Assembly (NCBI RefSeq): GCF_014483895.1
Contig: NZ_CP059987.1
Location: 2,418,001-2,482,000 of the forward strand
Source: Protaetiibacter sp. SSC-01
GTDB taxonomy: Bacteria > Actinomycetota > Actinomycetes > Actinomycetales > Microbacteriaceae
Direction of reading: 5' to 3'
DNA: 64,000 nucleotides
Positions 1 through 64,000 of this stretch are shown here, piece by piece. Every line of letters starts with the position of its first letter. The first letter of the stretch is position 1. Made by a program: the position numbers and the translations under genes. A model generated the notes under the pieces. It was not told the origin of the DNA and did not search any database. It saw only the letters and a program-made list of their open reading frames with translations.

Positions 1-534
1 GTCGGGTCCGGCATCCCCGCCGAGCAGCAGGATGTTGTAGCGGCCGTCGACGGGCTCGACGGTGGGACGCTCAGCGAAGATCGCGTCGAGCAGGCCGATG
101 CCCGAGGTCGAGACGACGGCGCCGTACGCGGCCGTGCCCGAGACGGCGGCGAGCGCGACGACCGAGAGGCCGGCGACGAACGCGCGCGCCGCGGGGGCGA
201 CGCGCACGAGCACGACGAGCCGCAGGGTGTCGAGCGTCAGCACGACCCACAGCACGGCGTAGAACACGAGCGCGGCCGCCCCGCCCGCGAGCACCCACGT
301 GTTGGTCGCGATCGTGAGCAGCAGGCCGCGCGCGAAGAGCAGCAGCGCGAGGGCGACGAGCGCGATCGCCCAGAGCACGAGCGTCGCGCCGAGGCCGAAG
401 CGGCCGAGGCGGCGGTTGCCCGCGAGCACCTGCGCCGAGCCGGGCACGAGCAGGTTGAGCCCGACGAGCCACCAGGCGCGCTTCGTCATGAAGTCGGTGT
501 CGGTGCGATCCGGGTCGCGCAGCACGCTCGCCAT
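1..534 (-). CDS. LCP (LytR-CpsA-Psr) family cell-wall ligase, N-terminal part only
   Basis: LCP proteins attach teichoic acid, arabinogalactan or other glycopolymers to peptidoglycan on the outer face of the membrane. The visible 178 residues start MASVLRDPDR, contain four hydrophobic segments (about residues 21-38, 46-66, 80-100 and 119-142), and then reach YNILLLGGDAGPD, which matches the opening strand of the LCP catalytic domain (NILLLGxD). The rest of the domain lies beyond the window edge. Four membrane segments before the LCP domain is more than the usual single one; this longer form is known in actinobacteria. ATG lies 2 nt after the purE stop, so it is translated from the purK-purE-LCP transcript. 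The family call rests on one motif plus topology. Confidence 0.8.
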   Translation of the reverse strand, partial: MASVLRDPDRTDTDFMTKRAWWLVGLNLLVPGSAQVLAGNRRLGRFGLGATLVLWAIALVALALLLFARGLLLTIATNTWVLAGGAAALVFYAVLWVVLTLDTLRLVVLVRVAPAARAFVAGLSVVALAAVSGTAAYGAVVSTSGIGLLDAIFAERPTVEPVDGRYNILLLGGDAGPD

Positions 535-536
535 GC

Positions 537-1037
537 TCAGAGCTTCTGCTGCAGCGCCGCGTTCTTCTCCTCGACGAGCACCTCGAGCGAGGCGGCGAAG
601 TCGGCGAGACGGGCGGTGAGCTCGGGGTCGCCGGAGGCGAGGATGCGCGCCGCGAGGATGCCGGCGTTGCGGGCTCCGCCGATCGACACGGTCGCGACGG
701 GGATGCCCGCGGGCATCTGCACGATCGAGAGCAGCGAGTCGAGGCCGTCGAGCTTCGCGAGCGGCACGGGCACGCCGACGACGGGGAGGGTCGTGACGGA
801 TGCGAGCATGCCCGGCAGGTGGGCCGCTCCCCCGGCGCCCGCGATGATGACGCGCAGGCCGCGGTCGGCTGCCTCGCCTCCGTAGCTCATGAGCTTGCGC
901 GGGGTGCGGTGAGCCGAGACGACCTCGACCTCGTAGGGGATGCCGAACTCCGCGAGCACGGTGGCCGCGTCCTGCATGACCGACCAGTCGGAGTCGGAAC
1001 CCATGACGACGCCGACGAGGGGCTTCAGCTCAGGCAC
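537..1037 (-). CDS. purE: N5-carboxyaminoimidazole ribonucleotide mutase
   Basis: Converts N5-CAIR to CAIR in de novo purine synthesis, using the product of PurK encoded just upstream. The 166-residue protein shows the family landmarks GSDSDW (13-18), SAHRTP (41-46) and [11 protein letters not shown] (66-76), which line the nucleotide site; length is normal for bacterial class I PurE. The start is GTG. A TAGCAT box ends 6 nt before that GTG, so besides read-through from purK (gap 16 nt) an internal leaderless transcript is possible. The purE-purK pair is conserved in actinobacteria. High confidence. Confidence 0.97.
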
Positions 1038-1053
1038 CCCTCGATGCTACGGG

Positions 1054-2166
1054 TCAGTCCTGGAAGAAGGCCGCCGCGGCACGCGCTCGGGCGACGACGT
1101 CGTCGAGCTCGGCGCCCGTCGCCGTCACGTGCCCGACCTTGCGACCGGGCCGCGACTCCTTGCCGTAGGAGTGCAGCTTGACCTCGGGCCGGTCGGCCAT
1201 GGCGCGCGCGTAGCGGTCCGGCATCCGCTCGCCCGAGGGGCCGCCGAGGATGTTGACCATGACGCTCACGGGCGCGAGCGGCTCGGTGTCGCCGAGGGGC
1301 AGGTCGAGCACGGCGCGCAGGTGCTGCTCGAACTGGCTCGTGACGGCGCCGTCGATCGTCCAGTGGCCCGTGTTGTGCGGGCGCATGGCGAGCTCGTTGA
1401 CGAGCAGGCGCCCGTCCTCGGCCTCGAAGAGCTCGACGGCGAGTACGCCCGTGACGTCGAGCTCGGATGCGATGCGCTCGGCGAGCGCGCGCGCCTCCTC
1501 CGGCAGGCCCCCGGCCCGCGGCGCGGGCGCGAACACCTCGGCGCACACGCCGTCGCGCTGCACGGTCTCGACGAGCGGCCACGCGCGCACCTCGCCCGAG
1601 GGGCGTCGCGCGACGAGCTGCGCGAGCTCACGGCGGAAGGGCACGAACTCCTCGACGAGGAGGCCGTCGGCCGCGTCCGCGAACCAGTCGTCGGCTCCGG
1701 ATGCGTCGCGCACGACCCGCACGCCCTTGCCGTCGTAGCCGCCGCGCGGGGTCTTCACGACCGCGATCCCGCCGTGCGCGTCGAGGAACGCGCCGAGCTC
1801 GGCGGCATCCGCGATGCGTGCCCAGTCGGGCACGGGGGCGCCGATCGCGCTCAGGCGCTCGCGCATGACGGTCTTGTCCTGGGCCACCGCGAGCGCGTGC
1901 GGCCCGGGGTGCACGGCCACGCCGGAGGCGACGAGCCGGTCGAGCACGTCCTGCGGAACGTGCTCGTGGTCGAAGGTGACGACGTCGACGTCGGCCGCGA
2001 ACGCGAGCACCGTGTCGACGTCGCGGTAGTCGCCGACGGCGGTCGCCGCGAGGGCTGCGGAGCTGCCATCGATCTCCGCGAGCACGCGCAACTCGATGCC
2101 GAGGGCGACGGCGGGAGGGATCATCATGCGGGCGAGCTGCCCGCCCCCGATGACGCCGACTCTCAC
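1054..2166 (-). CDS. purK: 5-(carboxyamino)imidazole ribonucleotide synthase
   Basis: ATP-dependent carboxylation of AIR to N5-CAIR, the step before PurE. The 370-residue protein begins MRVGVIGGGQLARMM, the glycine-rich N-terminus of the ATP-grasp PurK family, and continues with FDHEHVP, KTPRGGYDGKG and NELAMRPHNTGHWTIDG, all characteristic of PurK substrate and ATP sites. The start is GTG; GGGGAGGC sits 6-7 nt upstream as a good Shine-Dalgarno, so this mRNA has a leader, unlike many genes here. First gene of the purK-purE-LCP unit, divergent from the GtrA gene. Confidence 0.97.
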   Translation of the reverse strand: MRVGVIGGGQLARMMIPPAVALGIELRVLAEIDGSSAALAATAVGDYRDVDTVLAFAADVDVVTFDHEHVPQDVLDRLVASGVAVHPGPHALAVAQDKTVMRERLSAIGAPVPDWARIADAAELGAFLDAHGGIAVVKTPRGGYDGKGVRVVRDASGADDWFADAADGLLVEEFVPFRRELAQLVARRPSGEVRAWPLVETVQRDGVCAEVFAPAPRAGGLPEEARALAERIASELDVTGVLAVELFEAEDGRLLVNELAMRPHNTGHWTIDGAVTSQFEQHLRAVLDLPLGDTEPLAPVSVMVNILGGPSGERMPDRYARAMADRPEVKLHSYGKESRPGRKVGHVTATGAELDDVVARARAAAAFFQD

Positions 2167-2196
2167 AGGATGCCTCCCCAGCTTCGCGTGGAAAAC

Positions 2197-2214
2197 GGCG
2201 GCTAGACTGCCGCC
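2197..2214 (+). promoter_or_regulatory. Candidate promoter of the GtrA gene, -10 inside a GC palindrome
   Basis: TAGACT (2203-2208) fits an actinobacterial -10 for the GtrA gene, giving a leader of about 40 nt with GGAAGG before the GTG. The hexamer is exactly flanked by GGCGGC and GCCGCC (6-bp perfect arms), so a dyad spans the -10. It lies in the purK/GtrA divergent region and could be an operator or chance in GC-rich DNA. Confidence 0.4.
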
Positions 2215-2253
2215 TCTACGACCCTACGGCCCCCGACGCGGAAGGCACGACGC

Positions 2254-2844
2254 GTGCGCAAACTCTTCGCCCAGTTCGCGCGATTCGGCGTCGTCGGCCT
2301 CGTCGGCCTCGTCATCGACTTCGGGGTGTTCAACCTCCTGCGCGCGACGGTCTTCGACCCCGAGAACGTGCACGAGGGGCCCGTGCTCGCGAAGCTCATC
2401 TCGACCGCCCTCGCGATCGTCGCCAACTGGATCGGCAACCGCTACTGGACGTTCCGCGAGCACCGCGGCCGCCAGCTGTGGCGGGAGTTCGCGGAGTTCA
2501 TGCTCGTGAGCCTCGGCGGCATGGCGGTCGGGCTCGCGTGCCTGTGGGTCTCGCATTACGTGCTCGGCTACACGAGCATCCTCGCCGACAACATCTCGGG
2601 CAACGTCATCGGCCTCGCGCTCGGCACGGCGTTCCGGTTCACGTTCTACAAGACGTGGGTGTTCGCCCCGCACCGCGGCGAGAGCGGCCCCGCGGTGTTC
2701 CCTGAGCACGCCGAAGCGGATGCGGCTCCCGCCGCCGAGCCGGCCGGCGCCGACGAGGCCTCCGACTCTCCGGTGGCCGTCAGCGGCGACCGAGCAGCGT
2801 CGTCTCGTCGCCCGGCCGCGACTGCTCCCGCTGACGCCGGGTAG
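2254..2844 (+). CDS. GtrA-like polytopic membrane protein
   Basis: GtrA-family proteins are small four-helix membrane proteins thought to move polyprenyl-linked sugars or to partner glycosyltransferases in cell-envelope synthesis. This 196-residue protein opens with FARFGVVGLVGLVIDFGVFNLL and has the family signature VANWIGNRYWTF near residues 57-68, followed by two more hydrophobic segments ending FRFTFYKTWVF. Residues from about 150 on form an Ala/Glu-rich tail with no recognisable fold. The start is GTG with GGAAGG upstream. The tail overlaps the convergent PH-domain gene by 65 nt. The polyprenol-phosphate mannose synthase gene 1.3 kb away is a plausible functional partner, which is inference. 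Confidence 0.88.
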   Translation: MRKLFAQFARFGVVGLVGLVIDFGVFNLLRATVFDPENVHEGPVLAKLISTALAIVANWIGNRYWTFREHRGRQLWREFAEFMLVSLGGMAVGLACLWVSHYVLGYTSILADNISGNVIGLALGTAFRFTFYKTWVFAPHRGESGPAVFPEHAEADAAPAAEPAGADEASDSPVAVSGDRAASSRRPAATAPADAG

Positions 2845-3346
2845 CGACGGGGTTCACCGCGAGCTCCATGAGGTCGTTGAGCGTCGCCTGCACGAGGTTG
2901 GCGCCCGGCACGTCGCGCAGCACGACGGGATGCTCGAGGCCCGTGTTGATGAGCACGTCGCCCGAGCCGAACATGCCCTGCAGACCGTTCTTGCGCACCG
3001 TGACGTCGTAGCCGCGGCTGTGCAGCAGCTCCTGGCGCGTGCGCACGAAGACGCCGCCGCGCAGCACGATGCGGCGCGTCGTGATCGTGTAGTTGCGACC
3101 GAGCCACGCGATGAGGGGCAGCAGGAACAGCACGACGGCGACGAGCACGGCCCCCGCGAGCACGAGCCAGTTCTGCCACGCCTCGGGCAGCGTGCCGCCG
3201 AAGTAGCCGAGCGCAGCGGCATCCGCGACGAGCACGACGCACGGCAGCACGAGGGCGCGACCGTGCGAGCGCAGCCTCGCCACGACGGCCTCCGGCTGCA
3301 CCGTCTGGGCGGCGCCGGGCACGCCGCCGGGTGTCGCGTGCGTCAT
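2780..3346 (-). CDS. Bacterial PH-domain (DUF304/bPH2-type) membrane protein
   Basis: 188 residues. Two hydrophobic segments around residues 33-50 and 59-80 are followed by a region beginning YTITTRRIVLRGGVFVRTRQELLHSRGYDVTVR, a typical bacterial PH (YdbS/YdbT-like) strand pattern in which ITxxRIxxRxG is the hallmark. Function is unknown; such proteins are presumed membrane-bound scaffolds. The equivalent slot beside birA in M. tuberculosis (Rv3278c, from memory) also holds a protein of this kind. A TAGAAC box and a GGGAG sequence both lie just before the ATG, so either leaderless or SD-led initiation is possible. Its last 22 codons overlap the GtrA gene on the other strand. Confidence 0.82.
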   Translation of the reverse strand: MTHATPGGVPGAAQTVQPEAVVARLRSHGRALVLPCVVLVADAAALGYFGGTLPEAWQNWLVLAGAVLVAVVLFLLPLIAWLGRNYTITTRRIVLRGGVFVRTRQELLHSRGYDVTVRKNGLQGMFGSGDVLINTGLEHPVVLRDVPGANLVQATLNDLMELAVNPVATRRQREQSRPGDETTLLGRR

Positions 3347-3355
3347 GCTCCCGTT

Positions 3356-4147
3356 CTACCTGACGTGGGTCACATCGCCCGCCGCGACAGACCGCGTCGC
3401 GCCGTGCTCGTCCGCCACGACGAGGCGGCCGTCGGGGTCGAGGTCGACCGCGGTGCCGCGCAGGATGTCACCGTCGGGCAGCTCGACGTCGACCCGGCGG
3501 CCGAGCGTGAGGCATCCGGCGCGCGCGTCGGCGCGGATGCCCGAGGCCTCCGGGTCGGCCCCTGCGGCCAGGTAGGCGGTCACGCGAGCCCGCAGCCCCT
3601 CGAGGTAGCCCGCGAGCACGGCGTCCTCGAGCGCGTCGTCGACGGGCAGGCCCTCGACCGCGAGCGACGTCGCCGTCGGCACGGGCAGCTCCTCCGTCGT
3701 CATGCGCGTGTTGATGCCCGAGCCGATCACGACGCCCGTTCCGGCGGGCAGCAGCTCGGCGAGGATGCCGCTGATCTTGCGCCCGTCGACGAGCACGTCG
3801 TTGGGCCACTTGAAGCCCACCGCGCGGTTCGGAAGCGCGTGGCGCACGGCCGCCGCCATCGCCGTACCGGCGATGAGAGGCAGCCAGCCGAGGCGGTCGC
3901 CCTCGGGGGCGCTGCCGTCCGCGAGGCGCGGGCGCAGCAGCACGGATGCGGCGATCGCCGCGCCGGGCGGCGCCGTCCACGAGCGCCCCAGCCGCCCCCG
4001 GCCCGCGCTCTGGTAGCGCGTGAGCATGACGGTCATGTCGCGCATGCCCTCGCGGTCGGCGCGCGCGCACAGCTCCGTGTTGGTGGAGCTCGACGACGCG
4101 ACCTCGTACAGGGCCGCGGCGACGCTCCGGCTCCGATCGAAGGTCAT
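3356..4147 (-). CDS. birA: Biotin--[acetyl-CoA-carboxylase] ligase
   Basis: Forms biotinyl-AMP and transfers biotin to the lysine of carboxyl-carrier domains, here most likely the AMKM site of the carboxylase encoded at 12308-14065. The 263-residue protein shows SSSTNTEL (about 19-26), the biotin/ATP loop GRGRLGRSW, then FKWPNDVLVDGRKISGILAEL, all standard for the ligase domain. There is no N-terminal winged helix, so it is a group I enzyme without DNA-binding repressor function. The ATG at 4147 is chosen because TAGGCT lies exactly 7 nt upstream, the leaderless arrangement seen repeatedly in this window. Stop TAG. Confidence 0.96.
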   Translation of the reverse strand: MTFDRSRSVAAALYEVASSSSTNTELCARADREGMRDMTVMLTRYQSAGRGRLGRSWTAPPGAAIAASVLLRPRLADGSAPEGDRLGWLPLIAGTAMAAAVRHALPNRAVGFKWPNDVLVDGRKISGILAELLPAGTGVVIGSGINTRMTTEELPVPTATSLAVEGLPVDDALEDAVLAGYLEGLRARVTAYLAAGADPEASGIRADARAGCLTLGRRVDVELPDGDILRGTAVDLDPDGRLVVADEHGATRSVAAGDVTHVR

Positions 4148-4154
4148 GGCCGCC

Positions 4155-4164
4155 AGCCTAGGAT
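4155..4164. promoter_or_regulatory. Overlapping divergent -10 boxes for birA and the mannose synthase gene
   Basis: The start codons of the two divergent genes are separated by only 24 bp. TAGGAT (4159-4164, + strand) is 7 nt before the ATG at 4172, and TAGGCT (4155-4160 read on the - strand) is 7 nt before the ATG at 4147. The two boxes share 2 bp within CCTAGG. Both mRNAs would begin at or near the start codon, and RNA polymerase could not occupy both sites at once. No good -35 is seen for either. Confidence 0.6.
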
Positions 4165-4171
4165 GTCGGTC

Positions 4172-4999
4172 ATGCCGTCCGCGCGAGCCCCACGCTCCGG
4201 GCGCGTCCTCGTCATCACGCCCACCTACGACGAGGCCGACAACCTGCCCACGACGATCGAGGCGCTCCTCGCCTCGGGCGCCGACTGCGACGTGCTCGTC
4301 GTGGACGACGCGAGCCCCGACGGCACGGGCGAGCTCGCCGACCGCATCGCCGCATCCGAGCCCCGGGTGCACGTGCTGCACCGCGCCGCGAAGGACGGCC
4401 TGGGCCGCGCCTACCTCGCGGGGTTCGCGTGGGCGCTCGAACGCGGCTACGACATCGTCGTCGAGTTCGACGCCGACGGCTCGCACCCCGCCGACGCCCT
4501 CCCCGCGATGCTCGAGGCCCTGTCGGCGGATGCCGCGACGGGTCTCGTGATCGGCTCGCGCTGGGTGCCCGGCGGCCGCCTCGTCGACTGGCCCGCCTCC
4601 CGCCGCCTGCTGAGCCGCGCGGCCAACGCGTACGCGCGCGTCATGCTGCGCCTCCCGGTGAAGGACGTGACGGCCGGCTACCGCGCCTACCGGGCGGCGG
4701 TGCTCGACGAGATCGCGCACCAGGTCGTCGACTCCCGGGGCTACTGCTTCCAGATCGACCTCACCATCCGCACCCACGAGGCCGGATGGCGCATCCGCGA
4801 GGTGCCCATCACCTTCCGCGAGCGCCGTGCGGGCGCCTCGAAGATGAGCCGCGACGTCGTGGCCGAGGCCATGTGGCGCGTCACAGCGTGGGGCGTGCAG
4901 CGGCTCGTGCGCCCGCCCCGCACCCGCGCCCTCGGACAAGGCATCGCGCCCGGTCTTGTCGATTCGCACAACCCCGTGCCCCGGGAGGGCGACGGATAG
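4172..4999 (+). CDS. Polyprenol monophosphomannose synthase (family 2 glycosyltransferase)
   Basis: Transfers mannose from GDP-mannose to a polyprenyl phosphate, supplying the lipid-linked mannose donor for lipoglycans and protein O-mannosylation. The 275-residue catalytic domain shows [11 protein letters not shown] near the start, [11 protein letters not shown], the metal/nucleotide motif EFDADGSHP, and [12 protein letters not shown] further on, as in Ppm1/DPM1 proteins. There is no acyltransferase or extra membrane domain. The ATG at 4172 is preferred over one at 4163 because it sits 7 nt from TAGGAT. GDP-mannose would come from the guanylyltransferase at 31611-32726. Its stop codon TAG also forms the first bases of the -10 for the downstream carboxylase gene. 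Confidence 0.9.
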
Positions 5000-5009
5000 G
5001 CTGGGCGCC

Positions 5010-6608
5010 GTGACCGACGAAACCGCCGCCCCCGACCTCTTCACGACCGCCGGCAAGCTCGCCGATCTCAAGGTGCGCTACCACGAGGCCGTGACGGCGA
5101 GCGGCGAGGCGGCCATCGCGAAGCAGCACGCGAAGGGCAAGAAGACGGCCCGCGAGCGCATCGAGGCGCTCCTCGACCAGGGCTCGTTCGTCGAGCTCGA
5201 CGAGTTCGTGCGCCACCGCACTCACGCCTTCGGCATGGAGGGCAACCGCCCCTACGGCGACGCGGTCGTCACGGGCACGGGCACGATCCACGGCCGCCAG
5301 GTGGCCGTCTACGCGCAGGACTTCACGATCTTCGGCGGCTCGCTCGGCGAGGTCGCGGGCGAGAAGATCATCAAGGTCATGGAGCTCGCCCTCAAGACGG
5401 GCGTGCCCATCATCGGCATGCTCGACTCCGGCGGCGCGCGCATCCAGGAGGGCGTCGTCGCCCTCGGCAAGTACGGCGAGATCTTCCGCCTCAACACCGC
5501 GAGCTCGGGCGTCATCCCGCAGATCTCGATCATCCTCGGACCCGCCGCGGGTGGCGCCGTCTACGGCCCCGCGCTCACCGACTTCGTCATCATGGTCGAC
5601 AAGACGAGCCAGATGTTCGTCACGGGTCCGGATGTCATCCGCACCGTCACGGGCGAGGACGTCGGCATGGAGGAGCTCGGCGGCGCGCTCACCCACAGCC
5701 AGCGCACGGGCGTCTCCCACTACCTCGCCTCCGACGAGGAGGACGCGCTCGACTACGCGCGCACGCTCGTGAGCTTCCTTCCCGACAACAACCAGGCGGA
5801 GCTGCCGGTGTACGACTCCGAGTCGGAGCTCGAGATCAACGACTCGGACCGTCGGCTCAACACGATCATCCCCGACTCCCCCAACCAGCCGTACGACATG
5901 CTCGAGGTCATCGAGCGCATCGTCGACAACGGCGACTTCCTCGAGGTGCAGCCGCTCTTCGCACCGAACATCGTCATCGGATTCGCGCGCATCGAGGGCC
6001 GATCGGTCGGCATCATCGCCAACCAGCCGAACCAGATGGCGGGCACGCTCAACATCGACGCGGGCGAGAAGGCCGCGCGCTTCGTGCGCTTCTGCGACGC
6101 GTTCTCGATCCCCATCCTCACGCTCGTCGACGTGCCCGGCTACCTGCCGGGAACCGACCAGGAGTGGACGGGCGTCATCCGCCGCGGCGCGAAGCTGCTC
6201 TACGCGTATGCCGAGGCGACCGTGCCGCTCGTGACGGTCATCACGCGCAAGGCCTACGGCGGCGCGTACATCGTCATGGGCTCGAAGCAGCTCGGCGCCG
6301 ACCTCAACTACGCCTGGCCGACGGCCGAGATCGCGGTCATGGGCGGCCAGGGTGCGGTCAACATCCTGTACCGCAACGAGCTCAAGGCGGCCGAGGCCGC
6401 AGGCGAGGACGTCGCGGCCGTGCGCACGCACCTCGCCAACGAGTACACCTACAACGTCGCCTCGCCGTTCCTCGCCGCCGAGCGCGGCGAGCTCGACGGC
6501 ATCATCGAGCCGGCCGCGACGCGACTCGTGGTCATCAAGGCGCTGCGGGCGCTGCGCACGAAGCGCGCGGCGCTGCCCGCCAAGAAGCACGGGAACATCC
6601 CGCTGTGA
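5010..6608 (+). CDS. Acyl-CoA carboxylase beta (carboxyltransferase) subunit
   Basis: Carboxyltransferase half of a biotin-dependent acetyl-/propionyl-CoA carboxylase, providing malonyl- or methylmalonyl-CoA. The 532 residues match AccD5/PccB length. Landmarks include [14 protein letters not shown], the oxyanion-hole segments [11 protein letters not shown] and [16 protein letters not shown], and in the second crotonase-like half [14 protein letters not shown] and [19 protein letters not shown]. The start is GTG at 5010, 7 nt after TAGGCT, which overlaps the previous stop codon. The stop overlaps the epsilon subunit start (GTGA). The alpha subunit is encoded 5.7 kb away. Acetyl versus propionyl specificity cannot be settled by eye. 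Confidence 0.95.
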
Positions 6609-6826
6609 CCCAGAAGCCCGAGCAGCTGCCCGCCGCGATCCGCGTCGTGGGCGGCGACCCCACGCCCGAGGAGCTCGCCGCGACGACGGCCGTGCTGCAG
6701 AAGGCGCTCGACGAGCTCGCGGGCATGCACCGCCGCACGCAGCGCACGATGACGACGTGGGAGCGGGAGCGCCGCGGCCTGCGCACGCCGCTCGAGCGCG
6801 GCGGCTGGAGCCGCTGGGCCCGCTGA
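6605..6826 (+). CDS. Acyl-CoA carboxylase epsilon subunit
   Basis: A 73-residue protein translationally coupled to the beta subunit by a 4-nt GTGA overlap. It contains [20 protein letters not shown], the hallmark of the small AccE/PccE subunits that stabilise the alpha-beta complex in actinobacteria (M. tuberculosis AccE5 is the model, next to AccD5). The C-terminal half is basic and Trp-containing ([23 protein letters not shown]). Short proteins are risky, but position, coupling and motif agree. Confidence 0.9.
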
Positions 6827-6839
6827 GGTCGGGGGGCAC

Positions 6840-6857
6840 CGCCGTTGCGAAACGGCG
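6840..6857 (+). terminator. GNRA-loop hairpin after the carboxylase epsilon gene
   Basis: CGCCGTT / AACGGCG arms (7 bp, perfect) close a GCGA tetraloop 13 nt after the stop codon. There is no T-tract. A second short palindrome, CGACGG-aat-CCGTCG, follows at 6864-6878. Probable transcript-end or processing structure for the carboxylase operon. Confidence 0.45.
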
Positions 6858-7064
6858 ATTCGACGACGGAATCCGTCGCGCTCTGGGAAAACGCTTCCCT
6901 TATGCGCCGTAGAATGCGGCGTTGTACCCCGGAAAGCGCGCTCGTATCCCTTAAATCAGGGCCACGTCACCCGAAAATGTACCCCGAAAGTCCCCCGAAA
7001 TGACGACTTACAGAGTTGTCATGGCGTCCGCATACTTGTGTACTAGCAGGTGTATCTCATCGAG
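6858..7064. other. Gene-free stretch with repeated CCCGAAA motifs and palindromes
   Basis: No coding potential seen on either strand. It holds GGGAA-aacgc-TTCCC (6885-6899, loosely LacI-operator-like), two TGTACCCCG elements (about 6922 and 6978) and CCCGAAA-like heptamers, three of them clustered between about 6968 and 7000. An imperfect dyad, TGACGAC-n7-GTTGTCA, lies at 7001-7021. These could be regulator sites upstream of the candidate small RNA that follows, but no known regulator motif is recognised. Confidence 0.4.
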
Positions 7065-7092
7065 TTACACAGCATCACCGGTCGTCTAGGGT
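7065..7092 (+). promoter_or_regulatory. Candidate promoter of the small RNA
   Basis: TTACAC (7065-7070), a 16-bp spacer, and TAGGGT (7087-7092) form a plausible sigma70-type promoter reading toward two strong hairpins, with no protein-coding gene on the same strand before the convergent two-component genes. Confidence 0.45.
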
Positions 7093-7097
7093 AAGCA

Positions 7098-7196
7098 GAC
7101 CGTTGATGTGGGGGCGAGTCAGGGCGATATTCGGGTTGTCGCCCTGACTCGAATCTTGCGAGGGGCCGGATGCCAAGCGTCCGGCCCCTCCTCTTT
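7098..7196 (+). ncRNA. Candidate small RNA of about 100 nt
   Basis: Predicted from layout, not from a known family. A promoter-like pair ends at 7092. The transcript would contain a 13-bp perfect stem (7115-7127 with 7139-7151, 11-nt loop) and then an 11-bp stem (7160-7170 with 7180-7190) followed by CTCTTTTCCC, which looks like an intrinsic terminator. A 13-codon frame from ATG 7106 (MWGRVRAIFGLSP) exists inside the first stem and could instead make this a leader peptide, though nothing follows on this strand. It does not resemble the 6C RNA, tmRNA, SRP or RNase P RNA. Confidence 0.4.
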
Positions 7197-7200
7197 TCCC
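7160..7200 (+). terminator. Intrinsic terminator
   Basis: GAGGGGCCGGA (7160-7170) pairs perfectly with TCCGGCCCCTC (7180-7190) across a 9-nt loop, followed by CTCTTTTCCC. It is the only clear stem plus T-run terminator noticed in the window. Confidence 0.7.
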
Positions 7201-7211
7201 CACGCCGTAGG

Positions 7212-7251
7212 CGGTCGAGGAGCGCCCGCGCAGCGGACGCGTCTCGAGACC
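7212..7251. repeat. Divergent copy of the GGTTGAGTAG-type repeat
   Basis: GGTCGAGGAGCG, then CCGCGCAGCGG, then CGTCTCGAGACCC follows the same architecture as the GGTTGAGTAG...TATCGAAACC elements elsewhere in the window. It lies 20 nt past the end of the membrane-protein gene at 7272, that is at a 3' end, as do the other copies. Confidence 0.6.
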
Positions 7252-7271
7252 CGATGGCCGACCGGGTTCAC

Positions 7272-8324
7272 TCAGTCCGCGAGCGCGGCCGCGTGCGAGG
7301 TCCGCGGGATCTCGAGCCAGAGCTCGACCTCGTCGTCGGGCTCGCCGCCGAGCAACGTGACGGCCTCGTCGTCGACCGTGCGGAGACCGACCACCGTGAC
7401 CGCGACATCCGAGCCCTCGGGCACGGTGCGCGCGATGACGCGATCGGCCGTCGTCTCGCGGAGTGCGAGCGCGAGCCGCCCGAGAACGCGGTCGAGCTCG
7501 GCGTCGGAGAGGTCGTCGATGCCGCCCTCGTCGAGCAGGGTCACGATCGTGCCCCGCCGGCGGGCGAGCATGACCTGCTCGCGCACGGCGTCGTTGAGCA
7601 GCTTGCGTCCGCGGATCTCGTCGCGGATGGCCGCCTCGAGGTGGAGGCACTCGGCGCGCTGAGCGGGCGTCAGGTCGCCGCCCGAGGCGCGGATGGTGCG
7701 CAGCATCGGCAGCGCCATCACGCTCGTCTGCCCGAGGCGGAACTGGCGCTCGTGCAGGTGCGCCTCCTGCGCCGCCTGCCACTCGGTCGCCTCGCGCTCG
7801 GCCTGCGCGAAGCGCTCCGAGTCGCGCGAGGCCTTCGCGAGCGTGTTGGTGAGGATGTGCGCGACGCCGACCCACGACGCCGAGCCGATCACGCCGATCG
7901 TGCCGAGCGCGCCCGCGCCCGACCAGAAGAGCGTCTGCACGACGAGGAAGATGATGCCCGCCCACGCGAAGCCCGGGCGCAGGCGCACGGTGGTGATCGT
8001 CATGAGCGTGCCGATCGCCGCGACGTACCAGGTCGCGTACCCGTTGCCCCCCGGGCGGGCGGGGTCGAGCACGACCGTGATGAGCGGCGGGAGCGCCACG
8101 GCGACGCCGAGCGAGAACGACGCGAGCCAGATCGGCATCCGTCCCTCGCGCGTCGGCCACAGCACCGCGGCCGTCACGACGGCGTAGAGGATCATGCCCG
8201 CGACGACCGCGCCCGGCTCGCTCGCGTAGCCCATCGTGAGCGAGTAGCCGGCGAGCACGAGGTGGTAGCCCGAGAACACCGCCGCGAGGGCGACGATGAG
8301 CACGCGGGGAACGCCGATCGTCAT
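7272..8324 (-). CDS. Membrane protein with a kinase-like layout but no visible catalytic motifs
   Basis: 350 residues: several hydrophobic segments in the first 165 or so residues, then a helical linker (SRDSERFAQAEREATEWQAAQEAHLHERQ) and a C-terminal region ending in VAVTVVGLRTVDDEAVTLLGGEPDDEVELWLEIPRT. The layout mirrors the sensor kinase encoded just upstream, with which it overlaps by 4 nt (ATGA). Yet I find no phospho-acceptor histidine box, no N-box asparagine motif and no DxGxG glycine box. I infer a degenerate, pseudokinase-like partner or accessory sensor of the two-component system. The family is not recognised; function unknown. Confidence 0.65.
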   Translation of the reverse strand: MTIGVPRVLIVALAAVFSGYHLVLAGYSLTMGYASEPGAVVAGMILYAVVTAAVLWPTREGRMPIWLASFSLGVAVALPPLITVVLDPARPGGNGYATWYVAAIGTLMTITTVRLRPGFAWAGIIFLVVQTLFWSGAGALGTIGVIGSASWVGVAHILTNTLAKASRDSERFAQAEREATEWQAAQEAHLHERQFRLGQTSVMALPMLRTIRASGGDLTPAQRAECLHLEAAIRDEIRGRKLLNDAVREQVMLARRRGTIVTLLDEGGIDDLSDAELDRVLGRLALALRETTADRVIARTVPEGSDVAVTVVGLRTVDDEAVTLLGGEPDDEVELWLEIPRTSHAAALAD

Positions 8325-9550
8325 CGCGCACCCCCCTTCGGCGCGGGCCAGTGCAGCGCGACGACGGTGCCCTCGTCGAACGCCGTGTCGATGACGGCGG
8401 CACCGCCGACGCTCGCGACGCGCTCGAGGATCGACACGCGCACGCCGAGGCGCTCGGTCGGCACGGCATCCGGGTCGAAGCCCACGCCCCGGTCGCCGAC
8501 CTCGATCACGAGGTCGTCGGCGTCGCCGCGGATGACGGCCCAGCGGTCGACGTGCCCGCCCGCGTGCTGGAGGCTGTTGACCATCGCCTGCACCGCGGCC
8601 GAGTAGAGGGCCTCGGCGACGGCGACCGGGATGCGGCCGAAGCGGACGCGATCGGCGTCGACGCGTACGGGCTCCGAGAGCGCGGCGGCGGCATCCGCGA
8701 TGCGGTTCGCGAGGGCGGCGACGGAGACCTCGGCGTCGCCCTGCGGCGCCTCGGTCACGGCGTCGCGCAGATGGCCGATCGCGTTCCCCGCCATGTGCGC
8801 TGCGAGCTCCTTCGACTCGACGCTCTCGGCGCGCGCCGCCGACAGCAGCGTCGTGAGCACGCTGTCGTGCACGATCGCGTCGACCTGCACGCGCTCCGCC
8901 TCGATCGCGTGCTGGCGCACGGCGTGCCCGTAGCGCTCGAGCGCGGTCGCCTGCGCGCGGTCGACCGACGACGCCGCGTTCCGCAGGATCGCCGTGATGA
9001 TCGTGATGGCGCCGCCGAGGATGATCGCGTAGACGGAGTCGAGCACCGACTGGGTGATCGTGACCCCGCCGCCGGGGGGCGTGATCCGGATCATCCCGTA
9101 GAGCAACGGCACGACGACGACGTAGACCGTCGCGAGACGGATGCCGAGGCCGACGGTCGCCATCGCCGTCGCGATCGTGAGCGTGTAGTAGAGCCAGTAG
9201 CTCTCGTCGGGCGCCTCCGCGGGATCGAGCACTGCGAAGGGCCAGCTGAAGAGCGCGACGAGGTAGACGACGGCGAACGTCACGTGCCCGACCCGCATCC
9301 AGCGCCCGAAGGTCGACGCGACGGCCGTGAAGGCGAGCGCCGCGACGAGCGTGCCGACCATGACGACCGACCACGTCGGGTGCATGTTCGGCAGCTGGTC
9401 GGCCATCGCCGGCACCGACTGCAGCATGAACGCGATGCCGAAGCCGGCGGCCGTGCGTGCGATTGCCGTCGTGACGCGCACGAGGCTCAGAGGGTTGCGG
9501 ACGGTCCGGCCCCGCGGGACGGCGGTGGGTGCCGCGAGGGCGTCAGCCAT
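8321..9550 (-). CDS. Sensor histidine kinase, NarL-partner type
   Basis: 409 residues with about five or six membrane segments in the first 200 residues, then the dimerisation/phospho-acceptor segment VDAIVHDSVLTTLLSAAR containing the candidate His. The HATPase domain follows, with the N-box AMVNSLQHAGG and the glycine box EVGDRGVGFDPDAV, and then ERLGVRVSILERVASVGG. This is the arrangement of kinases paired with LuxR/NarL regulators. The N-terminal membrane domain has no recognisable ligand fold. It overlaps the response regulator gene by 8 nt upstream and the next membrane protein by 4 nt, so three proteins are co-produced. Signal unknown. Confidence 0.85.
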   Translation of the reverse strand: MADALAAPTAVPRGRTVRNPLSLVRVTTAIARTAAGFGIAFMLQSVPAMADQLPNMHPTWSVVMVGTLVAALAFTAVASTFGRWMRVGHVTFAVVYLVALFSWPFAVLDPAEAPDESYWLYYTLTIATAMATVGLGIRLATVYVVVVPLLYGMIRITPPGGGVTITQSVLDSVYAIILGGAITIITAILRNAASSVDRAQATALERYGHAVRQHAIEAERVQVDAIVHDSVLTTLLSAARAESVESKELAAHMAGNAIGHLRDAVTEAPQGDAEVSVAALANRIADAAAALSEPVRVDADRVRFGRIPVAVAEALYSAAVQAMVNSLQHAGGHVDRWAVIRGDADDLVIEVGDRGVGFDPDAVPTERLGVRVSILERVASVGGAAVIDTAFDEGTVVALHWPAPKGGAR

Positions 9551-10244
9551 CGCTGTCGGAGTCGAGCCCCGGCAGGATGCCGTCTTCGACCGCCCGACGC
9601 AGGAGGTCCACCTTCGTGGGGGCGGGACGCCCGACCTCGACGTACTTGGCGCGGATGCGGTCGAGGTACTCGCGCGCCGTCGAGTAGCCGATGCCGAGCT
9701 GCTCGGCCGCGAGCTTGAGCGGGAGCCCCGAGGCGTACAGGTGCAGGATCTCGCGCTCGCGGCGGCCCAGCTCGGCCTTCGCGAAGTCGCGATCGGCGTC
9801 GATCGCGCTCGCCCACTCGAGGTTGTTGAGCACCTCGCCGCGCGCGACCGTCGCGGCCGCCGTCACGACGGTGCGCATGGAGGCCGACTTGGGGATGACG
9901 CCCGCGGCACCGGCGGCGAGCGCCTCGCGCACGAGGTCGACGCGGTCGGCGATCGAGTGCACGAGCACGGGGGCGCCGATCGCCTGCACGCTCTTGACGT
10001 TCTGGGTGACGCTCGAGCCGTCGCCGAGCGACAGGTCGAGCACGACGACGTCGACCTCACGGCCGGCGAGCCCCTCGATGAGCTCGGGCACGTTGGGCGC
10101 GGCGAGGGCGAAGTCGTGCCCCGCCTCGACGAACGCCGCCTTGAGACCCACCCGCACCGACTCGTGGTCGTCGACGACGGCGACGCGCGCGGGTCGCGCC
10201 TGGGCGCCTGTTCCGGGTTCGGATCGATCCACCACGGTGCTCAT
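9543..10244 (-). CDS. LuxR/NarL-family response regulator
   Basis: 233 residues. The receiver domain has the acidic pair in VAVVDDHESVRVG, the phospho-acceptor Asp in VVVLDLSLGD, and the conserved Lys in GVIPKSAS. The C-terminal GerE-type helix-turn-helix is LGRREREILHLYASGLPLKLAAEQLGIGYSTAREYLDRIRAKY. It is the first gene of the regulator-kinase-membrane protein operon. A TACGAT box (-10) lies about 44 nt before the ATG, with GGAGAGAG as ribosome-binding site, so the leader is short but present. Targets unknown; the operon itself is the usual first candidate. Confidence 0.92.
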   Translation of the reverse strand: MSTVVDRSEPGTGAQARPARVAVVDDHESVRVGLKAAFVEAGHDFALAAPNVPELIEGLAGREVDVVVLDLSLGDGSSVTQNVKSVQAIGAPVLVHSIADRVDLVREALAAGAAGVIPKSASMRTVVTAAATVARGEVLNNLEWASAIDADRDFAKAELGRREREILHLYASGLPLKLAAEQLGIGYSTAREYLDRIRAKYVEVGRPAPTKVDLLRRAVEDGILPGLDSDSDG

Positions 10245-10329
10245 GCTCTCTCCAGGTCGGGTGCGGCGGGCCGCCGCGGCTCATCGTAGCGCGAGGGACG
10301 CACCACGGGGTGGAACGGGCTGTCCACCG

Positions 10330-11550
10330 TCATGCGCGCACGAACGCGCCGACCGCCTCGACGTGGTGCGTGCTCGGGAACAGATCGAAGGCGCGCAGCC
10401 CCGTGAGCTCGTAGCCGAGCTCGCGCAGGAGCCCCGCGTCGCGTGCGAACGCGACGGGGTCGCAGGCCACATAGACGAGCTGCGCGGGGCGCACGGCGGC
10501 GATCGCGGCGAGCACCTCGCGCCCCGCGCCCGACCGCGGCGGGTCGAGCACGACGGTCGCGGCGGCGAGCCGCGCGCGTTCCGGGACGGATGCGTCGGCG
10601 AGCGTCTGAACCCAGCGCTCGACGCGAGCGGTGAGGGCCTGGGCGCCGAGCCAGTCGGCGAGGTTCTCCTGCGCGTGCTCGGTGGCGCGCGGGTCGGACT
10701 CGACCGAGGTGATGCGCACGCTCGACCCGAAGCGGTCGCCGACGGCGGCCGCGAGGAGGCCGACACCGCCGTAGAGGTCGAGGTTGGCGGCGCGCGGGTC
10801 GAAGAGGGTCTCGTCGATCGCCTCCTGCACGGCGCGCGTGAGCGTCGCGGGCGCGGCGGAGTGCACCTGCCAGAAGCCCGCGTCGTCGACGCGGAACTCG
10901 CGGTCGCCCACGCGCTCGCGGATGACGGTCGGGGTCTGCGTGCCGAGGATGAGGCGGGCACCGCCCACGCTCGGCGCGATCACCTCGACGGCACCGCCCG
11001 CGTGCTCCGGCATCCGCTCGCCCAGCGGGGCGGTCTCGCGCAGCTCGGCGGTGCCGAGCGGCAGGTCGGCGACGGGCACGACGCGGTGCGAGCGCGCGGC
11101 GTACGGGCCGATCGTGCCGTCGTCGGCGACGTGGAGGCGCTCGCGCGTGCGCCATCCGCCGCCGTCGGCCGGGCCCTCGACGGCCTCGACATCGACCTCG
11201 CGCTCGATGCGCGCCATGCGCGCGAGGGAGTCGGAGATGACGTGCGCCTTGAGCGTGCGCTGGTGCTCGGGCTCGATGTGTCCGAAATCGGCGCCGCCGG
11301 GACGCTCCGCGGGGTCGCGCGACACGTCGGCCTCGGGCCACAGGTGCGGCCGCCGGTGCGGGCTCGCCTCGAGCACCTCGACCGTGTCGGCCCACCAGAA
11401 GCGCGGCTTCCGGTCGTCGGAGATGCGTGCGCGCACGCGCTCGCCCGGGATCGCATCCGCGACGAATATCACGCGCCCGTCGAGCCGGGCCACGCCGTAG
11501 CCGCCGTGGGCGATGTTGGTAGCCTCGACCTCGACCTCGCGGCCCTTCAT
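10330..11550 (-). CDS. TRAM-domain RNA (uracil-5-)-methyltransferase, TrmA/RlmC/RlmD type
   Basis: SAM-dependent methyltransferase, probably acting on a uridine in 23S rRNA or tRNA. It opens with a TRAM RNA-binding domain (VEVEATNIAHGGYGVARLDGRVIFVADAIPGERVRARI), then has the class I SAM-binding strand DLYGGVGLLAAAVGD, the catalytic-site DPPRSGAGREV, and YVACDPVAFARD in place of the usual SCNP. The conserved C-terminal FPSTHHVE closes the family pattern. 406 residues from the ATG at 11550; ATGs at 11559 and 11571 are alternatives. TAGGAA 8 nt upstream favours 11550. Divergent from maf with only 30 bp between. The exact target base cannot be deduced. Confidence 0.9.
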   Translation of the reverse strand: MKGREVEVEATNIAHGGYGVARLDGRVIFVADAIPGERVRARISDDRKPRFWWADTVEVLEASPHRRPHLWPEADVSRDPAERPGGADFGHIEPEHQRTLKAHVISDSLARMARIEREVDVEAVEGPADGGGWRTRERLHVADDGTIGPYAARSHRVVPVADLPLGTAELRETAPLGERMPEHAGGAVEVIAPSVGGARLILGTQTPTVIRERVGDREFRVDDAGFWQVHSAAPATLTRAVQEAIDETLFDPRAANLDLYGGVGLLAAAVGDRFGSSVRITSVESDPRATEHAQENLADWLGAQALTARVERWVQTLADASVPERARLAAATVVLDPPRSGAGREVLAAIAAVRPAQLVYVACDPVAFARDAGLLRELGYELTGLRAFDLFPSTHHVEAVGAFVRA

Positions 11551-11580
11551 GTCACCCATTCCTACGAGCATAGGAGCCCT

Positions 11581-12207
11581 GTGCGGCTGTACCTGGCATC
11601 CACCTCCCCGGCCCGCCTCGCGACGCTGCGCGCCGTCGGCATCGAGCCCGTGCCCGTGCCGTCGCACGTGGACGAGGATGCCGTGGCCGCGGCCGCCGGA
11701 CCGCAGGACCCGGACGCCTTCGTGACCCTCCTCGCGCGGGCCAAGGCGGAGGCCGTGGCCGAACGGCTCGTCGACGACGGAGGGCTCGACGGGCTCGTGC
11801 TCGGCGGCGACTCGGCGTTCGAGATCGACGGCGTCGTGCACGGCAAGCCGCACCTGCCCGAGACGGCGCGCGAGCGCTGGCGCGCCCAGCGCGGGCGCTC
11901 GGGCGTGCTGCACTCGGGCCACTGGCTCATCGACGCGCGCGGCGGGCTGCTCGGCCGCGCCGTGGGGGGCGCGACGAGCGCGGTCGTGCACTTCGCATCC
12001 GACATCACCGACGACGAGATCGACGCGTACATCGCGACGGGCGAGCCGCTCGAGGTGGCCGGCGCCTTCACGATCGACTCCAAGGGCGCGGGCTTCATCG
12101 ACCGCATCGAGGGCGACCCGCACACGGTCGTGGGGCTGAGCGTGCCGTACCTGCGCACGCTCGTGCGCTCGCTCGGCATCGAGTGGCCGGAGCTCTGGAA
12201 CCGCTGA
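11581..12207 (+). CDS. maf: Maf-family nucleoside triphosphate pyrophosphatase
   Basis: House-cleaning enzyme that hydrolyses non-canonical or m5U/UTP-type nucleotides. The 208-residue protein has the N-terminal LYLASTSPARLATLRAVGI loop, the catalytic aspartate region VLGGDSAFEIDG, the HFASDITDDEIDAYIATGEPLEVAGAFTIDSKGAGFID block and the PHTVVGLSVPYL segment. The usual S-S-P-x-R-x-x-L is here STSPARLATL. GTG start at 11581. It sits between the methyltransferase and the carboxylase alpha gene, as in M. tuberculosis where maf follows accE5. Confidence 0.93.
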   Translation: MRLYLASTSPARLATLRAVGIEPVPVPSHVDEDAVAAAAGPQDPDAFVTLLARAKAEAVAERLVDDGGLDGLVLGGDSAFEIDGVVHGKPHLPETARERWRAQRGRSGVLHSGHWLIDARGGLLGRAVGGATSAVVHFASDITDDEIDAYIATGEPLEVAGAFTIDSKGAGFIDRIEGDPHTVVGLSVPYLRTLVRSLGIEWPELWNR

Positions 12208-12292
12208 GCCGCCGCCGATCGTTGTAGACGCAACGCAAGCCGTCGCGGCGTGTTTGTGCCCGCCCGACAACGGTTCGGAATACCGCGGCCCC

Positions 12293-12298
12293 TAGGCT
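12293..12298 (+). promoter_or_regulatory. Promoter (-10) of the carboxylase alpha gene
   Basis: TAGGCT lies 9 nt before the ATG of the biotin carboxylase gene. The 100-nt intergenic region also holds CGTTG-tagacg-CAACG, a small hairpin after maf. No convincing -35 was found. Confidence 0.5.
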
Positions 12299-12307
12299 GG
12301 GGACACT

Positions 12308-14065
12308 ATGCCTCGCATCACGAAGGTCCTGATCGCGAATCGGGGAGAGATCGCGGTGCGCGTGATCCGCGCCGCCCGCGACGCCGGAATCGCATCCGTC
12401 GCCGTCTACGCCGACCAGGACCGCGGTGCGCGGCACGTCGTGCTCGCCGACGAGGCGTACGCCCTCGACGGCTCGACGAGCGCCACGACCTACCTCGTCA
12501 TCGACAAGATCCTCTCCGTCGCCCGCCGCTCGGGCGCCGACGCCGTGCACCCCGGCTACGGCTTCCTCGCCGAGAACGCCGACTTCGCGCGCGCCGTCAT
12601 CGACGCCGGACTCATCTGGATCGGCCCCTCGCCGGATGCCATCGAGCGCCTCGGCGACAAGGTGTCGGCCCGCCACGTGGCCGAGAAGGTGGGCGCCCCG
12701 CTCGCCCCCGGAACCCTCAACCCCGTCTCGGGCGCCGACGAGGTGCTCGAGTTCGTCGACCAGCACGGCCTGCCCGTCGCCATCAAGGCGGCGTTCGGCG
12801 GCGGCGGGCGCGGCCTCAAGGTCGCCCGCACGCGCGAGGAGGTGCCGGAGCTCTTCGATTCCGCCACGCGCGAGGCCGTCGCGGCGTTCGGCCGCGGCGA
12901 GTGCTTCGTCGAGAAGTACCTCGACAAGCCGCGCCACGTCGAAACCCAGTGCCTCGCGGATGCCGAGGGCAACGTCGTCGTCGTGTCGACGCGCGACTGC
13001 TCGCTGCAGCGCCGCCACCAGAAGCTCGTCGAGGAGGCGCCCGCGCCGTTCCTCACCGACGAGCAGCGCGAGCTGCTCTACAGCTCGTCGAAGGCCATCC
13101 TCAAGGAGGTCGGCTACGTCGGCGCCGGCACGTGCGAGTTCCTCATCGGGGTCGACGGCACGGTGTCGTTCCTCGAGGTCAACACGCGACTCCAGGTCGA
13201 GCACCCGGTCTCCGAGGAGGTCACCGGCATCGACCTCGTGCGCGAGCAGTTCCGCATCGCCGAGGGCGGCATCCTCGACTACCCGGACCCCGTGACCCAC
13301 GGCCACTCGATCGAGTTCCGCATCAACGGCGAGGACCCGGGTCGCAACTTCCTGCCGACCCCGGGCCCCATCCAGGCGATCCGCTACCCGGGCGGCCCCG
13401 GCGTGCGCGTCGACTCGGGTGTCACGACGGGCGACGAGATCTCGGGCGCCTTCGACTCCCTCATCGCGAAGCTCATCGTGACCGGCTCGACGCGCGAGGA
13501 CGCCCTCGAGCGCGCCCGCCGCGCGCTCGACGAGTTCGAGGTCGCGGGCCTGCCGACCGTCATCCCGTTCCACCGCGCGATCGTGCGCGACCCCGCGTTC
13601 ACCGCCGAGAGCGGCGAGTTCGGCGTCTTCACGCGCTGGATCGAGACCGAGTTCTCGGGCGAGCTCGAGCCCTGGGGCGGCGTGCTCGCCGAGGCCTCGG
13701 CTCCCGAGAAGCGCCACTCGGTCGTCGTCGAGGTCGAGGGCAAGCGCGTCGCGGTGTCGCTCCCGACGACGCTCCTGCCGTCCGCCACGGTGTCCGCTCC
13801 CCCGCCCCCGCGTCGCCGCGGCGGCTCGCGCGCGGTGTCGACGGCATCCGGCGACGCGGTCAAGGCGCCCATGCAGGCGACGGTCGTCAAGGTCGCGGTG
13901 AACGAGGGTGACAAGGTCGTCAAGGGCGACCTCGTGGTCGTGCTCGAGGCGATGAAGATGGAGCAGCCGCTCACGGCCCACAAGGACGGCACGATCGGCC
14001 CGATCGACGCCACCGTCGGCGCCACCGTCTCCTCCGGCCACCTGCTCCTGACGATCGCCGACTGA
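12308..14065 (+). CDS. accA3: Acyl-CoA carboxylase alpha subunit: biotin carboxylase plus biotin carrier domain
   Basis: Carboxylates its own biotin with bicarbonate and ATP and delivers it to the beta subunit. The 585 residues contain the biotin carboxylase N-domain ([20 protein letters not shown]), the ATP-grasp domain with [13 protein letters not shown] and [20 protein letters not shown], and a C-terminal biotinyl domain with the modified Lys in EAMKMEQPL. Between them lies a Pro/Arg linker near residue 500. This is the AccA3/AccA2 architecture of actinobacteria. It is apart from its beta and epsilon partners at 5.0-6.8 kb. BirA (3.4 kb) would biotinylate it. Name taken by synteny. Confidence 0.95.
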
Positions 14066-14074
14066 CCCCGTCCC

Positions 14075-14143
14075 GTCCGCGAAAGTACGTACTTTTCGTC
14101 CGTACAGGCCCGTCAGAACGGAAAAGTACGTACTCTCGCGGAC
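14075..14143. repeat. Palindromic repeat, copy A (GTCCGCGA...TCGCGGAC family)
   Basis: 23-bp arms with one mismatch: left GTCCGCGAAAGTACGTACTT plus TTC, right the inverse ending TCTCGCGGAC, separated by 23 nt. Each arm itself holds the perfect palindrome AAGTACGTACTT. It sits between the convergent ends of accA3 and lpdA, and so could end both transcripts. Three further copies are at 23305, 24250 and 50922. Confidence 0.9.
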
Positions 14144-14206
14144 GCTCGGGGCTGTGACGCGCACGCGCGGGTGCGCCGGCCGCGGGGGGCGCGGCGGGCG
14201 CGCGGG

Positions 14207-15643
14207 TCAGCGGACGATGTGCATGGCGCGGGCGGCATCCGTCACCGCGCCCGAGAGGGACGGGTAGACCGAGAACGCGCGCGCGAGCTGGTCGACCGTG
14301 AGGCGGTGCTCGACCGCGAGCGCGATCGGCAGGATGAGGTCGGACGCCTTCGGGGCCACGACGACGCCGCCGATGACCGTGCCCGAGCCCGTGCGGGCGA
14401 ACAGCTTCACGAAGCCGTCCTTGATGCCCTCCATCTTCGCGCGCGGGTTCGAGGCGAGCGGCAGCTTGTAGATCTCGCCCTGCGCGAGACCCTCCTCGAT
14501 CTGCTTCTGCGACCAGCCGACCGTCGCGACCTCGGGGTGCGTGAAGATGTTGCTCGTCACGTTGCGCAGCTCGGTGGGGTTCACGGCGTCGCCCATCGCG
14601 TGGAAGACGGCCGTGCGGCCCTGCATCGAGGCGACGGATGCGAGCGGCAGGAAGTCGGAGCAGTCGCCGACGCCGTAGATCATCGGCATCGAGGTGCGCG
14701 CGACGCGGTTGACGCGGATGTGGCCCGAGTCGGTGAGCTGCACGCCCGCCTCCTCGAGACCGATGCCCGCGGTGTTCGGCACGGAGCCGACGGCGAGGAG
14801 ACAGTGGGAGCCCTCGACCGTGCGTCCGTCGGCGAGCGTCACGACGACGCCGTCGCCCGAGCGCTCGACCGACTGCATGCGGGACTTCGAGAGCACCGTC
14901 ATGCCGCCGCGGACGAAGACGTTCTCGATGACGCGCGCGGCATCCGCGTCCTCTCCCGGGAGCACCTGATCGCGGCTCGAGACGAGCGTGACCTGCGCGC
15001 CGAGCGCGAGGTAGGCGGATGCGAACTCCGCACCGGTGACGCCGGAGCCGACGACGATGAGGTGCTCGGGCACCTCGTCGAGGTTGTAGAGCTGGGTCCA
15101 CGTGAGGATGCGCTTGCCGTCGGGCTTCGCGCTCGGCAGCACGCGCGGGCTCGAGCCCACCGCGACGACGAGCGTGTCGGCGGCGACCTCGTCGAAGTCG
15201 ACGCGCTTCTTGCCCTTGCCGGTCGACACGACGAGGCGGTCGGTGCCGTCGAGGCGGCCGTCGCCCGTGACGATGCGCACGCCCGCCTTCACGAGCTGCG
15301 ACTTCATGTCCTCCGACTGCTGACGCGCGAGCAGCATGAGGCGCTGGTTGACGGCCGCGAGGTTGACGGTGACCTCGGGCCGCACGGCGCGGCCCTTCTC
15401 GGTGCGCGTGAAGAACTGGACGCCGAGATCGGCGGCCTGGCCGACATCCGTCGCGGCCCCCGCGGTCGCGATGAGCGACTTCGACGGGACGACGTCGGTG
15501 AGCACCGCCGCGCCGCCGACGCCCGCACGTTCGACGAGCGTGACCTCCGCTCCGAGCTGCGCTCCCGTGAGGGCGGCTTCGTATCCGCCGGGCCCCCCTC
15601 CGAGGACGGCGATGCGTTGGGTCCGCTCGAACTCGTAGGGCAT
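14207..15643 (-). CDS. lpdA: NAD(P)H-quinone dehydrogenase of the LpdA type (flavoprotein disulfide reductase family)
   Basis: FAD-dependent pyridine nucleotide oxidoreductase. 478 residues with the FAD-binding GGGPGGYEAAL near the N-terminus, the NAD-binding VVGSGVTGAEFASAY, the GVGDCSD FAD motif and a dimerisation domain. In place of the redox disulfide CxxxxC, the sequence is GGAAVLTDVVPSKSLIATA, with no cysteine, so it cannot be a classical dihydrolipoamide dehydrogenase. M. tuberculosis LpdA (Rv3303c), which lacks a complete pair and reduces quinones, occupies the same genomic slot near punA and pmmB. GACAAT 6 nt before the ATG may be its -10. It is divergent from punA. Confidence 0.9.
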   Translation of the reverse strand: MPYEFERTQRIAVLGGGPGGYEAALTGAQLGAEVTLVERAGVGGAAVLTDVVPSKSLIATAGAATDVGQAADLGVQFFTRTEKGRAVRPEVTVNLAAVNQRLMLLARQQSEDMKSQLVKAGVRIVTGDGRLDGTDRLVVSTGKGKKRVDFDEVAADTLVVAVGSSPRVLPSAKPDGKRILTWTQLYNLDEVPEHLIVVGSGVTGAEFASAYLALGAQVTLVSSRDQVLPGEDADAARVIENVFVRGGMTVLSKSRMQSVERSGDGVVVTLADGRTVEGSHCLLAVGSVPNTAGIGLEEAGVQLTDSGHIRVNRVARTSMPMIYGVGDCSDFLPLASVASMQGRTAVFHAMGDAVNPTELRNVTSNIFTHPEVATVGWSQKQIEEGLAQGEIYKLPLASNPRAKMEGIKDGFVKLFARTGSGTVIGGVVVAPKASDLILPIALAVEHRLTVDQLARAFSVYPSLSGAVTDAARAMHIVR

Positions 15644-15718
15644 GCCTCAATTGTCGCGCATCCGCTGACCGGATACGCGCGACCGTCCGAACCGGGCCTC
15701 TGCTCGTAGAGTGAGGGG

Positions 15719-16546
15719 ATGCACAACGAGCACCCTCTCGACGGCGACGACGTGGACCCGTTCGCCGTCGCACGCATCGCGGCCGACCAGCTCGCGGAGG
15801 CCACGGGCGTCGAGAAGCACGACATCGCGCTGACCCTCGGCTCCGGTTGGGCGAAGGCCGCCGACCTCCTCGGCGAGACCGTCGCGACCGTGCCCGCCAC
15901 GGAGATCCACGGCTTCAGCGCCCCCGCGCTCACGGGCCACGTCGGCACCCTCCGCAGCATCCTGCTGCCGAACGGCAAGCGCGCCCTCGTGATCGGGGCG
16001 CGCACCCACTTCTACGAGGGGCACGGGGTGCGCCGCGTGGTGCACTCGGTGCGCACGGCCGCCGCCGCGGGCGCCACGACGATGATCCTCACGAACGGCG
16101 CGGGCGGCATCAAGGAGCACTGGACGCCCGGCACCCCCGTGCTCATCAGCGACCACATCAACCTCACGTCCGCGTCGCCGCTCGAGGGCGCGACCTTCAT
16201 CGACCTCACCGACCTGTACTCGCAGCGCCTGCGCGACGTGGCCCGCAGCATCCAGCCCGACCTCGACGAGGGCGTCTACGTGCAGTTCCGCGGACCCCAC
16301 TACGAGACCCCGGCGGAGGTGCAGATGGCGAAGAGGATCGGGGGCCACATCGTCGGGATGTCCACCGCCCTCGAGGCGATCGCCGCCCGCCAGGCGGGCA
16401 TGGAGATCCTCGGGTTCTCGCTCATCACGAACCTCGCCGCCGGCATCTCACCCGAGCCCCTCAGCCATGCCGAGGTACTCCAGGCAGGCAGGGACGCCGA
16501 GCCGGTGATCTCCGAGCTGCTCGCGCGCGTCGTGGCGGCCATCTGA
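15719..16546 (+). CDS. punA: Purine-nucleoside phosphorylase (trimeric type)
   Basis: Phosphorolysis of (deoxy)inosine and guanosine to base plus (deoxy)ribose-1-phosphate. The 275-residue protein follows the trimeric PNP pattern: LTLGSGWAKAADLL phosphate loop, GARTHFYEGH, ILTNGAGGIKEHWTPGTPVLISDHINLT, YVQFRGPHYETPAEVQMAK and GMSTALEAIAARQAG. TAGAGT lies 6 nt before the ATG at 15719, indicating a leaderless mRNA. The stop overlaps the start of the phosphohexomutase gene (TGATG). The salvage genes at 18.4-31.4 kb would feed it nucleosides. Confidence 0.95.
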   Translation: MHNEHPLDGDDVDPFAVARIAADQLAEATGVEKHDIALTLGSGWAKAADLLGETVATVPATEIHGFSAPALTGHVGTLRSILLPNGKRALVIGARTHFYEGHGVRRVVHSVRTAAAAGATTMILTNGAGGIKEHWTPGTPVLISDHINLTSASPLEGATFIDLTDLYSQRLRDVARSIQPDLDEGVYVQFRGPHYETPAEVQMAKRIGGHIVGMSTALEAIAARQAGMEILGFSLITNLAAGISPEPLSHAEVLQAGRDAEPVISELLARVVAAI

Positions 16547-18210
16547 TGGCGACGACCGACCCGGTCGAGGCCGCGCGCGCCTGGGCCGCCCAGGATCCGG
16601 ACGAGGTCACGCGCGCCCAGCTTGAGGCGCTGATAGCCCGCACCGACGCGGGCGACCCGGATGCGCGAGCCGAGCTCGCGGCCCGTTTCGCGGGGCGCCT
16701 GACGTTCGGCACGGCGGGGCTCCGCGGCGAGCTCGGCGCGGGTCCGCTGCGCATGAACCGCGTGCTCGTCTCGCAGGCGGCCGCGGGTCTCGCGGCGTAC
16801 CTCCTCGCACGCGAGGAGAAGCCGAGCGTCGTCATCGGCTACGACGGCCGCCGCAACTCCGACGTCTTCGCGCGCGACACCGCCGAGATCATGGCGGGCA
16901 CGGGCGTGCGCGCCATCCTGCTCCCCCGCCTGCTGCCGACCCCCGTGCTCGCGTTCGCGGTGCGCCACCTCGACACGAGCGCGGGTGTCATGGTGACGGC
17001 GAGCCACAACCCCGCGCCCGATAACGGCTACAAGGTGTACCTCGGCCGCCTCGACCACGGCTCGCAGATCGTGTCGCCCGCCGACGCCGAGATCCAGGCC
17101 GAGATCGTGCGCGCCGCAGAGCGGTCGATCGCCGACCTCCCGCGCTCCGACGCGTACGAGACGGCCGGCGAGGAGCTCGTCGACGAGTACGTGCGCCGCA
17201 CCGCCGAGCTCTCGACCGATGCGCAGCCCCTCAAGGTCGTCTACACGGCCATGCACGGTGTCGGGTGGGAGACCGCGCGCCGCGTGTTCGACGCCGCGGG
17301 CTTCCCCGACGTCGTCTCGGTCGCCGAGCAGCAGGAGCCCGACGCCACCTTCCCGACCGTCGACTTCCCGAACCCCGAGGAGGCGGGCGCGATGGACCTC
17401 GCGTTCGCGGCGGCGGCGGAGCACGGCGCCGACGTCGTCATCGCGAACGACCCCGACGCCGACCGCGTCGCCGTAGGGGTTCCGGATGGCGCGGGCGGTT
17501 GGGAGCGGCTCTCCGGCAACGAGGTGGGCTGGCTGCTCGGCTGGCGCGCCGCCCGCCGAGCCGCCGCGCTCGGCCTCGAGCACGGCACGCTCGCGTGCTC
17601 GCTCGTGAGCTCTCCCGCGCTCGGCGTCGTCGCACGCAAGGAGGGTCTCGACTTCGCCGAGACGCTCACCGGGTTCAAGTGGATCTCGCGCGTCGGCGGC
17701 CTGCTCTACGGCTACGAGGAGGCCCTCGGCTACCTCGTCGACCCCGAGAAGGTGCGCGACAAGGACGGCATCTCCGCCGCCGTCGAGGTGCTCGCCCTGT
17801 TCTCCGAGCTCAAGGCCGCGGGGCAGACCTTCGCCGAGCACCGCGCCGCGTTCGCCGACCGCTTCGGCGCGTTCGCATCCGGCCAGATCTCGGTGCGCGT
17901 CGCCGACCTCGCCCGCATCCCCGAGCTCATGGCTCGGCTGCGCGCCGAGCCTCCGCGCGAGATCGGCGGCATCCGCGTCGAGCAGATCGACGACTTCTCG
18001 GGCGGATTCGCCCAGTTCCCGCCGAGCGAGATCCTGCGCTTCCACCTCGAGGGCGGCTCGCGCGTCATCGTGCGCCCGAGCGGCACGGAGCCGAAGCTCA
18101 AGTGCTACCTCGACACGCGCTCCGACGAGGGCACGGCGGCCGAGCGGCAGGCGGCGGCGGATGCGGCGCTCGCGGCGCTCGACGCGGGCATGCGCGCGCT
18201 GCTCGCCTAG
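16546..18210 (+). CDS. Alpha-D-phosphohexomutase family protein (phosphomannomutase / phosphoglucomutase / possible phosphopentomutase)
   Basis: 554 residues with the four family signatures: FGTAGLRGELGAGPLRMN at the substrate phosphate loop, the phosphoserine motif TASHNPAPDNGYKVY, the metal site NDPDADRVAVGV, and the sugar-specificity and phosphate loops GYEEALGY and RPSGTEPKLKCYL. It corresponds to PmmB next to punA in M. tuberculosis. Direct coupling to PNP suggests it may convert (deoxy)ribose-1-phosphate to the 5-phosphate, as long PGM2-type enzymes can, but phosphomannose or phosphoglucose isomerisation cannot be excluded from sequence alone. ATG overlaps the punA stop. Confidence 0.88.
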   Translation: MATTDPVEAARAWAAQDPDEVTRAQLEALIARTDAGDPDARAELAARFAGRLTFGTAGLRGELGAGPLRMNRVLVSQAAAGLAAYLLAREEKPSVVIGYDGRRNSDVFARDTAEIMAGTGVRAILLPRLLPTPVLAFAVRHLDTSAGVMVTASHNPAPDNGYKVYLGRLDHGSQIVSPADAEIQAEIVRAAERSIADLPRSDAYETAGEELVDEYVRRTAELSTDAQPLKVVYTAMHGVGWETARRVFDAAGFPDVVSVAEQQEPDATFPTVDFPNPEEAGAMDLAFAAAAEHGADVVIANDPDADRVAVGVPDGAGGWERLSGNEVGWLLGWRAARRAAALGLEHGTLACSLVSSPALGVVARKEGLDFAETLTGFKWISRVGGLLYGYEEALGYLVDPEKVRDKDGISAAVEVLALFSELKAAGQTFAEHRAAFADRFGAFASGQISVRVADLARIPELMARLRAEPPREIGGIRVEQIDDFSGGFAQFPPSEILRFHLEGGSRVIVRPSGTEPKLKCYLDTRSDEGTAAERQAAADAALAALDAGMRALLA

Positions 18211-18219
18211 CTGCTCTCC

Positions 18220-18355
18220 CGCTGGTTGAGTAGCCCGCGCAGCGGGCGTATCGAAACCCGACGAACGCATGACGTCGGTGGGGTTTCGATACGCGCCCTC
18301 CGGGCGCTACTCAACCAGCGGAGTGGGGCGCTGCGCGGGCTACTCACCCAGCGGG
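18220..18355. repeat. Cluster of three GGTTGAGTAG-type repeats
   Basis: A forward copy (18220-18259: CCGCTGGTTGAGTAGCCCGC, then GCGTATCGAAACCC) faces an inverted copy (18280-18321: GGGTTTCGATACGCGC, then GCTACTCAACCAGCGG). A third partial inverted unit follows (18328-18355, GGCTACTCACCCAGCGGG). Each unit has its own inner hairpin, and the pair forms a long inverted repeat between the convergent ends of the phosphohexomutase and PTS IIB genes. No gene in this 173-nt gap. Confidence 0.9.
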
Positions 18356-18383
18356 TGTGTGTCGCACCCACGGGGATCGGCGA

Positions 18384-18656
18384 TCACCCCAGCGCGAGCT
18401 CGAGCTTGCGCTGCAGCTCCGCGGTGTCGAAGTAGTTCTCGACGACGATGACGTCGGCGAAGGTGCGTCCGATGGCCTCGACGAACTCCGGGCCCGTGAG
18501 GATGACCTGGGCGTCGTCGAGCTCCGACTCGAGCATCGTGACGTCGATCGCGACGACGCGCGCGTCGACGCCGATGCGCTGCAGGACGCGCTCGGTGTTG
18601 ATCTTGAGGATGCCGCTCGTGCCGATCCCCGCGCCGCACAGGGTCAGGATCTTCAC
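18384..18656 (-). CDS. PTS system EIIB component, ascorbate/galactitol-like family
   Basis: 90-residue phosphocarrier. The N-terminal ILTLCGAGIGTSGILK holds the phosphorylated Cys in the P-loop-like CGAGIGTS characteristic of the UlaB/GatB lineage. It would accept phosphate from the EIIA encoded immediately upstream (4-nt overlap) and normally pass it to a sugar bound by EIIC. No EIIC permease gene is present on either side: downstream is a repeat cluster, upstream is adenosine deaminase. Start ATG at 18656. Confidence 0.88.
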   Translation of the reverse strand: MKILTLCGAGIGTSGILKINTERVLQRIGVDARVVAIDVTMLESELDDAQVILTGPEFVEAIGRTFADVIVVENYFDTAELQRKLELALG

Positions 18657-19114
18657 GACGCCGAGGCCCCCAGGATGGCGCGCACGTCATCCGCTGTCGT
18701 GGCGGCGGCGATGCGCGTGACCGCGTCGGAGTCGTTGAAGATGTTGGCGATCTCGGCGACGAGCTGCAGGTGGCGTGCGCTCGAGGCGCCCGCGAGGGCG
18801 AGCACGACGCACACCGGGTCGTTGTAGGGGTGACCGAAGGGCACGGGCTCGGCGAGGGTGACGATCGCGAGGCCGTCGCGGCGCACGGCGGGGCCGGGGC
18901 GGGCGTGGGCGAGCGCGAGACCGGGGGCGACGACGACGTACGGGCCGTGCTCCTCGATCATGCGCACCATGTCGGTCGCGTAGCCGGCATCCGTCGCTCC
19001 GCTCGCGGCGAGCGCACGCCCGGCGATCTCCACCGACTCGCGCCAGTCCTTCGGGCGCACGCCGAGGACGACGCCCTCGTCGGGGAGCGGGGGGAGCGCG
19101 GGCTGTGAGTCCAT
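18653..19114 (-). CDS. PTS system EIIA component, mannitol/fructose-ascorbate (PtsN/UlaC-like) family
   Basis: 153 residues. The segment YVVVAPGLALAHARPGPAV carries the phosphorylatable His of the EIIA(fru/mtl/asc) fold, and LAEPVPFGHPYNDPVCVVLALAGASSARHLQLVAEIANIF is the conserved core. It is translationally coupled to add (TGATG) upstream and to EIIB downstream, so phosphocarriers and adenosine deaminase are produced from one message. Either it serves a permease encoded elsewhere or it acts as a regulatory phosphorelay; the window does not decide. Confidence 0.88.
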   Translation of the reverse strand: MDSQPALPPLPDEGVVLGVRPKDWRESVEIAGRALAASGATDAGYATDMVRMIEEHGPYVVVAPGLALAHARPGPAVRRDGLAIVTLAEPVPFGHPYNDPVCVVLALAGASSARHLQLVAEIANIFNDSDAVTRIAAATTADDVRAILGASAS

Positions 19115-20235
19115 CAGGCGGCGCCGAACCCCTCCTCGATCATGGCGACCAGCTCGGCGCGGCCCTCGAGCGACAGGAACGCCGCCTCGGCCGCATTGAT
19201 CTGGAACGTCATGAGGTCGTCGAGGTCGTAGCCGAAGGTGTCGACGAGCAGCGCGAGCTCCCGCGTGACGTTCGTGCCGCTCATGAGGCGGTTGTCGGGG
19301 TTGACGGTGACGCGGAAGCCGAGCTGGTAGAGCAGGTCGAACGGATGCGCCGTGAAGTCGTCGCCCCACGCCGCGATCGCGCCCGTCTGCAGGTTCGAGG
19401 TGGGGCTCGTCTCGAGCGCGATGCCGCGGTCCTTGACCCACTGGGCGAGTCGGCCGAGGCTCACGTAGCTGGCCTCGTCGTCCTGCGACTCGATCGTGAT
19501 GTCCTCGGCGATGCGCACACCGTGGCCGAGGCGCAGGGCATGGCCGTCGACGAGCGCGCTGCGGATCGACTCGAGGCCGTCGGCCTCGCCCGCGTGGATG
19601 GTGACGGGGAAGCTCTCGCGCGCGAGCAGGTCGAACGCGTCGGCGAAGCGCGTGGGCGGGAACCCCTTCTCGGGGCCGGCGATGTCGAAACCGACGACGC
19701 CACGGTCGCGGTACTTGAGGGCGAGCTGGGCGATCTCGAGGCCGCGGTCGAGGTGGCGCAGCGAGCACAGCAGCTGGCCGACCCCGATGCGGTGGCCGGC
19801 ATCCGCGGCGTTCTGGATGCCCTGCTCGATGCCCTCGGTGACGGCCTCGACGGTGTCGTCGAGCGTGAGGCCGTTCTGGAGACTCAGCTCCGGCCCCCAG
19901 CGCACCTCACCCCACACGACGCCGTCGGCCGCGAGGTCCTCGACGAACTCGCGCGCGATGCGCGTGAGGTTCTCGCTCGACTGCATGACGGCGTTCGTGA
20001 CGTCGAAGGTCTTCAGGTACTCGACGAGCGAGCCCGAGTCGGCCTTCTCGTGGAACCAGTCGGCGAGCGCGTCGGCATCCGTCGCAGGCAGCTCGTAGCC
20101 GATCTCGTCGGCGAGCTCGATGATGGTCTGCGGCCGCAGGCCGCCGTCGAGGTGGTCGTGGAGCGATACCTTCGGCAGGGTGCGCAGGTCGACTCCGTCG
20201 ACGACGTGGTGGTCTGCGGATGCGGCGTCGCTCAT
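19114..20235 (-). CDS. add: Adenosine deaminase
   Basis: Deaminates (deoxy)adenosine to (deoxy)inosine, which the PNP at 15719 can split. 373 residues with the zinc and catalytic landmarks: KVSLHDHLDGGLRP (metal HxH), VTIHAGEADGLESI, RLGHGVRIAED, and ETSPTSNLQTGA with VTVNPDNRLMSGT near the C-terminus. TACGCT lies 6 nt before the ATG, although GGAGG there also makes a fair Shine-Dalgarno. It heads the add-EIIA-EIIB operon. The equivalent add gene stands before deoA and cdd in M. tuberculosis. Confidence 0.95.
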   Translation of the reverse strand: MSDAASADHHVVDGVDLRTLPKVSLHDHLDGGLRPQTIIELADEIGYELPATDADALADWFHEKADSGSLVEYLKTFDVTNAVMQSSENLTRIAREFVEDLAADGVVWGEVRWGPELSLQNGLTLDDTVEAVTEGIEQGIQNAADAGHRIGVGQLLCSLRHLDRGLEIAQLALKYRDRGVVGFDIAGPEKGFPPTRFADAFDLLARESFPVTIHAGEADGLESIRSALVDGHALRLGHGVRIAEDITIESQDDEASYVSLGRLAQWVKDRGIALETSPTSNLQTGAIAAWGDDFTAHPFDLLYQLGFRVTVNPDNRLMSGTNVTRELALLVDTFGYDLDDLMTFQINAAEAAFLSLEGRAELVAMIEEGFGAA

Positions 20236-20288
20236 GCCTCCAGCGTAGTCGGGCGGAGGCGCCCGATCCTGTGGCGACGCCGAATGGG

Positions 20289-21032
20289 TCAGTCGCCGGA
20301 GCGCGGCGGACGCGACGGATGCAGGCGTGTGGAGATCGCATCCGCCGCCTCGACTGCGAGCACGCGCACGCGCTCGGCGTCGGCCTCGCTGAAGCTCGTC
20401 GTGACGTACGGCACGGTGAGCGCGGCGCGCGCGTGACCCCGCACATCGCGCACCGTCGCGACCATGTCGGCGATGCCGGGCTCGCGCGGGTCGTCGCGCC
20501 GCAGCGAGCCGTCGGATGCGATGCGCGCGACCTCGTCGGGGTCCACCTCGCCGATGAGCGCGGCCCGCAGCTCGGGTTCGGCGCCCGCGACGAGCACGGT
20601 GCCGGTCGCGCTCGCGAGCGGGAACGCGGCGCCGACGCGCACGCGGTAGCCGAAGTCGGCCGGGCTCTCGACCTGGGCGACGACGCGCACCGCTCCCCCG
20701 TCGAGCACGGCGAGGTTGCACGACTGCCGCACCTCGGCGGCGAGGTCGCGCATGACGGGCGTCGCGGCGACCAGCAGACCGCGCAGGGGCGCGTGACGGT
20801 GGGCGAGGTCGAACGCCGCCATCGAGAGGGAGTAGACGCCGGATGCGCGGTCGCGCACGATCCACCCGCGCGCCTCGAGCGTCACGAGCACGCGGAAGAT
20901 CTGGCTCACGCTGCGACCGGTCGCCTCGGCGATCTCGGTCTGCGTGAGGCCGCCCTCGCGGTCGGCGAGCACCTCGAGCACGTCGAGCGCCTTGTCGACG
21001 GCGGGCACGGAGTAGTCGGGCGACTCGGCCAT
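20289..21032 (-). CDS. IclR-family transcriptional regulator
   Basis: 247 residues. The winged helix begins VPAVDKALDVLEVLADREGGLTQTEIAEATGRSVSQIFRVLVTLEARGWI, classic IclR, followed by the effector domain with the CNLAVLDGGAVRVVAQV and FPLASATGTVLVAG segments. It starts 2 nt after the SAH hydrolase stop and so is the second gene of that transcript; add, 54 nt downstream, has its own -10 box. The candidate operator at 22299-22314 in front of this operon and the divergent nucleoside hydrolase gene is the obvious target, which would make it autoregulatory. The effector is unknown, possibly a nucleoside or homocysteine-related metabolite. Confidence 0.92.
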   Translation of the reverse strand: MAESPDYSVPAVDKALDVLEVLADREGGLTQTEIAEATGRSVSQIFRVLVTLEARGWIVRDRASGVYSLSMAAFDLAHRHAPLRGLLVAATPVMRDLAAEVRQSCNLAVLDGGAVRVVAQVESPADFGYRVRVGAAFPLASATGTVLVAGAEPELRAALIGEVDPDEVARIASDGSLRRDDPREPGIADMVATVRDVRGHARAALTVPYVTTSFSEADAERVRVLAVEAADAISTRLHPSRPPRSGD

Positions 21033-21034
21033 CG

Positions 21035-22261
21035 TCAGCGGTCCGCCCCCATGGCGCGCAGCATCCGCCGGGCGATCTCGCGGTCGATGTCGTCGGGCAC
21101 GGGTTGCGCACCGGCAGCGAGCTCGGCCGCGCGGGTCGCGACGCGCTCGAGCGAGAGGGCCTGCAGGAGGAAGCCGAGGTCCATCGACTCGAGGGAGTTG
21201 CCCTTCGGCTCGCGGCCCGCGAGGTTCATCATGCGGCCGTCGGCGAGGAGCACGACGTGGCGGCCGTCCGGCAGCTCGATGCGCTCGATCGCGTCGTCGA
21301 GGCGCGTGACGGATGCGGCGCCCGCCTTGAGCGCGGGCACGTCGATCTCCCAGGGGAAGTGCCCGCAGTTGGCGAGCACCGCGCCGTCGGCGACGCGCGC
21401 GAAGAACGGCTCGGCGAGCACGCCGGGTTGGCCGGTCGCGGTGATGAAGACCTCGCCCCATTCGGCGAGGTCCTCGATCGCGGCGACGCGGAAGCCGTCG
21501 AGAGCGGCCTCGAACGCCTTGAGCTCGTCGACCTCGACGACCGCGACCTTGCCACCGAGCTGACGCAGGTAGTGCGCGACGCCGCGACCGCACCATCCGT
21601 AGCCCGCGACCACGAAACGGCGGCCCGGCACCATGAGGTTCGTGATGCGCATGAAGCTCTCGACGACCGACTGACCGACGGCGTGCTTGTTCTCGCCGAT
21701 CGCCTTGAGCAGCGAATCGTTGATCACGATGACCGGGAACGGGATGCGGCCCGCGAGCTCGCCGCGGAGGCGATCGCCGCCCGAGGTGGTCTCCTCGGTG
21801 CCGCCGAGGATGCGCGCGGTCGTGCCGCGCTCGACGACGCCCGCCGCGAGGTCGGCGCCGTTGTCGAGCAGGATGTCGGGCGCGGCGTCGAGCACGGCGG
21901 CGAGGTTGGCGTGGTGGTCGTCGATGCTGTCGTCACGACGACCGTGGACGGTGAGGCCGATCGCGCGCAGGTGGGCGACGACGTCGTCCTGCGTGGAGCC
22001 GTGATTGCCGGTCGCGACGATCTCGGCCCCGCCAGCGGCGAGCGTCTCGAGCAGCACGGCGGTCTTGGGCTCGAGGTGGAGCGACATGCCGACGCGGTGG
22101 CCGGCGAAGGGGCGCGTCTCGGAGAAGTGCTCGCGCGCGGCGGCGAGGAGCGGCATCCGGGAGCGGATCCACGCGATGCGCGCGGCACCGCGCTTGGCGA
22201 GGGCGACGGCGTCGGCGTCGGCGATGACGGATGCCGTGGTCGCGGGGGCCTGGGGCTGCAT
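21035..22261 (-). CDS. ahcY: Adenosylhomocysteinase, short (archaeal-type) form
   Basis: Hydrolyses S-adenosylhomocysteine (or S-inosylhomocysteine, as described for archaeal relatives) to homocysteine and nucleoside. 408 residues, against about 430-490 in the usual bacterial form. It has MSLHLEPKTAVLLETLAAGGAEI, GNHGSTQDDV, GGTEETTSGGDRL, PVIVINDSLLKAIGENKHAVGQS, the NAD-binding VVAGYGWCGRGVAHYL and NCGHFPWEID. It ends VPDDIDREIARRMLRAMG and lacks the C-terminal YRY extension of bacterial/eukaryotic enzymes. First gene of an operon with an IclR regulator, next to adenosine deaminase, so deamination and SAH breakdown are genetically linked. The specificity split (SAH versus SIH) is not decidable here. 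Confidence 0.85.
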   Translation of the reverse strand: MQPQAPATTASVIADADAVALAKRGAARIAWIRSRMPLLAAAREHFSETRPFAGHRVGMSLHLEPKTAVLLETLAAGGAEIVATGNHGSTQDDVVAHLRAIGLTVHGRRDDSIDDHHANLAAVLDAAPDILLDNGADLAAGVVERGTTARILGGTEETTSGGDRLRGELAGRIPFPVIVINDSLLKAIGENKHAVGQSVVESFMRITNLMVPGRRFVVAGYGWCGRGVAHYLRQLGGKVAVVEVDELKAFEAALDGFRVAAIEDLAEWGEVFITATGQPGVLAEPFFARVADGAVLANCGHFPWEIDVPALKAGAASVTRLDDAIERIELPDGRHVVLLADGRMMNLAGREPKGNSLESMDLGFLLQALSLERVATRAAELAAGAQPVPDDIDREIARRMLRAMGADR

Positions 22262-22298
22262 GCTGACATGCTCGCACAGGTTCCGCCAACGAACAAGA

Positions 22299-22314
22299 TT
22301 TTCATATACGAGAA
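22299..22314. promoter_or_regulatory. Candidate IclR-type operator between ahcY and the nucleoside hydrolase gene
   Basis: TTTTCATATACGAGAA is an imperfect dyad centred on ATA/TAT (6 of 8 positions symmetric), of the A/T-centred kind often bound by IclR proteins. It stands out as A/T-rich in GC-rich DNA and spans the -35 position of the TAGGAT promoter of the nucleoside hydrolase gene. It lies 38 bp upstream of ahcY, whose operon encodes an IclR protein. Confidence 0.5.
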
Positions 22315-22323
22315 CCGCGGATC

Positions 22324-22329
22324 TAGGAT
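22324..22329 (+). promoter_or_regulatory. -10 box of the nucleoside hydrolase gene
   Basis: TAGGAT followed by GGGACC and ATG: 6-nt spacing, so the mRNA should start at or next to the start codon. Confidence 0.6.
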
Positions 22330-22335
22330 GGGACC

Positions 22336-23283
22336 ATGCCCCGACGGATCATCCTCGACTGCGACCCCGGCCACGACGACGCGATCGCGCTCCTGCTCGC
22401 GCACGGCAACCCCGAGATCGAGCTCGCGGCGGTCACGACCGTGGCGGGCAACGCGGGCATCGAGAACGTCACCCGCAACGCGCTCTCGGTGGCGCGCATC
22501 GCGGGCATCACGGGCGTCCCCTTCGCCCGGGGCGCGGGCCGGCCGCTCGTGCGCAGCGTCGAGTTCGCCCCCGACATCCACGGCGACTCGGGCCTCGACG
22601 GTCCCGTGCTGCCCGAGCCCGCGTTCGACGTCGACCCGCGCGGCGCCGTGCAGCTCATCATCGACACGGTCATGGAGTCGGAGCCCGGCACCGTCACGCT
22701 CGTGCCGACGGGCGCCCTCACCAACATCGCGCTCGCCGCGCGCATCGAGCCGCGCATCGTGTCCCGCGTGCGCGAGGTCGTGCTCATGGGCGGCGGCGTG
22801 CACGGCGGCAATTGGAGCCCGACGAGCGAGTTCAACATCGTCATCGACCCCGAGGCCGCGCACATCGTCTTCAACGAGTCGTGGCCCCTCACGATGGTCG
22901 GAATCGACGTGACGCATCGCGCCCTCGCGACGCCCGAGGTGCGGGATCGCATCGCGGCCGTCGGCACGCGACCGGCCGAGTTCGTGGGCGAGCTCCTCGA
23001 CTTCTTCGGCGCCACCTACCTCGAGGCGCAGGGGTTCGCCTCCCCGCCCGTGCACGACCCCGTGGCGATCGCCTACGTCATCGACCCCGCCGTGTTGCAG
23101 GTCGTCAAGGCCCCGCTCGACGTCGAGCTCTCGGGCACGGTCACGCTCGGCATGACCGTGGCCGACCTCCGCCGACCCGCGCCCGCGGACTGCACGACCC
23201 AGGTCGCGCTCGGCATCGACGAGTCCCGCTTCTGGGACCTCGTCGTCGACGCCCTCGAGCGCATCGGCGACCCCGAGGCGTAG
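22336..23283 (+). CDS. Inosine-uridine-type nucleoside hydrolase
   Basis: Ca-dependent cleavage of ribonucleosides into base and ribose. 315 residues opening RRIILDCDPGHDDAIALLLA, the DxDxxxDD metal motif, followed by VTTVAGNAGIENVTRNAL, VTLVPTGALTNIALA, VVLMGGGVHGGNWSPTSEFNIVIDPEAA and PVHDPVAIAYVIDP with the late catalytic His-Asp pair. The ATG is set by the leaderless box. Divergent from the SAH hydrolase-IclR operon with 74 bp between and a shared candidate operator. Downstream lies palindromic repeat copy B. Sub-specificity (purine versus pyrimidine) cannot be told. Confidence 0.95.
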   Translation: MPRRIILDCDPGHDDAIALLLAHGNPEIELAAVTTVAGNAGIENVTRNALSVARIAGITGVPFARGAGRPLVRSVEFAPDIHGDSGLDGPVLPEPAFDVDPRGAVQLIIDTVMESEPGTVTLVPTGALTNIALAARIEPRIVSRVREVVLMGGGVHGGNWSPTSEFNIVIDPEAAHIVFNESWPLTMVGIDVTHRALATPEVRDRIAAVGTRPAEFVGELLDFFGATYLEAQGFASPPVHDPVAIAYVIDPAVLQVVKAPLDVELSGTVTLGMTVADLRRPAPADCTTQVALGIDESRFWDLVVDALERIGDPEA

Positions 23284-23304
23284 CCCGTCCTCCCCACCCC
23301 GCCG

Positions 23305-23374
23305 GTCCGCGAGAGTACATACTTTTCGCCGCGTGGCGCCCGTTTGCGACCCGAAAGTCCGTACTTTCGCGGAC
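23305..23374. repeat. Palindromic repeat, copy B
   Basis: Left arm GTCCGCGAGAGTACATACTT, right arm ending AGTCCGTACTTTCGCGGAC, 70 bp in all. The copy is more diverged inside the core than copies A and D. It follows the nucleoside hydrolase stop by 21 nt and ends 1 nt before the start codon of the nuclease-like gene. Confidence 0.88.
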
Positions 23375-23375
23375 C

Positions 23376-24278
23376 ATGAGCGAACAGCTTCCGGTCCACT
23401 TCCGCGTCCGAGACGCACTCGATCGGGGTGTCACACGAGACGCACTTGCCGGGGACGACTGGTACGTCCCGTACTGGGGCATACGGTCTCGGAAACAAGT
23501 GAGCGACCTCCGGGAGAGGGCGGATGCCTTCCTCCCACGGCTCCCGGCGCGCGCCTTCTACTTCGGCCCCACGGCCGCGGAGCTCCACGGCATCCCCATC
23601 CCCCACCGCACGACGAGCCTCGCCCTGCACATCGGCGTCCGGGCCGGCGATCGGCGAGTCGAGGCCCGCGGCGTCGTCGCCCACCACGTGACGATCGACC
23701 CCCGCGACGTCACCTCCCTCGAGGGGCTTCCGGTGACGACCGCAGCGCGCACCTGGTGCGACCTGGCGGCCGGCGGGCTGCGACGACATGAGGTCATCGC
23801 GGCGGGCGACCGCATCCTGTGGGCAGACGACCCGCTCGGCACACTCCACGATCTCCGGACAGCGCTCGCGCGATACGAAGGACGCCGCGGCAGCAAGCTC
23901 ATGCGCGACGCGCTCCCCGCGCTGTCGAGCGGATCGGCATCGCCGCCCGAGACGTGGTTGCGGGTGCTCGTGATCGACGCGGGCCTGCCTGTCCCATCGG
24001 TCCAGGTCGAAGTGGCGAACCGCTGGGGCCGGGTCCTCGGGCGCTGCGATCTCGGCTGGCCGGAGCTGCAGGTCGGGCTCGAGTACGAGGGCGACCACCA
24101 TCGGACCGACGCCGGCCAGTGGCGTTACGACGTCCGCCGCTACGGCGAGATGCAGGAGGCCGGCTGGTTCATCATCCGCGTCACCTCGGACGACATGCGC
24201 GACTCCCACGCACGCGCTGTCCTGCTCAACCGCATCCGCTCCGCGATCTCCGCGAGAGTACGTACTTTGCAGCCGTAG
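23376..24278 (+). CDS. AbiEi-like/DUF559 protein: winged-helix plus PD-(D/E)XK (Vsr-like) nuclease fold
   Basis: 300 residues. The N-terminal part (VRDALDRGVTRDALAGDDWYVPYWGIRS) resembles the AbiEi-antitoxin winged helix of a common actinobacterial family. GVVAHHVT and LEGLPVTTAARTWCDLA are its mid-region signature. The C-terminal domain, GRCDLGWPELQVGLEYEGDHHR through GWFIIRVTSDDM, fits a DUF559/Vsr-like PD-(D/E)XK fold with candidate catalytic D near 224 and E near 234. No toxin or methylase partner is adjacent. The gene starts 2 nt after repeat copy B, and its last codons (SARVRTLQP) are encoded by repeat copy C. Codons ATA, TCT, AAA and CAA cluster near residue 40, unlike neighbours, suggesting transfer. 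Substrate unknown. Confidence 0.75.
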   Translation: MSEQLPVHFRVRDALDRGVTRDALAGDDWYVPYWGIRSRKQVSDLRERADAFLPRLPARAFYFGPTAAELHGIPIPHRTTSLALHIGVRAGDRRVEARGVVAHHVTIDPRDVTSLEGLPVTTAARTWCDLAAGGLRRHEVIAAGDRILWADDPLGTLHDLRTALARYEGRRGSKLMRDALPALSSGSASPPETWLRVLVIDAGLPVPSVQVEVANRWGRVLGRCDLGWPELQVGLEYEGDHHRTDAGQWRYDVRRYGEMQEAGWFIIRVTSDDMRDSHARAVLLNRIRSAISARVRTLQP

Positions 24279-24317
24279 GGCGCGGAATACGCCGAAAAGT
24301 ACGTACTTTCGCGGACG
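24250..24317. repeat. Palindromic repeat, copy C (partly inside the nuclease gene)
   Basis: Left arm TCCGCGAGAGTACGTACTTT codes the last residues of the nuclease-like protein. The right arm AAAGTACGTACTTTCGCGGA, ending at 24317 with C, stops 6 nt before the convergent stop codon of deoA. Together with copy B it brackets the nuclease gene. Confidence 0.9.
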
Positions 24318-24322
24318 AGTGG

Positions 24323-25612
24323 CTAGGCGAGGCGGGTGCGGATGAGGGGGCGCTCGGGGAGGGCGGCGCCGGAGGGAGCGATCGAGTAGGCGCCCTCGAG
24401 GGCCTCGAGCGCGCGCGGGAAGCGGGCCTCGTCGTCGGCGTGCATCGTGAAGAGCGGCTCGCCTGCGCGCACCGCGTCGCCCGGCTTCTTGTGCAGGTCG
24501 ATGCCCGCCGCGTGCACGACCGGATCCTCCTTGCGCGCGCGGCCCGCCCCGAGTCGCCACGCCGCGACGCCGAAGGGCAGCGCCTCTTGCGTCGCGAGCA
24601 CGCCGTCCTCGGATGCCGTCACGACGTGCGACTCGCGCGGCGTCGGGAGCTCCGCATCCGGGTCACCGCCCTGGGCGGCGATCATCGCGCGCCAGGTGTC
24701 CATCGCGCGGCCGTCCTTGAGCGCGGACTCGACGTCGGCATCCGGCACGCCCGCCATGTCGAGCATCTCGCGCGCGAGGGCGAGCGTGAGCTCGACGACG
24801 TCCGCGGGTCCGCCGCCGGCGAGCACCTCGACCGACTCGCGCACCTCGTTGGCGTTGCCGATCGCGAGACCGAGCGGCACGTTCATGTCGGTGAGCAGCG
24901 CGCGCGTCGCGACACCCGCCTCGTTGCCGAGGCGCACCATCGTCTCGGCGAGCTCGTGGGCGCGGTCGTAGTCCTTCATGAAGGCGCCGCCGCCGAACTT
25001 CACGTCGAGAACGAGCGAGGCCGTGCCCTCCGCGATCTTCTTCGACATGATCGACGACGCGATGAGCGGGATCGCCTCGACGGTGCCCGTGATATCGCGC
25101 AGCGCGTAGAGCTTGCCGTCGGCGGGCGCGAGGTCGGCGCCCGCGGCGCACACGACGGCGCCCACCGAGCCGAGCTGGGCCAGGAACTCGTCGTTCGACA
25201 GGCGCGCACGCCATCCGGGGATCGACTCGAGCTTGTCGAGCGTGCCGCCCGTGTGGCCGAGGCCGCGACCCGAGAGCTGCGGCACGGCGACGCCGAACGA
25301 CGCCACGAGCGGGGCGAGCGGGAGGGTGATCTTGTCGCCCACGCCGCCCGTCGAGTGCTTGTCGGTCGTCGTCTTGCCGAGGCCCGAGAAGTCGAGGCGC
25401 TCGCCGCTCGCGACCATCGCGAGGGTGAGCTCGCGGATCTCGTCTGACGTCATGCCGTTGAGGAAGACCGCCATCGCGAAGGCCGACATCTGCTCGTCGG
25501 CCACGTAGCCGCGCGTGTAGGCGTCGACGAGCCAACGGATCTCGTCGGCCGTCAGCGTTCCCTTGTCGCGCTTGCGATGGATGAGGTCGACGGTGTCGAA
25601 GGGCTCGACCAT
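24323..25612 (-). CDS. deoA: Thymidine (pyrimidine-nucleoside) phosphorylase
   Basis: Phosphorolysis of thymidine and deoxyuridine to base and deoxyribose-1-phosphate. 429 residues with DLIHRKRDKGTLTADEI at the N-terminus, the phosphate-binding KHSTGGVGDKITLPLAPLVAS, SGRGLGHTGGTLDKLESIPG, and SSIMSKKIAEGTASLVLDVKFGGGAF. AAAGGA ahead of the ATG at 25612 is a good ribosome site, so this gene has a leader, in contrast to many neighbours. Last gene of the BMP-ABC-cdd-deoA operon, where imported nucleosides are degraded. A diverged fragment of another family member is found at 46685. Confidence 0.96.
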   Translation of the reverse strand: MVEPFDTVDLIHRKRDKGTLTADEIRWLVDAYTRGYVADEQMSAFAMAVFLNGMTSDEIRELTLAMVASGERLDFSGLGKTTTDKHSTGGVGDKITLPLAPLVASFGVAVPQLSGRGLGHTGGTLDKLESIPGWRARLSNDEFLAQLGSVGAVVCAAGADLAPADGKLYALRDITGTVEAIPLIASSIMSKKIAEGTASLVLDVKFGGGAFMKDYDRAHELAETMVRLGNEAGVATRALLTDMNVPLGLAIGNANEVRESVEVLAGGGPADVVELTLALAREMLDMAGVPDADVESALKDGRAMDTWRAMIAAQGGDPDAELPTPRESHVVTASEDGVLATQEALPFGVAAWRLGAGRARKEDPVVHAAGIDLHKKPGDAVRAGEPLFTMHADDEARFPRALEALEGAYSIAPSGAALPERPLIRTRLA

Positions 25613-25657
25613 GGCTGGTCCTTTCCTGGGTGGTGCGGATGCGGGGCGCACGTCGCG

Positions 25658-26071
25658 CTACTCCCCCGCATACTCCTCGAGGGTGCGCGGCCCGAAGGCG
25701 TCGGGGATGACCTCGTCGATCGTCTTGATCCCCGACACCGTCTCCAGCAGCATCCCCTCGGCCGAGTGCTCGAAGAGCAGCTGACGGCAGCGTCCGCACG
25801 GCATGAGGGTCTGGCCCTTGCCGTCGACGCACGTGAAGGCCACGAGCTTGCCACCGCCCGTCATGTGCAGCGTCGACACGAGGGCGCACTCGGCGCACAG
25901 AGTCAGTCCGTAGGAGGCGTTCTCGACGTTGCAGCCCGAGATGATGCGGCCGTCGTCGACGAGCGCCGCGACTCCCACCGGGAACTTCGAGTACGGCACG
26001 TAGGCGTGCGGGATGGCCGCGTTCGCGGCCCCCCGCAGCGCCTGCCAGGTCTCCTGGCTGATCTCGGTCAT
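25658..26071 (-). CDS. cdd: Cytidine deaminase
   Basis: Zn-dependent deamination of (deoxy)cytidine to (deoxy)uridine, which DeoA then cleaves. 137 residues, the homotetrameric type. The zinc ligands are the Cys of TLCAECALVSTL and the two Cys of LMPCGRCRQLLFE, with the catalytic Glu after the first. SGCNVENASYGLTLCAE is the canonical substrate-loop sequence. It overlaps the permease gene upstream by 4 nt. Gene order cdd-deoA next to add and sdhC is also found in M. tuberculosis. Confidence 0.96.
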   Translation of the reverse strand: MTEISQETWQALRGAANAAIPHAYVPYSKFPVGVAALVDDGRIISGCNVENASYGLTLCAECALVSTLHMTGGGKLVAFTCVDGKGQTLMPCGRCRQLLFEHSAEGMLLETVSGIKTIDEVIPDAFGPRTLEEYAGE

Positions 26072-27354
26072 GACTTGATGTACGGCTTTCCGGCGGCCGC
26101 CGGGCCGCGCGAGGTGCCGACGAGGCCGGCGACCGCGAAGATCGTCACGACGTACGGCAGCATGAGCATGAAGTCGGACGGCACGGGCGACCCGATGATG
26201 CCGAGCACGCTCTGCAGGTTCGTCGCGAAGCCGAACAGCAGGCCCGCGAGGGTCGCGCGGATGGGATCCCAGCGTCCGAAGATCACGGCTGCGAGGGCGA
26301 TGAAGCCCGCACCGTTCGTCATCTCCTTGCCGAACTGGCCGACGACATCGAGCGTGTAGTAGGCACCGCCGATGCCGACGACCGCGCCCGCGAGGGAGAC
26401 GTTCCAGAAGCGCGTGCTCGTGACGTTGATCCCCACGGTGTCGGCGGCCGTCGGGTGCTCGCCGACGGCGCGGACGCGCAGGCCCCAGCGGGTCTTGAAC
26501 AGGCCGAACCAGACCAGGAAGACCGCGATGTACATGATGTAGACGATGAGCGTCTGACGGAACAGCACCGGCCCGAGGATCGGGATCTCGGAGAGACCCG
26601 GGATGGGCAGCACCTCGAACTTCACGGGCTTGTTGAGGGCGGGGTCGGACGTGAGCACCTTCGAGTAGAAGAAGCTCGTGAGGCCCGTGACGAGCACGTT
26701 GAGCACGACGCCCACGATGACCTGGTCGACGAGGTACTTGATCGAGAACGCCGCGAGCACGAACGACACGAGCACCGCACCCACCATCGCCGCGAGGAGG
26801 CCCGCGAACGGGTTGCCCGTGAGGGAGCCGACGATGGCGGCCGAGAACGCGCCGAAGAGCAGCTGACCCTCGATCGCGATGTTCACGACGCCCGCGCGCT
26901 CCGAGATCACGCCGCCGAGCGCCCCGAAGACGAGGGGCACGCTGAGGGCCAGGGTTCCGACGAGCATGCCCGGCACGGGGATGTTCTTGTCGGCCGCGAC
27001 CCACGTGAGGAAGGCGAACAGGAACAGCACGGCGAACACGATCGACAGCCACAGCGGCGCGTGGCCCGAGCCGAGCGCGACGTAGGCCGCGGCGCCGAGG
27101 GCGCCGACGACGAGCAGCAGCGCCGTGATGACGACGGTGATCTGGGTGGGCAGCACGAGCGGCGCGAGCTGGATGGCGTCGCGCTGCGTCGAGAGCGTGA
27201 ACATCGTCTCGCCGCTGTTGGGGAAGACGAAGGCCATGAGCAGGCCGACGAGCGCGAAGACGCCGAGGATGACGGGCGTCTTCCAGCTGCGGACGAGCGC
27301 CTTCTCGTGCACGATGGGTGCCGCCGAGGCGGGAGCCGGAGCGGTCGTGGTCAC
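26068..27354 (-). CDS. Nucleoside ABC transporter permease (second subunit)
   Basis: 428-residue multi-span protein of the BPD-transp-2 (RbsC/YufQ-like) class. It includes the signature GALGGVISERAGVVNIAIEGQLLFGAF, KTRWGLRVRAVGEHPTAADTVGINV and GRWDPIRATLAGLLFGF. About ten hydrophobic segments are visible, including extra helices in the N-terminal third. With the preceding permease, the double-ATPase and the BMP lipoprotein it forms a nucleoside importer. The start is GTG, overlapping the previous stop (GTGA). Its stop overlaps cdd, which supports nucleosides as the cargo. Confidence 0.92.
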   Translation of the reverse strand: MTTTAPAPASAAPIVHEKALVRSWKTPVILGVFALVGLLMAFVFPNSGETMFTLSTQRDAIQLAPLVLPTQITVVITALLLVVGALGAAAYVALGSGHAPLWLSIVFAVLFLFAFLTWVAADKNIPVPGMLVGTLALSVPLVFGALGGVISERAGVVNIAIEGQLLFGAFSAAIVGSLTGNPFAGLLAAMVGAVLVSFVLAAFSIKYLVDQVIVGVVLNVLVTGLTSFFYSKVLTSDPALNKPVKFEVLPIPGLSEIPILGPVLFRQTLIVYIMYIAVFLVWFGLFKTRWGLRVRAVGEHPTAADTVGINVTSTRFWNVSLAGAVVGIGGAYYTLDVVGQFGKEMTNGAGFIALAAVIFGRWDPIRATLAGLLFGFATNLQSVLGIIGSPVPSDFMLMLPYVVTIFAVAGLVGTSRGPAAAGKPYIKS

Positions 27355-28679
27355 TTGGTCACCACCTTCTCGGCCGCGGGCTTGGGAGCTCGCGCGGTCA
27401 CGGTCGCGTCGGGAGAGGGCAGGCGGAAGATCGACCGCACGAGGGGCGGGGCCGCGATGAGCAGCACGATGACGGACTGCACGACGAGAACGATGTCGAT
27501 GGGGATGCCCTCGCCCGCCTGCATCGTGTAGCCGCCCGCCTTGAGCGCTCCGAAGAGGATGCCCGAGAAGAACACGCCCCACGGACGTGAGCGTCCGAGC
27601 AGGGCGACCGTGATCGCGTCGAAGCCGATGCCGGCGTCGACGCCGGCCGCGAAGCCCGTCGTCGTCGTGCCGAGCACCTGCGAGGCGCCCGCGAGGCCGA
27701 GCAGGGCTCCCGAGAACAGCATCGCGAGCACGTAGGTGCCCTTGACGCTGATGCCCGCGGTGAGCGCGGCGCGCGGGTTCTCACCGACCGCGCGGAAGCG
27801 GAAGCCCATGCTCGAACGGTTGAGCAGGTACCAGACCCACACGGTCGCGAGGATCGCGAGGATGAAGCCGAGGTGCACGCGGTAGGAGCCGACGCCGAGC
27901 AGGTCGGAGAGGGTCGGGAACACCGCGGACTCGAGCGCGGGCGGCGACTTGGGCGTGTTGGAGCCCGGCGCCTGCAGCGCACCCTGCGTCTTGAGCAGGA
28001 ACGAGATGAGGTAGAACGCGACGTAGTTGAGCATGATCGTGAGGATCACCTCGTGCGCACCCGTACGCGCCTTGAGCACACCCGCGATCCCGGCCCAGAT
28101 GGCGCCGCCGGCGAGGGCCGCGGCTGTGGCCAGCAGGATGTGCAGGGGCGCGGGCAGCTCGATCGACCAGCTCACCCATCCGGCCGCCGCGGCCGCGATG
28201 AGGATCTGGCCGCGACCGCCGATGTTGAACATGCCGACCCGGAACGTGAGGGCCACACCGAGGCCGGCCGCGATGAGCGGCGTGGCGAAGGTAAGCGTCT
28301 CGGTCAGCGGCTTGATGGCGTTGACGAAGTCGCCGCGCTTGGGGTTGTAGATCGCGCCCTGGAAGAGCGAGGTGTAGGCGCCTGAGATCGACTCCCAGAT
28401 CGCACGGAAGGTGTCGGACGGACGGGAGAAGAAGTACCCGGCGGCCTTCTGCACGTCGGGGTCGGTCGCCGCGATGAGGACCGAGCCCACGAGCAGCGCG
28501 ATGACGATCGCGAGCAGCGAGATGAGCCAGCTCGAGCCGGCGATCTCGCGCAGGATGCGGTTGGCGGCAGGAGGCGGCGGGACGTCCGCCTCGGGTGCGC
28601 GCTGCTCGGCGGGCACCTGTGCGGCCTCGACGGTCTCGTCGGGCACCTGCCCCTTGGCGGGGATCTGCTCGTCGCTCAC
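27351..28679 (-). CDS. Nucleoside ABC transporter permease (first subunit)
   Basis: 442 residues. An acidic, proline-rich cytoplasmic head of about 45 residues (QVPAEQRAPEADVPPPPAA) precedes the membrane domain, which shows VALTFRVGMFNIGGRGQILIAAAAAGW, a family hallmark of the YufP-type subunit, and NRSSMGFRFRAVGENPRAALTAGI. The partner permease has a different hallmark, so the pair is a heterodimer. GTG start; it overlaps the ATPase gene upstream and the second permease downstream by 4 nt each, indicating tight translational coupling. Confidence 0.92.
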   Translation of the reverse strand: MSDEQIPAKGQVPDETVEAAQVPAEQRAPEADVPPPPAANRILREIAGSSWLISLLAIVIALLVGSVLIAATDPDVQKAAGYFFSRPSDTFRAIWESISGAYTSLFQGAIYNPKRGDFVNAIKPLTETLTFATPLIAAGLGVALTFRVGMFNIGGRGQILIAAAAAGWVSWSIELPAPLHILLATAAALAGGAIWAGIAGVLKARTGAHEVILTIMLNYVAFYLISFLLKTQGALQAPGSNTPKSPPALESAVFPTLSDLLGVGSYRVHLGFILAILATVWVWYLLNRSSMGFRFRAVGENPRAALTAGISVKGTYVLAMLFSGALLGLAGASQVLGTTTTGFAAGVDAGIGFDAITVALLGRSRPWGVFFSGILFGALKAGGYTMQAGEGIPIDIVLVVQSVIVLLIAAPPLVRSIFRLPSPDATVTARAPKPAAEKVVTK

Positions 28680-30187
28680 GCGGCCGCTCCTGTCGTCTCG
28701 CCGGCCATCATGAGGCCGAGCACGTCACGGGGGGTGTCGCCCGGCACGATGCCGACGATCCCGCCTCGATACATGACCGCGATGCGGTCCGCGAGGGCGG
28801 TGACCTCGTCGAGTTCGGTCGACACGACGATGACGGGGATGCCGGCGTCGCGCGCCGCGACGATCTGGTTGTGCACGAACTCGATCGATCCGACGTCGAG
28901 TCCGCGGGTGGGCTGGGATGCGACGAAGAGCCGCAGGTCGCGGCTCAGCTCGCGTGCGAGCACGACCTTCTGCTGGTTGCCGCCGGAGAGACGTCCGGCG
29001 TGTGTGCCGATGCCCTGCGCGCGGATGTCGAACTCGCCGAGCTTCTGTTCCGCGAACTCGGCGAGCTCGCCGAGCTGCAGGGTACCGGCCTTCACGAAGG
29101 GCGCACCCACGGAGCGGTCGAGCATGAGGTTCTCGGCGATCGTGAACTCCGCGACGAGGCCGTCTTCCTTGCGGTCCTCCGGCACGAACCCGACGCCGGC
29201 GTCGAGCACCTTGCGCACGCTCTTGCCCACGAGCTCGACGCCGTCGAGCGTGATGGAGCCGCTCACGCGCGTCTGGGTGCCGAGGATCGCCTCGGTGAGC
29301 TCGGTCTGGCCGTTGCCCTGCACACCGGCGACGGCGAGGATCTCACCCGCGCGAACGGTGAAGGAGACGTCCTTGACGACGTACTGGTCGCGCGCGTCGA
29401 TGACCGAGAGGTCGGTGACCACGAATGCGTCGGCGCCCGGGTTGGCGGGCTCCTTCTGGATGGTGAGCTCGACGGCGCGGCCGACCATGAGCGATGCGAG
29501 CTCGGTGTTGCTCGCGGTGGGCGATGCCTCGCCCACGACCTTGCCGAGACGGATGACGGTGATGCGGTCCGCCACCTCGCGAACCTCGCGCAGCTTGTGG
29601 GTGATGAAGACGATCGCGGTGCCCGACTCCTTGAGCTGGCGCATGATCGCCATGAGCTCATCGGTCTCCTGCGGGGTCAGCACGGCGGTGGGCTCGTCGA
29701 ACACGAGCACCTGGGCGTCGCGCGAGAGCGCCTTGATGATCTCGACGCGCTGCTGCACGCCGACCGGGAGCTCCTCGACCACGGCATCCGGGTCGACGTC
29801 GAATCCGAATCGGTCGGAGATCTCGCGCACCTTCGCGCGTGCGGCCGCGAGGTCGAGCACGCCCGGCCCCTTGGTCTGCTCGTGACCGAGCATGACGTTC
29901 TCGGCGACAGTGAACACGGGGACGAGCATGAAGTGCTGATGCACCATGCCGATGCCCGCCTTCATGGCGTCTCCCGGGCCGGAGAAGTGCTGCACCTCGT
30001 CGTCCAGCAGGATCTCGCCCTCGTCGGCCTGGTAGAGGCCGTAGAGCACGTTCATGAGGGTGGACTTGCCGGCGCCGTTCTCGCCGAGCAGGCAGTGGAT
30101 CTCGCCGGGTTCGACGGTCAGATCGATGTGGTCGTTGGCGACCAGGGCACCGAACCGCTTGGTGATGCCGCGGAGTTCGAGCTTCAT
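28676..30187 (-). CDS. Nucleoside ABC transporter, duplicated ATP-binding protein
   Basis: 503 residues made of two ABC cassettes, like RbsA/YufO. The first has Walker A GENGAGKST, a divergent signature near LPVGVQQRVEIIKAL and Walker B VLVFDEPTAVLTP. The second has the degenerate Walker A AGVQGNGQTELTEAI (no GKS/T), signature LSGGNQQKVVLAREL, and FVASQPTRGLDVGS where the Walker B should be. A weak second ATP site is usual in this group. It lies between the BMP receptor gene (86 nt upstream, with a large hairpin in the gap) and the first permease. Confidence 0.95.
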   Translation of the reverse strand: MKLELRGITKRFGALVANDHIDLTVEPGEIHCLLGENGAGKSTLMNVLYGLYQADEGEILLDDEVQHFSGPGDAMKAGIGMVHQHFMLVPVFTVAENVMLGHEQTKGPGVLDLAAARAKVREISDRFGFDVDPDAVVEELPVGVQQRVEIIKALSRDAQVLVFDEPTAVLTPQETDELMAIMRQLKESGTAIVFITHKLREVREVADRITVIRLGKVVGEASPTASNTELASLMVGRAVELTIQKEPANPGADAFVVTDLSVIDARDQYVVKDVSFTVRAGEILAVAGVQGNGQTELTEAILGTQTRVSGSITLDGVELVGKSVRKVLDAGVGFVPEDRKEDGLVAEFTIAENLMLDRSVGAPFVKAGTLQLGELAEFAEQKLGEFDIRAQGIGTHAGRLSGGNQQKVVLARELSRDLRLFVASQPTRGLDVGSIEFVHNQIVAARDAGIPVIVVSTELDEVTALADRIAVMYRGGIVGIVPGDTPRDVLGLMMAGETTGAAA

Positions 30188-30213
30188 TGTCTCAATCTAG
30201 GAATCGGTCCTCG

Positions 30214-30257
30214 GCACGGCAACGGGGAGACCGGCATGGCCGGCCTCCCCGTGCCGT
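30214..30257 (-). terminator. Large hairpin between the BMP gene and the ABC ATPase gene
   Basis: CACGGC, ACGGGGAG and CCGGC on one side pair with GCCGG, CTCCCCGT and GCCGTG on the other around an ATG loop, broken only by single-base bulges or mismatches. It begins 16 nt after the BMP stop. In a binding-protein operon this position typically holds a partial terminator or mRNA-stabilising structure that yields more receptor than transporter. Confidence 0.65.
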
Positions 30258-30273
30258 GTTGCGAGGAAGTGGG

Positions 30274-31374
30274 TTACTGCGGGGTCGCCGGGGACTCGAC
30301 CTTGATCTCGCCCGCGATGATCTTCGCCTTCAGGTCCTCGAGGGTCGCGCCGAGGTCGGCGGGAACCTTGGACTCCCAGTCGTGGAACGGGGCGATTCCG
30401 ACGCCGCCGTTCTCGAGCGTGCCCACGTAGGGCGTGATGTCGAACTTGCCACCCGCAGCGGCGACCACGGTGTCGTGGACACCCGCGTCGACGCCCTTCA
30501 TGACGGAGGTCAGGAGGAGGTCGGCCACGTCGGGGTCGGTGTTGTACACGTCGGCGTCGACGCCGATGAGGGCGATGTCGCCGCCCTTCTCACGGATGGC
30601 CTCGCCGGCGCTCTGGTAGATCGGGCCGCCGACCGGGAGGAGCACGTCGGCACCCTGGTCGAGCAGGTTCTGCGCCGCGGTCTTGGCCTCGACGCCCGCA
30701 GCGAAGCCGCCGGTGAACGAGCCGGTCTGCGACGCCTTGTCCCAACCGATCGCCTTGACGGACGCGCCGTTCTGCTCGTTGTAGTAGGCGACGCCGTCGA
30801 CGAAGCCGTCCATGAAGATCGTCACGGGGTTGATCTGGATGCCGCCGAAGGTGCCGACGACGCCGGTCTTCGAGGTGGCGGCCGCCGCGTAGCCGGCGAG
30901 GAACGCCGCCTCTGCCGTGTTGAAGAGGATCGGCTTGCCGTTCTCCGTGTCGTTCTTGCCGTCGAAGTCACCGTCGAGCGAGTCGTCGACGATGGCGAAC
31001 TCGACGTCGGGGTTCTCCTGCGCGGCCGTGATGGTCGCAGCGGACAGCAGGAAGCCGACCGTGACGATCATGTTGCAGCCCTCGCCGAGGAGGCTCTCGA
31101 TGTTGGGGGCGAAGTCGTCCTCGGAGGCCGACTCGACGGTCTTGGTCTGGATGCCGAGCTCCTCGCCGGCGGCCTCGAGGCCCTCCTTGCCGAGCTGGTT
31201 GAACGACTTGTCGTCGAACCCGCCCGAGTCGGAGACCATGCAGGCGAGGAAGTCGGATGCGCCGGACTCGTCCGGCGTCTCCTCGGGCGCCGAAGCGCAG
31301 CCGCTGAGCACGAGGGCGCTCGCGCCGAGGATGGCGAGACCGGAGAGGCCGGCCTTGCGGGTCGTGATTGTCAC
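30274..31374 (-). CDS. BMP-family nucleoside-binding lipoprotein
   Basis: 366-residue extracytoplasmic receptor of the ABC importer. The N-terminus TTRKAGLSGLAILGASALVLSGCASA is a lipoprotein signal with lipobox LSGC (Cys26). The mature part has VSDSGGFDDKSFNQLGKEGLEAA, the BMP/PnrA signature, then IVTVGFLLSAATI, FLAGYAAAATSKTGVVGTFGG and PVGGPIYQSAGEAIREKG. GTG start with GGAGGA 5 nt upstream; an upstream in-frame ATG at 31425 is less likely because it would place the signal peptide 17 residues in. Cargo is inferred from the family (PnrA binds purine nucleosides) and from cdd and deoA in the operon. Confidence 0.94.
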   Translation of the reverse strand: MTITTRKAGLSGLAILGASALVLSGCASAPEETPDESGASDFLACMVSDSGGFDDKSFNQLGKEGLEAAGEELGIQTKTVESASEDDFAPNIESLLGEGCNMIVTVGFLLSAATITAAQENPDVEFAIVDDSLDGDFDGKNDTENGKPILFNTAEAAFLAGYAAAATSKTGVVGTFGGIQINPVTIFMDGFVDGVAYYNEQNGASVKAIGWDKASQTGSFTGGFAAGVEAKTAAQNLLDQGADVLLPVGGPIYQSAGEAIREKGGDIALIGVDADVYNTDPDVADLLLTSVMKGVDAGVHDTVVAAAGGKFDITPYVGTLENGGVGIAPFHDWESKVPADLGATLEDLKAKIIAGEIKVESPATPQ

Positions 31375-31521
31375 TGTGTCCTCCAAGAAGTCGCCGGGCA
31401 GGATGACCGGCGGATCGCGATACACGTTACCTTCTGTGACGCACGCCGAGGACTGAGCATCGGCGCTCGCAACAGAAGAGTTACACAGCCCCCCACCCCC
31501 GGAAACAGTCAGGAAATGTTT

Positions 31522-31537
31522 GTGCTCAGATGAGCAC
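31522..31537. promoter_or_regulatory. Palindrome upstream of the nucleoside importer operon
   Basis: GTGCTC-agat-GAGCAC, perfect 6-bp arms, lies in the 236-nt gap between manC and the BMP gene, about 150 nt before the BMP start. The gap also holds a GGAAA-n7-GGAAA direct repeat (31500-31516). TAACGT closer to the BMP gene is a possible -10. It may be an operator; the regulator is unknown. Confidence 0.35.
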
Positions 31538-31610
31538 TTCCGCCCGAGGGAGACGTCTTCAGGAGCGCCCCGAACCGGGTACGGCTACCACCCGAAGAGG
31601 GGTATGGCCC

Positions 31611-32726
31611 CTAGAGGACGTCGTCGCGGCCGGACAGCTTGAGGGCGTCCACGACGCTCTTGACGCGCTGCGCGTTCGCGGTCGTCGTGACGAGGAGCGC
31701 GTCGGCGGTGTCGACCACGACGATGTCGTGCACGCCGATGAGCGAGATGATGCGGTCCGACTGGCTCACGACGATGCCGCTCGACGCATCCGCGAGCACG
31801 CGCGCGTTCTCGCCGAGGATCGAGAGGTCGCTCGCCCGGCCCGCCGACTTGAGCTTCGCGACCGACGCGAAGTCGCCCACGTCGTCCCAGTCGAAGCGGC
31901 CAGGGATGACGGCGAGGCCTCCAGCGGCAGCGGCCGGCTCGGCGACGGCGTAGTCGATCGCGATGCGACGCAGGCCCGGCCAGAGGCGGTCGACCGCGGG
32001 GCCGCGGGTGGCGGCGTCGTCCCACGCGGCGGCGAGCTCCTCGATCTGGGCGAGCAGCTGGGCGTCGAACTCGCCGAGACGCTCGAGCAGCCGGTCGGCG
32101 CGCGCGATGAACATGCCCGCGTTCCACAGGTGCCGACCGTCGGCGAGGTACCGGGCGGCGGTGGCGGCATCCGGCTTCTCCACGAAGCTGCGCACGAGGA
32201 GGGCGTCGGGGGCGCCGTCGATCTCGGCGCCGTCGGAGCACTCGATGTAGCCGAAGCCGATCGCCGGCTCGGTGGGCTGGATGCCGATCGTGACGATGTA
32301 GCCGGCGTCGGCCGCGACGACGGCCTGCTCGACGGTGGCGCGGAAGGCGTCCTCGTCCTGGATGACGTGGTCGGCCGCGAAGGAGCCGACGATGACGTCG
32401 GGCTCGCGGCGGCGCAGGATGGCGGCGGCCAACGCGATCGCGACGGTCGAGTCGCGCGGCGCGGCCTCGAGCACGATGTTGCGGTCCTCGAGCTCGGGGA
32501 TCTGCTCCTCGATCGCGGACCGGTGGGCGCGGCCGGTGACGATCATGACGCGCTGCGGACCGGCGAGGGGGGCGAGACGCTCCCACGTGCCGCGCACGAG
32601 CGTGCGGCCCGAGCCCGTGAGGTCGTGGAGGAACTTGGGTGCGTCGGCGCGCGAGAGGGGCCACAGGCGCGACCCGACGCCGCCCGCGGGGATGACGCCG
32701 TAGAACCGCTCGAGGGGAGTCGACAT
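31611..32726 (-). CDS. manC: Mannose-1-phosphate guanylyltransferase
   Basis: Makes GDP-mannose from GTP and mannose-1-phosphate. 371 residues starting FYGVIPAGGVGSRLWPLSRADAPKFLHDL, the nucleotidyltransferase signature GGxGxRLWPLSR, then GSFAADHVIQDEDAF, YGYIEC-type GFGYIECSD, FVEKPDAATAARYLADGRHLWNAGMFIARAD, and VIPGRFDWDDVGDF near the C-terminus. There is no phosphomannose isomerase extension. TAAGGT ends 7 nt before the ATG, again a leaderless layout. Product feeds polyprenol-phosphate-mannose synthesis (gene at 4172). It is divergent from sdhC. Confidence 0.95.
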   Translation of the reverse strand: MSTPLERFYGVIPAGGVGSRLWPLSRADAPKFLHDLTGSGRTLVRGTWERLAPLAGPQRVMIVTGRAHRSAIEEQIPELEDRNIVLEAAPRDSTVAIALAAAILRRREPDVIVGSFAADHVIQDEDAFRATVEQAVVAADAGYIVTIGIQPTEPAIGFGYIECSDGAEIDGAPDALLVRSFVEKPDAATAARYLADGRHLWNAGMFIARADRLLERLGEFDAQLLAQIEELAAAWDDAATRGPAVDRLWPGLRRIAIDYAVAEPAAAAGGLAVIPGRFDWDDVGDFASVAKLKSAGRASDLSILGENARVLADASSGIVVSQSDRIISLIGVHDIVVVDTADALLVTTTANAQRVKSVVDALKLSGRDDVL

Positions 32727-32780
32727 GCCACTCACCTTAGAGAGGGCGCCGCGACGATGGGACGGCAGCATCCGGGGATA

Positions 32781-32794
32781 TCTCGATATCGAGA
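32781..32794. promoter_or_regulatory. Perfect 14-bp palindrome in the manC/sdhC divergent region
   Basis: TCTCGATATCGAGA is completely symmetric and A/T-richer than its surroundings. It lies 54 bp upstream of manC and about 45 bp before the TAGACT box of sdhC, a typical operator position. The regulator is not identified. Confidence 0.45.
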
Positions 32795-32837
32795 CAAGTT
32801 AGGGCACCCTCAACTGCGAGCCCCTGGGGGCGGGCAT

Positions 32838-32843
32838 AGACTG
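32838..32843 (+). promoter_or_regulatory. -10 box of the sdhCDAB operon
   Basis: TAGACT about 43 nt before the sdhC GTG, with GAGGGAGA as ribosome-binding site ahead of the start, so this operon has a leadered mRNA. No strong -35. Confidence 0.5.
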
Positions 32844-32885
32844 GAGGCCGTTCCAACGACGAGCGACTCGCGAGGGAGAACTGCC

Positions 32886-33323
32886 GTGACGAGCCAGGCC
32901 GCACCAGCTGAGAGCCCAGCGGCATCCATCCCCGAACCCAAGAAGCGCAAGCTGCCGGCCGGCACCCTGTACCGCGGTCGCGAGGGCATGTGGTCGTGGG
33001 TGCTCCACCGCATCACCGGCACCGCGATCTTCTTCTTCCTCCTGGTGCACATCCTCGACACCTCGCTCATCCGCATCAGCCCCGAGGCGTACGACGCCGT
33101 CATCGGCACCTACAAGACGCCGATCATGGGCCTCGGCGAGGTCGCGCTCGTCGCCGCGATCGGCCTCCACGCTCTCAACGGCCTCCGGATCATCCTCATC
33201 GACATGTTCTCGTGGGGCCCCCGGGCGCAGAAGGCGATGTTCTGGATCGCCATCGCCCTCTGGATCGTTCTGCTGGTCGGCTTCGTGCCGCGGCACCTGA
33301 TGGTCGTCTTCGGAGGACACTGA
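32886..33323 (+). CDS. sdhC: Succinate dehydrogenase cytochrome b556 subunit
   Basis: Membrane anchor that holds haem b and the quinone site of complex II. 145 residues: a polar head of about 40 residues, then [31 protein letters not shown], a middle helix with [19 protein letters not shown] containing the likely haem-ligand His, and a last helix. The HRITG and LHALNGLR motifs are diagnostic. GTG start with GAGGGAGA upstream. The stop overlaps sdhD (TGATG). The order sdhC-D-A-B is the actinobacterial one and follows cdd in M. tuberculosis. Confidence 0.93.
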
Positions 33324-33775
33324 TGAGCACCGACAACATCGCCGCGCCGCGCAGCCCCTACCTGAGCCACCGCAAGCGCAACCGCTTCAACATCGAGAAG
33401 TGGCGCTGGATCTACATGCGCGTCTCGGGCGTCCTGCTCGTGGTGCTCATCTTCGGACACCTCTTCTACAACCTGATCTTCCCGGGCAAGGTGTCGATCC
33501 TCGACTGGGCGTTCGTCGCGGGCAAGCTCGCCGACCCGTTCTGGGTCGTGTGGGACACCCTGCTGCTGTGGCTCGCGCTCATCCACGGAGCGAACGGCAT
33601 GCGCACGCTCGTCAACGACTACGCCCACGGCCGCTTCCGCAGCATCCTGCTGTGGGGCCTCGGCGGCACGACCGTCGTGCTGATCTTGCTCGGCACGCTC
33701 GTGCTGACGACCTTCGACCCCTGCCTCGGCGAGCCCACGAACGCCGAGCTGATCGCGATCTGCGCGGCCCAGTAG
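33323..33775 (+). CDS. sdhD: Succinate dehydrogenase hydrophobic membrane anchor subunit
   Basis: 150 residues with three membrane helices ([61 protein letters not shown]). The second contains IHGANGMR, the SdhD counterpart of LHALNGLR in SdhC. The conserved His in FGHLFYNLI is a probable haem ligand. Translation is coupled to sdhC by the TGATG overlap; sdhA follows 26 nt later. Confidence 0.92.
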
Positions 33776-33801
33776 CCCCGCTGCCACTAGTGAGAGAGAA
33801 C

Positions 33802-35610
33802 GTGAGCGACTTCCTGCAGTTCGAAGACGGAGACGTCATCGACGGCGTCCACTACCACCGACACGACGTCGTCATCGTCGGGGCGGGCGGTGCCGGCATG
33901 CGCGCCGCGATCGAGGCGGCACCGCGCGCCAACACCGCGGTGATCACCAAGCTCTACCCCACGCGCTCGCACACGGGCGCGGCGCAAGGCGGCATGGCCG
34001 CGGCGCTCGCGAACGTCGAAGAGGACTCGTGGGAGTGGCACACCTTCGACACCGTCAAGGGCGGCGACTACCTCGTCGACCAGGATGCGGCCGAGATCCT
34101 CGCGAAGGAGGCCATCGACGCGGTCCTCGACCTCGAGAACATGGGCCTCCCGTTCAACCGCACCCCCGAGGGCAAGATCGATCAGCGCCGCTTCGGCGGT
34201 CACACGCGCGACCACGGCAAGGCGCCCGTGCGCCGCGCCTGCTACGCGGCCGACCGCACGGGCCACATGATCCTGCAGACGCTGTTCCAGAACTGCGTCA
34301 AGCTCGGCGTCAACTTCTTCAACGAGTTCTACGCGCTCGACCTCGTCATGACCGAGGTCGACGGCGTGCAGAAGCCGTCGGGCGTCGTCGCCTACGAGCT
34401 CGCGACGGGCGAGCTCCACGTCTTCCAGGCGAAGTCGATCGTCTTCGCGACGGGCGGCTTCGGCAAGATCTACAAGACCACCTCGAACGCCCACACCCTC
34501 ACGGGCGACGGCGTCGGCATCATCTGGCGCAAGGGCCTGCCTCTGGAGGACATGGAGTTCTTCCAGTTCCACCCGACCGGTCTCGCGGGCCTCGGCATCC
34601 TCCTCACGGAGGGCGCACGCGGTGAGGGCGCCATCCTGCGCAACGCCTCGGGTGAGCGCTTCATGGAGCGCTACGCGCCCACCATCAAGGACCTCGCCCC
34701 CCGCGACATCGTCTCCCGCTGCATGGTGCAGGAGGTCGCGGAGGGCCGCGGCGCCGGCCCGCACAAGGACTACGTGCTGCTCGACTGCACGCACCTGGGC
34801 GCCGAGGTACTCGAGACGAAGCTGCCCGACATCACCGAGTTCGCGCGCACCTACCTCGGCGTCGACCCGGTGTACGAGCCCGTGCCCGTCATGCCGACCG
34901 CGCACTACGCGATGGGCGGCATCCCGACCAACGTCAAGGCCGAGGTGCTGCGCGACAACGAGACCGTCGTGCCGGGCCTCTACGCCGCGGGCGAGTGCGC
35001 GTGCGTCTCGGTGCACGGCTCCAACCGCCTCGGCACCAACTCGCTCCTCGACATCAACGTCTTCGGCAAGCGCGCAGGCAACAACGCCGTCGACTACGCC
35101 GAGACGGTCGACTTCACCCCCCTCCCCGCGGATGCCGCGGCCGCCGTGCGCGAGATGGTCGACAACCTGCGCAACGCATCCGGCACCGAGCGCATCGCGG
35201 CGCTCCGCAAGGAGCTGCAGGAGGAGATGGACCGCAACGCCCAGGTGTTCCGCACCGACGAGTCACTCGCGAAGGTCACCGAGACGATCCACCAGCTGCG
35301 CGAGCGCTACAAGAACGTCTCCATCCAGGACAAGGGCAACCGGTTCAACACCGACCTGCTCGAGGCGATCGAGCTGGGCTTCCTGCTCGACCTCGCCGAG
35401 GTCGTCGTGTTCTCGGCGAAGAACCGCAAGGAGAGCCGCGGCGGTCACATGCGCGACGACTACCCGAAGCGCGACGACGAGACCTACATGAAGCACACGA
35501 TGGCCTACCTGACGGGCGACCCGCACTCGGCGAACGCCGCCGACCACATCACGCTCGACTGGAAGCCGGTCGTGATCACCAATTACCAGCCCATGGAGAG
35601 GAAGTACTGA
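33802..35610 (+). CDS. sdhA: Succinate dehydrogenase flavoprotein subunit
   Basis: Oxidises succinate to fumarate. 602 residues. The FAD-binding N-terminus is [19 protein letters not shown]; covalent FAD attachment is at the His of [18 protein letters not shown]. Further landmarks are [37 protein letters not shown] and the C-terminal cluster [24 protein letters not shown] at 33802 is preferred ([10 protein letters not shown]); an in-frame GTG at 33790 would add four residues. AGAGAGAA upstream is a weak ribosome site. The stop overlaps sdhB. Confidence 0.97.
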
Positions 35611-36392
35611 TGGCCGGCGCAGCCACCCTCGAGGCGGTCGACAACACGCCCAAGGCCGAGGCGCCCGTCCAGGCCTTCACGGTCACCCTCATCATCCGGC
35701 GCTTCGACCCGGAGAAGGATGCCGAGCCGTACTGGCAGGACTTCGACGTCGAGCTCTTCGCGACCGACCGCGTGCTCGACGCGCTTCACAAGATCAAGTG
35801 GGAGATGGACGGCTCGCTCACGTTCCGTCGTTCGTGCGCCCACGGCATCTGCGGCTCGGATGCCATGCGCATCAACGGCCGCAACCGCCTCGCGTGCAAG
35901 ACCCTCATCAAGGACCTCGACATCTCGAAGCCGATCTACGTCGAGGCGATCAAGGGCCTCCCGCTCGAGAAGGACCTCATCGTCGACATGGAGCCGTTCT
36001 TCGCCTCCTACCGTGAGATCCAGCCCTTCCTCATCGCGAGCGACAAGCCCGAGAAGGAGCGCATCCAGTCGGTCGCGCAGCGCGAGCGCTTCGACGACAC
36101 GACCAAGTGCATCCTGTGCGCCGCGTGCACCTCGAGCTGCCCCGTGTTCTGGACCGACGGGCAGTACTTCGGCCCCGCCGCGATCGTCAACGCGCACCGC
36201 TTCATCTTCGACTCGCGTGACGAGGCCGCGAACGTGCGCCTCGACATCCTCAACGACAAGGAGGGCGTGTGGCGCTGCCGCACGACCTTCAACTGCTCGG
36301 AGGCGTGCCCCCGTGGCATCGAGGTGACGAAGGCGATCGCCGAGGTCAAGGCCGCCGTGCTGCGCGGCAAGCCCGACATCCCGAAGGCGTAG
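35610..36392 (+). CDS. sdhB: Succinate dehydrogenase iron-sulfur subunit
   Basis: Carries electrons from FAD to quinone through three clusters. 260 residues. [2Fe-2S] ligands lie in CAHGICGSDAMRINGRNRLAC; the first ferredoxin-type motif is CILCAACTSSCP and the second CSEACPRGIEV, giving [4Fe-4S] and [3Fe-4S]. The N-terminus has the usual RRFDPEKDAEPYWQDF. ATG overlaps the sdhA stop (TGATG). Last gene of the operon. Confidence 0.97.
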   Translation: MAGAATLEAVDNTPKAEAPVQAFTVTLIIRRFDPEKDAEPYWQDFDVELFATDRVLDALHKIKWEMDGSLTFRRSCAHGICGSDAMRINGRNRLACKTLIKDLDISKPIYVEAIKGLPLEKDLIVDMEPFFASYREIQPFLIASDKPEKERIQSVAQRERFDDTTKCILCAACTSSCPVFWTDGQYFGPAAIVNAHRFIFDSRDEAANVRLDILNDKEGVWRCRTTFNCSEACPRGIEVTKAIAEVKAAVLRGKPDIPKA

Positions 36393-36435
36393 TCAAGCCC
36401 CTCCCCCGTGCGCCTCACGCCGATAGCGTGGGGTG

Positions 36436-37509
36436 ATGGCCGACGAGTCCCCGGAATCCGCGGAGTCCCAGGAGTCCGCGGAGAAGAAGAGCCCGCCCGC
36501 GTCCATCGCGTGGGTGCAGCGCGTCGTCGCGTGGGTCATGGCGCTCAAACCCGTGCGCGTGTTCCAGGACTACGCGGCGCACCGCGGTCCGCTGCTCGCG
36601 GCGGGCCTGTCGAACCAGGCGATCTTCGCGGTGTTCGCGGCGATCTGGGTGGCGTTCTCGGTCTTCGGGCTCATCGTCGCATCCCAGCCCGACCTCCAGG
36701 CGGCGCTCCTCCAGCTCATGGCGGATGCCGTGCCCGGCCTCATCGACACGGGCGACGGCGACGGCGCGATCGACCCCGCCGACCTCGTCGACACGACGGT
36801 GCTCGGGTGGACGGGCGCGATCGCCCTCGCGGGCCTGTTCTTCACCGCGCTCGGTTGGCTCGCATCCGCTCGGGACGCCGTGCGCCTGCTCGGCGACCTG
36901 CCCGCGCCGACCACGAACTTCCTGCTGCTCAAGCTCAAGGACCTGGGCCTCGCGATCGGTTTCGGCATCCTGCTGCTCGTCTCCGCGGGTCTCTCGGTGC
37001 TCTCCTCGCAGGCGCTCGAGGGCCTCATGGATCTCGTCGGCATCCGCGACCACGCCGTCGCCGCGATCTCGGCGCGTGTGCTGTCGATCGTGCTCATGTT
37101 CGTGCTCGACGCGGTCGTGCTGGGCGCGTTCTACCGTGTGCTCGCGGGCGTGCACATCCCCATGCGTTTCCTCGCGCAGGGCGCGCTGCTCGGCGCCGCG
37201 GCGCTCGGCGTGCTCAAGGTGCTCGGCACGGCGCTCCTCGGCGGGGCGACCAACAACCCGCTGCTCGCGGGCTTCGCGGTCATCATCGGTCTGCTCATCT
37301 GGTTCACCCTCATCTGCCAGGTGATCCTCGTGGCGGCGTGCTGGGTGTTCGTGTCGATGGCGGATGCGGGGGTGCCTCTCGACCCGGCCCTCGCGGCCGA
37401 GCGGGAAGCCGAGGAGGAGCGCGAGCGGGAACGGATGCGCGAGCAGCTGCGCGCGGAGCTCGCCGCCGAGCGCCGCCCGTTCTGGAAGCGGCTGTTCGGG
37501 CGCGGCTGA
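36436..37509 (+). CDS. YihY/BrkB-family inner membrane protein
   Basis: 357 residues with five or six hydrophobic segments (for example AAGLSNQAIFAVFAAIWVAFSVFGLIV, ALAGLFFTALGWLA, GILLLVSAGLSVLS, AGFAVIIGLLIWFTLICQVILVAACWVFV). The sequence around DYAAHRGPLLAAGLSNQAIFAVF matches the conserved first block of BrkB/YihY proteins. Function of the family is unsettled; it was once mis-named RNase BN. Residues from about 315 on form a charged, probably coiled-coil tail (EREAEEERERERMREQL). TAGCGT lies 6 nt before the ATG, so the mRNA is probably leaderless. Confidence 0.88.
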   Translation: MADESPESAESQESAEKKSPPASIAWVQRVVAWVMALKPVRVFQDYAAHRGPLLAAGLSNQAIFAVFAAIWVAFSVFGLIVASQPDLQAALLQLMADAVPGLIDTGDGDGAIDPADLVDTTVLGWTGAIALAGLFFTALGWLASARDAVRLLGDLPAPTTNFLLLKLKDLGLAIGFGILLLVSAGLSVLSSQALEGLMDLVGIRDHAVAAISARVLSIVLMFVLDAVVLGAFYRVLAGVHIPMRFLAQGALLGAAALGVLKVLGTALLGGATNNPLLAGFAVIIGLLIWFTLICQVILVAACWVFVSMADAGVPLDPALAAEREAEEERERERMREQLRAELAAERRPFWKRLFGRG

Positions 37510-37580
37510 CGGCGTGGCCCGCGACCCGGTCGGAGGCCCGGCACAGGTGAGGGTCGGGGGCGCTCGTTAGAGTTGAAGGC

Positions 37581-38414
37581 GTGTCCCGTCCCCTCCGCAT
37601 CGCGACTGTCAACGTCAACGGCGTGCGCGCCGCCTTTCGCAAGGGGATGGGCGAGTGGCTCGCCCCGCGCGGCATCGACATCCTCGCTCTCCAGGAGGTG
37701 CGTGCCGAGACCGACGACCTCACGGCACTGCTCGGCGACGAGTGGGACGTGCTGCACGACCCCGCCACGGCGAAGGGGCGCGCGGGCGTGGCGATCGCGA
37801 GCCGCCGCAAGGCCGAGATCCACCGCGTGACCTTCGGACCCGACGACTTCGACTCCGCCGGTCGCTGGCTCGAGGCGGACTACGACGTCGACGGCACGAT
37901 CGTCACCGTCGTCTCCTGCTACGTGAACTCGGGCGAGGCCGACACCCCCAAGCAGGTCGAGAAGTACAAGTTCCTCGACGCGATGGCCGAGCGCCTGCCG
38001 AAGCTCGCCGAGCACAACCCGCTCGCGCTCGTCGTGGGCGATCTCAACGTCGGCCACCGCACGCTCGACATCAAGAACTGGAAGGGCAACGTGAAGCGCG
38101 CGGGCTTCCTGCCCGAGGAGCGCGCCTACTTCGACCGGTTCGTGGGCGCCGAGGGCGAGGACGGCTACAACGCCGGCGCGGGGTTCGGCTGGGTCGACGT
38201 GGGCCGCCGCTTCGCGGGCGAGGTGCCCGGCCCGTACACGTGGTGGTCGCAGCGCGGTAAGGCGTTCGACACCGACACCGGCTGGCGCATCGACTACCAC
38301 CTCGCGACGAAGGCCCTCGCCGACACGGCCGTCTCGTACACGGTCGACCGCGCGGCCGCCTACGACGAGCGATGGTCCGACCACGCCCCCGTCGTCGTCG
38401 ACTATGCGATCTGA
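37581..38414 (+). CDS. xth: Exodeoxyribonuclease III / AP endonuclease
   Basis: Base-excision repair nuclease. 277 residues of the EEP fold: IATVNVNGVRAAFRKGMGEWL, DILALQEVRAET (metal Glu), GRAGVAIASRR, VSCYVNSGEADTPKQVEKYKFLDAM, the catalytic VVGDLNVGHRTLDIKNWKGN, and the final DYHLATKAL and WSDHAPVVVDY with the Asp-His pair. GTG start 7 nt after TAGAGT (37568-37573), a leaderless arrangement. Followed by a pair of GGTTGAGTAG-type repeats. Confidence 0.96.
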   Translation: MSRPLRIATVNVNGVRAAFRKGMGEWLAPRGIDILALQEVRAETDDLTALLGDEWDVLHDPATAKGRAGVAIASRRKAEIHRVTFGPDDFDSAGRWLEADYDVDGTIVTVVSCYVNSGEADTPKQVEKYKFLDAMAERLPKLAEHNPLALVVGDLNVGHRTLDIKNWKGNVKRAGFLPEERAYFDRFVGAEGEDGYNAGAGFGWVDVGRRFAGEVPGPYTWWSQRGKAFDTDTGWRIDYHLATKALADTAVSYTVDRAAAYDERWSDHAPVVVDYAI

Positions 38415-38421
38415 AAGATCG

Positions 38422-39540
<1,119 letters not shown>

Positions 39541-39550
39541 GGTGTCGGGG

Positions 39551-40114
39551 ATGGAGCCCGTCGTGCTGCGCACCGAGCGCCTCGTGCTCTCGGTGCCGAC
39601 CGACGACGACATCGACACCATCGTCGAGCTCTGCCAGGACGAGCTCATGCTCGACACGCTCGCCTCGCTTCCCTGGCCGTACACGCGCGCCGACGCGGAG
39701 TTCTTCGTGCGCGAGGTCGTGGCGGCCGGCTGGGAGCACGGCCTCGGCCTCGGCACCGTGTGGGGCATGCGGGAGCGGGAAGGCGGACCGCTTCTCGGCA
39801 CGGTCGGCTGGAACGCCGAGCGGGCGGAGATCGGGTACTGGATGGGGGCGCCGTCTCGCGGCCGCGGCTACATGACCGAGGCGGTGCGCGCCGTCTGCGC
39901 GTGGGTGTTCGCGGAGCTCGGCGTCGAGCGCATCGGCTGGGAGGCGGTCGCGGGCAACGCTGCATCGGCTCGCGTCGCGCGGGCCGCGGGGTTCCGCTAC
40001 GACGGCGAAGGGCCGTCGAACATCGCGTTCCGCGACGGATCGCACCCGCACAGCCGTCACGGGCACCTGCTCGCGACCGACGACGGCGCGCCGAAGCCGG
40101 GGTGGCCGCTGTGA
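39551..40114 (+). CDS. GNAT-family N-acetyltransferase (RimJ/RimL-like)
   Basis: 187 residues starting LRTERLVLSVPTDDDIDTIVELCQD, the RimJ/RimL-type opening. The acetyl-CoA loop is IGYWMGAPSRGRGYMTEAVRAVCAWVFAELGVERIGWEAVAGNAASARVARAAGFRYDG, containing the GRG/A pyrophosphate-binding signature and the NxASxxVAxxxGF block. The substrate is unknown (protein N-terminus, antibiotic or metabolite). TAGGGT (39538-39543), overlapping the trpS stop, ends 7 nt before the ATG, so a separate leaderless mRNA is likely. It overlaps the HAD gene by GTGA. Confidence 0.9.
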   Translation: MEPVVLRTERLVLSVPTDDDIDTIVELCQDELMLDTLASLPWPYTRADAEFFVREVVAAGWEHGLGLGTVWGMREREGGPLLGTVGWNAERAEIGYWMGAPSRGRGYMTEAVRAVCAWVFAELGVERIGWEAVAGNAASARVARAAGFRYDGEGPSNIAFRDGSHPHSRHGHLLATDDGAPKPGWPL

Positions 40115-40839
40115 GCGGGGGCGGCATCCGCGCGGTGCTCTTCGACCTCGACGACACGCTCTTCGCCCACCGCGAGTCGGTCGAGACCGGCATCCACGCC
40201 TACCGGGCGGCGCTCGGCGGGGCGCTCGCGCAGGGCGAGCCCGCGGCGGAGTTCGCCCGCTGGAACGCGCTCGAGGAGGAGCACTACCACCGCTACCTCG
40301 CGGGCGAGGTCGACTTCCGCGAGCAGCGGCGGGCGCGGGCGCGGGGCTTCGTCGCCCCGTACGGCATCGAGCTCGACGACGGGGCCGCCGAGGCGTGGTT
40401 CGAGACGTACCTCGTGCACTACGAGACGAGCTGGCGGCTGCACGACGACGTCGGCGACTGCATCGCGGCGATCGCGCCGCGCGCCCTCGGCATCATCACG
40501 AACGGCGAGCTCGCGTTCCAGACCGCGAAGATCCTCGGCACGGGGCTCGAGGCGCTCATCCCGCTCGAGAACGTCGTCGCGAGCGGCGAGGTCGGCGTGG
40601 CGAAGCCGGATGCGCGCATCTTCGAGCTCGCGGCGGATCACCTCGGTGTGACGACCGCCGAGGCCTGCTACGTGGGCGACCGCCTGCACACGGATGCGAT
40701 CGGCGCGGCCCGCGCGGGCATGCTCGGCGTGCTCATCGATCGCCGCGGCGTCGCGACGGCGGAGCAGCTGGCCGAGGCCGCCGCGGAGGGCGTGCACGTC
40801 ATCCGCTCGCTCGACGAGCTGCCGGCGCTGCTGGGCTGA
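40111..40839 (+). CDS. HAD-superfamily hydrolase
   Basis: 242 residues. Motif I is VLFDLDDTLFAHRES (nucleophile and acid Asp), motif II the Thr in GIITNGE, motif III the Lys in EVGVAKPDARIF and motif IV CYVGDRLHTDAIGA. The four-helix cap lies between motifs I and II. It resembles YjjG/phosphoglycolate-phosphatase-like nucleotidases, but the substrate cannot be assigned. GTG start overlapping the GNAT stop. Confidence 0.92.
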   Translation: MSGGGIRAVLFDLDDTLFAHRESVETGIHAYRAALGGALAQGEPAAEFARWNALEEEHYHRYLAGEVDFREQRRARARGFVAPYGIELDDGAAEAWFETYLVHYETSWRLHDDVGDCIAAIAPRALGIITNGELAFQTAKILGTGLEALIPLENVVASGEVGVAKPDARIFELAADHLGVTTAEACYVGDRLHTDAIGAARAGMLGVLIDRRGVATAEQLAEAAAEGVHVIRSLDELPALLG

Positions 40840-40840
40840 G

Positions 40841-40889
40841 TGGTCGCTTCTCGGCCTCAAATAGCCCGGATAGGGCCAGAAACCGACCA
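40841..40889 (+). terminator. Imperfect hairpin after the HAD gene
   Basis: TGGTCGCTTCTCGGCC pairs with GGGCCAGAAACCGACCA with few mismatches, directly after the HAD stop and before the riboflavin promoter. Probable transcription end; no T-tract. Confidence 0.5.
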
Positions 40890-40946
40890 GTCAGGGGACG
40901 GAGGGTCACGCGGCGCAACGGGAATACACGGGCGGAGGGGGCGTTG

Positions 40947-40952
40947 TAGACT
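40947..40952 (+). promoter_or_regulatory. -10 box of the riboflavin operon
   Basis: TAGACT just before the FMN riboswitch places transcription start near 40959, so the aptamer would begin within a few nucleotides of the 5' end. No clear -35. Confidence 0.55.
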
Positions 40953-40963
40953 CCGAACGAAGC

Positions 40964-41090
40964 AAGTGCTCCGGGGGCGGTGGAATTCCGCACCGGCGGT
41001 TACAGTCCGCGAACCCCGTTCCGAGAGGGACGGGGCCGATCCGGTGGAATTCCGGAACCGACGGTCAGAGTCCGGATGAGAGGAAGCACG
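40964..41090 (+). promoter_or_regulatory. FMN riboswitch (RFN element)
   Basis: The conserved RFN core is directly readable: GGGGGCGGTGGAATTCCGCACCGGCGG and TTACAGTCCGCGA in the first half, then CCGGTGGAATTCCGGAACCGACGG, TCAGAGTCCGGATGAGAGGA. The closing P1 helix is GTGCT (40966-40970) with AGCAC (41085-41089). It senses FMN and controls the downstream ribD-ribE-ribBA-ribH genes. The variable arm (ACCCCGTTCC...GGGACGGGGCC) is of normal length. Confidence is high from the sequence consensus alone. Confidence 0.97.
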
Positions 41091-41140
41091 CGCCGAGGCA
41101 TCCGTCTTTTCGCGGAGCGCGGCGCCGCGACCCACGTCGT

Positions 41141-41169
41141 GCATCCCCGGACAGGACCGGAAGGGATGC
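41141..41169 (+). promoter_or_regulatory. Ribosome-site sequestering hairpin of the FMN riboswitch
   Basis: GCATCCC (41141-41147) pairs with GGGATGC (41163-41169), extended by an inner CGG/CCG. The Shine-Dalgarno GGAAGGGA for ribD lies within the stem and its base, and the ATG starts at 41171. This is the expected off-state of a translational expression platform. Confidence 0.7.
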
Positions 41170-41170
41170 G

Positions 41171-42187
41171 ATGGCCGCCACCGCCTACGACGCCGCCATG
41201 CGCCGCGCCCTCGACCTCGCCGCGCGCGGGCCGGTCACGGGCGGCAACCCGCAGGTCGGCTGCGTGCTGCTCGACGCATCCGGAGCCGTCGTCGCCGAGG
41301 GTTGGCACCGCGGCGCCGGCACCCCGCACGCCGAGGTCGACGCCCTCTCGCGCGTCGCCGACGCCCGCGGCCTCACCGCCGTCGTCACCCTCGAGCCGTG
41401 CAACCACACCGGCCGCACGGGCCCCTGCAGCGAGGCCCTCATCGCCGCCGGTGTCTCACGCGTCGTCTACGCCGTGAGCGACCCCGGTCACGAGTCGTCG
41501 GGCGGCGCCGAGCGCCTGCACGAGGCGGGCATCGAGGTCGTGCCCGGCGTGCTCGCCGACGAGGTCGCCGCGTTCCTGCACATCTGGCTGACCGTCGCCG
41601 CTCGCGGGCGCCCCTGGGTGACCGTCAAGTGGGCCTCGACCCTCGACGGTCGCGCCGCCGCGTCCGACGGCACGAGCCAGTGGATCACCGGCACCGCCGC
41701 CCGCCAGCGCGTGCACGAGCAGCGCGCCGCATCCGACGCCATCCTCGTCGGCAGCGGCACCGTGCTCGCCGACGACCCCGCCCTCACGGCGCGCGGCGAC
41801 GCGGGCGAGCTGCTCGGGCACCAGCCGCTGCCCGTCGTCGTGGGCGAGCGCCCCGTGCCCGCGGATGCCGCCCTCCGCCGCCACCCGGCCGGCCTCGTCG
41901 AGACCGGCACCCGCGACCTCGGTCGCATCCTCGCCGAGCTGCACGAGCGCGGCGTCGGCCGTGTCTACGTCGAGGGCGGGCCGACGCTCGCGTCCGCCGT
42001 CATCGCCGCGGGCCTCGCCGACGAGTACGCCGTCTACCTCGCGCCCGCCCTGCTGGGCGGCGAGCGTCTCGCGGTGGGCGACCTCGGCATCCGCACGATC
42101 TCCGAGGCGCGACGCCTCACGATCACGAGCGTCGAGCAGCTCGGAGAGGACCTGCTCGTCATGGCGCGACCCGAGAGAAGGAGCTGA
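41171..42187 (+). CDS. ribD: Bifunctional diaminohydroxyphosphoribosylaminopyrimidine deaminase / 5-amino-6-(5-phosphoribosylamino)uracil reductase
   Basis: Steps 2 and 3 of riboflavin synthesis. 338 residues. The N-terminal zinc deaminase domain shows GGNPQVGCVLLD, the HAE site in GTPHAEV and LEPCNHTGRTGPCSEALI (zinc Cys). The C-terminal reductase domain starts PWVTVKWASTLDGRAAASDGTSQWITG and includes VYVEGGPTLASA. First gene of the riboswitch-controlled operon; the ATG is 1 nt from the sequestering hairpin. ribE follows 1 nt after the stop. Confidence 0.97.
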   Translation: MAATAYDAAMRRALDLAARGPVTGGNPQVGCVLLDASGAVVAEGWHRGAGTPHAEVDALSRVADARGLTAVVTLEPCNHTGRTGPCSEALIAAGVSRVVYAVSDPGHESSGGAERLHEAGIEVVPGVLADEVAAFLHIWLTVAARGRPWVTVKWASTLDGRAAASDGTSQWITGTAARQRVHEQRAASDAILVGSGTVLADDPALTARGDAGELLGHQPLPVVVGERPVPADAALRRHPAGLVETGTRDLGRILAELHERGVGRVYVEGGPTLASAVIAAGLADEYAVYLAPALLGGERLAVGDLGIRTISEARRLTITSVEQLGEDLLVMARPERRS

Positions 42188-42188
42188 C

Positions 42189-42803
42189 ATGTTCACCGGC
42201 ATCATCGAGGAGGTCGGCGAGGTTCTCGCATGGGAGCCCGTCGGCGACGCCGCGCGCATCACCGTGCGCGCCCCGCTCGCCGTCTCCGACGCGAAGCACG
42301 GCGACTCGATCTCGGTGTCGGGCGTGTGCCTCACCGTCGTCGACCAGGGCGACGACTGGTTCACGGCCGACGTCATGGGCGTCTCGATCGACGTCACCAC
42401 GATCGGCGAGCGCCGCCCCGGCGACCGTGTCAACCTCGAGCGCGCCGCCGCCGTCGGCGACCGCCTCGGCGGCCACATCGTGCAGGGCCACGTCGACGGC
42501 ACGGCGACGGTGCTCTCGATGGAGGACGGATCGGGCTGGCGCGTCGTGCGCTTCACGCTCGCCCCGGAGCTGGCCCCGCTCGTGACCCGCAAGGGCTCGA
42601 TCGCGATCGACGGCACCTCGCTCACCGTGAGCGCGGTCTCGGACGCGACGGCGCCCGAGCAGTGGTTCGAGGTGTCGCTCATCCCCGAGACCCTCGAGGC
42701 GACGACGCACGGCGCGCTCGCGCCGGGCGACCGGGTCAACATCGAGACCGACATCCTGGCGCGGCACGTGGAGCGGATGCTCCAGATGGGAGTGAACCGA
42801 TGA
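42189..42803 (+). CDS. ribE: Riboflavin synthase alpha subunit
   Basis: Dismutates two 6,7-dimethyl-8-ribityllumazine molecules to riboflavin. 204 residues in two similar beta-barrel halves. It starts with the invariant MFTGIIEEVG; half one has SVSGVCLTVV and GHIVQGHVDGTATV, half two has KGSIAIDGTSLTVSAV and NIETDILARHVERML. AGAAGGAG upstream is a good ribosome site. The stop overlaps ribBA (ATGA). Confidence 0.97.
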   Translation: MFTGIIEEVGEVLAWEPVGDAARITVRAPLAVSDAKHGDSISVSGVCLTVVDQGDDWFTADVMGVSIDVTTIGERRPGDRVNLERAAAVGDRLGGHIVQGHVDGTATVLSMEDGSGWRVVRFTLAPELAPLVTRKGSIAIDGTSLTVSAVSDATAPEQWFEVSLIPETLEATTHGALAPGDRVNIETDILARHVERMLQMGVNR

Positions 42804-44077
42804 GCCTGAGCGACATCCCCACGGCGCTGAAGGCGCTGCGGGAGGGACGGCCCGTCATCGTGGCCGACGACGAGGGACGCGAGAATGAGGGCGACGTCGT
42901 GCTCGCGGCCGCGACCGCGAGCCAGGAGTGGATCGCGTGGGCGGTCAAGCACTCGTCGGGCTTCATCTGCGCGCCCATGACGAACGAGATCGCCGACCGG
43001 CTGAACCTGCCGCCCATGGTCGCGCACAACGAGGACCCGCGCGGCACCGCCTACACGGTGTCCGTCGACGCGGCCGACCGCCTCTCAACGGGAATCTCGG
43101 CATCCGACCGTGCCCACACGCTGCGCGTGCTCGCCGACCCCGCGTCGACGCCCGCGAGCCTGCACCGCCCGGGTCATGTCATGCCGCTGCGCGCCGTCGA
43201 CGGCGGCGTGCGCGAGCGCGACGGGCACACGGAGGCATCCGTCGACCTCATGAAGCTCGCGGGCCTCACGCCCGTCGCGGCGATCGTCGAGATCGTCGAC
43301 GAGGACGGCGAGATGATGCGCCTGCCGAACCTGCTGCGCCTCGGCGAGCGCGAGAACGTGCCCGTCATCACGATCGAGGCCCTCATCCGCTTCATGGAGG
43401 AGCGCCGCTGCGAGGCCGACCCGAAGGCCGAGGTCACGGTGCCCGAGTGGCAGCGCGTGAGCTTCGAGGTCGAGACCAACGTCCCCACCGCGCACGGCAC
43501 CTTCCGCGTGCGCGCCTACCGCGACCGCTCGACGGGCGCCGACCACGTCGCGTGGATCGCCGGCGAGCCCCGCGACGGCGCGCTCGTGCGCGTGCACTCG
43601 GAGTGCCTCACGGGCGAGGCGTTCGGCTCGCTCAAGTGCGAGTGCGGACCGCAGCTGCAGTCGGCGCTCGACACCATCCGCGAGGAGGGCGGCGTCGTCG
43701 TCTACCTGCGCGGCCAGGAGGGGCGCGGCATCGGGCTCATCAACAAACTGCGCGCCTACCGCCTCCAGGAGGAGGGCTTCGACACCCTCGACGCGAACCT
43801 CGCGCTCGGCCTGCCCGGCGACGCACGCGACTACGGTGCCGCGGTCGGCATCCTCAAGGACCTCGGCATCTCGCGCGTGCGGCTGCTGAGCAACAACCCC
43901 GAGAAGGCCCGGCAGCTCGTCGAGCGCGGCGTCGAGGTCGACGCGCTCGTGCCGCTCGTCGTGGGCGTGGGCGAGTTCAACGAGGGCTACCTCGACGCGA
44001 AGCGCGACCGGATGGGGCACGCGCTCCCCAGCCACCAGGAGCTGGTGGCCGACCTGACGAAGGGACTCAGCGAATGA
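42800..44077 (+). CDS. ribBA: Bifunctional 3,4-dihydroxy-2-butanone-4-phosphate synthase / GTP cyclohydrolase II
   Basis: Supplies both branches of riboflavin precursor synthesis. 425 residues. The DHBP synthase part (about 1-210) has VIVADDEGRENEGDVVLAA, FICAPMT, RPGHVMPLRA and HTEASVDLMKLAG. The GTP cyclohydrolase II part has VRVHSECLTGEAFGSLKCECGPQL with the three zinc cysteines, LRGQEGRGIGL and the NNPEKARQL segment. Both active sites look complete. It overlaps ribE and ribH by 4 nt each. Confidence 0.97.
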   Translation: MSLSDIPTALKALREGRPVIVADDEGRENEGDVVLAAATASQEWIAWAVKHSSGFICAPMTNEIADRLNLPPMVAHNEDPRGTAYTVSVDAADRLSTGISASDRAHTLRVLADPASTPASLHRPGHVMPLRAVDGGVRERDGHTEASVDLMKLAGLTPVAAIVEIVDEDGEMMRLPNLLRLGERENVPVITIEALIRFMEERRCEADPKAEVTVPEWQRVSFEVETNVPTAHGTFRVRAYRDRSTGADHVAWIAGEPRDGALVRVHSECLTGEAFGSLKCECGPQLQSALDTIREEGGVVVYLRGQEGRGIGLINKLRAYRLQEEGFDTLDANLALGLPGDARDYGAAVGILKDLGISRVRLLSNNPEKARQLVERGVEVDALVPLVVGVGEFNEGYLDAKRDRMGHALPSHQELVADLTKGLSE

Positions 44078-44550
44078 GCGGCGAAGGCCGACCCACCCTG
44101 CTCGACATCGACGGCACGGGCCTCCGCATCGCGGTGGTCGCCGGCACGTGGCACGAGCGCATCATGGAGGGCCTGCTCACGGGCGCCCTCCGCACGCTCG
44201 AGCAGTCGGGCGCCCACGTCGAGGTGCTGCGCGTGCCGGGCAGCTTCGAGCTGCCGGTCGTCGCGAAGGCGGCGCTCGAGGCGGGAGCGGATGGCGTGGT
44301 GGCGCTCGGCGTGATCATCCGCGGCGGCACGCCCCACTTCGAGTTCGTCTCGAACGCTGCGACCGACGGGCTCACGCGCGTCGCGATCGACACCGGCAAG
44401 CCCGTCGGCTTCGGCGTGCTGACCCTCGACGACGAGCAGCAGGGCATCGACCGCGCGGGCTTCCCCGGGTCGAAGGAGGACAAGGGCCGGGAGGCGGCGG
44501 AGGCCGTGCTCGCGACCGCCCGCGTCCTCGCGCGCGTGCGCCGCGGCTGA
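44074..44550 (+). CDS. ribH: 6,7-dimethyl-8-ribityllumazine synthase
   Basis: Condenses the pyrimidine and butanone phosphate branches to lumazine. 158 residues of the icosahedral or pentameric lumazine synthase fold: RIAVVAGTWHERIMEGLLTGAL, VPGSFELPVVAKAAL, ALGVIIRGGTPHFEFVSNAATDGL (with the catalytic His) and GFGVLTLDDEQQGIDRAG. Last gene of the rib operon. Confidence 0.97.
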   Translation: MSGEGRPTLLDIDGTGLRIAVVAGTWHERIMEGLLTGALRTLEQSGAHVEVLRVPGSFELPVVAKAALEAGADGVVALGVIIRGGTPHFEFVSNAATDGLTRVAIDTGKPVGFGVLTLDDEQQGIDRAGFPGSKEDKGREAAEAVLATARVLARVRRG

Positions 44551-44572
44551 GCCCGCTCGTGCGCCGGGAGTG

Positions 44573-44601
44573 ACCGGGGGCGGACCGAGCGGTCCACCGG
44601 T
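44573..44601 (+). terminator. Hairpin after ribH
   Basis: ACCGG...GGACC-gagc-GGTCC...CCGGT, nested arms of 5 bp each, 22 nt past the ribH stop and immediately before the GAGAAT box of the transporter gene. Candidate transcription end. Confidence 0.45.
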
Positions 44602-44616
44602 GGGAGAATCGTTCCC

Positions 44617-45984
44617 ATGAGCAGCGCACCGGCCCCCGCATCCGCTCCCGCCAATCCGCGTTCACGCGTCGTCGTGGCGAGCCTCATCGGCACGACGATC
44701 GAGTTCTACGACTTCTACGTGTACGCGACGGCGGCGGTGCTCGTGTTCCCGCACCTGTTCTTCCCGACGGGCGACGAGACGGTGGCCCTGCTGTCGTCGT
44801 TCGCGATCTTCGGGGCGGCGATGGTGGCGCGCCCGCTCGGCGCCGTGTTCTTCGGGCACCTCGGCGACAAGCGCGGGCGCAAGGTGACGCTCGTGGGCGC
44901 GCTGCTCACGATGGGCATCGCGACCTTCCTCATCGGCGTGCTGCCGACCTACGCGCTCGTCGGCTGGTTCGCGCCGCTGCTGCTCGTGATCCTGCGGCTC
45001 GCGCAGGGCTTCGCGCTCGGCGGCGAATGGTCGGGTGCCGCGCTCGTCGCGACCGAGAACGCCCCCACCGGCAAGCGCGCCTGGTACGGCACCTTCCCGC
45101 AGCTCGGCGCGCCCATCGGGTTCATCATCGCGAACGGCCTGTTCCTCATCATCGCGGCGGTGCTTCCGTCGTCCGACCCGTCGCTGCCCTCGGAGGAGTT
45201 CCTCTCGTGGGGCTGGCGCATCCCGTTCCTGTTCTCGGCGATCATGGTCGCGGTCGGCCTCTGGGTGCGGCTGCGCCTCGTCGAGTCGGCCGCGTTCACG
45301 AAGGCGTCCACCGCGGGCAAGCTCGCCAAGGTGCCGCTCGCCACCGTCTTCCGCACGCACTGGCGCGAGCTCATCCTCGGCACCTTCTACATGCTCGCGA
45401 CGTACGTGCTCTTCTATCTCATGACGACGTTCTCGCTCAGCTACGGCCGCGCGGCGACGGATGCGGCGGTGCCGGGCCTCGGGTACGAGTACACGACTTT
45501 CGTGCTACTCATGATCTTCGGCGTCGTGTTCTTCGGCATCTTCACGCTCGTGTCGGGCCCCCTCGCCGACCGCTTCGGACGCCGCCCGACGCTCATCGTC
45601 ATCACGGCGGCCATCATCGTGTTCGGGCTCATCTGGGTGCCGCTGCTGTCGCTCGGCCAGATCGGCGTCGTGCTGTGGCTCGTGCTCGGCTTCACCCTCA
45701 TGGGCTTCACCTTCGGTCCGATGGGCGCGCTGCTGCCCGAGCTCTTCCCGACCGTGCTGCGGTATACCGGTTCGGGCATCTCGTACAACGTGTCGTCGAT
45801 CCTCGGCGCCGCGGTCGCCCCGTTCATCGCCGTGTGGCTGTGGACGGTCGGCGAGGGCAGCCCCGTGTGGGTCGGCGTGTACCTCGCGGTCATGGCGACG
45901 CTCACGCTCATCGCGCTGCTGCTCGGGCGCGAGACGAAGGACGTGGAGCTCGACGACGTGGAGATCCCGGAGGCGCTGCCGTAA
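44617..45984 (+). CDS. Major facilitator superfamily transporter, metabolite:H+ symporter (MHS, ProP/ShiA-like) family
   Basis: 455 residues with twelve predicted membrane segments. IGTTIEFYDFYVYATAAVLVFPHLFFP is the family-defining first helix. The loop GHLGDKRGRKVTL is the MFS signature, RLAQGFALGGEWSGAALVATENAP the MHS helix 4 motif, and GPLADRFGRRPTL the repeat in the second half. Related proteins carry proline/betaine, alpha-ketoglutarate, shikimate or citrate; the substrate cannot be told. GAGAAT 7 nt before the ATG may serve as a leaderless -10. It stands alone, with repeats downstream. Confidence 0.92.
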   Translation: MSSAPAPASAPANPRSRVVVASLIGTTIEFYDFYVYATAAVLVFPHLFFPTGDETVALLSSFAIFGAAMVARPLGAVFFGHLGDKRGRKVTLVGALLTMGIATFLIGVLPTYALVGWFAPLLLVILRLAQGFALGGEWSGAALVATENAPTGKRAWYGTFPQLGAPIGFIIANGLFLIIAAVLPSSDPSLPSEEFLSWGWRIPFLFSAIMVAVGLWVRLRLVESAAFTKASTAGKLAKVPLATVFRTHWRELILGTFYMLATYVLFYLMTTFSLSYGRAATDAAVPGLGYEYTTFVLLMIFGVVFFGIFTLVSGPLADRFGRRPTLIVITAAIIVFGLIWVPLLSLGQIGVVLWLVLGFTLMGFTFGPMGALLPELFPTVLRYTGSGISYNVSSILGAAVAPFIAVWLWTVGEGSPVWVGVYLAVMATLTLIALLLGRETKDVELDDVEIPEALP

Positions 45985-45994
45985 GGCCTGCGGG

Positions 45995-46033
45995 GGTCTC
46001 GATACACCCGCTTCGCGGGCACTCGACCAGCGG
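45995..46033. repeat. GGTTGAGTAG-type repeat, inverted variant
   Basis: GGTCTCGATACACCCGCTTC, then GCGGGCACTCGACCAGCGG: the inverted form of the family with inner hairpin CCCGCttcGCGGG. It separates the convergent transporter and oxidoreductase genes, ending exactly at the stop codon of the latter. Confidence 0.85.
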
Positions 46034-46513
46034 TCAGGCGCGCTCGAGGCGCAGGATCGGGATGCGGCGGTCGGTCGACGCGCGGTAGCCGAGCAAGGTG
46101 CGGCGCGTCATGCGGTTCGAGGTCTCGATGATCTCGGCGAATCGGCGCTCCGCCTCCTCGGGCTCGAGCTGGGTCGCGACCACGTCGATCCGCTCTCCCC
46201 CGACCTCGATGTACGCCTTGTCGGGGTTCTCGGCGAGGTTGTAGTACCAGGCCGGGTGGTAGCGCCCGCCCGCGGCGCTCGCGGTGATGAGCCAGCCGTC
46301 GCCGTCCTCCATATAGCCGACGGGGTTGGTGCGCTCGAGGCCGGTCTTGCGGCCGATGGTCGTGAGCGCGAGCACGGCGGCGCCGTTACGCGAGCCGGGC
46401 TTGCGCGGCTTGCGCGCCTGCCGCACGAGGTAGCGCGTGATGATGCCCTCGATGCCCCGGTTGGTGGGCTGCTTGGCGCCGTAGGTGCCGCTCGGGAGTG
46501 GGGTGAAGCCCAT
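46034..46513 (-). CDS. Deazaflavin (F420)-dependent nitroreductase-family protein
   Basis: 159 residues of the Ddn-like split-barrel family: LALTTIGRKTGLERTNPVGYMEDGDGWLITASAAGGRYHPAWYYNLAENPDKAYIEVGGERIDV. The TxGRKTGxxR motif and the PxWYxNLxxNP block are diagnostic for F420H2-binding reductases of mycobacteria and relatives. Possible role in quinone reduction or detoxification; substrate unknown. The start at ATG 46513 is chosen because the sequence homologous to the family begins soon after; longer in-frame starts exist upstream to 46636. Confidence 0.88.
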   Translation of the reverse strand: MGFTPLPSGTYGAKQPTNRGIEGIITRYLVRQARKPRKPGSRNGAAVLALTTIGRKTGLERTNPVGYMEDGDGWLITASAAGGRYHPAWYYNLAENPDKAYIEVGGERIDVVATQLEPEEAERRFAEIIETSNRMTRRTLLGYRASTDRRIPILRLERA

Positions 46514-46624
46514 GGTGGTGGTGTCCGTTTCCGGGGCGTCGGATGCGCCCGCCGAACGGAGACTATATCCGATACCCCACCAGTGTGGCGAATTGTGCGA
46601 TGCATCCGGCCCGCTCGTGTTCGA

Positions 46625-46636
46625 TTGACATGTCAA
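46625..46636. promoter_or_regulatory. Perfect palindrome with TTGAC half-sites
   Basis: TTGACATGTCAA, 12 bp, perfectly symmetric, about 110 bp upstream of the oxidoreductase gene. The half-site TTGAC/GTCAA is the same as in the two operators at 47147 and 47175, but in opposite orientation and without a spacer, so a link is only suggestive. Confidence 0.35.
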
Positions 46637-46684
46637 CCGAGAGAGGCATCACGTGGAATTCGCACCCCAGGACCGGCGACGCCC

Positions 46685-47137
46685 GAGATCACGCCCGCCG
46701 ACGGCATCATCTACGCGACGCGCAGCATCACGGCGACGTTCTCGTGCCCTCCGCTCATCGTCGGCTCGATCATGTCGAAGAAGCTCGCCGTGAGCCCCGT
46801 CGCGATCGTCATGAGCATCGGCTTCGGCTCGGGCTCCACCCTCATCGAGCAGGACGAGGCCCGCGAGCTCGGTCGCATGCTCGCCGACACCGCGCAGCGC
46901 CTCGGCGTGCACGCCGCGTTCCCGCTCGCCGACTACGACTCGATCGTCGGCCGCAACATCGGCAGCCACCTCGCCGTCAAGGAGATGGTCGCGTTCCTGC
47001 GCGACCCCTCCGACCAGCCGCGCCTGCTCGAGTTCGTGCTCACGATGACGGGCGAGATGTCGCCGCGAACGCCCACGCCGTGGAGCCGAGGGGTCACTTT
47101 CCATCACCCGCACCCGCCGCCATGCGACAGGAAGTGA
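46685..47137 (+). pseudogene. Remnant of a thymidine-phosphorylase-family gene
   Basis: An open frame without plausible start or N-terminal domain encodes ADGIIYATRSITAT, PPLIVGSIMSKKLAVSP, IGFGSGSTLIEQDEARELGRML and VGRNIGSHLAVKEMVAFLRDPSDQPRLLEFVLTMTGEM. It lines up with the middle of DeoA (intact copy at 24323: ADGKLYALRDIT, IPLIASSIMSKKIAEG, FGGGAF, AIGNANEVRESVEVL). The N-terminal third with the phosphate loop and the C-terminal domain are absent; homology stops near 47065. It is not a recent copy of the intact gene but a piece of a diverged subfamily. Very likely non-functional. Confidence 0.75.
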
Positions 47138-47146
47138 CACCTCGAT

Positions 47147-47190
47147 GTCAACTCGGGTTGACGCGTCGCACCTCGTCAACTACGGTTGAC
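47147..47190 (+). promoter_or_regulatory. Promoter of the HTH-ABC operon with two tandem operators
   Basis: Operator 1 is GTCAAC-tcgg-GTTGAC (47147-47162) and operator 2 is GTCAAC-tacg-GTTGAC (47175-47190): identical 6-bp arms, centres 28 bp apart. The promoter TTGACG (47158-47163), 17-bp spacer, TACGGT (47181-47186) is embedded in them, -35 in operator 1 and -10 in operator 2. TACGGT ends 7 nt before the ATG at 47194. Binding at either site should block RNA polymerase. Confidence 0.75.
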
Positions 47191-47193
47191 GCC

Positions 47194-47409
47194 ATGGACG
47201 CCGGGCAGCTGCACACGCTCGCGGGCGACGCCGGATCCCAGGATCCGCTCGTGGCGCTGCGGGCGGTCGCGCGGATGCGGCGTGAGCTCGACCGGCACGA
47301 GGCGGCGGCCGTGCGACGCGCCCGCAACGCGGGTGCGTCGTGGCAGCTCATCGCCCTGTGCCTCGGGGTCACCAAGCAGGCCGTCCACAAGAGGTACGGG
47401 CGCGCCTGA
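47194..47409 (+). CDS. Small helix-turn-helix protein
   Basis: 71 residues. The C-terminal half, AAAVRRARNAGASWQLIALCLGVTKQAVHKRYG, reads as a homeodomain-like HTH (SWxxIAxxLGVTKQAVHKR), typical of small actinobacterial DNA-binding proteins often encoded beside transporters. The N-terminal half, MDAGQLHTLAGDAGSQDPLVALRAVARMRRELDRHE, is helical and may dimerise. The start is fixed by the leaderless promoter; the ABC exporter gene follows 32 nt later. I infer that it binds the two GTCAACN4GTTGAC operators over its own promoter. No ligand domain is present, so a partner or the DNA-binding domain itself must sense the signal. Confidence 0.75.
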   Translation: MDAGQLHTLAGDAGSQDPLVALRAVARMRRELDRHEAAAVRRARNAGASWQLIALCLGVTKQAVHKRYGRA

Positions 47410-47441
47410 CGCGCCACCGCATCCCCCCGGAGAGACACACC

Positions 47442-49322
47442 ATGACGAGCACCGACGCGCCCGCGCGCCGCAACCCCCTGCGCCGCAACCCCCTGCGCCG
47501 CAACCTCCTCCGCCGCACCCCCGACACGGGGCCGCGCGCGTCGTTCCGCGAGCTGCTGCCGTACCTGACGGAGCACAAGGGGCTGCTCTCGCTCGCGATC
47601 GTGCTGAGCCTCGTCGCCGCGGCGCTCTCGCTCGCCCAGCCCGCGCTCGTCAGCCAGGTCATCACCGTCGTGCAGGACGGCGGCGCAGTCGGCGCGCTCG
47701 CGTGGCTGCTCGTCGCGCTCGTCATCGCCAACGGCATCGTCGGCGCCGTGCAGCACTACCTGCTGCAGCGCGCCGGCACGAGCGTCGTGCTGTCGTCGCG
47801 CCGCGCCCTCGTGCGCCGGATGCTGCGCCTCCCCATCAGCGAGTTCGACACGCGCCGCTCGGGCGACCTCGTCTCGCGCGTCGGCAGCGACACGACGCTC
47901 CTCTACGCCGTGCTCACGCAGGGTCTCGTCGACGCCCTCGGCGGTGCCGTGGTCTTCGTCGGCGCCATCATCGGCATGGCCATCATCGACCCCGTGCTGC
48001 TCGGCGCGACCGTGCTCGTCATCGCGCTCGCGATCGGCGTCGTCGGCGGGCTCTCGGGCCGCATCCGCATCGCGAGCCGGGAGCAGCAGGAGAAGGTCGG
48101 CGAGGTCGCGGCGGGCGTGCAGCGGGCGATCTCCGCCATCCGCACCGTGCGGGCGGCCAACGCGACCGAGCGCGAGACCGAGGCGATCGAGGCGGATGCG
48201 CGCGCCGCGTGGGGAGCCGGCATCCGCGTCGCGAAGGTGTCGGCGCTCGTCGTGCCGGTCGCGTCGATCGCGATGAACGTGTCGTTCCTCGTCGTGCTCG
48301 GCCTCGGCGGCTACCGCGTCGCGTCGGGCGCGATCACGATCGCGAGCCTCGTCGCGTTCATCCTGTTCCTGTTCCTCATGATCATGCCGCTCGGGCAGGC
48401 CTTCGGCGCCGTCACCTCCGTCAACCAGGCGCTCGGCGCGCTCGGCCGCATCCAGGAGATCATGCGCATCCCCTCGGAGGACGAGGGCGACCACGCCGTC
48501 GAGACCGCGCCCGATCTCGCGACGGATGACGCCATCCGCTTCGAGGACGTGCGGTTCTCCTACCCCGAGCAGGCGCACGCGACCGAGCAGGAGAAGGTGG
48601 TCGCGTCGGAGCTCGGCGAGGACGCCGTCGAGCCGCACGACCGCGAGGTGCTGCACGGCGTCTCGTTCGGGGTGCCGCGGGGCAGCCGTGTCGCGCTCGT
48701 CGGGCCGTCGGGTGCCGGGAAGTCGACGATCCTCGCGCTCATCGAGCGCTTCTACGACCCGAACGCGGGTGTCGTGCGTGTCGACGGGGTCGACGTTCGG
48801 TCGCTCCCCCGCGAGCAGCTGCGCAGCCGCATCGGCTATGTCGAGCAGGACGCGCCCGTGCTCGCCGGCAGCATCCGCGACAACCTCACGCTCGGCACGC
48901 CCGACGCGAGCGACGAGCAGTGCGTCGAGGTGCTGCGCACCGTCAACCTCGGCGAGGTGCTCGACCGGGATCCGGCCGGCCTGGATGCGGCGGTCGGCGA
49001 GGAGGGCGTCATGCTCTCCGGCGGCGAGCGACAGCGCCTCGCGATCGCGCGGGCCCTGCTCGCGGCGCCGCCCATCCTGCTGCTCGACGAGGCGACGGCG
49101 TCGCTCGACGGCGCGAACGAGCAGCTGCTGCGCGAGGCGATCGACGCCGTGGCGGCCGAGCGCACCCTGCTCGTCATCGCGCACCGCCTGTCGACGGTCG
49201 TCGACTCGGATGCCATCGTCGTGCTCGACCACGGCCGCGTCGTCGGCGTCGGCACGCACTCGGAGCTCGTCGTCTCGACCCCGCTCTACCGCGACCTCGC
49301 GAAGCACCAGCTTCTGGTGTGA
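47442..49322 (+). CDS. ABC exporter, fused permease and ATPase (half-transporter)
   Basis: 626 residues: a type IV exporter membrane domain with six helices (about 40-330), then one ABC domain with Walker A VGPSGAGKST, Q-loop YVEQDAPVLAGSIRDNL, signature LSGGERQRLAIARALL, Walker B ILLLDEATASLD and H-loop IAHRL. It would work as a homodimer exporting a drug, lipid or peptide. An unusual feature is an N-terminal basic tract of (RRNPL) repeats, residues 9-27. An inserted acidic stretch (EQEKVVASELGEDAVEPHDRE) lies before Walker A. CCGGAGAG serves as ribosome site. Co-transcribed with the small HTH protein, its likely regulator. Confidence 0.93.
   Translation: MTSTDAPARRNPLRRNPLRRNLLRRTPDTGPRASFRELLPYLTEHKGLLSLAIVLSLVAAALSLAQPALVSQVITVVQDGGAVGALAWLLVALVIANGIVGAVQHYLLQRAGTSVVLSSRRALVRRMLRLPISEFDTRRSGDLVSRVGSDTTLLYAVLTQGLVDALGGAVVFVGAIIGMAIIDPVLLGATVLVIALAIGVVGGLSGRIRIASREQQEKVGEVAAGVQRAISAIRTVRAANATERETEAIEADARAAWGAGIRVAKVSALVVPVASIAMNVSFLVVLGLGGYRVASGAITIASLVAFILFLFLMIMPLGQAFGAVTSVNQALGALGRIQEIMRIPSEDEGDHAVETAPDLATDDAIRFEDVRFSYPEQAHATEQEKVVASELGEDAVEPHDREVLHGVSFGVPRGSRVALVGPSGAGKSTILALIERFYDPNAGVVRVDGVDVRSLPREQLRSRIGYVEQDAPVLAGSIRDNLTLGTPDASDEQCVEVLRTVNLGEVLDRDPAGLDAAVGEEGVMLSGGERQRLAIARALLAAPPILLLDEATASLDGANEQLLREAIDAVAAERTLLVIAHRLSTVVDSDAIVVLDHGRVVGVGTHSELVVSTPLYRDLAKHQLLV
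47466..47522 (+). repeat. In-frame 15-bp tandem repeat in the ABC exporter gene
   Basis: CGCCGCAACCCCCTG occurs twice exactly, then a third unit with two changes (CGCCGCAACCTCCTC) and a partial fourth, encoding RRNPL-RRNPL-RRNLL-RRTP. The unit length is a multiple of three, so slippage would change tail length without breaking the frame. Confidence 0.9.
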
Positions 49323-49324
49323 CA

Positions 49325-49398
49325 TGGCGCGGCTGGAGCCGTGACGTCACGGCGGGAGTTGTTTCTCCCGCCGTCGGGTCACGGCTCCAGCCGCGCCA
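49325..49398. terminator. 74-nt hairpin between convergent genes
   Basis: Outer arms are 21 bp and perfect (49325-49345 TGGCGCGGCTGGAGCCGTGA plus C, paired with 49378-49398). After a 3x3 internal mismatch the stem continues with ACGGCGGGAG / CTCCCGCCGT (49349-49358 and 49365-49374) around a TTGTTT loop. It fills the whole gap between the ABC exporter and dehydrogenase genes and would fold in transcripts from both sides. Confidence 0.8.
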
Positions 49399-49404
49399 CG
49401 ACAC

Positions 49405-50865
49405 TCAGGACATCGGGGTGAGCGTGTACTTCGTGTCGAGGTACTCGTGGATGCCCTCGAAGCCGCCCTCGCGGCCGAGGCCCGACTGCTTGACGCCGCC
49501 GAACGGGGCCGCCGCGTTCGACACGACGCCCACGTTGAGGCCCATCATGCCGGTCTCGAGCTGGTCGATCATGCGCTGGCCGCGCGCGAGGTCGCGCGTG
49601 AACACATACGACACGAGGCCGTACTCGGTGTCGTTCGCGCGACGCACGGCATCCGCCTCGTCGGTGAAGGTGGAGATCGCGAGCACGGGCCCGAAGATCT
49701 CCTCGCGCAGGATCTCGGATCCCGGGGTCACCCCCGCCACGACGGTCGGCTCGTAGAAGGTGCCCGGCCCGTCGACCGCCTGGCCACCGGTCGTGACCTG
49801 CGCGCCCTTCGCCACGGCATCCGCGACGAGCTCGGACGCCTTCGCGACGGCCTTCCCGTCGATGAGCGGTCCGATCGAGACGCCGTCCTCGGTGCCGCGG
49901 CCGACCTTCATCGCGGCGACGCGCTCGGTGACGCGGCGGGTGAACTCGTCTGCGACATCCGCGTGCACGAGGAAGCGGTTGGCGGCCGTGCAGGCCTCGC
50001 CGATGTTGCGGAACTTCGCGAGCATCGCGGCGTCGACGGCCTTGTCGAGGTCGGCGTCCTCGAAGACGATGAACGGCGCGTTGCCGCCGAGCTCCATCGA
50101 GGTGCGCAGCACGCCCTGCGCGGCCTGCTCGAGCAGCTTGCGGCCCACCGGAGTCGAGCCCGTGAACGAGAGCTTGCGCAGGCGCGGGTCGCGGATGATG
50201 GGCTCCGACACGTCGTTCGACGTCGACGTCGTGATGACGTTGACGACGCCCGCGGGCACGCCCACCTCCTCGAGCAGCTTCGCGAAGTACAGCGTCGTGA
50301 GCGGCGTGAGGGTCGCGGGCTTCACGACGACAGTGCAGCCGGCCGCGAGGGCAGGCGCGATCTTGCGCGTCGCCATCGCGAGCGGGAAATTCCACGGCGT
50401 GATGAAGAAGCACGGCCCCACGGGGCGCTGCGTGACGATCATGCGGCCGGTGCCCTCGGGGTTCGGCCCGTAGCGGCCCGTGATGCGCGGGGCCTCCTCC
50501 GAGAACCAGCGCAGGAACTCGCCGCCGTAGGTGACCTCGCCGCGGGCCTCCGCGAGCGGTTTGCCCATCTCGAGCGTCATGAGCAGCGCGAACTCGTCGG
50601 CACGCTCCATGAGCAGCTCCCACGCAGCCCGCAGCAGCTCGCCGCGCGTGCGCGCCGGGGTGGCCGCCCACTCGGATGCCGCGGCGACGGCCGCGTCGAG
50701 GGCGCGGATGCCGTCCTCCGGGGTCGCGTCGGCGATCTTCGCGATCGTCTCACCCGTCGCCGGGTCGTTCACGTCGATCGTGCGCGAACCCGCGCCGTCG
50801 ACCCACTGTCCGCCGATGTACAGCTGCGTCGGCACCTTCGCCAGCAGCTCGTTCTCCGAGATCAT
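49405..50865 (-). CDS. gabD: NAD(P)-dependent succinate-semialdehyde dehydrogenase
   Basis: Aldehyde dehydrogenase oxidising succinate semialdehyde (or glutarate semialdehyde) to the acid. 486 residues. It shows QRPVGPCFFITPWNFPLAMATRKIAPALAAGCTVVVKPA, FTGSTPVGRKLLEQAA, the catalytic Glu in SMELGGNAPFIVFEDAD, the nucleophile Cys in NIGEACTAANRFLVH, EEIFGPVLAIS, and GLNVGVVSNAAAPFGGVKQSGLGREGG, the SSADH-type C-terminal signature. The Asn of PWNFP is present. The ATG at 50865 has GAGAGGA upstream. Product feeds succinate dehydrogenase. Other ALDH substrates cannot be excluded. Confidence 0.9.
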   Translation of the reverse strand: MISENELLAKVPTQLYIGGQWVDGAGSRTIDVNDPATGETIAKIADATPEDGIRALDAAVAAASEWAATPARTRGELLRAAWELLMERADEFALLMTLEMGKPLAEARGEVTYGGEFLRWFSEEAPRITGRYGPNPEGTGRMIVTQRPVGPCFFITPWNFPLAMATRKIAPALAAGCTVVVKPATLTPLTTLYFAKLLEEVGVPAGVVNVITTSTSNDVSEPIIRDPRLRKLSFTGSTPVGRKLLEQAAQGVLRTSMELGGNAPFIVFEDADLDKAVDAAMLAKFRNIGEACTAANRFLVHADVADEFTRRVTERVAAMKVGRGTEDGVSIGPLIDGKAVAKASELVADAVAKGAQVTTGGQAVDGPGTFYEPTVVAGVTPGSEILREEIFGPVLAISTFTDEADAVRRANDTEYGLVSYVFTRDLARGQRMIDQLETGMMGLNVGVVSNAAAPFGGVKQSGLGREGGFEGIHEYLDTKYTLTPMS

Positions 50866-50921
50866 ATGCCCATCCTCTCGCGTCCGGCGACCTGCCGTGC
50901 GCCGCATCCGCGCCCCTCGCC

Positions 50922-50990
50922 GTCCGCGAGAGTACGTGCTTTTCCCCGATGACGGGCCGCCGAGGCGGAAAAGTACGTACTCTCGCGGAC
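50922..50990. repeat. Palindromic repeat, copy D
   Basis: Left arm GTCCGCGAGAGTACGTGCTT plus TTCC, right arm GGAAAAGTACGTACTC plus TCGCGGAC, 69 bp in all, separated by a 21-nt spacer unrelated to the other copies. It lies 5 nt past the stop of the MmpL gene and upstream of gabD. The arms are almost identical to copy A over 6 kb or more of unrelated sequence, so the arms, not the spacer, are conserved. Confidence 0.9.
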
Positions 50991-50995
50991 GGGGG

Positions 50996-53197
50996 TCAGC
51001 GGGGCAGCTGCTCCGCCCGCGCGAGCTTGGAGGGCCACCAGATCGCGCGGCCGATGTCGTAGGCCGCCGCCGGCACGAGCAGCGAGCGCACGATGATCGT
51101 GTCGACGAGAACGCCGAAGGCGACGATGAACGCGATCTGCGCGAGGAAGAGGATCGGGATGACGCCGAGGGCCGCGAAGGTCGCCGCGAGCACGATGCCC
51201 GCCGAGGTGATGACGCCACCCGTCACGACGAGGCCCTTGATGATGCCGGGTCGCGTGCCGATCGCCGCGCTCTCCTCGCGCACGCGCGTCATGAGGAAGA
51301 TGTTGTAGTCCACCCCGAGCGCCACGAGGAACACGAACGCATACAGCGGCACCGCCGGGTCGGCCCCCGGGAACCCGAAGAACCCGTTGAACACGAGCGC
51401 CGAGACGCCGAGCGCCGCCGCGAACGACACGATGACGGTTCCGATGAGCAGCAGCGGCGCCACGATCGAGCGCAGCAGCAGCATGAGGATGAGGAAGATC
51501 ACGACGAGGATGATCGGGATGATCAGGTTGCGGTCGTGGATCGACGTGTCGTTCGTGTCGACCGCGGTGGCCGTGACGCCACCGACGATCGCGTCCGGGT
51601 CGACGTCCTTGATCGCCTCGCGGAGCTCGCGCACGGTCTGCTGCGCCGCATCCGAGTCGGCCGCGTCGGCGAGCGTCGCCTGCAGCATGACCTGACCGTC
51701 GACGACGGTCGGCTCGAGCGCCACGAGCGTCGGGAACGGGAAGGGCTCCGCGTCGGTGCCCACGGGCATCGTGCCGTTGGGAGAGTTGTCGGAGACAGCG
51801 ACGACCGACTCGACCCCGTCGAGGGCGAGGGCGGCATCCGCGAGCTCGGTCAGCTCGTCCTCGGAGCCGACGATGACGGCGGGGCTGCCGGAGCCGCCCG
51901 GGAAGTGCTCGCCGAGCAGCTCCTGGCCGTCGCGGGCCTGCGACTCGCTCAGGATGAGGTCGGACTGCGCGACGCCGTCGGCCTTGAGCTGCGTGACACC
52001 GAGCGCCGCGACGAGCAGCACGAGCGTCGATGCGATCCACACCGTGCGGGGGCGGCGCGAGACGAGGCGCCCGACGCCCGCCCACAGACGCGACTCCGAC
52101 TCCTGCGTGCCGACCTTCGGGCGGAACGGCCAGAACGCGGCCCGGTTCGTCGCGAACAGCAGCGCGGGCAGCAGCGTCAGCGCGCCGAGCATCGCGAACA
52201 CGATGCCGAGCGAGCCGACCGGGCCGAGCGCCTTGTTCGAGTTGAGGTCGCTGAACAGCAGGCACAGGAGGCCCGCGATCACGGTGCCCCCGGATGCGAG
52301 GATCGGCTCGATCGAGCCCTTGACGGCCGCCTTCGTGGCGTCCCACCGGTCGGCGTGCTCGCGCAGCGCCTCGCGGAAGCGCGAGACGTAGAGCAGCGAG
52401 TAGTCGGTCGCGGCGCCGATCACGAGGATGAACAGGATGCCCTGCACCTGCCCGTTGATCTGCACGACGCCCGCCTTCGCGAGCCACCACACGACGAGGA
52501 TCGCCGCGGCGAGCGCGAACACCGAGGTGCCGAGCACGAGCACGGGCAGCAGCGGAGAGCGGTAGACGAGCAGCAGGATGACGAACACGGCGCCGAGCGC
52601 CACGATCAGCAACAGGCCGTCGATGCCGGCGAACGCGGCGACGAGGTCGGCGGAGAAGCCGGCCGGGCCGGTGACGGCCGCGGTGAGCCCGTCGGGTGCC
52701 TCGGCGATGAGCTCGCGCACCTCGCCGACCGACTCCTTGAGTTCGCCCTCGGCGTCGATCGGCACGAACACCTCGACCGCCTCGCCGTCGTCCGACGGGA
52801 TGGCGGGGCTCAGCTCGCCGACGGACGGCAGCTCGGCCATCTCCTCGAGCACCTCGGCGATGAACTCCTCGTCGCCCGCCTCGAGCCCGCCCTCGCGCTG
52901 GAAGACGAGGATCGCGGGGATCTCGTCGGCGCCGAGGAACTCCCCCTGCAGTTCGGCGACGCGCGTGGCGTCGGCGCTCGCGGGCAGGTAGTCGGACTGG
53001 TCGTTCGACGAGACCTCGCCGATCTTGCCGAAGTAGGGGCCGCCGACACCCGCGGCGGCGAGCCAGCCGAGGATGAGCAGCGAGGGGAGCACGACCCGCA
53101 GCGTGCGGGCGAGGCCGGAGCGACGCGGTCGCTCGGCGGTGGCGGATGCGGGGGCGGATGCGGTGGTGGTGGTCTCGGATGCGGCGCGGCGGCTCAT
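50996..53197 (-). CDS. MMPL-family RND transporter
   Basis: 733 residues with the duplicated RND layout: TM1 near residue 32-50, an extracytoplasmic domain with NDQSDYLPASADATRVAEL, five membrane helices containing IGAATDYSLLYVSRFREALR (proton-relay Asp/Tyr motif), then a second half with YNIFLMTRVREESAAIGTRPGIIKGL, LGVDYN being the repeat of the motif. MmpL proteins export lipids, siderophores or drugs. There is no large C-terminal cytoplasmic extension. It overlaps the nicotinamidase gene by 4 nt and is the last gene of the dacB-pncA-mmpL cluster. Cargo unknown. Confidence 0.92.
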   Translation of the reverse strand: MSRRAASETTTTASAPASATAERPRRSGLARTLRVVLPSLLILGWLAAAGVGGPYFGKIGEVSSNDQSDYLPASADATRVAELQGEFLGADEIPAILVFQREGGLEAGDEEFIAEVLEEMAELPSVGELSPAIPSDDGEAVEVFVPIDAEGELKESVGEVRELIAEAPDGLTAAVTGPAGFSADLVAAFAGIDGLLLIVALGAVFVILLLVYRSPLLPVLVLGTSVFALAAAILVVWWLAKAGVVQINGQVQGILFILVIGAATDYSLLYVSRFREALREHADRWDATKAAVKGSIEPILASGGTVIAGLLCLLFSDLNSNKALGPVGSLGIVFAMLGALTLLPALLFATNRAAFWPFRPKVGTQESESRLWAGVGRLVSRRPRTVWIASTLVLLVAALGVTQLKADGVAQSDLILSESQARDGQELLGEHFPGGSGSPAVIVGSEDELTELADAALALDGVESVVAVSDNSPNGTMPVGTDAEPFPFPTLVALEPTVVDGQVMLQATLADAADSDAAQQTVRELREAIKDVDPDAIVGGVTATAVDTNDTSIHDRNLIIPIILVVIFLILMLLLRSIVAPLLLIGTVIVSFAAALGVSALVFNGFFGFPGADPAVPLYAFVFLVALGVDYNIFLMTRVREESAAIGTRPGIIKGLVVTGGVITSAGIVLAATFAALGVIPILFLAQIAFIVAFGVLVDTIIVRSLLVPAAAYDIGRAIWWPSKLARAEQLPR

Positions 53198-53775
53198 CGG
53201 GCCGACCGCACCTTGCCGCCGGCGGCCTCGACCTCGACGAGCGCCTGAGCGCCCGTCACGGGGTCGACGGCGGCGACGAGGTCGCTCAGCACGGTCACGG
53301 CGCGTCCCGCGGCGATCGCGTCGAGCGCCGAGGCGCGCACGCAGTAGTCCGTCGCGATGCCCACGACCTCGACCTCCGTCACCCCCAGCCGGTCGAGCTC
53401 CTCGGAGAACGCCGCCCCCTCATCCGTCGTGCCCTCGAAGATCGAGTACGCGGGCACGCCCTGCCCCTTGCGCACGTGCACGTCGACGAGCGAGGTGTCG
53501 AGCGCGGGGTGGTACTCGGCCCCGGGCGTGCCGGCGACGCAGTGGCGCGGCCAGGTGTCGACGTAGTCGGGCTCCGCATCCGCCGCGAAGTGGCCGCCGT
53601 TGTCGTCGTCGCCGTTGTGCCAGTCGCGGGAGGCGATGACCACGTCGTAGCGGTCGGGGTTCGCCTCGAGGTGCGCGGTGATGCCCTGTGCGACGGCCGC
53701 GCCGCCCTCGACGCCGAGAGCGCCGCCCTCGGTGAAGTCGTTCTGCACATCGATGATGAGCAAGGCCCTGGTCAT
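53194..53775 (-). CDS. pncA: Nicotinamidase / pyrazinamidase
   Basis: Hydrolyses nicotinamide to nicotinate in NAD salvage. 193 residues of the isochorismatase-like fold: LLIIDVQNDFTEGGALGVEGG with catalytic Asp9, SRDWHNGDDDNGGHF and EPDYVDTWPRHCVAGTPGAEYHPAL (metal-site Asp/His residues), the catalytic Lys in HVRKGQG and the nucleophile Cys in VEVVGIATDYCVRASALDA. The triad D-K-C is complete. It starts 12 nt after the dacB stop and overlaps the MmpL gene. Confidence 0.95.
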   Translation of the reverse strand: MTRALLIIDVQNDFTEGGALGVEGGAAVAQGITAHLEANPDRYDVVIASRDWHNGDDDNGGHFAADAEPDYVDTWPRHCVAGTPGAEYHPALDTSLVDVHVRKGQGVPAYSIFEGTTDEGAAFSEELDRLGVTEVEVVGIATDYCVRASALDAIAAGRAVTVLSDLVAAVDPVTGAQALVEVEAAGGKVRSAR

Positions 53776-53787
53776 GGGTCGTTCCCG

Positions 53788-55335
53788 TCAGTTGTTGGAG
53801 AGGTTGTCGCCGCAGCGGAGCGCGGCGATGGTGAGGGTGTCGAGCGCGGCGCGCGCGTCGCTCGCCTTGAGGCCCTCGGCGACGGCCGTGAAGGAGAACG
53901 CGTACTGCGCGCCGTCGGCGGCGGTGAACCATCCGGACAGCGTCGACGCGCCCGAGAGGCTGCCGGCGGCACCCGTGACGTTGTCGCGGCCCTCGGTGTT
54001 GTCGCCCGTGAAGCGGTCGACGAGAGTGCCCGACTTGCCGGCGACGGGCAGCACGCCCCGCACGACGTCGAGGCCCCCCTCGCCGCCGAGCACCTTGCGC
54101 ATGAGCGCGGTCATCACCTGCGGGGGCACGGCGTCGCCCGCCGAGACACCGGACCCGTCGCGGATGGTGACGCCGTCGCTCGGGATCTCCCACGAGAGGA
54201 GGGCTCCCGTGATCGCCCCCTGCAGCGACGCGGCGCTGCCGCCCATGTCGGACTCGCGCGACACGATGCGCGCGAGCATCTCCGCGAGGGTGTGATCGTT
54301 CGCGAGGAGCATCTGCGAGATCCAGTTGCGGATCGGCTGCGACTTCACCTCCGCGAGCGTCGTCGTGCCGACCGCGCTCCCCGCGATGGTCGTGACGTCC
54401 TCGGCGACGATATCGCCGTCCACGTCGGCGTCGCGCAGAGCCTCGATGAAGGCGCTGCCGGCGCGACCGACGGGGTCGTTCGAGCGCTCGCTCACGGCGG
54501 CGCGCGGGTCGCTGCGGTCGCCGTCGACCTGCAGTGCGGTCACCTCGGAGAGGGTGCCGCGCGTCAGCTCGCCGCGGTCCCACGTCTCGTCCCAGCGGTC
54601 GTTCGCGTTCCAGTAGCCCGCGTCGAGCACGACGCGCGCGATGGGGATGTCGGGGTACTTCGCGCGGTAGTTGGCGATCGTCGTCTCCGCGAGCGTCTGC
54701 AGCTTGGGCGCACCCGGGTAGAAGCTCTCCTGGCCGGCGGGCAGGGCGGACAGCGTCGCGTCCCCGCGGCCGACGAGCACGATCGTGCCGGGGCTCGAGC
54801 CCTCGTAGACGCTCGTCGTGACCTGGAAGTCGGGACCGAGCCGCGAGATGGCGGCGGCGGCCGTGAGCACCTTCATCGCCGACGACGTGGGCGCCGGGGC
54901 GGCACCGCTGCGGTCGAAGAGCGACTCGCCGGTGTCGGTGCGCACGACCGTGCCGACGAGCCCGCCGAGACGCGGGTCGGCCGCCTGCGGGGCGATCGAG
55001 CACGTGCGCAGCCGGGTGGCGGATGCGAGCTCCGCCGGCAGAGGACGCTCCGGCGCGGCGGAGGGCTCGGGGGTGGAGACCGCGGCGCGCTGATCGCGCG
55101 AGGCCCACGCGGCTCCCGCGAACACGGCGCCCGTGCCGAGGAGCGCGAACGCGACGGCGCTCGCACCGACGATCCACGCGACGGGGTGGCGGCGCAGGAG
55201 TGCGCCGATGCCGCCGGGCGTCTTCGCAGCGGCCGGCGCCGCATCCGCGTCGACCGCGGGAGGGGTCGTCGGGGCGCCCTTGCCACGCGCGGCCTCGCGG
55301 GCAGCGCGGCGCGAGATCGGCTGCTCGTCGGTCAC
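53788..55335 (-). CDS. dacB: D-alanyl-D-alanine carboxypeptidase / endopeptidase (PBP4, DacB type)
   Basis: Peptidoglycan-trimming serine peptidase. 515 residues: a cytoplasmic Ala/Pro-rich head, one membrane segment near 52-75, then the S13 domain with active SxxK as SAMK (152-155), a region NDHTLAEML in place of the usual SDNxxAE (the motif-2 Ser is not obvious), and AGKSGTL as KSG in motif 3. The GTG at 55335 is chosen because TATCAT lies 6 nt upstream; an earlier in-frame ATG at 55395 exists. The altered motif 2 (ANDHT) deserves checking, because the family normally has SxN there. Confidence 0.87.
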   Translation of the reverse strand: MTDEQPISRRAAREAARGKGAPTTPPAVDADAAPAAAKTPGGIGALLRRHPVAWIVGASAVAFALLGTGAVFAGAAWASRDQRAAVSTPEPSAAPERPLPAELASATRLRTCSIAPQAADPRLGGLVGTVVRTDTGESLFDRSGAAPAPTSSAMKVLTAAAAISRLGPDFQVTTSVYEGSSPGTIVLVGRGDATLSALPAGQESFYPGAPKLQTLAETTIANYRAKYPDIPIARVVLDAGYWNANDRWDETWDRGELTRGTLSEVTALQVDGDRSDPRAAVSERSNDPVGRAGSAFIEALRDADVDGDIVAEDVTTIAGSAVGTTTLAEVKSQPIRNWISQMLLANDHTLAEMLARIVSRESDMGGSAASLQGAITGALLSWEIPSDGVTIRDGSGVSAGDAVPPQVMTALMRKVLGGEGGLDVVRGVLPVAGKSGTLVDRFTGDNTEGRDNVTGAAGSLSGASTLSGWFTAADGAQYAFSFTAVAEGLKASDARAALDTLTIAALRCGDNLSNN

Positions 55336-55430
55336 CTCGCAATGATACCGGCGGGGTCCCTCGGCGACCGCTGCCGGACGGCGACCCTTGCGCACGGGGC
55401 GCGGGTGCGCTACTCGCTACCCGCTACCCG

Positions 55431-56414
55431 CTACTCGCCGGGGTAGCGCAGCCCGATCTGCCGGCGCACCTCGTCGAGCGTCCCCATGATGCCGACCGTC
55501 TCATCCGGGGGCAGGATGTCGCCCGCCGTGACGCCCGCCGCGACGAGGCGCTCGAGCTCCGCGGCCTGGAACTGCATGCCGCGCCCGGGCACCTTCTCGT
55601 CGTAGCGCTCGACGACGTTCTCCTGCGGGTCGATGACGGTGAACGACGTCGCGTTGTACCAGACGGGGTCGATCTCGATGCGCGCCTCGGTGCCGATGAC
55701 GACGGCCGTCGACGGGCCGCGGGCGTCGAGCTGCGTGTGCAGCACCGCCTGCTCCCCGCCGGGGAAGCCCAGGATGATCGCCGTCTGACGGTCGACACCC
55801 GTCGCGGTGGGCGACGAGATCGCGTGCACGGTCGATGGCGCGCCGAAGACGTCCCACGCGAACGACACCGGGTAGATGCCGAGGTCGAGCAGGGCACCGC
55901 CGCCGAGCGCCGGGTTCTGCAGACGGTGCTCGGGGTCGAGCGGCAGCTTCTGGTCGTGGTCGGCGATGACCGCGCGCACCTCGCCGAGGGTGCCGGATGC
56001 CATGATCTCGCGGATCCGCACCATGTGCGGCAGCCATCGGGTCCACATCGCCTCGAGCACGACGAGGCCCTTCGACGCACCCAGCTCGACGACGCGACGG
56101 GCCTCATCCGCGTTGAGGGTGAACGGCTTCTCGACGAGCACGTGCTTGCCGTGCTCCAGCGCGAGCAGCGCGTTCTCGGCGTGGAACGGATGCGGCGTCG
56201 CGACGTAGATGACGTCGACCTCGGGGTCGGCGGCGAGCGCCTCGTAGCTCGCGTGCGCCCGCGGCAGGCCGAACTCGGCGGCGAACGCGTCGGCGCCCTC
56301 CTGCGATCGGGAGCCCACAGCGGTCACCGTGAACCCGGCGAGCTGCAGGTCGGTGGTGAACATGCGGGCGATGAGCCCGGTCCCGAGGATGCCCCAGCGC
56401 AGTCGTTCGCTCAT
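55431..56414 (-). CDS. Gfo/Idh/MocA-family NAD(P)-dependent oxidoreductase
   Basis: 327 residues. The Rossmann N-terminus is LRWGILGTGLIARMFTTDL; the family motif EKP appears in HGKHVLVEKPFTLNADEARRVVEL, and the second domain has GGGALLDLGIYPVSFAWDVFG with the conserved Asp (where many members use a downstream catalytic His). It resembles trans-dihydrobenzenediol dehydrogenase/sugar dehydrogenase members. The substrate is probably a sugar or polyol but not identifiable. TACGCT ends 6 nt before the ATG, the leaderless layout. Confidence 0.9.
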   Translation of the reverse strand: MSERLRWGILGTGLIARMFTTDLQLAGFTVTAVGSRSQEGADAFAAEFGLPRAHASYEALAADPEVDVIYVATPHPFHAENALLALEHGKHVLVEKPFTLNADEARRVVELGASKGLVVLEAMWTRWLPHMVRIREIMASGTLGEVRAVIADHDQKLPLDPEHRLQNPALGGGALLDLGIYPVSFAWDVFGAPSTVHAISSPTATGVDRQTAIILGFPGGEQAVLHTQLDARGPSTAVVIGTEARIEIDPVWYNATSFTVIDPQENVVERYDEKVPGRGMQFQAAELERLVAAGVTAGDILPPDETVGIMGTLDEVRRQIGLRYPGE

Positions 56415-56435
56415 GCGTCCAGCGTAGGGGCCGCG

Positions 56436-56486
56436 GGCCGCGCATCCGTCTCCCTACCGGGCCTCGCGGCCCACGGATGCGCGGCC
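56436..56486 (-). terminator. Long hairpin after the CAP-domain gene
   Basis: GGCCGCGCATCCGT (56436-56449) and ACGGATGCGCGGCC (56473-56486) are perfect 14-bp arms, with a further GGGCC-tcgc-GGCCC hairpin between them. It lies 11 nt past the stop of the CAP-domain gene and just upstream of the oxidoreductase promoter. Confidence 0.7.
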
Positions 56487-56497
56487 TGCGGAGTCTG

Positions 56498-57364
56498 TCA
56501 GCAGCCGCCCCAGCGGGCCGCCGCGCGCGCGAAACCGTAGCCGTCGTTGGGCAGGCCGCCGTGCACCATCGCGAAGCAGATGACAACGCCGCCCATCGAG
56601 CCCGAGTACGTCGGGCGGTAGAGCGACTTCTGGTGCGATGCCGAGTTCCACCACTTCTGCGCGACCGTGGCTCCCGAGTTGCCGGAGCCGCCCGCGAGGT
56701 TGCCGTCGCATCCGACCGCCGGCGCGCCGTCGGAGCGCGGCGTGCCGTTGTGGCCCCACGCGCTGTTGACGTCAGGGCTCGGATCCTCGGCGATCCAGAA
56801 CAGCCGCGCCTCCATGCACGCGTCGTAGCGGAAGTTCGACATCGGCACGGGCTCGAGGCAGTTCGCGACGCGGATGGCGTTGTACTGCGCCGCGAACGAC
56901 TGCAGGTCGGCCGAGGTGGTGCCGCCGACCCCGCCCGCCGACGTGATGCCGGGGGCGCCCGGCGTCGAGCCGCCCACGTTGCCGGGGCACGACTGCCCGG
57001 CCGCCTGGCGTGCGGCGACGCGCTCCGCGGTGCCGCTGCGGCGGGCCGCCGGCGACTGCGGGATTACGACGGGCTTCGGCACCGGCTTCTGCGCGAGGTG
57101 CTCGGAGTCGACCCGCAGGTCGCGCTCCGGCTTCGCGGGCAGCGCGTCGGACTCGACGGCGATGGCGACGGCAGCGAGAGCGGATGCGGTGTCGCCGACG
57201 CGCCCCGTCGTCGCGACGGGCGACGTGGCCGCGACGGGCAGCATGGCGCCGCCTTCGGCGTGCGCGGAGGTGCCGGATGCCGGTCCCCCGCCCCCGACGA
57301 ACGGCAGGCCGAGCGCGAGCACGGCACCGAAGACCGTCCCCACGAGAATCGTGCGCTTGAGCAC
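56498..57364 (-). CDS. Secreted CAP (SCP/PR1)-domain protein
   Basis: 288 residues. The N-terminus (KRTILVGTVFGAVLALGLPFVGGGG) is a signal peptide or anchor. A long low-complexity Ala/Pro stretch follows to about residue 125, then a CAP-like domain: SFAAQYNAIRVANCLEPVPMSNFRYDACMEARLFWIAED, WGHNG, and VAQKWWNSASHQKSLYRPTYSGSMGGVVICFAMVHGG, with HxKSLYRP in the place of the family HxxxIL block. Five or six Cys suggest disulfides. Function of bacterial CAP proteins is mostly unknown. GTG start inside a striking hairpin context. Confidence 0.75.
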   Translation of the reverse strand: MLKRTILVGTVFGAVLALGLPFVGGGGPASGTSAHAEGGAMLPVAATSPVATTGRVGDTASALAAVAIAVESDALPAKPERDLRVDSEHLAQKPVPKPVVIPQSPAARRSGTAERVAARQAAGQSCPGNVGGSTPGAPGITSAGGVGGTTSADLQSFAAQYNAIRVANCLEPVPMSNFRYDACMEARLFWIAEDPSPDVNSAWGHNGTPRSDGAPAVGCDGNLAGGSGNSGATVAQKWWNSASHQKSLYRPTYSGSMGGVVICFAMVHGGLPNDGYGFARAAARWGGC

Positions 57365-57386
57365 TCTTGAACCCCCCAGTTCAAGA
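57365..57386 (-). promoter_or_regulatory. Hairpin holding the ribosome site of the CAP-protein gene
   Basis: TCTTGAAC (57365-57372) and GTTCAAGA (57379-57386) are perfect 8-bp arms around a 6-nt loop that reads TGGGGG on the transcribed strand. The loop is the only Shine-Dalgarno-like sequence, and the stem ends directly at the GTG start, so folding or protein binding here could gate translation or transcription. Confidence 0.5.
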
Positions 57387-57393
57387 TGTCCCC

Positions 57394-57434
57394 GCCTCCC
57401 CCCACAGGAGCCGGATAGCGCCTCCCCCCACAGG
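57394..57434. repeat. Two 15-bp direct repeats upstream of the CAP-protein gene
   Basis: GCCTCCCCCCACAGG occurs at 57394-57408 and 57420-57434, 26 bp apart start to start. Direct repeats near two and a half helical turns apart upstream of a gene often mark a response-regulator site. No known regulator is recognised. Confidence 0.55.
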
Positions 57435-57461
57435 CTGCGCTACGCGAGACAGGCTACGCGC

Positions 57462-57505
57462 GGTCGACAGGAAGGTCGACCCCCCGGGCAGGGGACAACA
57501 TCCCC
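57462..57505 (-). terminator. Two hairpins after the tRNA gene
   Basis: GGGGA-caaca-TCCCC (57491-57505) and GGTCGAC-aggaag-GTCGACC (57462-57481) follow the tRNA 3' end in order of transcription and probably end its transcript. Confidence 0.5.
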
Positions 57506-57526
57506 GCTGCGGTCGTCGTGAATCGG

Positions 57527-57599
57527 AGCCGCCTGTGGGAATCGAACCCACGACCTTCTCATTACGAGTGAGACGCTCTGCCGACTGAGCTAAGGCGGC
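57527..57599 (-). tRNA. tRNA-Thr (anticodon CGT)
   Basis: 73 nt fold cleanly: acceptor GCCGCCT/AGGCGGC, D arm GCTC-AGTCGGCA-GAGC, anticodon arm TCTCA-CTCGTAA-TGAGA with anticodon CGT (reads ACG), T arm GTGGG-TTCGATT-CCCAC, discriminator base T. CCA is not encoded. It stands alone between the CAP-protein gene and the peptidase gene. Confidence 0.97.
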
Positions 57600-57678
57600 G
57601 TGCGCTGCGAGCAGCGGCACAGCCTCCGAGCATAGCCGATCTTTCGGGGTGCTCGAACCGCGGCCGCGACGCCCCCTC

Positions 57679-57721
57679 CCGCTGGTTGAGTAGCCGCGCG
57701 CCGCGCGCACTCGACCAGCGG
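57679..57721. repeat. GGTTGAGTAG-type repeat, short form
   Basis: CCGCTGGTTGAGTAGCCGCG, then CGCCGCGCGCACTCGACCAGCGG: an almost fully self-complementary element whose outer arms CCGCTGGT(T/C)GAGT and ACTCGACCAGCGG pair. It lies 35 nt after the peptidase stop, likely a transcript end. Confidence 0.88.
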
Positions 57722-57755
57722 CAAAGCGGCACCCGCGGTCAAGCGGCGACCCGCG

Positions 57756-59297
57756 TCAGCACATGGGGTCGGCCGCCGGCACGACGCCGTCGACGAGGTA
57801 CGCGTCCGCGATCTCCGTGACGCACTCGCTGTCGCCGTAGGCCGTGTGCCCCTCGCCGCGGTGGGTCACGAGGTGCCCGCGTTCGAGCTGCGAGGCGAGC
57901 GCCTGCGCCCACACGTACGGGGTCGCGGGGTCGTTGGTCGTGCCGATGACGAGGATGTCGGGCGAGCCCGGCGCGCTGATCGGCCCGCGCTCGACGGTCG
58001 ACGCGAAAGGCCACTGCGGACACTGGGCGCCGCCGTACGCCATCCACGGCCCGAACACGGGCGCCTCCTCCGCGAGCTGCGCAGCCTGCGCGCGCATCGT
58101 GTCGCGGTCGCCGTCGCTCGGGTAGTCGAGGCAGTTGATGGCGATGAACGACTCGGTGCCGTTGCTCGAGTAGGTGCCGCCTGCCTCGCGGTCGTTGTAG
58201 ACGTCGGCGAGGAAGAACGCGGTGTCGCTGCCGCCGTCGAAGGTCTCCTGGAAGAGCTCGTCGAGGTACACCCAGTTGCCGCGGTTGTAGAGCGGCAGGA
58301 TGATCGCGCTGAACATCGTGCTCGCCCCGAGCCGTCGGCCGTCGCGCCCCGCGAGGGGTCGCGCGTCGAGCTGTCGCAGCAGCTCGGCGATGCGGGTACG
58401 CGCCGCCTCGACGGTGCCCCCAAAGGGACACTCCTCGCGCTCGAGGCAGTCCTCGAGGTACGCCGTGAGCGCGCCCTCGAACCCCCGCGCCTGCGTGAGG
58501 CTCACGTCGAACTCGGTCGTCGAGGGGTCGACCGCCCCGTCGAGCACGAGCCGGCCCGCGCGGTCGGGGTAGAGCTCGGCGTAGCGGGCCCCGAGGTAGG
58601 TGCCGTAGGAGTACCCGATGTAGCTGAGCTTCTCGTCGCCGAGCACCGCCCGCAGCAGGTCGAGGTCGCGTGCTGCGCTGATCGTGTCGACGTGCTCGAG
58701 CAGCGGTCCGGTGTGCTCGAGGCACCCGAGCCCGAACTGCCGGTTGCGCTCCTCGGCGGCGGTGATCCACGCATCCGAGCCGCGCTCTCCCGCCACGATG
58801 CCGTAGATGAAGTCGTCGAGCTCTGCGTCGTCGGCGGTGCACTGCACGGGCGTGGACGCGCCGACACCACGCGGGTCGAAGCCCACGACGTGGAACTCGC
58901 GCTGCAGGGTCTCGCTCGTCGCGAAGTCGATGGAGTCGCGGATGAAGTCGACGCCCGAGCCGCCCGGCCCGCCGGGGTCGACGAGCAGCGAGCCGCGCGC
59001 CTTGCCACCGGTCGCGGGCTGGCGGATGAGCGCGAGCTCGATCGTGTCGCCCGCAGGGTCCGCCCAGTCGAGCGGCGCGGTCGCGGCGGCGCACTGCAGG
59101 CCCGTGCCGCATCCGGTCCATCGCAGCACCTGGTGGTAGTACGGCGCGAGCTCGGCCGGCACGTCCTCGCCCGTCGGGGTCGAGGTGGCCGACGGGCGCG
59201 TCGGCATGAACCACGACACGCAGCCCGTGAGCAGCAGGGCCGCGGCGACGGCGGCGGCGAGAGCGCTCATCCCCCGCCGCGCGATGCGGCGCGTCAC
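57756..59297 (-). CDS. Secreted alpha/beta-hydrolase lipoprotein, tripeptidyl aminopeptidase (TAP) family
   Basis: 513 residues. A lipoprotein signal ends in lipobox LLLTGC (Cys26). The alpha/beta-hydrolase domain has the oxyanion HGGPG-type segment VDPGGPGGSG, VVGFDPRGVGAST, the nucleophile in LSYIGYSYGTYLGARYAELYPDRAGRLVLDG, and the catalytic Asp/His region VIGTTNDPATPYVWAQALA and THRGEGHTAYGDSECVTEI. The C-terminal TAP-like domain is complete. Probably cleaves N-terminal peptides outside the cell. GTG start overlapping the holB stop by 4 nt, so it is co-transcribed with topA-tmk-holB. Confidence 0.92.
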   Translation of the reverse strand: MTRRIARRGMSALAAAVAAALLLTGCVSWFMPTRPSATSTPTGEDVPAELAPYYHQVLRWTGCGTGLQCAAATAPLDWADPAGDTIELALIRQPATGGKARGSLLVDPGGPGGSGVDFIRDSIDFATSETLQREFHVVGFDPRGVGASTPVQCTADDAELDDFIYGIVAGERGSDAWITAAEERNRQFGLGCLEHTGPLLEHVDTISAARDLDLLRAVLGDEKLSYIGYSYGTYLGARYAELYPDRAGRLVLDGAVDPSTTEFDVSLTQARGFEGALTAYLEDCLEREECPFGGTVEAARTRIAELLRQLDARPLAGRDGRRLGASTMFSAIILPLYNRGNWVYLDELFQETFDGGSDTAFFLADVYNDREAGGTYSSNGTESFIAINCLDYPSDGDRDTMRAQAAQLAEEAPVFGPWMAYGGAQCPQWPFASTVERGPISAPGSPDILVIGTTNDPATPYVWAQALASQLERGHLVTHRGEGHTAYGDSECVTEIADAYLVDGVVPAADPMC

Positions 59298-60448
59298 CGG
59301 GTTCCCGCCGGGGCGCGGCGGATGGCCGAGACGAGCATCGCCTCGAGCGCGAGCGCGGGCGCGACGTTGCCCTCGATGCGGGTGCGCGCCTCGCCGATCG
59401 CGTCGAGCGTCGCGAGGGTCTGCGCGGGCGTCGACCGCTCTGCGGCCTGCGCGAGCTCGGGGTAGATCGCGAGGTTCACGGGCTCGAGCTCGACGCCGAG
59501 CTGCAGCAGCAGCACGTCGCGGTAGAGCGAGAGCAGGTCGACGAGGATGCGGTCGATGCCGTCGCGCAGGCTGCGAGTGGCCCGGCGCTTCTGGTCCTCC
59601 TCGAGCACCTTGAGCTGGGCGCGCAGCGCGGGCGGCACGGTGCCGCCGGGCTCGACGCCGAGCGACCGCAGGGCCTGCTCGCGCTCCTCGGCGTCGCGCT
59701 CCTCGGTGATGGCCTTGGCATCCTGCCCGGCGATGTCGAGCAGCTCGGCGGCGGCGAGCACGGCGCCGGAGACGCTGCGGATGCCGAGGGCGAGCTCCAT
59801 GGTGCGCTTGCGGCGCTCGCGGGCTTTCTCATCGGTCGCGAGGCGGTGCGCCATGCCGATGTGGGCCTGGGCCTCGCGGGCGGCGCGCATGGCATCCGGG
59901 CGGCTCACGCCGTCGCGGCGCTCGATGAGCTCGGCGACGTCGTCGACGCTCGGCACGCGGAGGCGCACCGACCGCACGCGCGAGCGGATGGTCGGCAGCA
60001 GGTCGGCCTCGCTCGGGGCGCAGAGGATCCAGATGGTGCGCTCGGGCGGCTCCTCGAGCGCCTTGAGCAGCACGTTGGACGTGCGCTCCGCCATCCGGTC
60101 GGCGTCCTCGATCACCATGACGCGGTAGCGCCCGACCGAGGGCGAGAACTGGCTCGCGGTGACGAGCTTGCGCACGTCCTCGATCTTGATGATGACGGCC
60201 TCGGTGCTGAGCACGGCGAGGTCGGGGTGCGTGCGGGCGGCGACCTGCGCGGCCGTGTGCTCGAGGTCGCCCGGCACGTCGGGGCGCGCGAGCAGCTCGG
60301 TCGCGAAGGCGTAGGCGAGCGTCGAGCGGCCCGATCCGGGCGGGCCGGTGATGAGCCAGGAGTGCGCGAGCGACTCACCGGATGCGGCGGCGCGCACGGT
60401 CGCGATCGCCTCCGCCTGGCCGGTCAGCTCGTCCCAGATGCCGCTCAT
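59294..60448 (-). CDS. holB: DNA polymerase III subunit delta'
   Basis: Clamp-loader subunit. 384 residues: AAA+ domain with Walker A GPPGSGRST (Arg replaces the usual Lys, as in other actinobacterial delta' subunits, so ATP hydrolysis is unlikely), IKIEDVRKLV, VMVIEDADRMAERTSNVLLKALEEPPERTIWILCA and TIRSRVRSVRLRVPS with the arginine-finger SRVR block. No zinc-binding Cys cluster is seen, which is unlike E. coli. Starts 10 nt after the tmk stop. Confidence 0.95.
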   Translation of the reverse strand: MSGIWDELTGQAEAIATVRAAASGESLAHSWLITGPPGSGRSTLAYAFATELLARPDVPGDLEHTAAQVAARTHPDLAVLSTEAVIIKIEDVRKLVTASQFSPSVGRYRVMVIEDADRMAERTSNVLLKALEEPPERTIWILCAPSEADLLPTIRSRVRSVRLRVPSVDDVAELIERRDGVSRPDAMRAAREAQAHIGMAHRLATDEKARERRKRTMELALGIRSVSGAVLAAAELLDIAGQDAKAITEERDAEEREQALRSLGVEPGGTVPPALRAQLKVLEEDQKRRATRSLRDGIDRILVDLLSLYRDVLLLQLGVELEPVNLAIYPELAQAAERSTPAQTLATLDAIGEARTRIEGNVAPALALEAMLVSAIRRAPAGTR

Positions 60449-60458
60449 CGTTGTCAGG

Positions 60459-61085
60459 CTACGCGAGCAGGTCCGACACCCGGTGCCGGATGCGCGCGGC
60501 GAGCGCGTCGACGGGTTCGGTCGCGTCGAGCACGAGGAAGCGCTCGGGCTCGGCCGCGGCGAGCGCGAGGTACGCCTCGCGCACGCGGTGGTGGAACTCG
60601 GCGGCCTCCGCCTCGAGGCGGTCGTAGCGCGTGCGGGAGTCGTCGAGTCGCGCGCGACCCGTCTCGATGTCGAGGTCGAGGAGCACCGTGAGGTCGGGGA
60701 GCAAGCCCTCGGTCGCCCACAGCGACACGTTCCGCACCTCGTCGGGGTCGAGCACGCGGCCCGCGCCCTGGTATGCGACGGACGAGTCGAGGTAGCGGTC
60801 CTGGATGACGATGTCGCCGCGCTCGAGCGCGGGGCGCACGACGGTCGCGATGTTGTGCGCGCGGTCGGCGGCGTAGAGGAGCGCCTCGGCGCGCGGGGCG
60901 ATGTAGCCGCGTCGGTGCAGGATGATCTCCCGCAGCTCGCTGCCGAGTTCGGTGCCGCCGGGCTCGCGCGCGTGCACGACCGTGCGCCCCTGGTCGGCGA
61001 GCCATTCCGTGAGGAGCGCCACCTGGGTCGACTTGCCCGACCCGTCGCCGCCCTCGAAGGTGAGGAACAGGCCGCGGGCCGCCAT
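60459..61085 (-). CDS. tmk: Thymidylate kinase
   Basis: dTMP to dTDP. 208 residues: P-loop FEGGDGSGKST, the DRx/LID block REPGGTELGSELREIIL, LLYAADRAHNIATVVRPALERGDIVIQDRYLDSSVAYQGAGR, and DLTVLLDLDIETGRARL. The ATG overlaps the topA stop. The order topA-tmk-holB is common in actinobacteria and couples thymidine salvage (also deoA here) with replication genes. Confidence 0.96.
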   Translation of the reverse strand: MAARGLFLTFEGGDGSGKSTQVALLTEWLADQGRTVVHAREPGGTELGSELREIILHRRGYIAPRAEALLYAADRAHNIATVVRPALERGDIVIQDRYLDSSVAYQGAGRVLDPDEVRNVSLWATEGLLPDLTVLLDLDIETGRARLDDSRTRYDRLEAEAAEFHHRVREAYLALAAAEPERFLVLDATEPVDALAARIRHRVSDLLA

Positions 61086-63805
61086 CAGCGCTTCTTCGCC
61101 GCGGCGGGCTTCTTCGCGCGGGTGGCGGGCTTCTTCTTGACCGGTCCCTTGGCGCGCTTGTCGGCGAGCAGCTGCACGGCGCGGTCGAAGTCGACGCCCT
61201 CGACGGTCTCGCCGCGCGGGATGGTCGCGTTGGTCTCGCCGTCGGTCACGTAGGGCCCGAAGCGGCCGTCGCGGATGCGGATCGGCTTGCCGCTCGTCGG
61301 GTCGGCGTCGAACTCCTTGAGCGCGCTCGACGGGCGACGGGCGCCGTACTTCGGCTGAGCGAAGATCTCGAGCGCGGCGGGCAGCTCGATCGTGAAGATC
61401 TGCTCCTCGCTCTCGAGCGAGCGCGAGTCGGTGCCCTTCTTGAGGTACGGCCCGTAGCGGCCGTTCTGGGCCGTGATGGGCTCGCCCGTCTCCGGGTCCT
61501 CGCCCACGGTGCGCGGCAGCTCGAGCAGCTTGAGTGCCGTCTCGAGGTCGATCGTGGCGACCTCCATCGACTTGAAGAGGGATGCGGTGCGCGGCTTCGG
61601 CGCGGCGGCCTTCTTCGTCGCCTTCTTCTTCTTGGGCTTCTCGTCGACCACCTCGCCCGTGGCGGGGTCGACGGCGACGCCTTCGACCTGCGCGGGCGCA
61701 TCCGCCTCGGGCTCGGGCTCGAGCTCGGTGACGTACGGGCCGTAGCGGCCGTCCTTGACGACGATCGTCTTGCCGTTGGCGGGGTTCTCGCCGAGCACGC
61801 GGTCGGTCACGATGGGCGCCTCGATGAGCTCACGGGCCTTCGCGGGCGTGAGTTCGTCGGGGGCGACGTCCTCGGGCACGTTGACGCGGCGCGGGGTCTC
61901 GGATCCGTCCTCGACCTCGAGGTAGGGGCCGTAGCGGCCGACACGCAGGGTGATGCCGTCGTCGATGCGGATCGAGTTGACCTCGCGGGCGTCGATGTCG
62001 CCGAGGTTGTCGACGATCTCGCGCAGGCCGGGGTGCTCGCCGCCTCCGAAGTAGAACTGGTTGAGCCAGTCGACGCGCGCCGCCTCGCCGCTGGCGATCT
62101 TGTCGAGGTCGTCTTCCATTTCGGCCGTGAAGTCGTACTCCACGAGCTCGCTGAAGTGGTCCTCGAGCAGGCGCACGACGCTGAACGCGATCCAGTTGGG
62201 CACGAGCGCCTGGCCACGCGGGGTCACGTAGCCGCGGTCGATGATGGTCGAGATGATCGAGGCGTAGGTCGAGGGGCGTCCGATGCCGAGCTCCTCGAGC
62301 GCCTTCACGAGGCTCGCCTCGGTGTAGCGCGGCGGCGGGGTCGTGTCGTGGCCCTTGGCCTGGAGCTCGGCGACCGTGAGCGCCTGGCCCTCCTCGAGCG
62401 GCGGCAGCTTGGCGCTCGCCTCGTCGGCGGCGTTGCGCGCCTCGTCGCGACCCTCCTCGTACGCGGCCTGGTAGCCGCGGAAGGTGATGACGGTTCCGGA
62501 TGCGGTGAACTCTGCGCGCGCGCCCTCGCCCCCGTCGGCGGCGATCGTGACGGTCGCGGTCGAGCCCTTCGCGTCGGCCATCTGGCTCGCGATGGTGCGC
62601 TTCCAGATGAGGTCGTAGAGCTTGAACTCGTCGCCGCGCAGCTGCGAGCTGAGCTCGGCGGGCGTGCGGAAGGTGTCGCCCGAGGGGCGGATGGCCTCGT
62701 GGGCCTCCTGCGCGTTCTTCGACTTGGAGGCGTAGACGCGCGGCTTCTCGGGGATCGAGTCGGCGCCGTAGAGCTTGACCGCCTGCGAGCGCGCCGCGTC
62801 GATCGCCTGCTGCGAGAGCGTCGTCGAGTCGGTGCGCATGTAGGTGATGTAGCCGTTCTCGTAGAGCGACTGCGCGAGGCTCATGGTCGTGCGCGCCGAG
62901 AAGCGCAGCTTGCGCGAGGCCTCCTGCTGGAGGGTCGACGTCGTGAACGGTGCGGCGGGGCGACGCGAGTACGGCTTCGTCTCGAGCTTCGCGACGGTGA
63001 ACGTCGCGGTGTCCGCGCGCAGCGCGTCGACGAGGGTGTCGGCGGCGCGCTCGTCGAGCGCCACGACATCCGCCTTGAGCTTGCCGGCGTCGTCGAAGTC
63101 GCCGCCCTGGGCGATGCGCTTGCCCTCCAATCGGGCGAGGCGCGCGGTGAAGGAGGAGTCGGCGTCGGCGGCGGCGAGCTCGGCCGTGAGGTCCCAGTAG
63201 TTCGCCGAGACGAACGCGAGGCGCTCGCGCTCACGGTCGACGACGAGGCGCGTCGCGGCGGACTGCACGCGGCCGGCCGAGAGCCCCGGACCGACCTTGC
63301 GCCACAGCACAGGCGAGATCTCGAAGCCGTAGAGGCGGTCGAGGATGCGGCGGGTCTCCTGCGCGTCGACGAGGGCGGTGTCGATCTCGCGGGTGTTCTG
63401 CTCGGCGCGCTGGATGGCGTCCTTGGTGATCTCGTGGAACACCATGCGCTTGACGGGCACCTTGGGCTTGAGCACCTCGAGCAGGTGCCACGCGATGGCC
63501 TCCCCCTCGCGGTCTTCATCCGTTGCGAGGTAGAGCTCGTCGGCTTCTTTGAGCGCGCGCTTGAGCTCGGTGACCGTCTTCTTCTTGCTGTCAGAGACGA
63601 CGTAGTAGGGCTCGAACCCGTTGTCGACGTCGACCGAGAATTTGCCGAGGCTGCCCTTCTTGAGCTCGGGCGGCAGGTCCTTGGTGTCGATGAGGTCGCG
63701 GATGTGCCCGACGGAGGCCTGCACCTCGTATCCGTCGCCGAGGTACTGCGCGATCGTGCGCGCCTTCGCGGGCGACTCGACGATCACGAGCTTCTTCGTG
63801 GGCAC
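61085..63805 (-). CDS. topA: DNA topoisomerase I
   Basis: Relaxes negative supercoils. 906 residues: TOPRIM domain KKLVIVESPAKARTIAQYLG and DEDREGEAIAWHL (acidic metal site), GRVQSAATRLV, and the active-site Tyr in NGYITYMRTDSTTL. Then come four actinobacterial C-terminal repeats with GRYGPYL/GRFGPYV and a Lys/Ala-rich tail (KKKPATRAKKPAAAKKR); no zinc fingers. GTG at 63805 is chosen by alignment of LVIVESP; an in-frame ATG at 63844 would add 13 residues. GGAAGGA lies upstream of the GTG. Confidence 0.96.
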   Translation of the reverse strand: MPTKKLVIVESPAKARTIAQYLGDGYEVQASVGHIRDLIDTKDLPPELKKGSLGKFSVDVDNGFEPYYVVSDSKKKTVTELKRALKEADELYLATDEDREGEAIAWHLLEVLKPKVPVKRMVFHEITKDAIQRAEQNTREIDTALVDAQETRRILDRLYGFEISPVLWRKVGPGLSAGRVQSAATRLVVDRERERLAFVSANYWDLTAELAAADADSSFTARLARLEGKRIAQGGDFDDAGKLKADVVALDERAADTLVDALRADTATFTVAKLETKPYSRRPAAPFTTSTLQQEASRKLRFSARTTMSLAQSLYENGYITYMRTDSTTLSQQAIDAARSQAVKLYGADSIPEKPRVYASKSKNAQEAHEAIRPSGDTFRTPAELSSQLRGDEFKLYDLIWKRTIASQMADAKGSTATVTIAADGGEGARAEFTASGTVITFRGYQAAYEEGRDEARNAADEASAKLPPLEEGQALTVAELQAKGHDTTPPPRYTEASLVKALEELGIGRPSTYASIISTIIDRGYVTPRGQALVPNWIAFSVVRLLEDHFSELVEYDFTAEMEDDLDKIASGEAARVDWLNQFYFGGGEHPGLREIVDNLGDIDAREVNSIRIDDGITLRVGRYGPYLEVEDGSETPRRVNVPEDVAPDELTPAKARELIEAPIVTDRVLGENPANGKTIVVKDGRYGPYVTELEPEPEADAPAQVEGVAVDPATGEVVDEKPKKKKATKKAAAPKPRTASLFKSMEVATIDLETALKLLELPRTVGEDPETGEPITAQNGRYGPYLKKGTDSRSLESEEQIFTIELPAALEIFAQPKYGARRPSSALKEFDADPTSGKPIRIRDGRFGPYVTDGETNATIPRGETVEGVDFDRAVQLLADKRAKGPVKKKPATRAKKPAAAKKR

Positions 63806-63904
63806 TCCGTGTTTCCTTCCGTAGATCCGAGGCACACCATACACACACAGTCAGGGCGTCGCCTCGCGCTGTCTCGGGTCTTTGGTCCCGGATGCGGCGC
63901 GCCC

Positions 63905-64000
63905 CTACGGGGCGGGTCCGGCCCGCGAATCCGCCGTGATCACGACTCCCGCGAGCTCGAGCCTCGTCTCGACGACCACCTCTGCGCCCTCGACGCGGCA
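63905..64000 (-). CDS. C-terminal end of a probable TadE-like (Flp pilus) protein
   Basis: Only the last 31 codons are inside the window (ends VEGAEVVVETRLELAGVVITADSRAGPAP). The pattern of a short polar segment followed by hydrophobic V/L strand residues and a terminal A-G-P is like the end of TadE-like proteins, and tad pilus genes are commonly found upstream of topA in actinobacteria. The evidence is thin; it could be any small protein. Its TAG stop lies within a CGCCCC/GGGGCG hairpin. Confidence 0.4.
   Translation of the reverse strand, partial: CRVEGAEVVVETRLELAGVVITADSRAGPAP

What the first reader, a model, noticed from the sequence alone, without database searches (positions are those of the whole stretch)
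23305..24317. Nuclease gene bracketed by two copies of a dispersed 70-bp palindrome: a possible mobile cassette
Seen: repeat copy B ends 1 nt before the ATG of a winged-helix plus PD-(D/E)XK (DUF559/Vsr-like) gene, and copy C supplies its last nine codons and ends 6 nt before deoA. The gene and both palindromes form a unit of about 1,010 bp between nucleoside hydrolase and deoA, a place with no such gene in M. tuberculosis (from memory). Rare codons (ATA, AAA, CAA, TCT) cluster near codon 40. The same palindrome occurs twice more without the gene (14075, 50922). This recalls REP elements and their RAYT nucleases, but with an unrelated nuclease fold. Inference: the nuclease may recognise or spread the palindrome, or the palindromes are insertion hot spots.
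Basis: partly seen in the sequence, partly recalled or inferred. Interest (0 to 1): 0.72.

Follow-up and report, generated by a model that had tools for sequence, protein, structure and literature searches.

The report
Nuclease genes paired with genomic palindromes
A large family of predicted DNA-cutting proteins in actinobacteria usually sits between two copies of a DNA palindrome that is also scattered through the same genome, and where a sister species carries a different version of the gene its scattered palindromes are mostly of that version too, which points to an unrecognised enzyme-and-repeat partnership.

Summary
The window's 70-bp palindrome (T1) has 23 copies in its genome. The gene between two of them encodes a predicted AbiEi-type DNA-binding region fused to a Vsr/I-Bth0305I-type nuclease domain. 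28 of 31 homologues examined in the genus, and 48 of 64 outside it, are bracketed by a matched palindrome pair, against 3 of 197 random positions and 1 of 38 other window genes. Palindrome sequence differs between gene lineages, and dispersed copies are most numerous in genomes whose cassette has that type, with relics elsewhere. In sister species G003 the cassette at the same site is of another lineage, against the housekeeping tree, and five orthologous sites that carry T1 here carry the other type there. Arms are conserved, spacers are not, and spacing is fixed. It works like REPIN–RAYT, but with an unrelated enzyme; the genome has no PF01797 (Y1) match. Binding, cutting and copying are inferred. 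Ten literature searches in an open-access library found no description of it.

The parts
23376..24278 (+). nuclease gene, 300 aa: AbiEi-like region (about 1-184) plus Vsr/EDxHD-type nuclease domain (about 187-296)
23305..23374 (.). T1 palindrome, upstream bracket (copy B)
24248..24317 (.). T1 palindrome, downstream bracket (copy C), overlapping the last codons and stop
14075..14144 (.). dispersed T1 palindrome (copy A) between convergent biotin-carboxylase and pyridine-nucleotide oxidoreductase genes; after the same gene G003 and G007 have T2, and G004, G005 and G008 have a bracketed nuclease homologue of another lineage
50922..50991 (.). dispersed T1 palindrome (copy D)
49319..49404 (.). dispersed palindrome of a second family, the type that brackets another nuclease homologue of this genome (L011)
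22336..23283 (+). left neighbour, inosine-uridine nucleoside hydrolase
24323..25651 (-). right neighbour, pyrimidine nucleoside phosphorylase (deoA)

Best explanation
This is one member of a widespread actinobacterial two-part system: a nuclease gene between two copies of a bipartite palindrome, plus a handful to about 30 lone copies of the same palindrome elsewhere in the genome, many of them at gene ends. Shown: the bracketing, the lineage-specific palindrome sequence, the association of cassette type with dispersed type, fixed arm spacing with free spacers, and the change of dispersed type at fixed sites together with a change of cassette allele. Inferred: the AbiEi-like region binds the two inverted half-sites, as AbiEi and Rv2827c bind pairs of 23-bp inverted repeats, and so may also autoregulate the gene from the upstream copy. 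The Vsr/I-Bth0305I-type domain then nicks or cuts at the palindrome, and repair or recombination installs and renews palindromes in trans. When a lineage receives a cassette of another specificity, the old palindromes lose their enzyme, decay, and are overwritten at the same permissive sites.
Against: No binding or cleavage data. Palindromes persist in genomes where I saw no matching cassette: T1 in G004, G005 and G003, T2 in G008, T4 in G008 and G003; I read these as relics. For T2 the order of genomes depends on the brackets: five of G005's 18 arms are bracket arms, and the remaining 13 are fewer than G008's 16. Cassette absence rests on 31 of 35 matches; a profile search finds more homologues (six in the window's genome) that I did not examine. 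16 of 65 loci outside the genus did not pass the bracket threshold, one of them a tie. A search for extra own-type copies in 33 loci's flanks gave only 6 hits, 3 of them in one locus, against 18 in 330 control comparisons. Spacers are not inherited at switched sites and show no general origin in the flanks, so the copying mechanism is unexplained.
Confidence: 0.6

Rival explanations
1. Regulon model: the protein is only a transcription regulator of AbiEi type, the upstream palindrome is its operator and the dispersed palindromes are binding sites that control other genes; the nuclease domain is vestigial or acts elsewhere.
For: AbiEi-like fold of residues 1-184; AbiEi and Rv2827c bind inverted-repeat pairs in their own promoters (PMC7319586 passages); rigid spacing suits a bound dimer.
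Against: A copy also lies at the 3' end of the gene in most loci. Many dispersed copies hug stop codons, and 8 of 22 sites lie between convergent genes by a crude gene call. Catalytic-type residues are conserved. Palindrome type changes at the same sites in a sister species.
Confidence: 0.16
2. Hot-spot model: convergent gene ends are simply permissive landing places, another transposase moves the palindromes, and the nuclease cassette is a passenger that lands in or is bounded by them.
For: Different palindrome families and whole cassettes occupy the same site, e.g. downstream of the biotin carboxylase gene.
Against: No match to the Y1 transposase family PF01797 in the genome, while 5 of 14 control genomes ring. 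Palindrome type tracks cassette lineage and nuclease lineages differ in their palindromes. Other transposase families were not searched.
Confidence: 0.14
3. Structural RNA or terminator model: the palindromes are 3'-end hairpins kept for transcript ends, and the nuclease association is secondary.
For: Position just after stop codons for many copies.
Against: In T1 the two arms of a copy do not co-vary (1.04 mismatches against 1.07 shuffled in G000), nor in T2 of G003; only T2 of G007 shows it. Arm sequence follows the cassette type.
Confidence: 0.07

Closest known systems
REPIN / REP elements with RAYT (Y1, HUH) transposases; REPtrons
   Same: Gene flanked by palindromes that are also dispersed between genes (PMC3733652 passages); inverted paired units around a variable spacer (REPIN architecture recalled).
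   Different: No PF01797 match in the genome; enzyme is AbiEi-like plus Vsr-type; T1 has no GTAG end; rigid family-specific spacing.
EDxHD homing endonuclease I-Bth0305I and Vsr
   Different: DNA-binding part is AbiEi-like; the window gene is free-standing and keeps intact palindromes on both sides.
AbiEi / Rv2827c antitoxins of type IV toxin-antitoxin systems
   Different: Fused to a nuclease, no toxin gene as immediate neighbour, matching palindromes dispersed over the genome.
DUF559 (PF04480) / REase_MTES_1575 (PF18741)
   Same: Pfam matches of members of the family: 17 of 26 for PF18741, 5 of 26 for PF04480.
   Different: The window protein is under the Pfam cut-off (20.5 against 38.2 bits); the passages I saw on MTES_1575 concern large HEPN fusion proteins and no palindromes (PMC3710099).

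Membership tests
REPIN-RAYT | Y1 HUH transposase (PF01797) as partner | tested here: not met
   0 matches in the genome, 5 of 14 control genomes ring
REPIN-RAYT | partner gene flanked by the same palindromes that are dispersed | tested here: met
REPIN-RAYT | GTAG-type tag at the repeat end | tested here: not met
   29 aligned T1 copies carry no GTAG end; other families not checked for it
REPIN-RAYT | excision or transposition by the partner enzyme | not testable with these tools
   needs experiment
EDxHD homing endonuclease / Vsr fold | catalytic-domain fold | tested here: met
EDxHD homing endonuclease / Vsr fold | E, D, H, D residues (assignment to this protein is mine) | tested here: met
   window protein has all four; E192 and D225 in 26 of 26 homologues, H242 and D252 in 21 of 26, the other five K and E
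EDxHD homing endonuclease / Vsr fold | homing into an empty allele | tested here: inconclusive
   cassette lineage differs between sister species at one site, but no strain pair with an empty deoA site was examined
AbiE type IV toxin-antitoxin | AbiEi antitoxin fold | tested here: met
AbiE type IV toxin-antitoxin | adjacent nucleotidyltransferase toxin gene | tested here: not met
   both immediate neighbours are nucleoside-metabolism genes

The most novel reading that the evidence does not exclude
A new class of nuclease-driven repeat system: an AbiEi-type DNA reader fused to a Vsr/homing-type nuclease writes and maintains its own bipartite palindromes at gene ends across the chromosome. Exchange of the cassette allele re-types the palindromes genome-wide at the same sites, arms being specified by the enzyme and spacers left free. 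It would be an independent counterpart of RAYT-REPIN, with relatives of the enzyme in about three quarters of the sampled genomes of this family and in other actinobacterial families.
Probability: 0.55. Interest if true: 0.92.

Novelty: categorically new. Interest (0 to 1): 0.85.

Why it matters
RAYT-REPIN is the known model for how short palindromes persist in bacterial genomes. A second system with an unrelated enzyme, whose relatives match at profile level in 227 of 299 sampled genomes of this family, would show that such a partnership evolved more than once. The natural allele swap between G000 and G003 (about 90% identical DNA around the sites) makes cause and effect testable by a simple cassette exchange. 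It would also give a function to a common uncharacterised actinobacterial protein family, and perhaps nucleases with readable palindrome specificity.

Tried and rejected
Spacer inheritance: I expected switched sites to keep their spacer with swapped arms; centre-aligned identity at 13 orthologous T1/T2 pairs was 6.6 of 18 against 6.5 for unrelated pairs, so rejected. Spacer taken from flanking DNA: no excess in four copy sets, p 0.2 to 0.87; 2 of 5 switched sites scored 11 against at most 9 for mismatched pairs, left open. Hairpin co-variation: absent in T1 of G000 and G006 and in T2 of G003, present in T2 of G007. Common outer GAG tag: 65 of 158 against a 25% background, too weak to claim. 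Pairs of palindromes about 0.6-1.3 kb apart in G004, G006, G002 and G007 enclose no nuclease match. Own-type copies in 20-kb flanks: weak. L042/L257 first looked shared, but G003 has no palindrome at that place; L029/L260 could not be anchored on its right side; both are left out of the count of five. Plasmid and phage carriage of the protein is rare: 7 of 72,556 and 1 of 50,697 records. My notebook calls the gene at 12308-14065 SdhA; it is a biotin carboxylase.

Literature: ten searches listed no paper whose title or abstract start ties DUF559/AbiEi-Vsr proteins to dispersed palindromes; the library holds open-access papers only and no bioRxiv set. I saw passages of PMC3710099, PMC3943268, PMC7319586 and PMC3733652, and only listings of other papers.

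Full report
WHAT IS THERE. The gene at 23376-24278 (300 aa) lies between two copies of a 70-bp palindrome, 23305-23374 and 24248-24317; the second contains the last codons and the stop. Two more copies are in the window, and 23 distinct palindromes were extracted from the 2.96-Mb genome. A core pattern matched 15 times forward and 17 reverse, against 0 and 1 for the reversed control. Each copy (type T1) has two inverted arms of about 24 bp, roughly GTCCGCGAGAGTACGTACTTTTC, around a spacer of about 20 bp. Arms are conserved and spacers differ.

THE BRACKET IS A RULE. I scored local similarity between the region upstream of the start and the region around and after the stop; the threshold is 25. 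In the genus, 28 of 31 homologues in 9 genomes exceed it, the window's own included; these are 31 of the 35 matches. Outside the genus 49 of 65 do. One of these, L123, duplicates congener G001 by its coordinates (so G001 is probably Homoserinibacter sp. GY 40078), leaving 48 of 64. By group: Arthrobacter/Pseudarthrobacter 28 of 32, other genomes of the family 16 of 22, other named loci 5 of 11 with L123. Two loci, L099 and L104, were dropped before the count because the stretch held was short; truncated genes (L126, L159, L163) were kept and failed. Controls: 3 of 197 random positions with the same spacing and 1 of 38 other window genes. Mismatched pairs of loci exceed 25 in 91 of 600, probably because the many related Arthrobacter loci share palindromes; those loci are not independent. 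Different gene lineages have different palindromes.

DISPERSED COPIES FOLLOW THE CASSETTE. Arm counts (forward plus reverse, bracket copies included) over the nine genomes of the genus: T1 is 46, 52, 31 and 41 in G000, G006, G002 and G001, whose deoA-site cassette has T1 brackets, and 26, 13, 10, 1 and 0 in the other five. T2 (GAGGYGTCASTTT...) is 53, 49 and 18 in G007, G003 and G005, whose cassette there has T2 brackets, and 16, 3, 1, 1, 0 and 0 in the rest. A third type, T4, is 35 and 61 in G000 and G006, which carry its cassette, and 27, 10 and five zeros elsewhere. Reversed-pattern controls were 0 or 1 per genome in these three searches. The bracket type of Brevibacterium casei has 43 arms in its own genome and 19 in a second Brevibacterium, against 0, 0, 5, 4 and 2 in five other genomes (there the reversed control gave up to 10, so those small counts are background). 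So in each family the genomes with the cassette rank above those without. One ranking is fragile: without its five bracket arms G005 has 13 T2 arms, below the 16 of G008. Relics without a matching cassette exist, and cassette absence rests on the homologues I examined. Related species are not independent, so I give no combined p-value.

A NATURAL SWAP. G003 is the sister of the window's genome: biotin-carboxylase proteins 96% identical and grouped 98/93, flanks about 90% identical DNA. Its cassette at the same deoA site has T2 brackets and a protein only 43% identical, which groups with G005 and G007 at 100/100, while the flanking genes stay 89-92% identical. This is what an allele exchange at a fixed site looks like. 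Of 22 window-genome loci compared with 26 G003 loci, five dispersed orthologous sites are T1 here and T2 there, and four are T1 in both, three of them with nearly the same spacer. T1 was therefore ancestral and T2 arrived in the G003 line. If sites were chosen at random among some 700 convergent gene ends (my assumption, not counted), about 0.6 coincidences of 21 by 20 sites would be expected. Between more distant species I find two switched sites for G000/G007, three for G006/G003 and three for G006/G007, some anchored on one flank only. At the site of window copy A (14075), G000 and G006 have T1, G003 and G007 have T2, and G004, G005 and G008 have a bracketed nuclease homologue of another lineage; G002 and G001 show no palindrome in the 327 bases printed.

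GEOMETRY. Arm-start offset is exactly 36 in all 24 T2 copies of G007 and all 28 of G003, 45-47 in T1, and 30 in the six T4 copies held. In T2 of G007 the arms are nearly identical across copies while spacers are close to random (48% pairwise identity against 40% shuffled; the T1 figures of that call include arm bases). The T1 arms of one copy do not co-vary. This favours two protein half-sites on double-stranded DNA over an RNA hairpin, except that the T2 arms of G007 do match within copies. AbiEi binds two 23-bp inverted repeats 3 bp apart, and Rv2827c binds repeats 13 bp apart (PMC7319586 passages). I-Bth0305I dimerises on nearly 60 bp (PMC3943268 passages).

MECHANISM. Shown: bracketing, lineage specificity, association with dispersed type, in-place change with the cassette. 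Inferred: binding through the AbiEi-like region, nicking or cutting by the Vsr-type domain, and trans installation of palindromes. Unexplained: how new palindromes get their arms but not a common spacer; neither inheritance from the previous copy nor copying from the flank is supported in general.

COMPARISON AND NOVELTY. It works like RAYT-REPIN but is not a member: no PF01797 match, no GTAG end in T1, and an enzyme of another fold. It has the fold elements of AbiEi antitoxins and of EDxHD/Vsr nucleases without their known partners or settings. Ten literature searches listed no description, in an open-access library only. I rate it categorically new as a pairing. Reach: 227 of 299 sampled genomes of the family (taken to be Microbacteriaceae) have profile matches at E 1e-10; bracketing was tested only for the loci above.

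Noticed in passing
window 18219-18321 and 38419-38512: Another palindromic repeat (GGTTGAGTAG...CTACTCAACC) in several copies; its core did not turn up at the nuclease loci held.
   Followed up: partly
window 49319-49404: A lone copy of the palindrome type that brackets homologue L011 of the same genome, so the window holds at least two such families.
   Followed up: partly
window 40872-40888: One arm-like match to the T4 family, the type bracketing homologue L010; one match in the window is within chance, though it is also in the genome-wide list.
   Followed up: no
G004, G008, G003: Palindromes of T1, T2 or T4 type in genomes without a matching bracketed cassette among the homologues examined; possible relics of lost cassettes.
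   Followed up: partly
L233, L236, L239 (G003): T2 palindromes in G003 occur as close pairs, within about 100 bases, at several sites.
   Followed up: no
L042 and L257: A T1 palindrome of the window genome has no counterpart in G003, which lacks about 150 bases there.
   Followed up: no
L272-L291, L230, L071 (G007 T2 copies): In G007 the two arms of one copy match each other better than arms of different copies (0.38 against 0.69 mismatches), unlike T1 or the T2 copies of G003.
   Followed up: no
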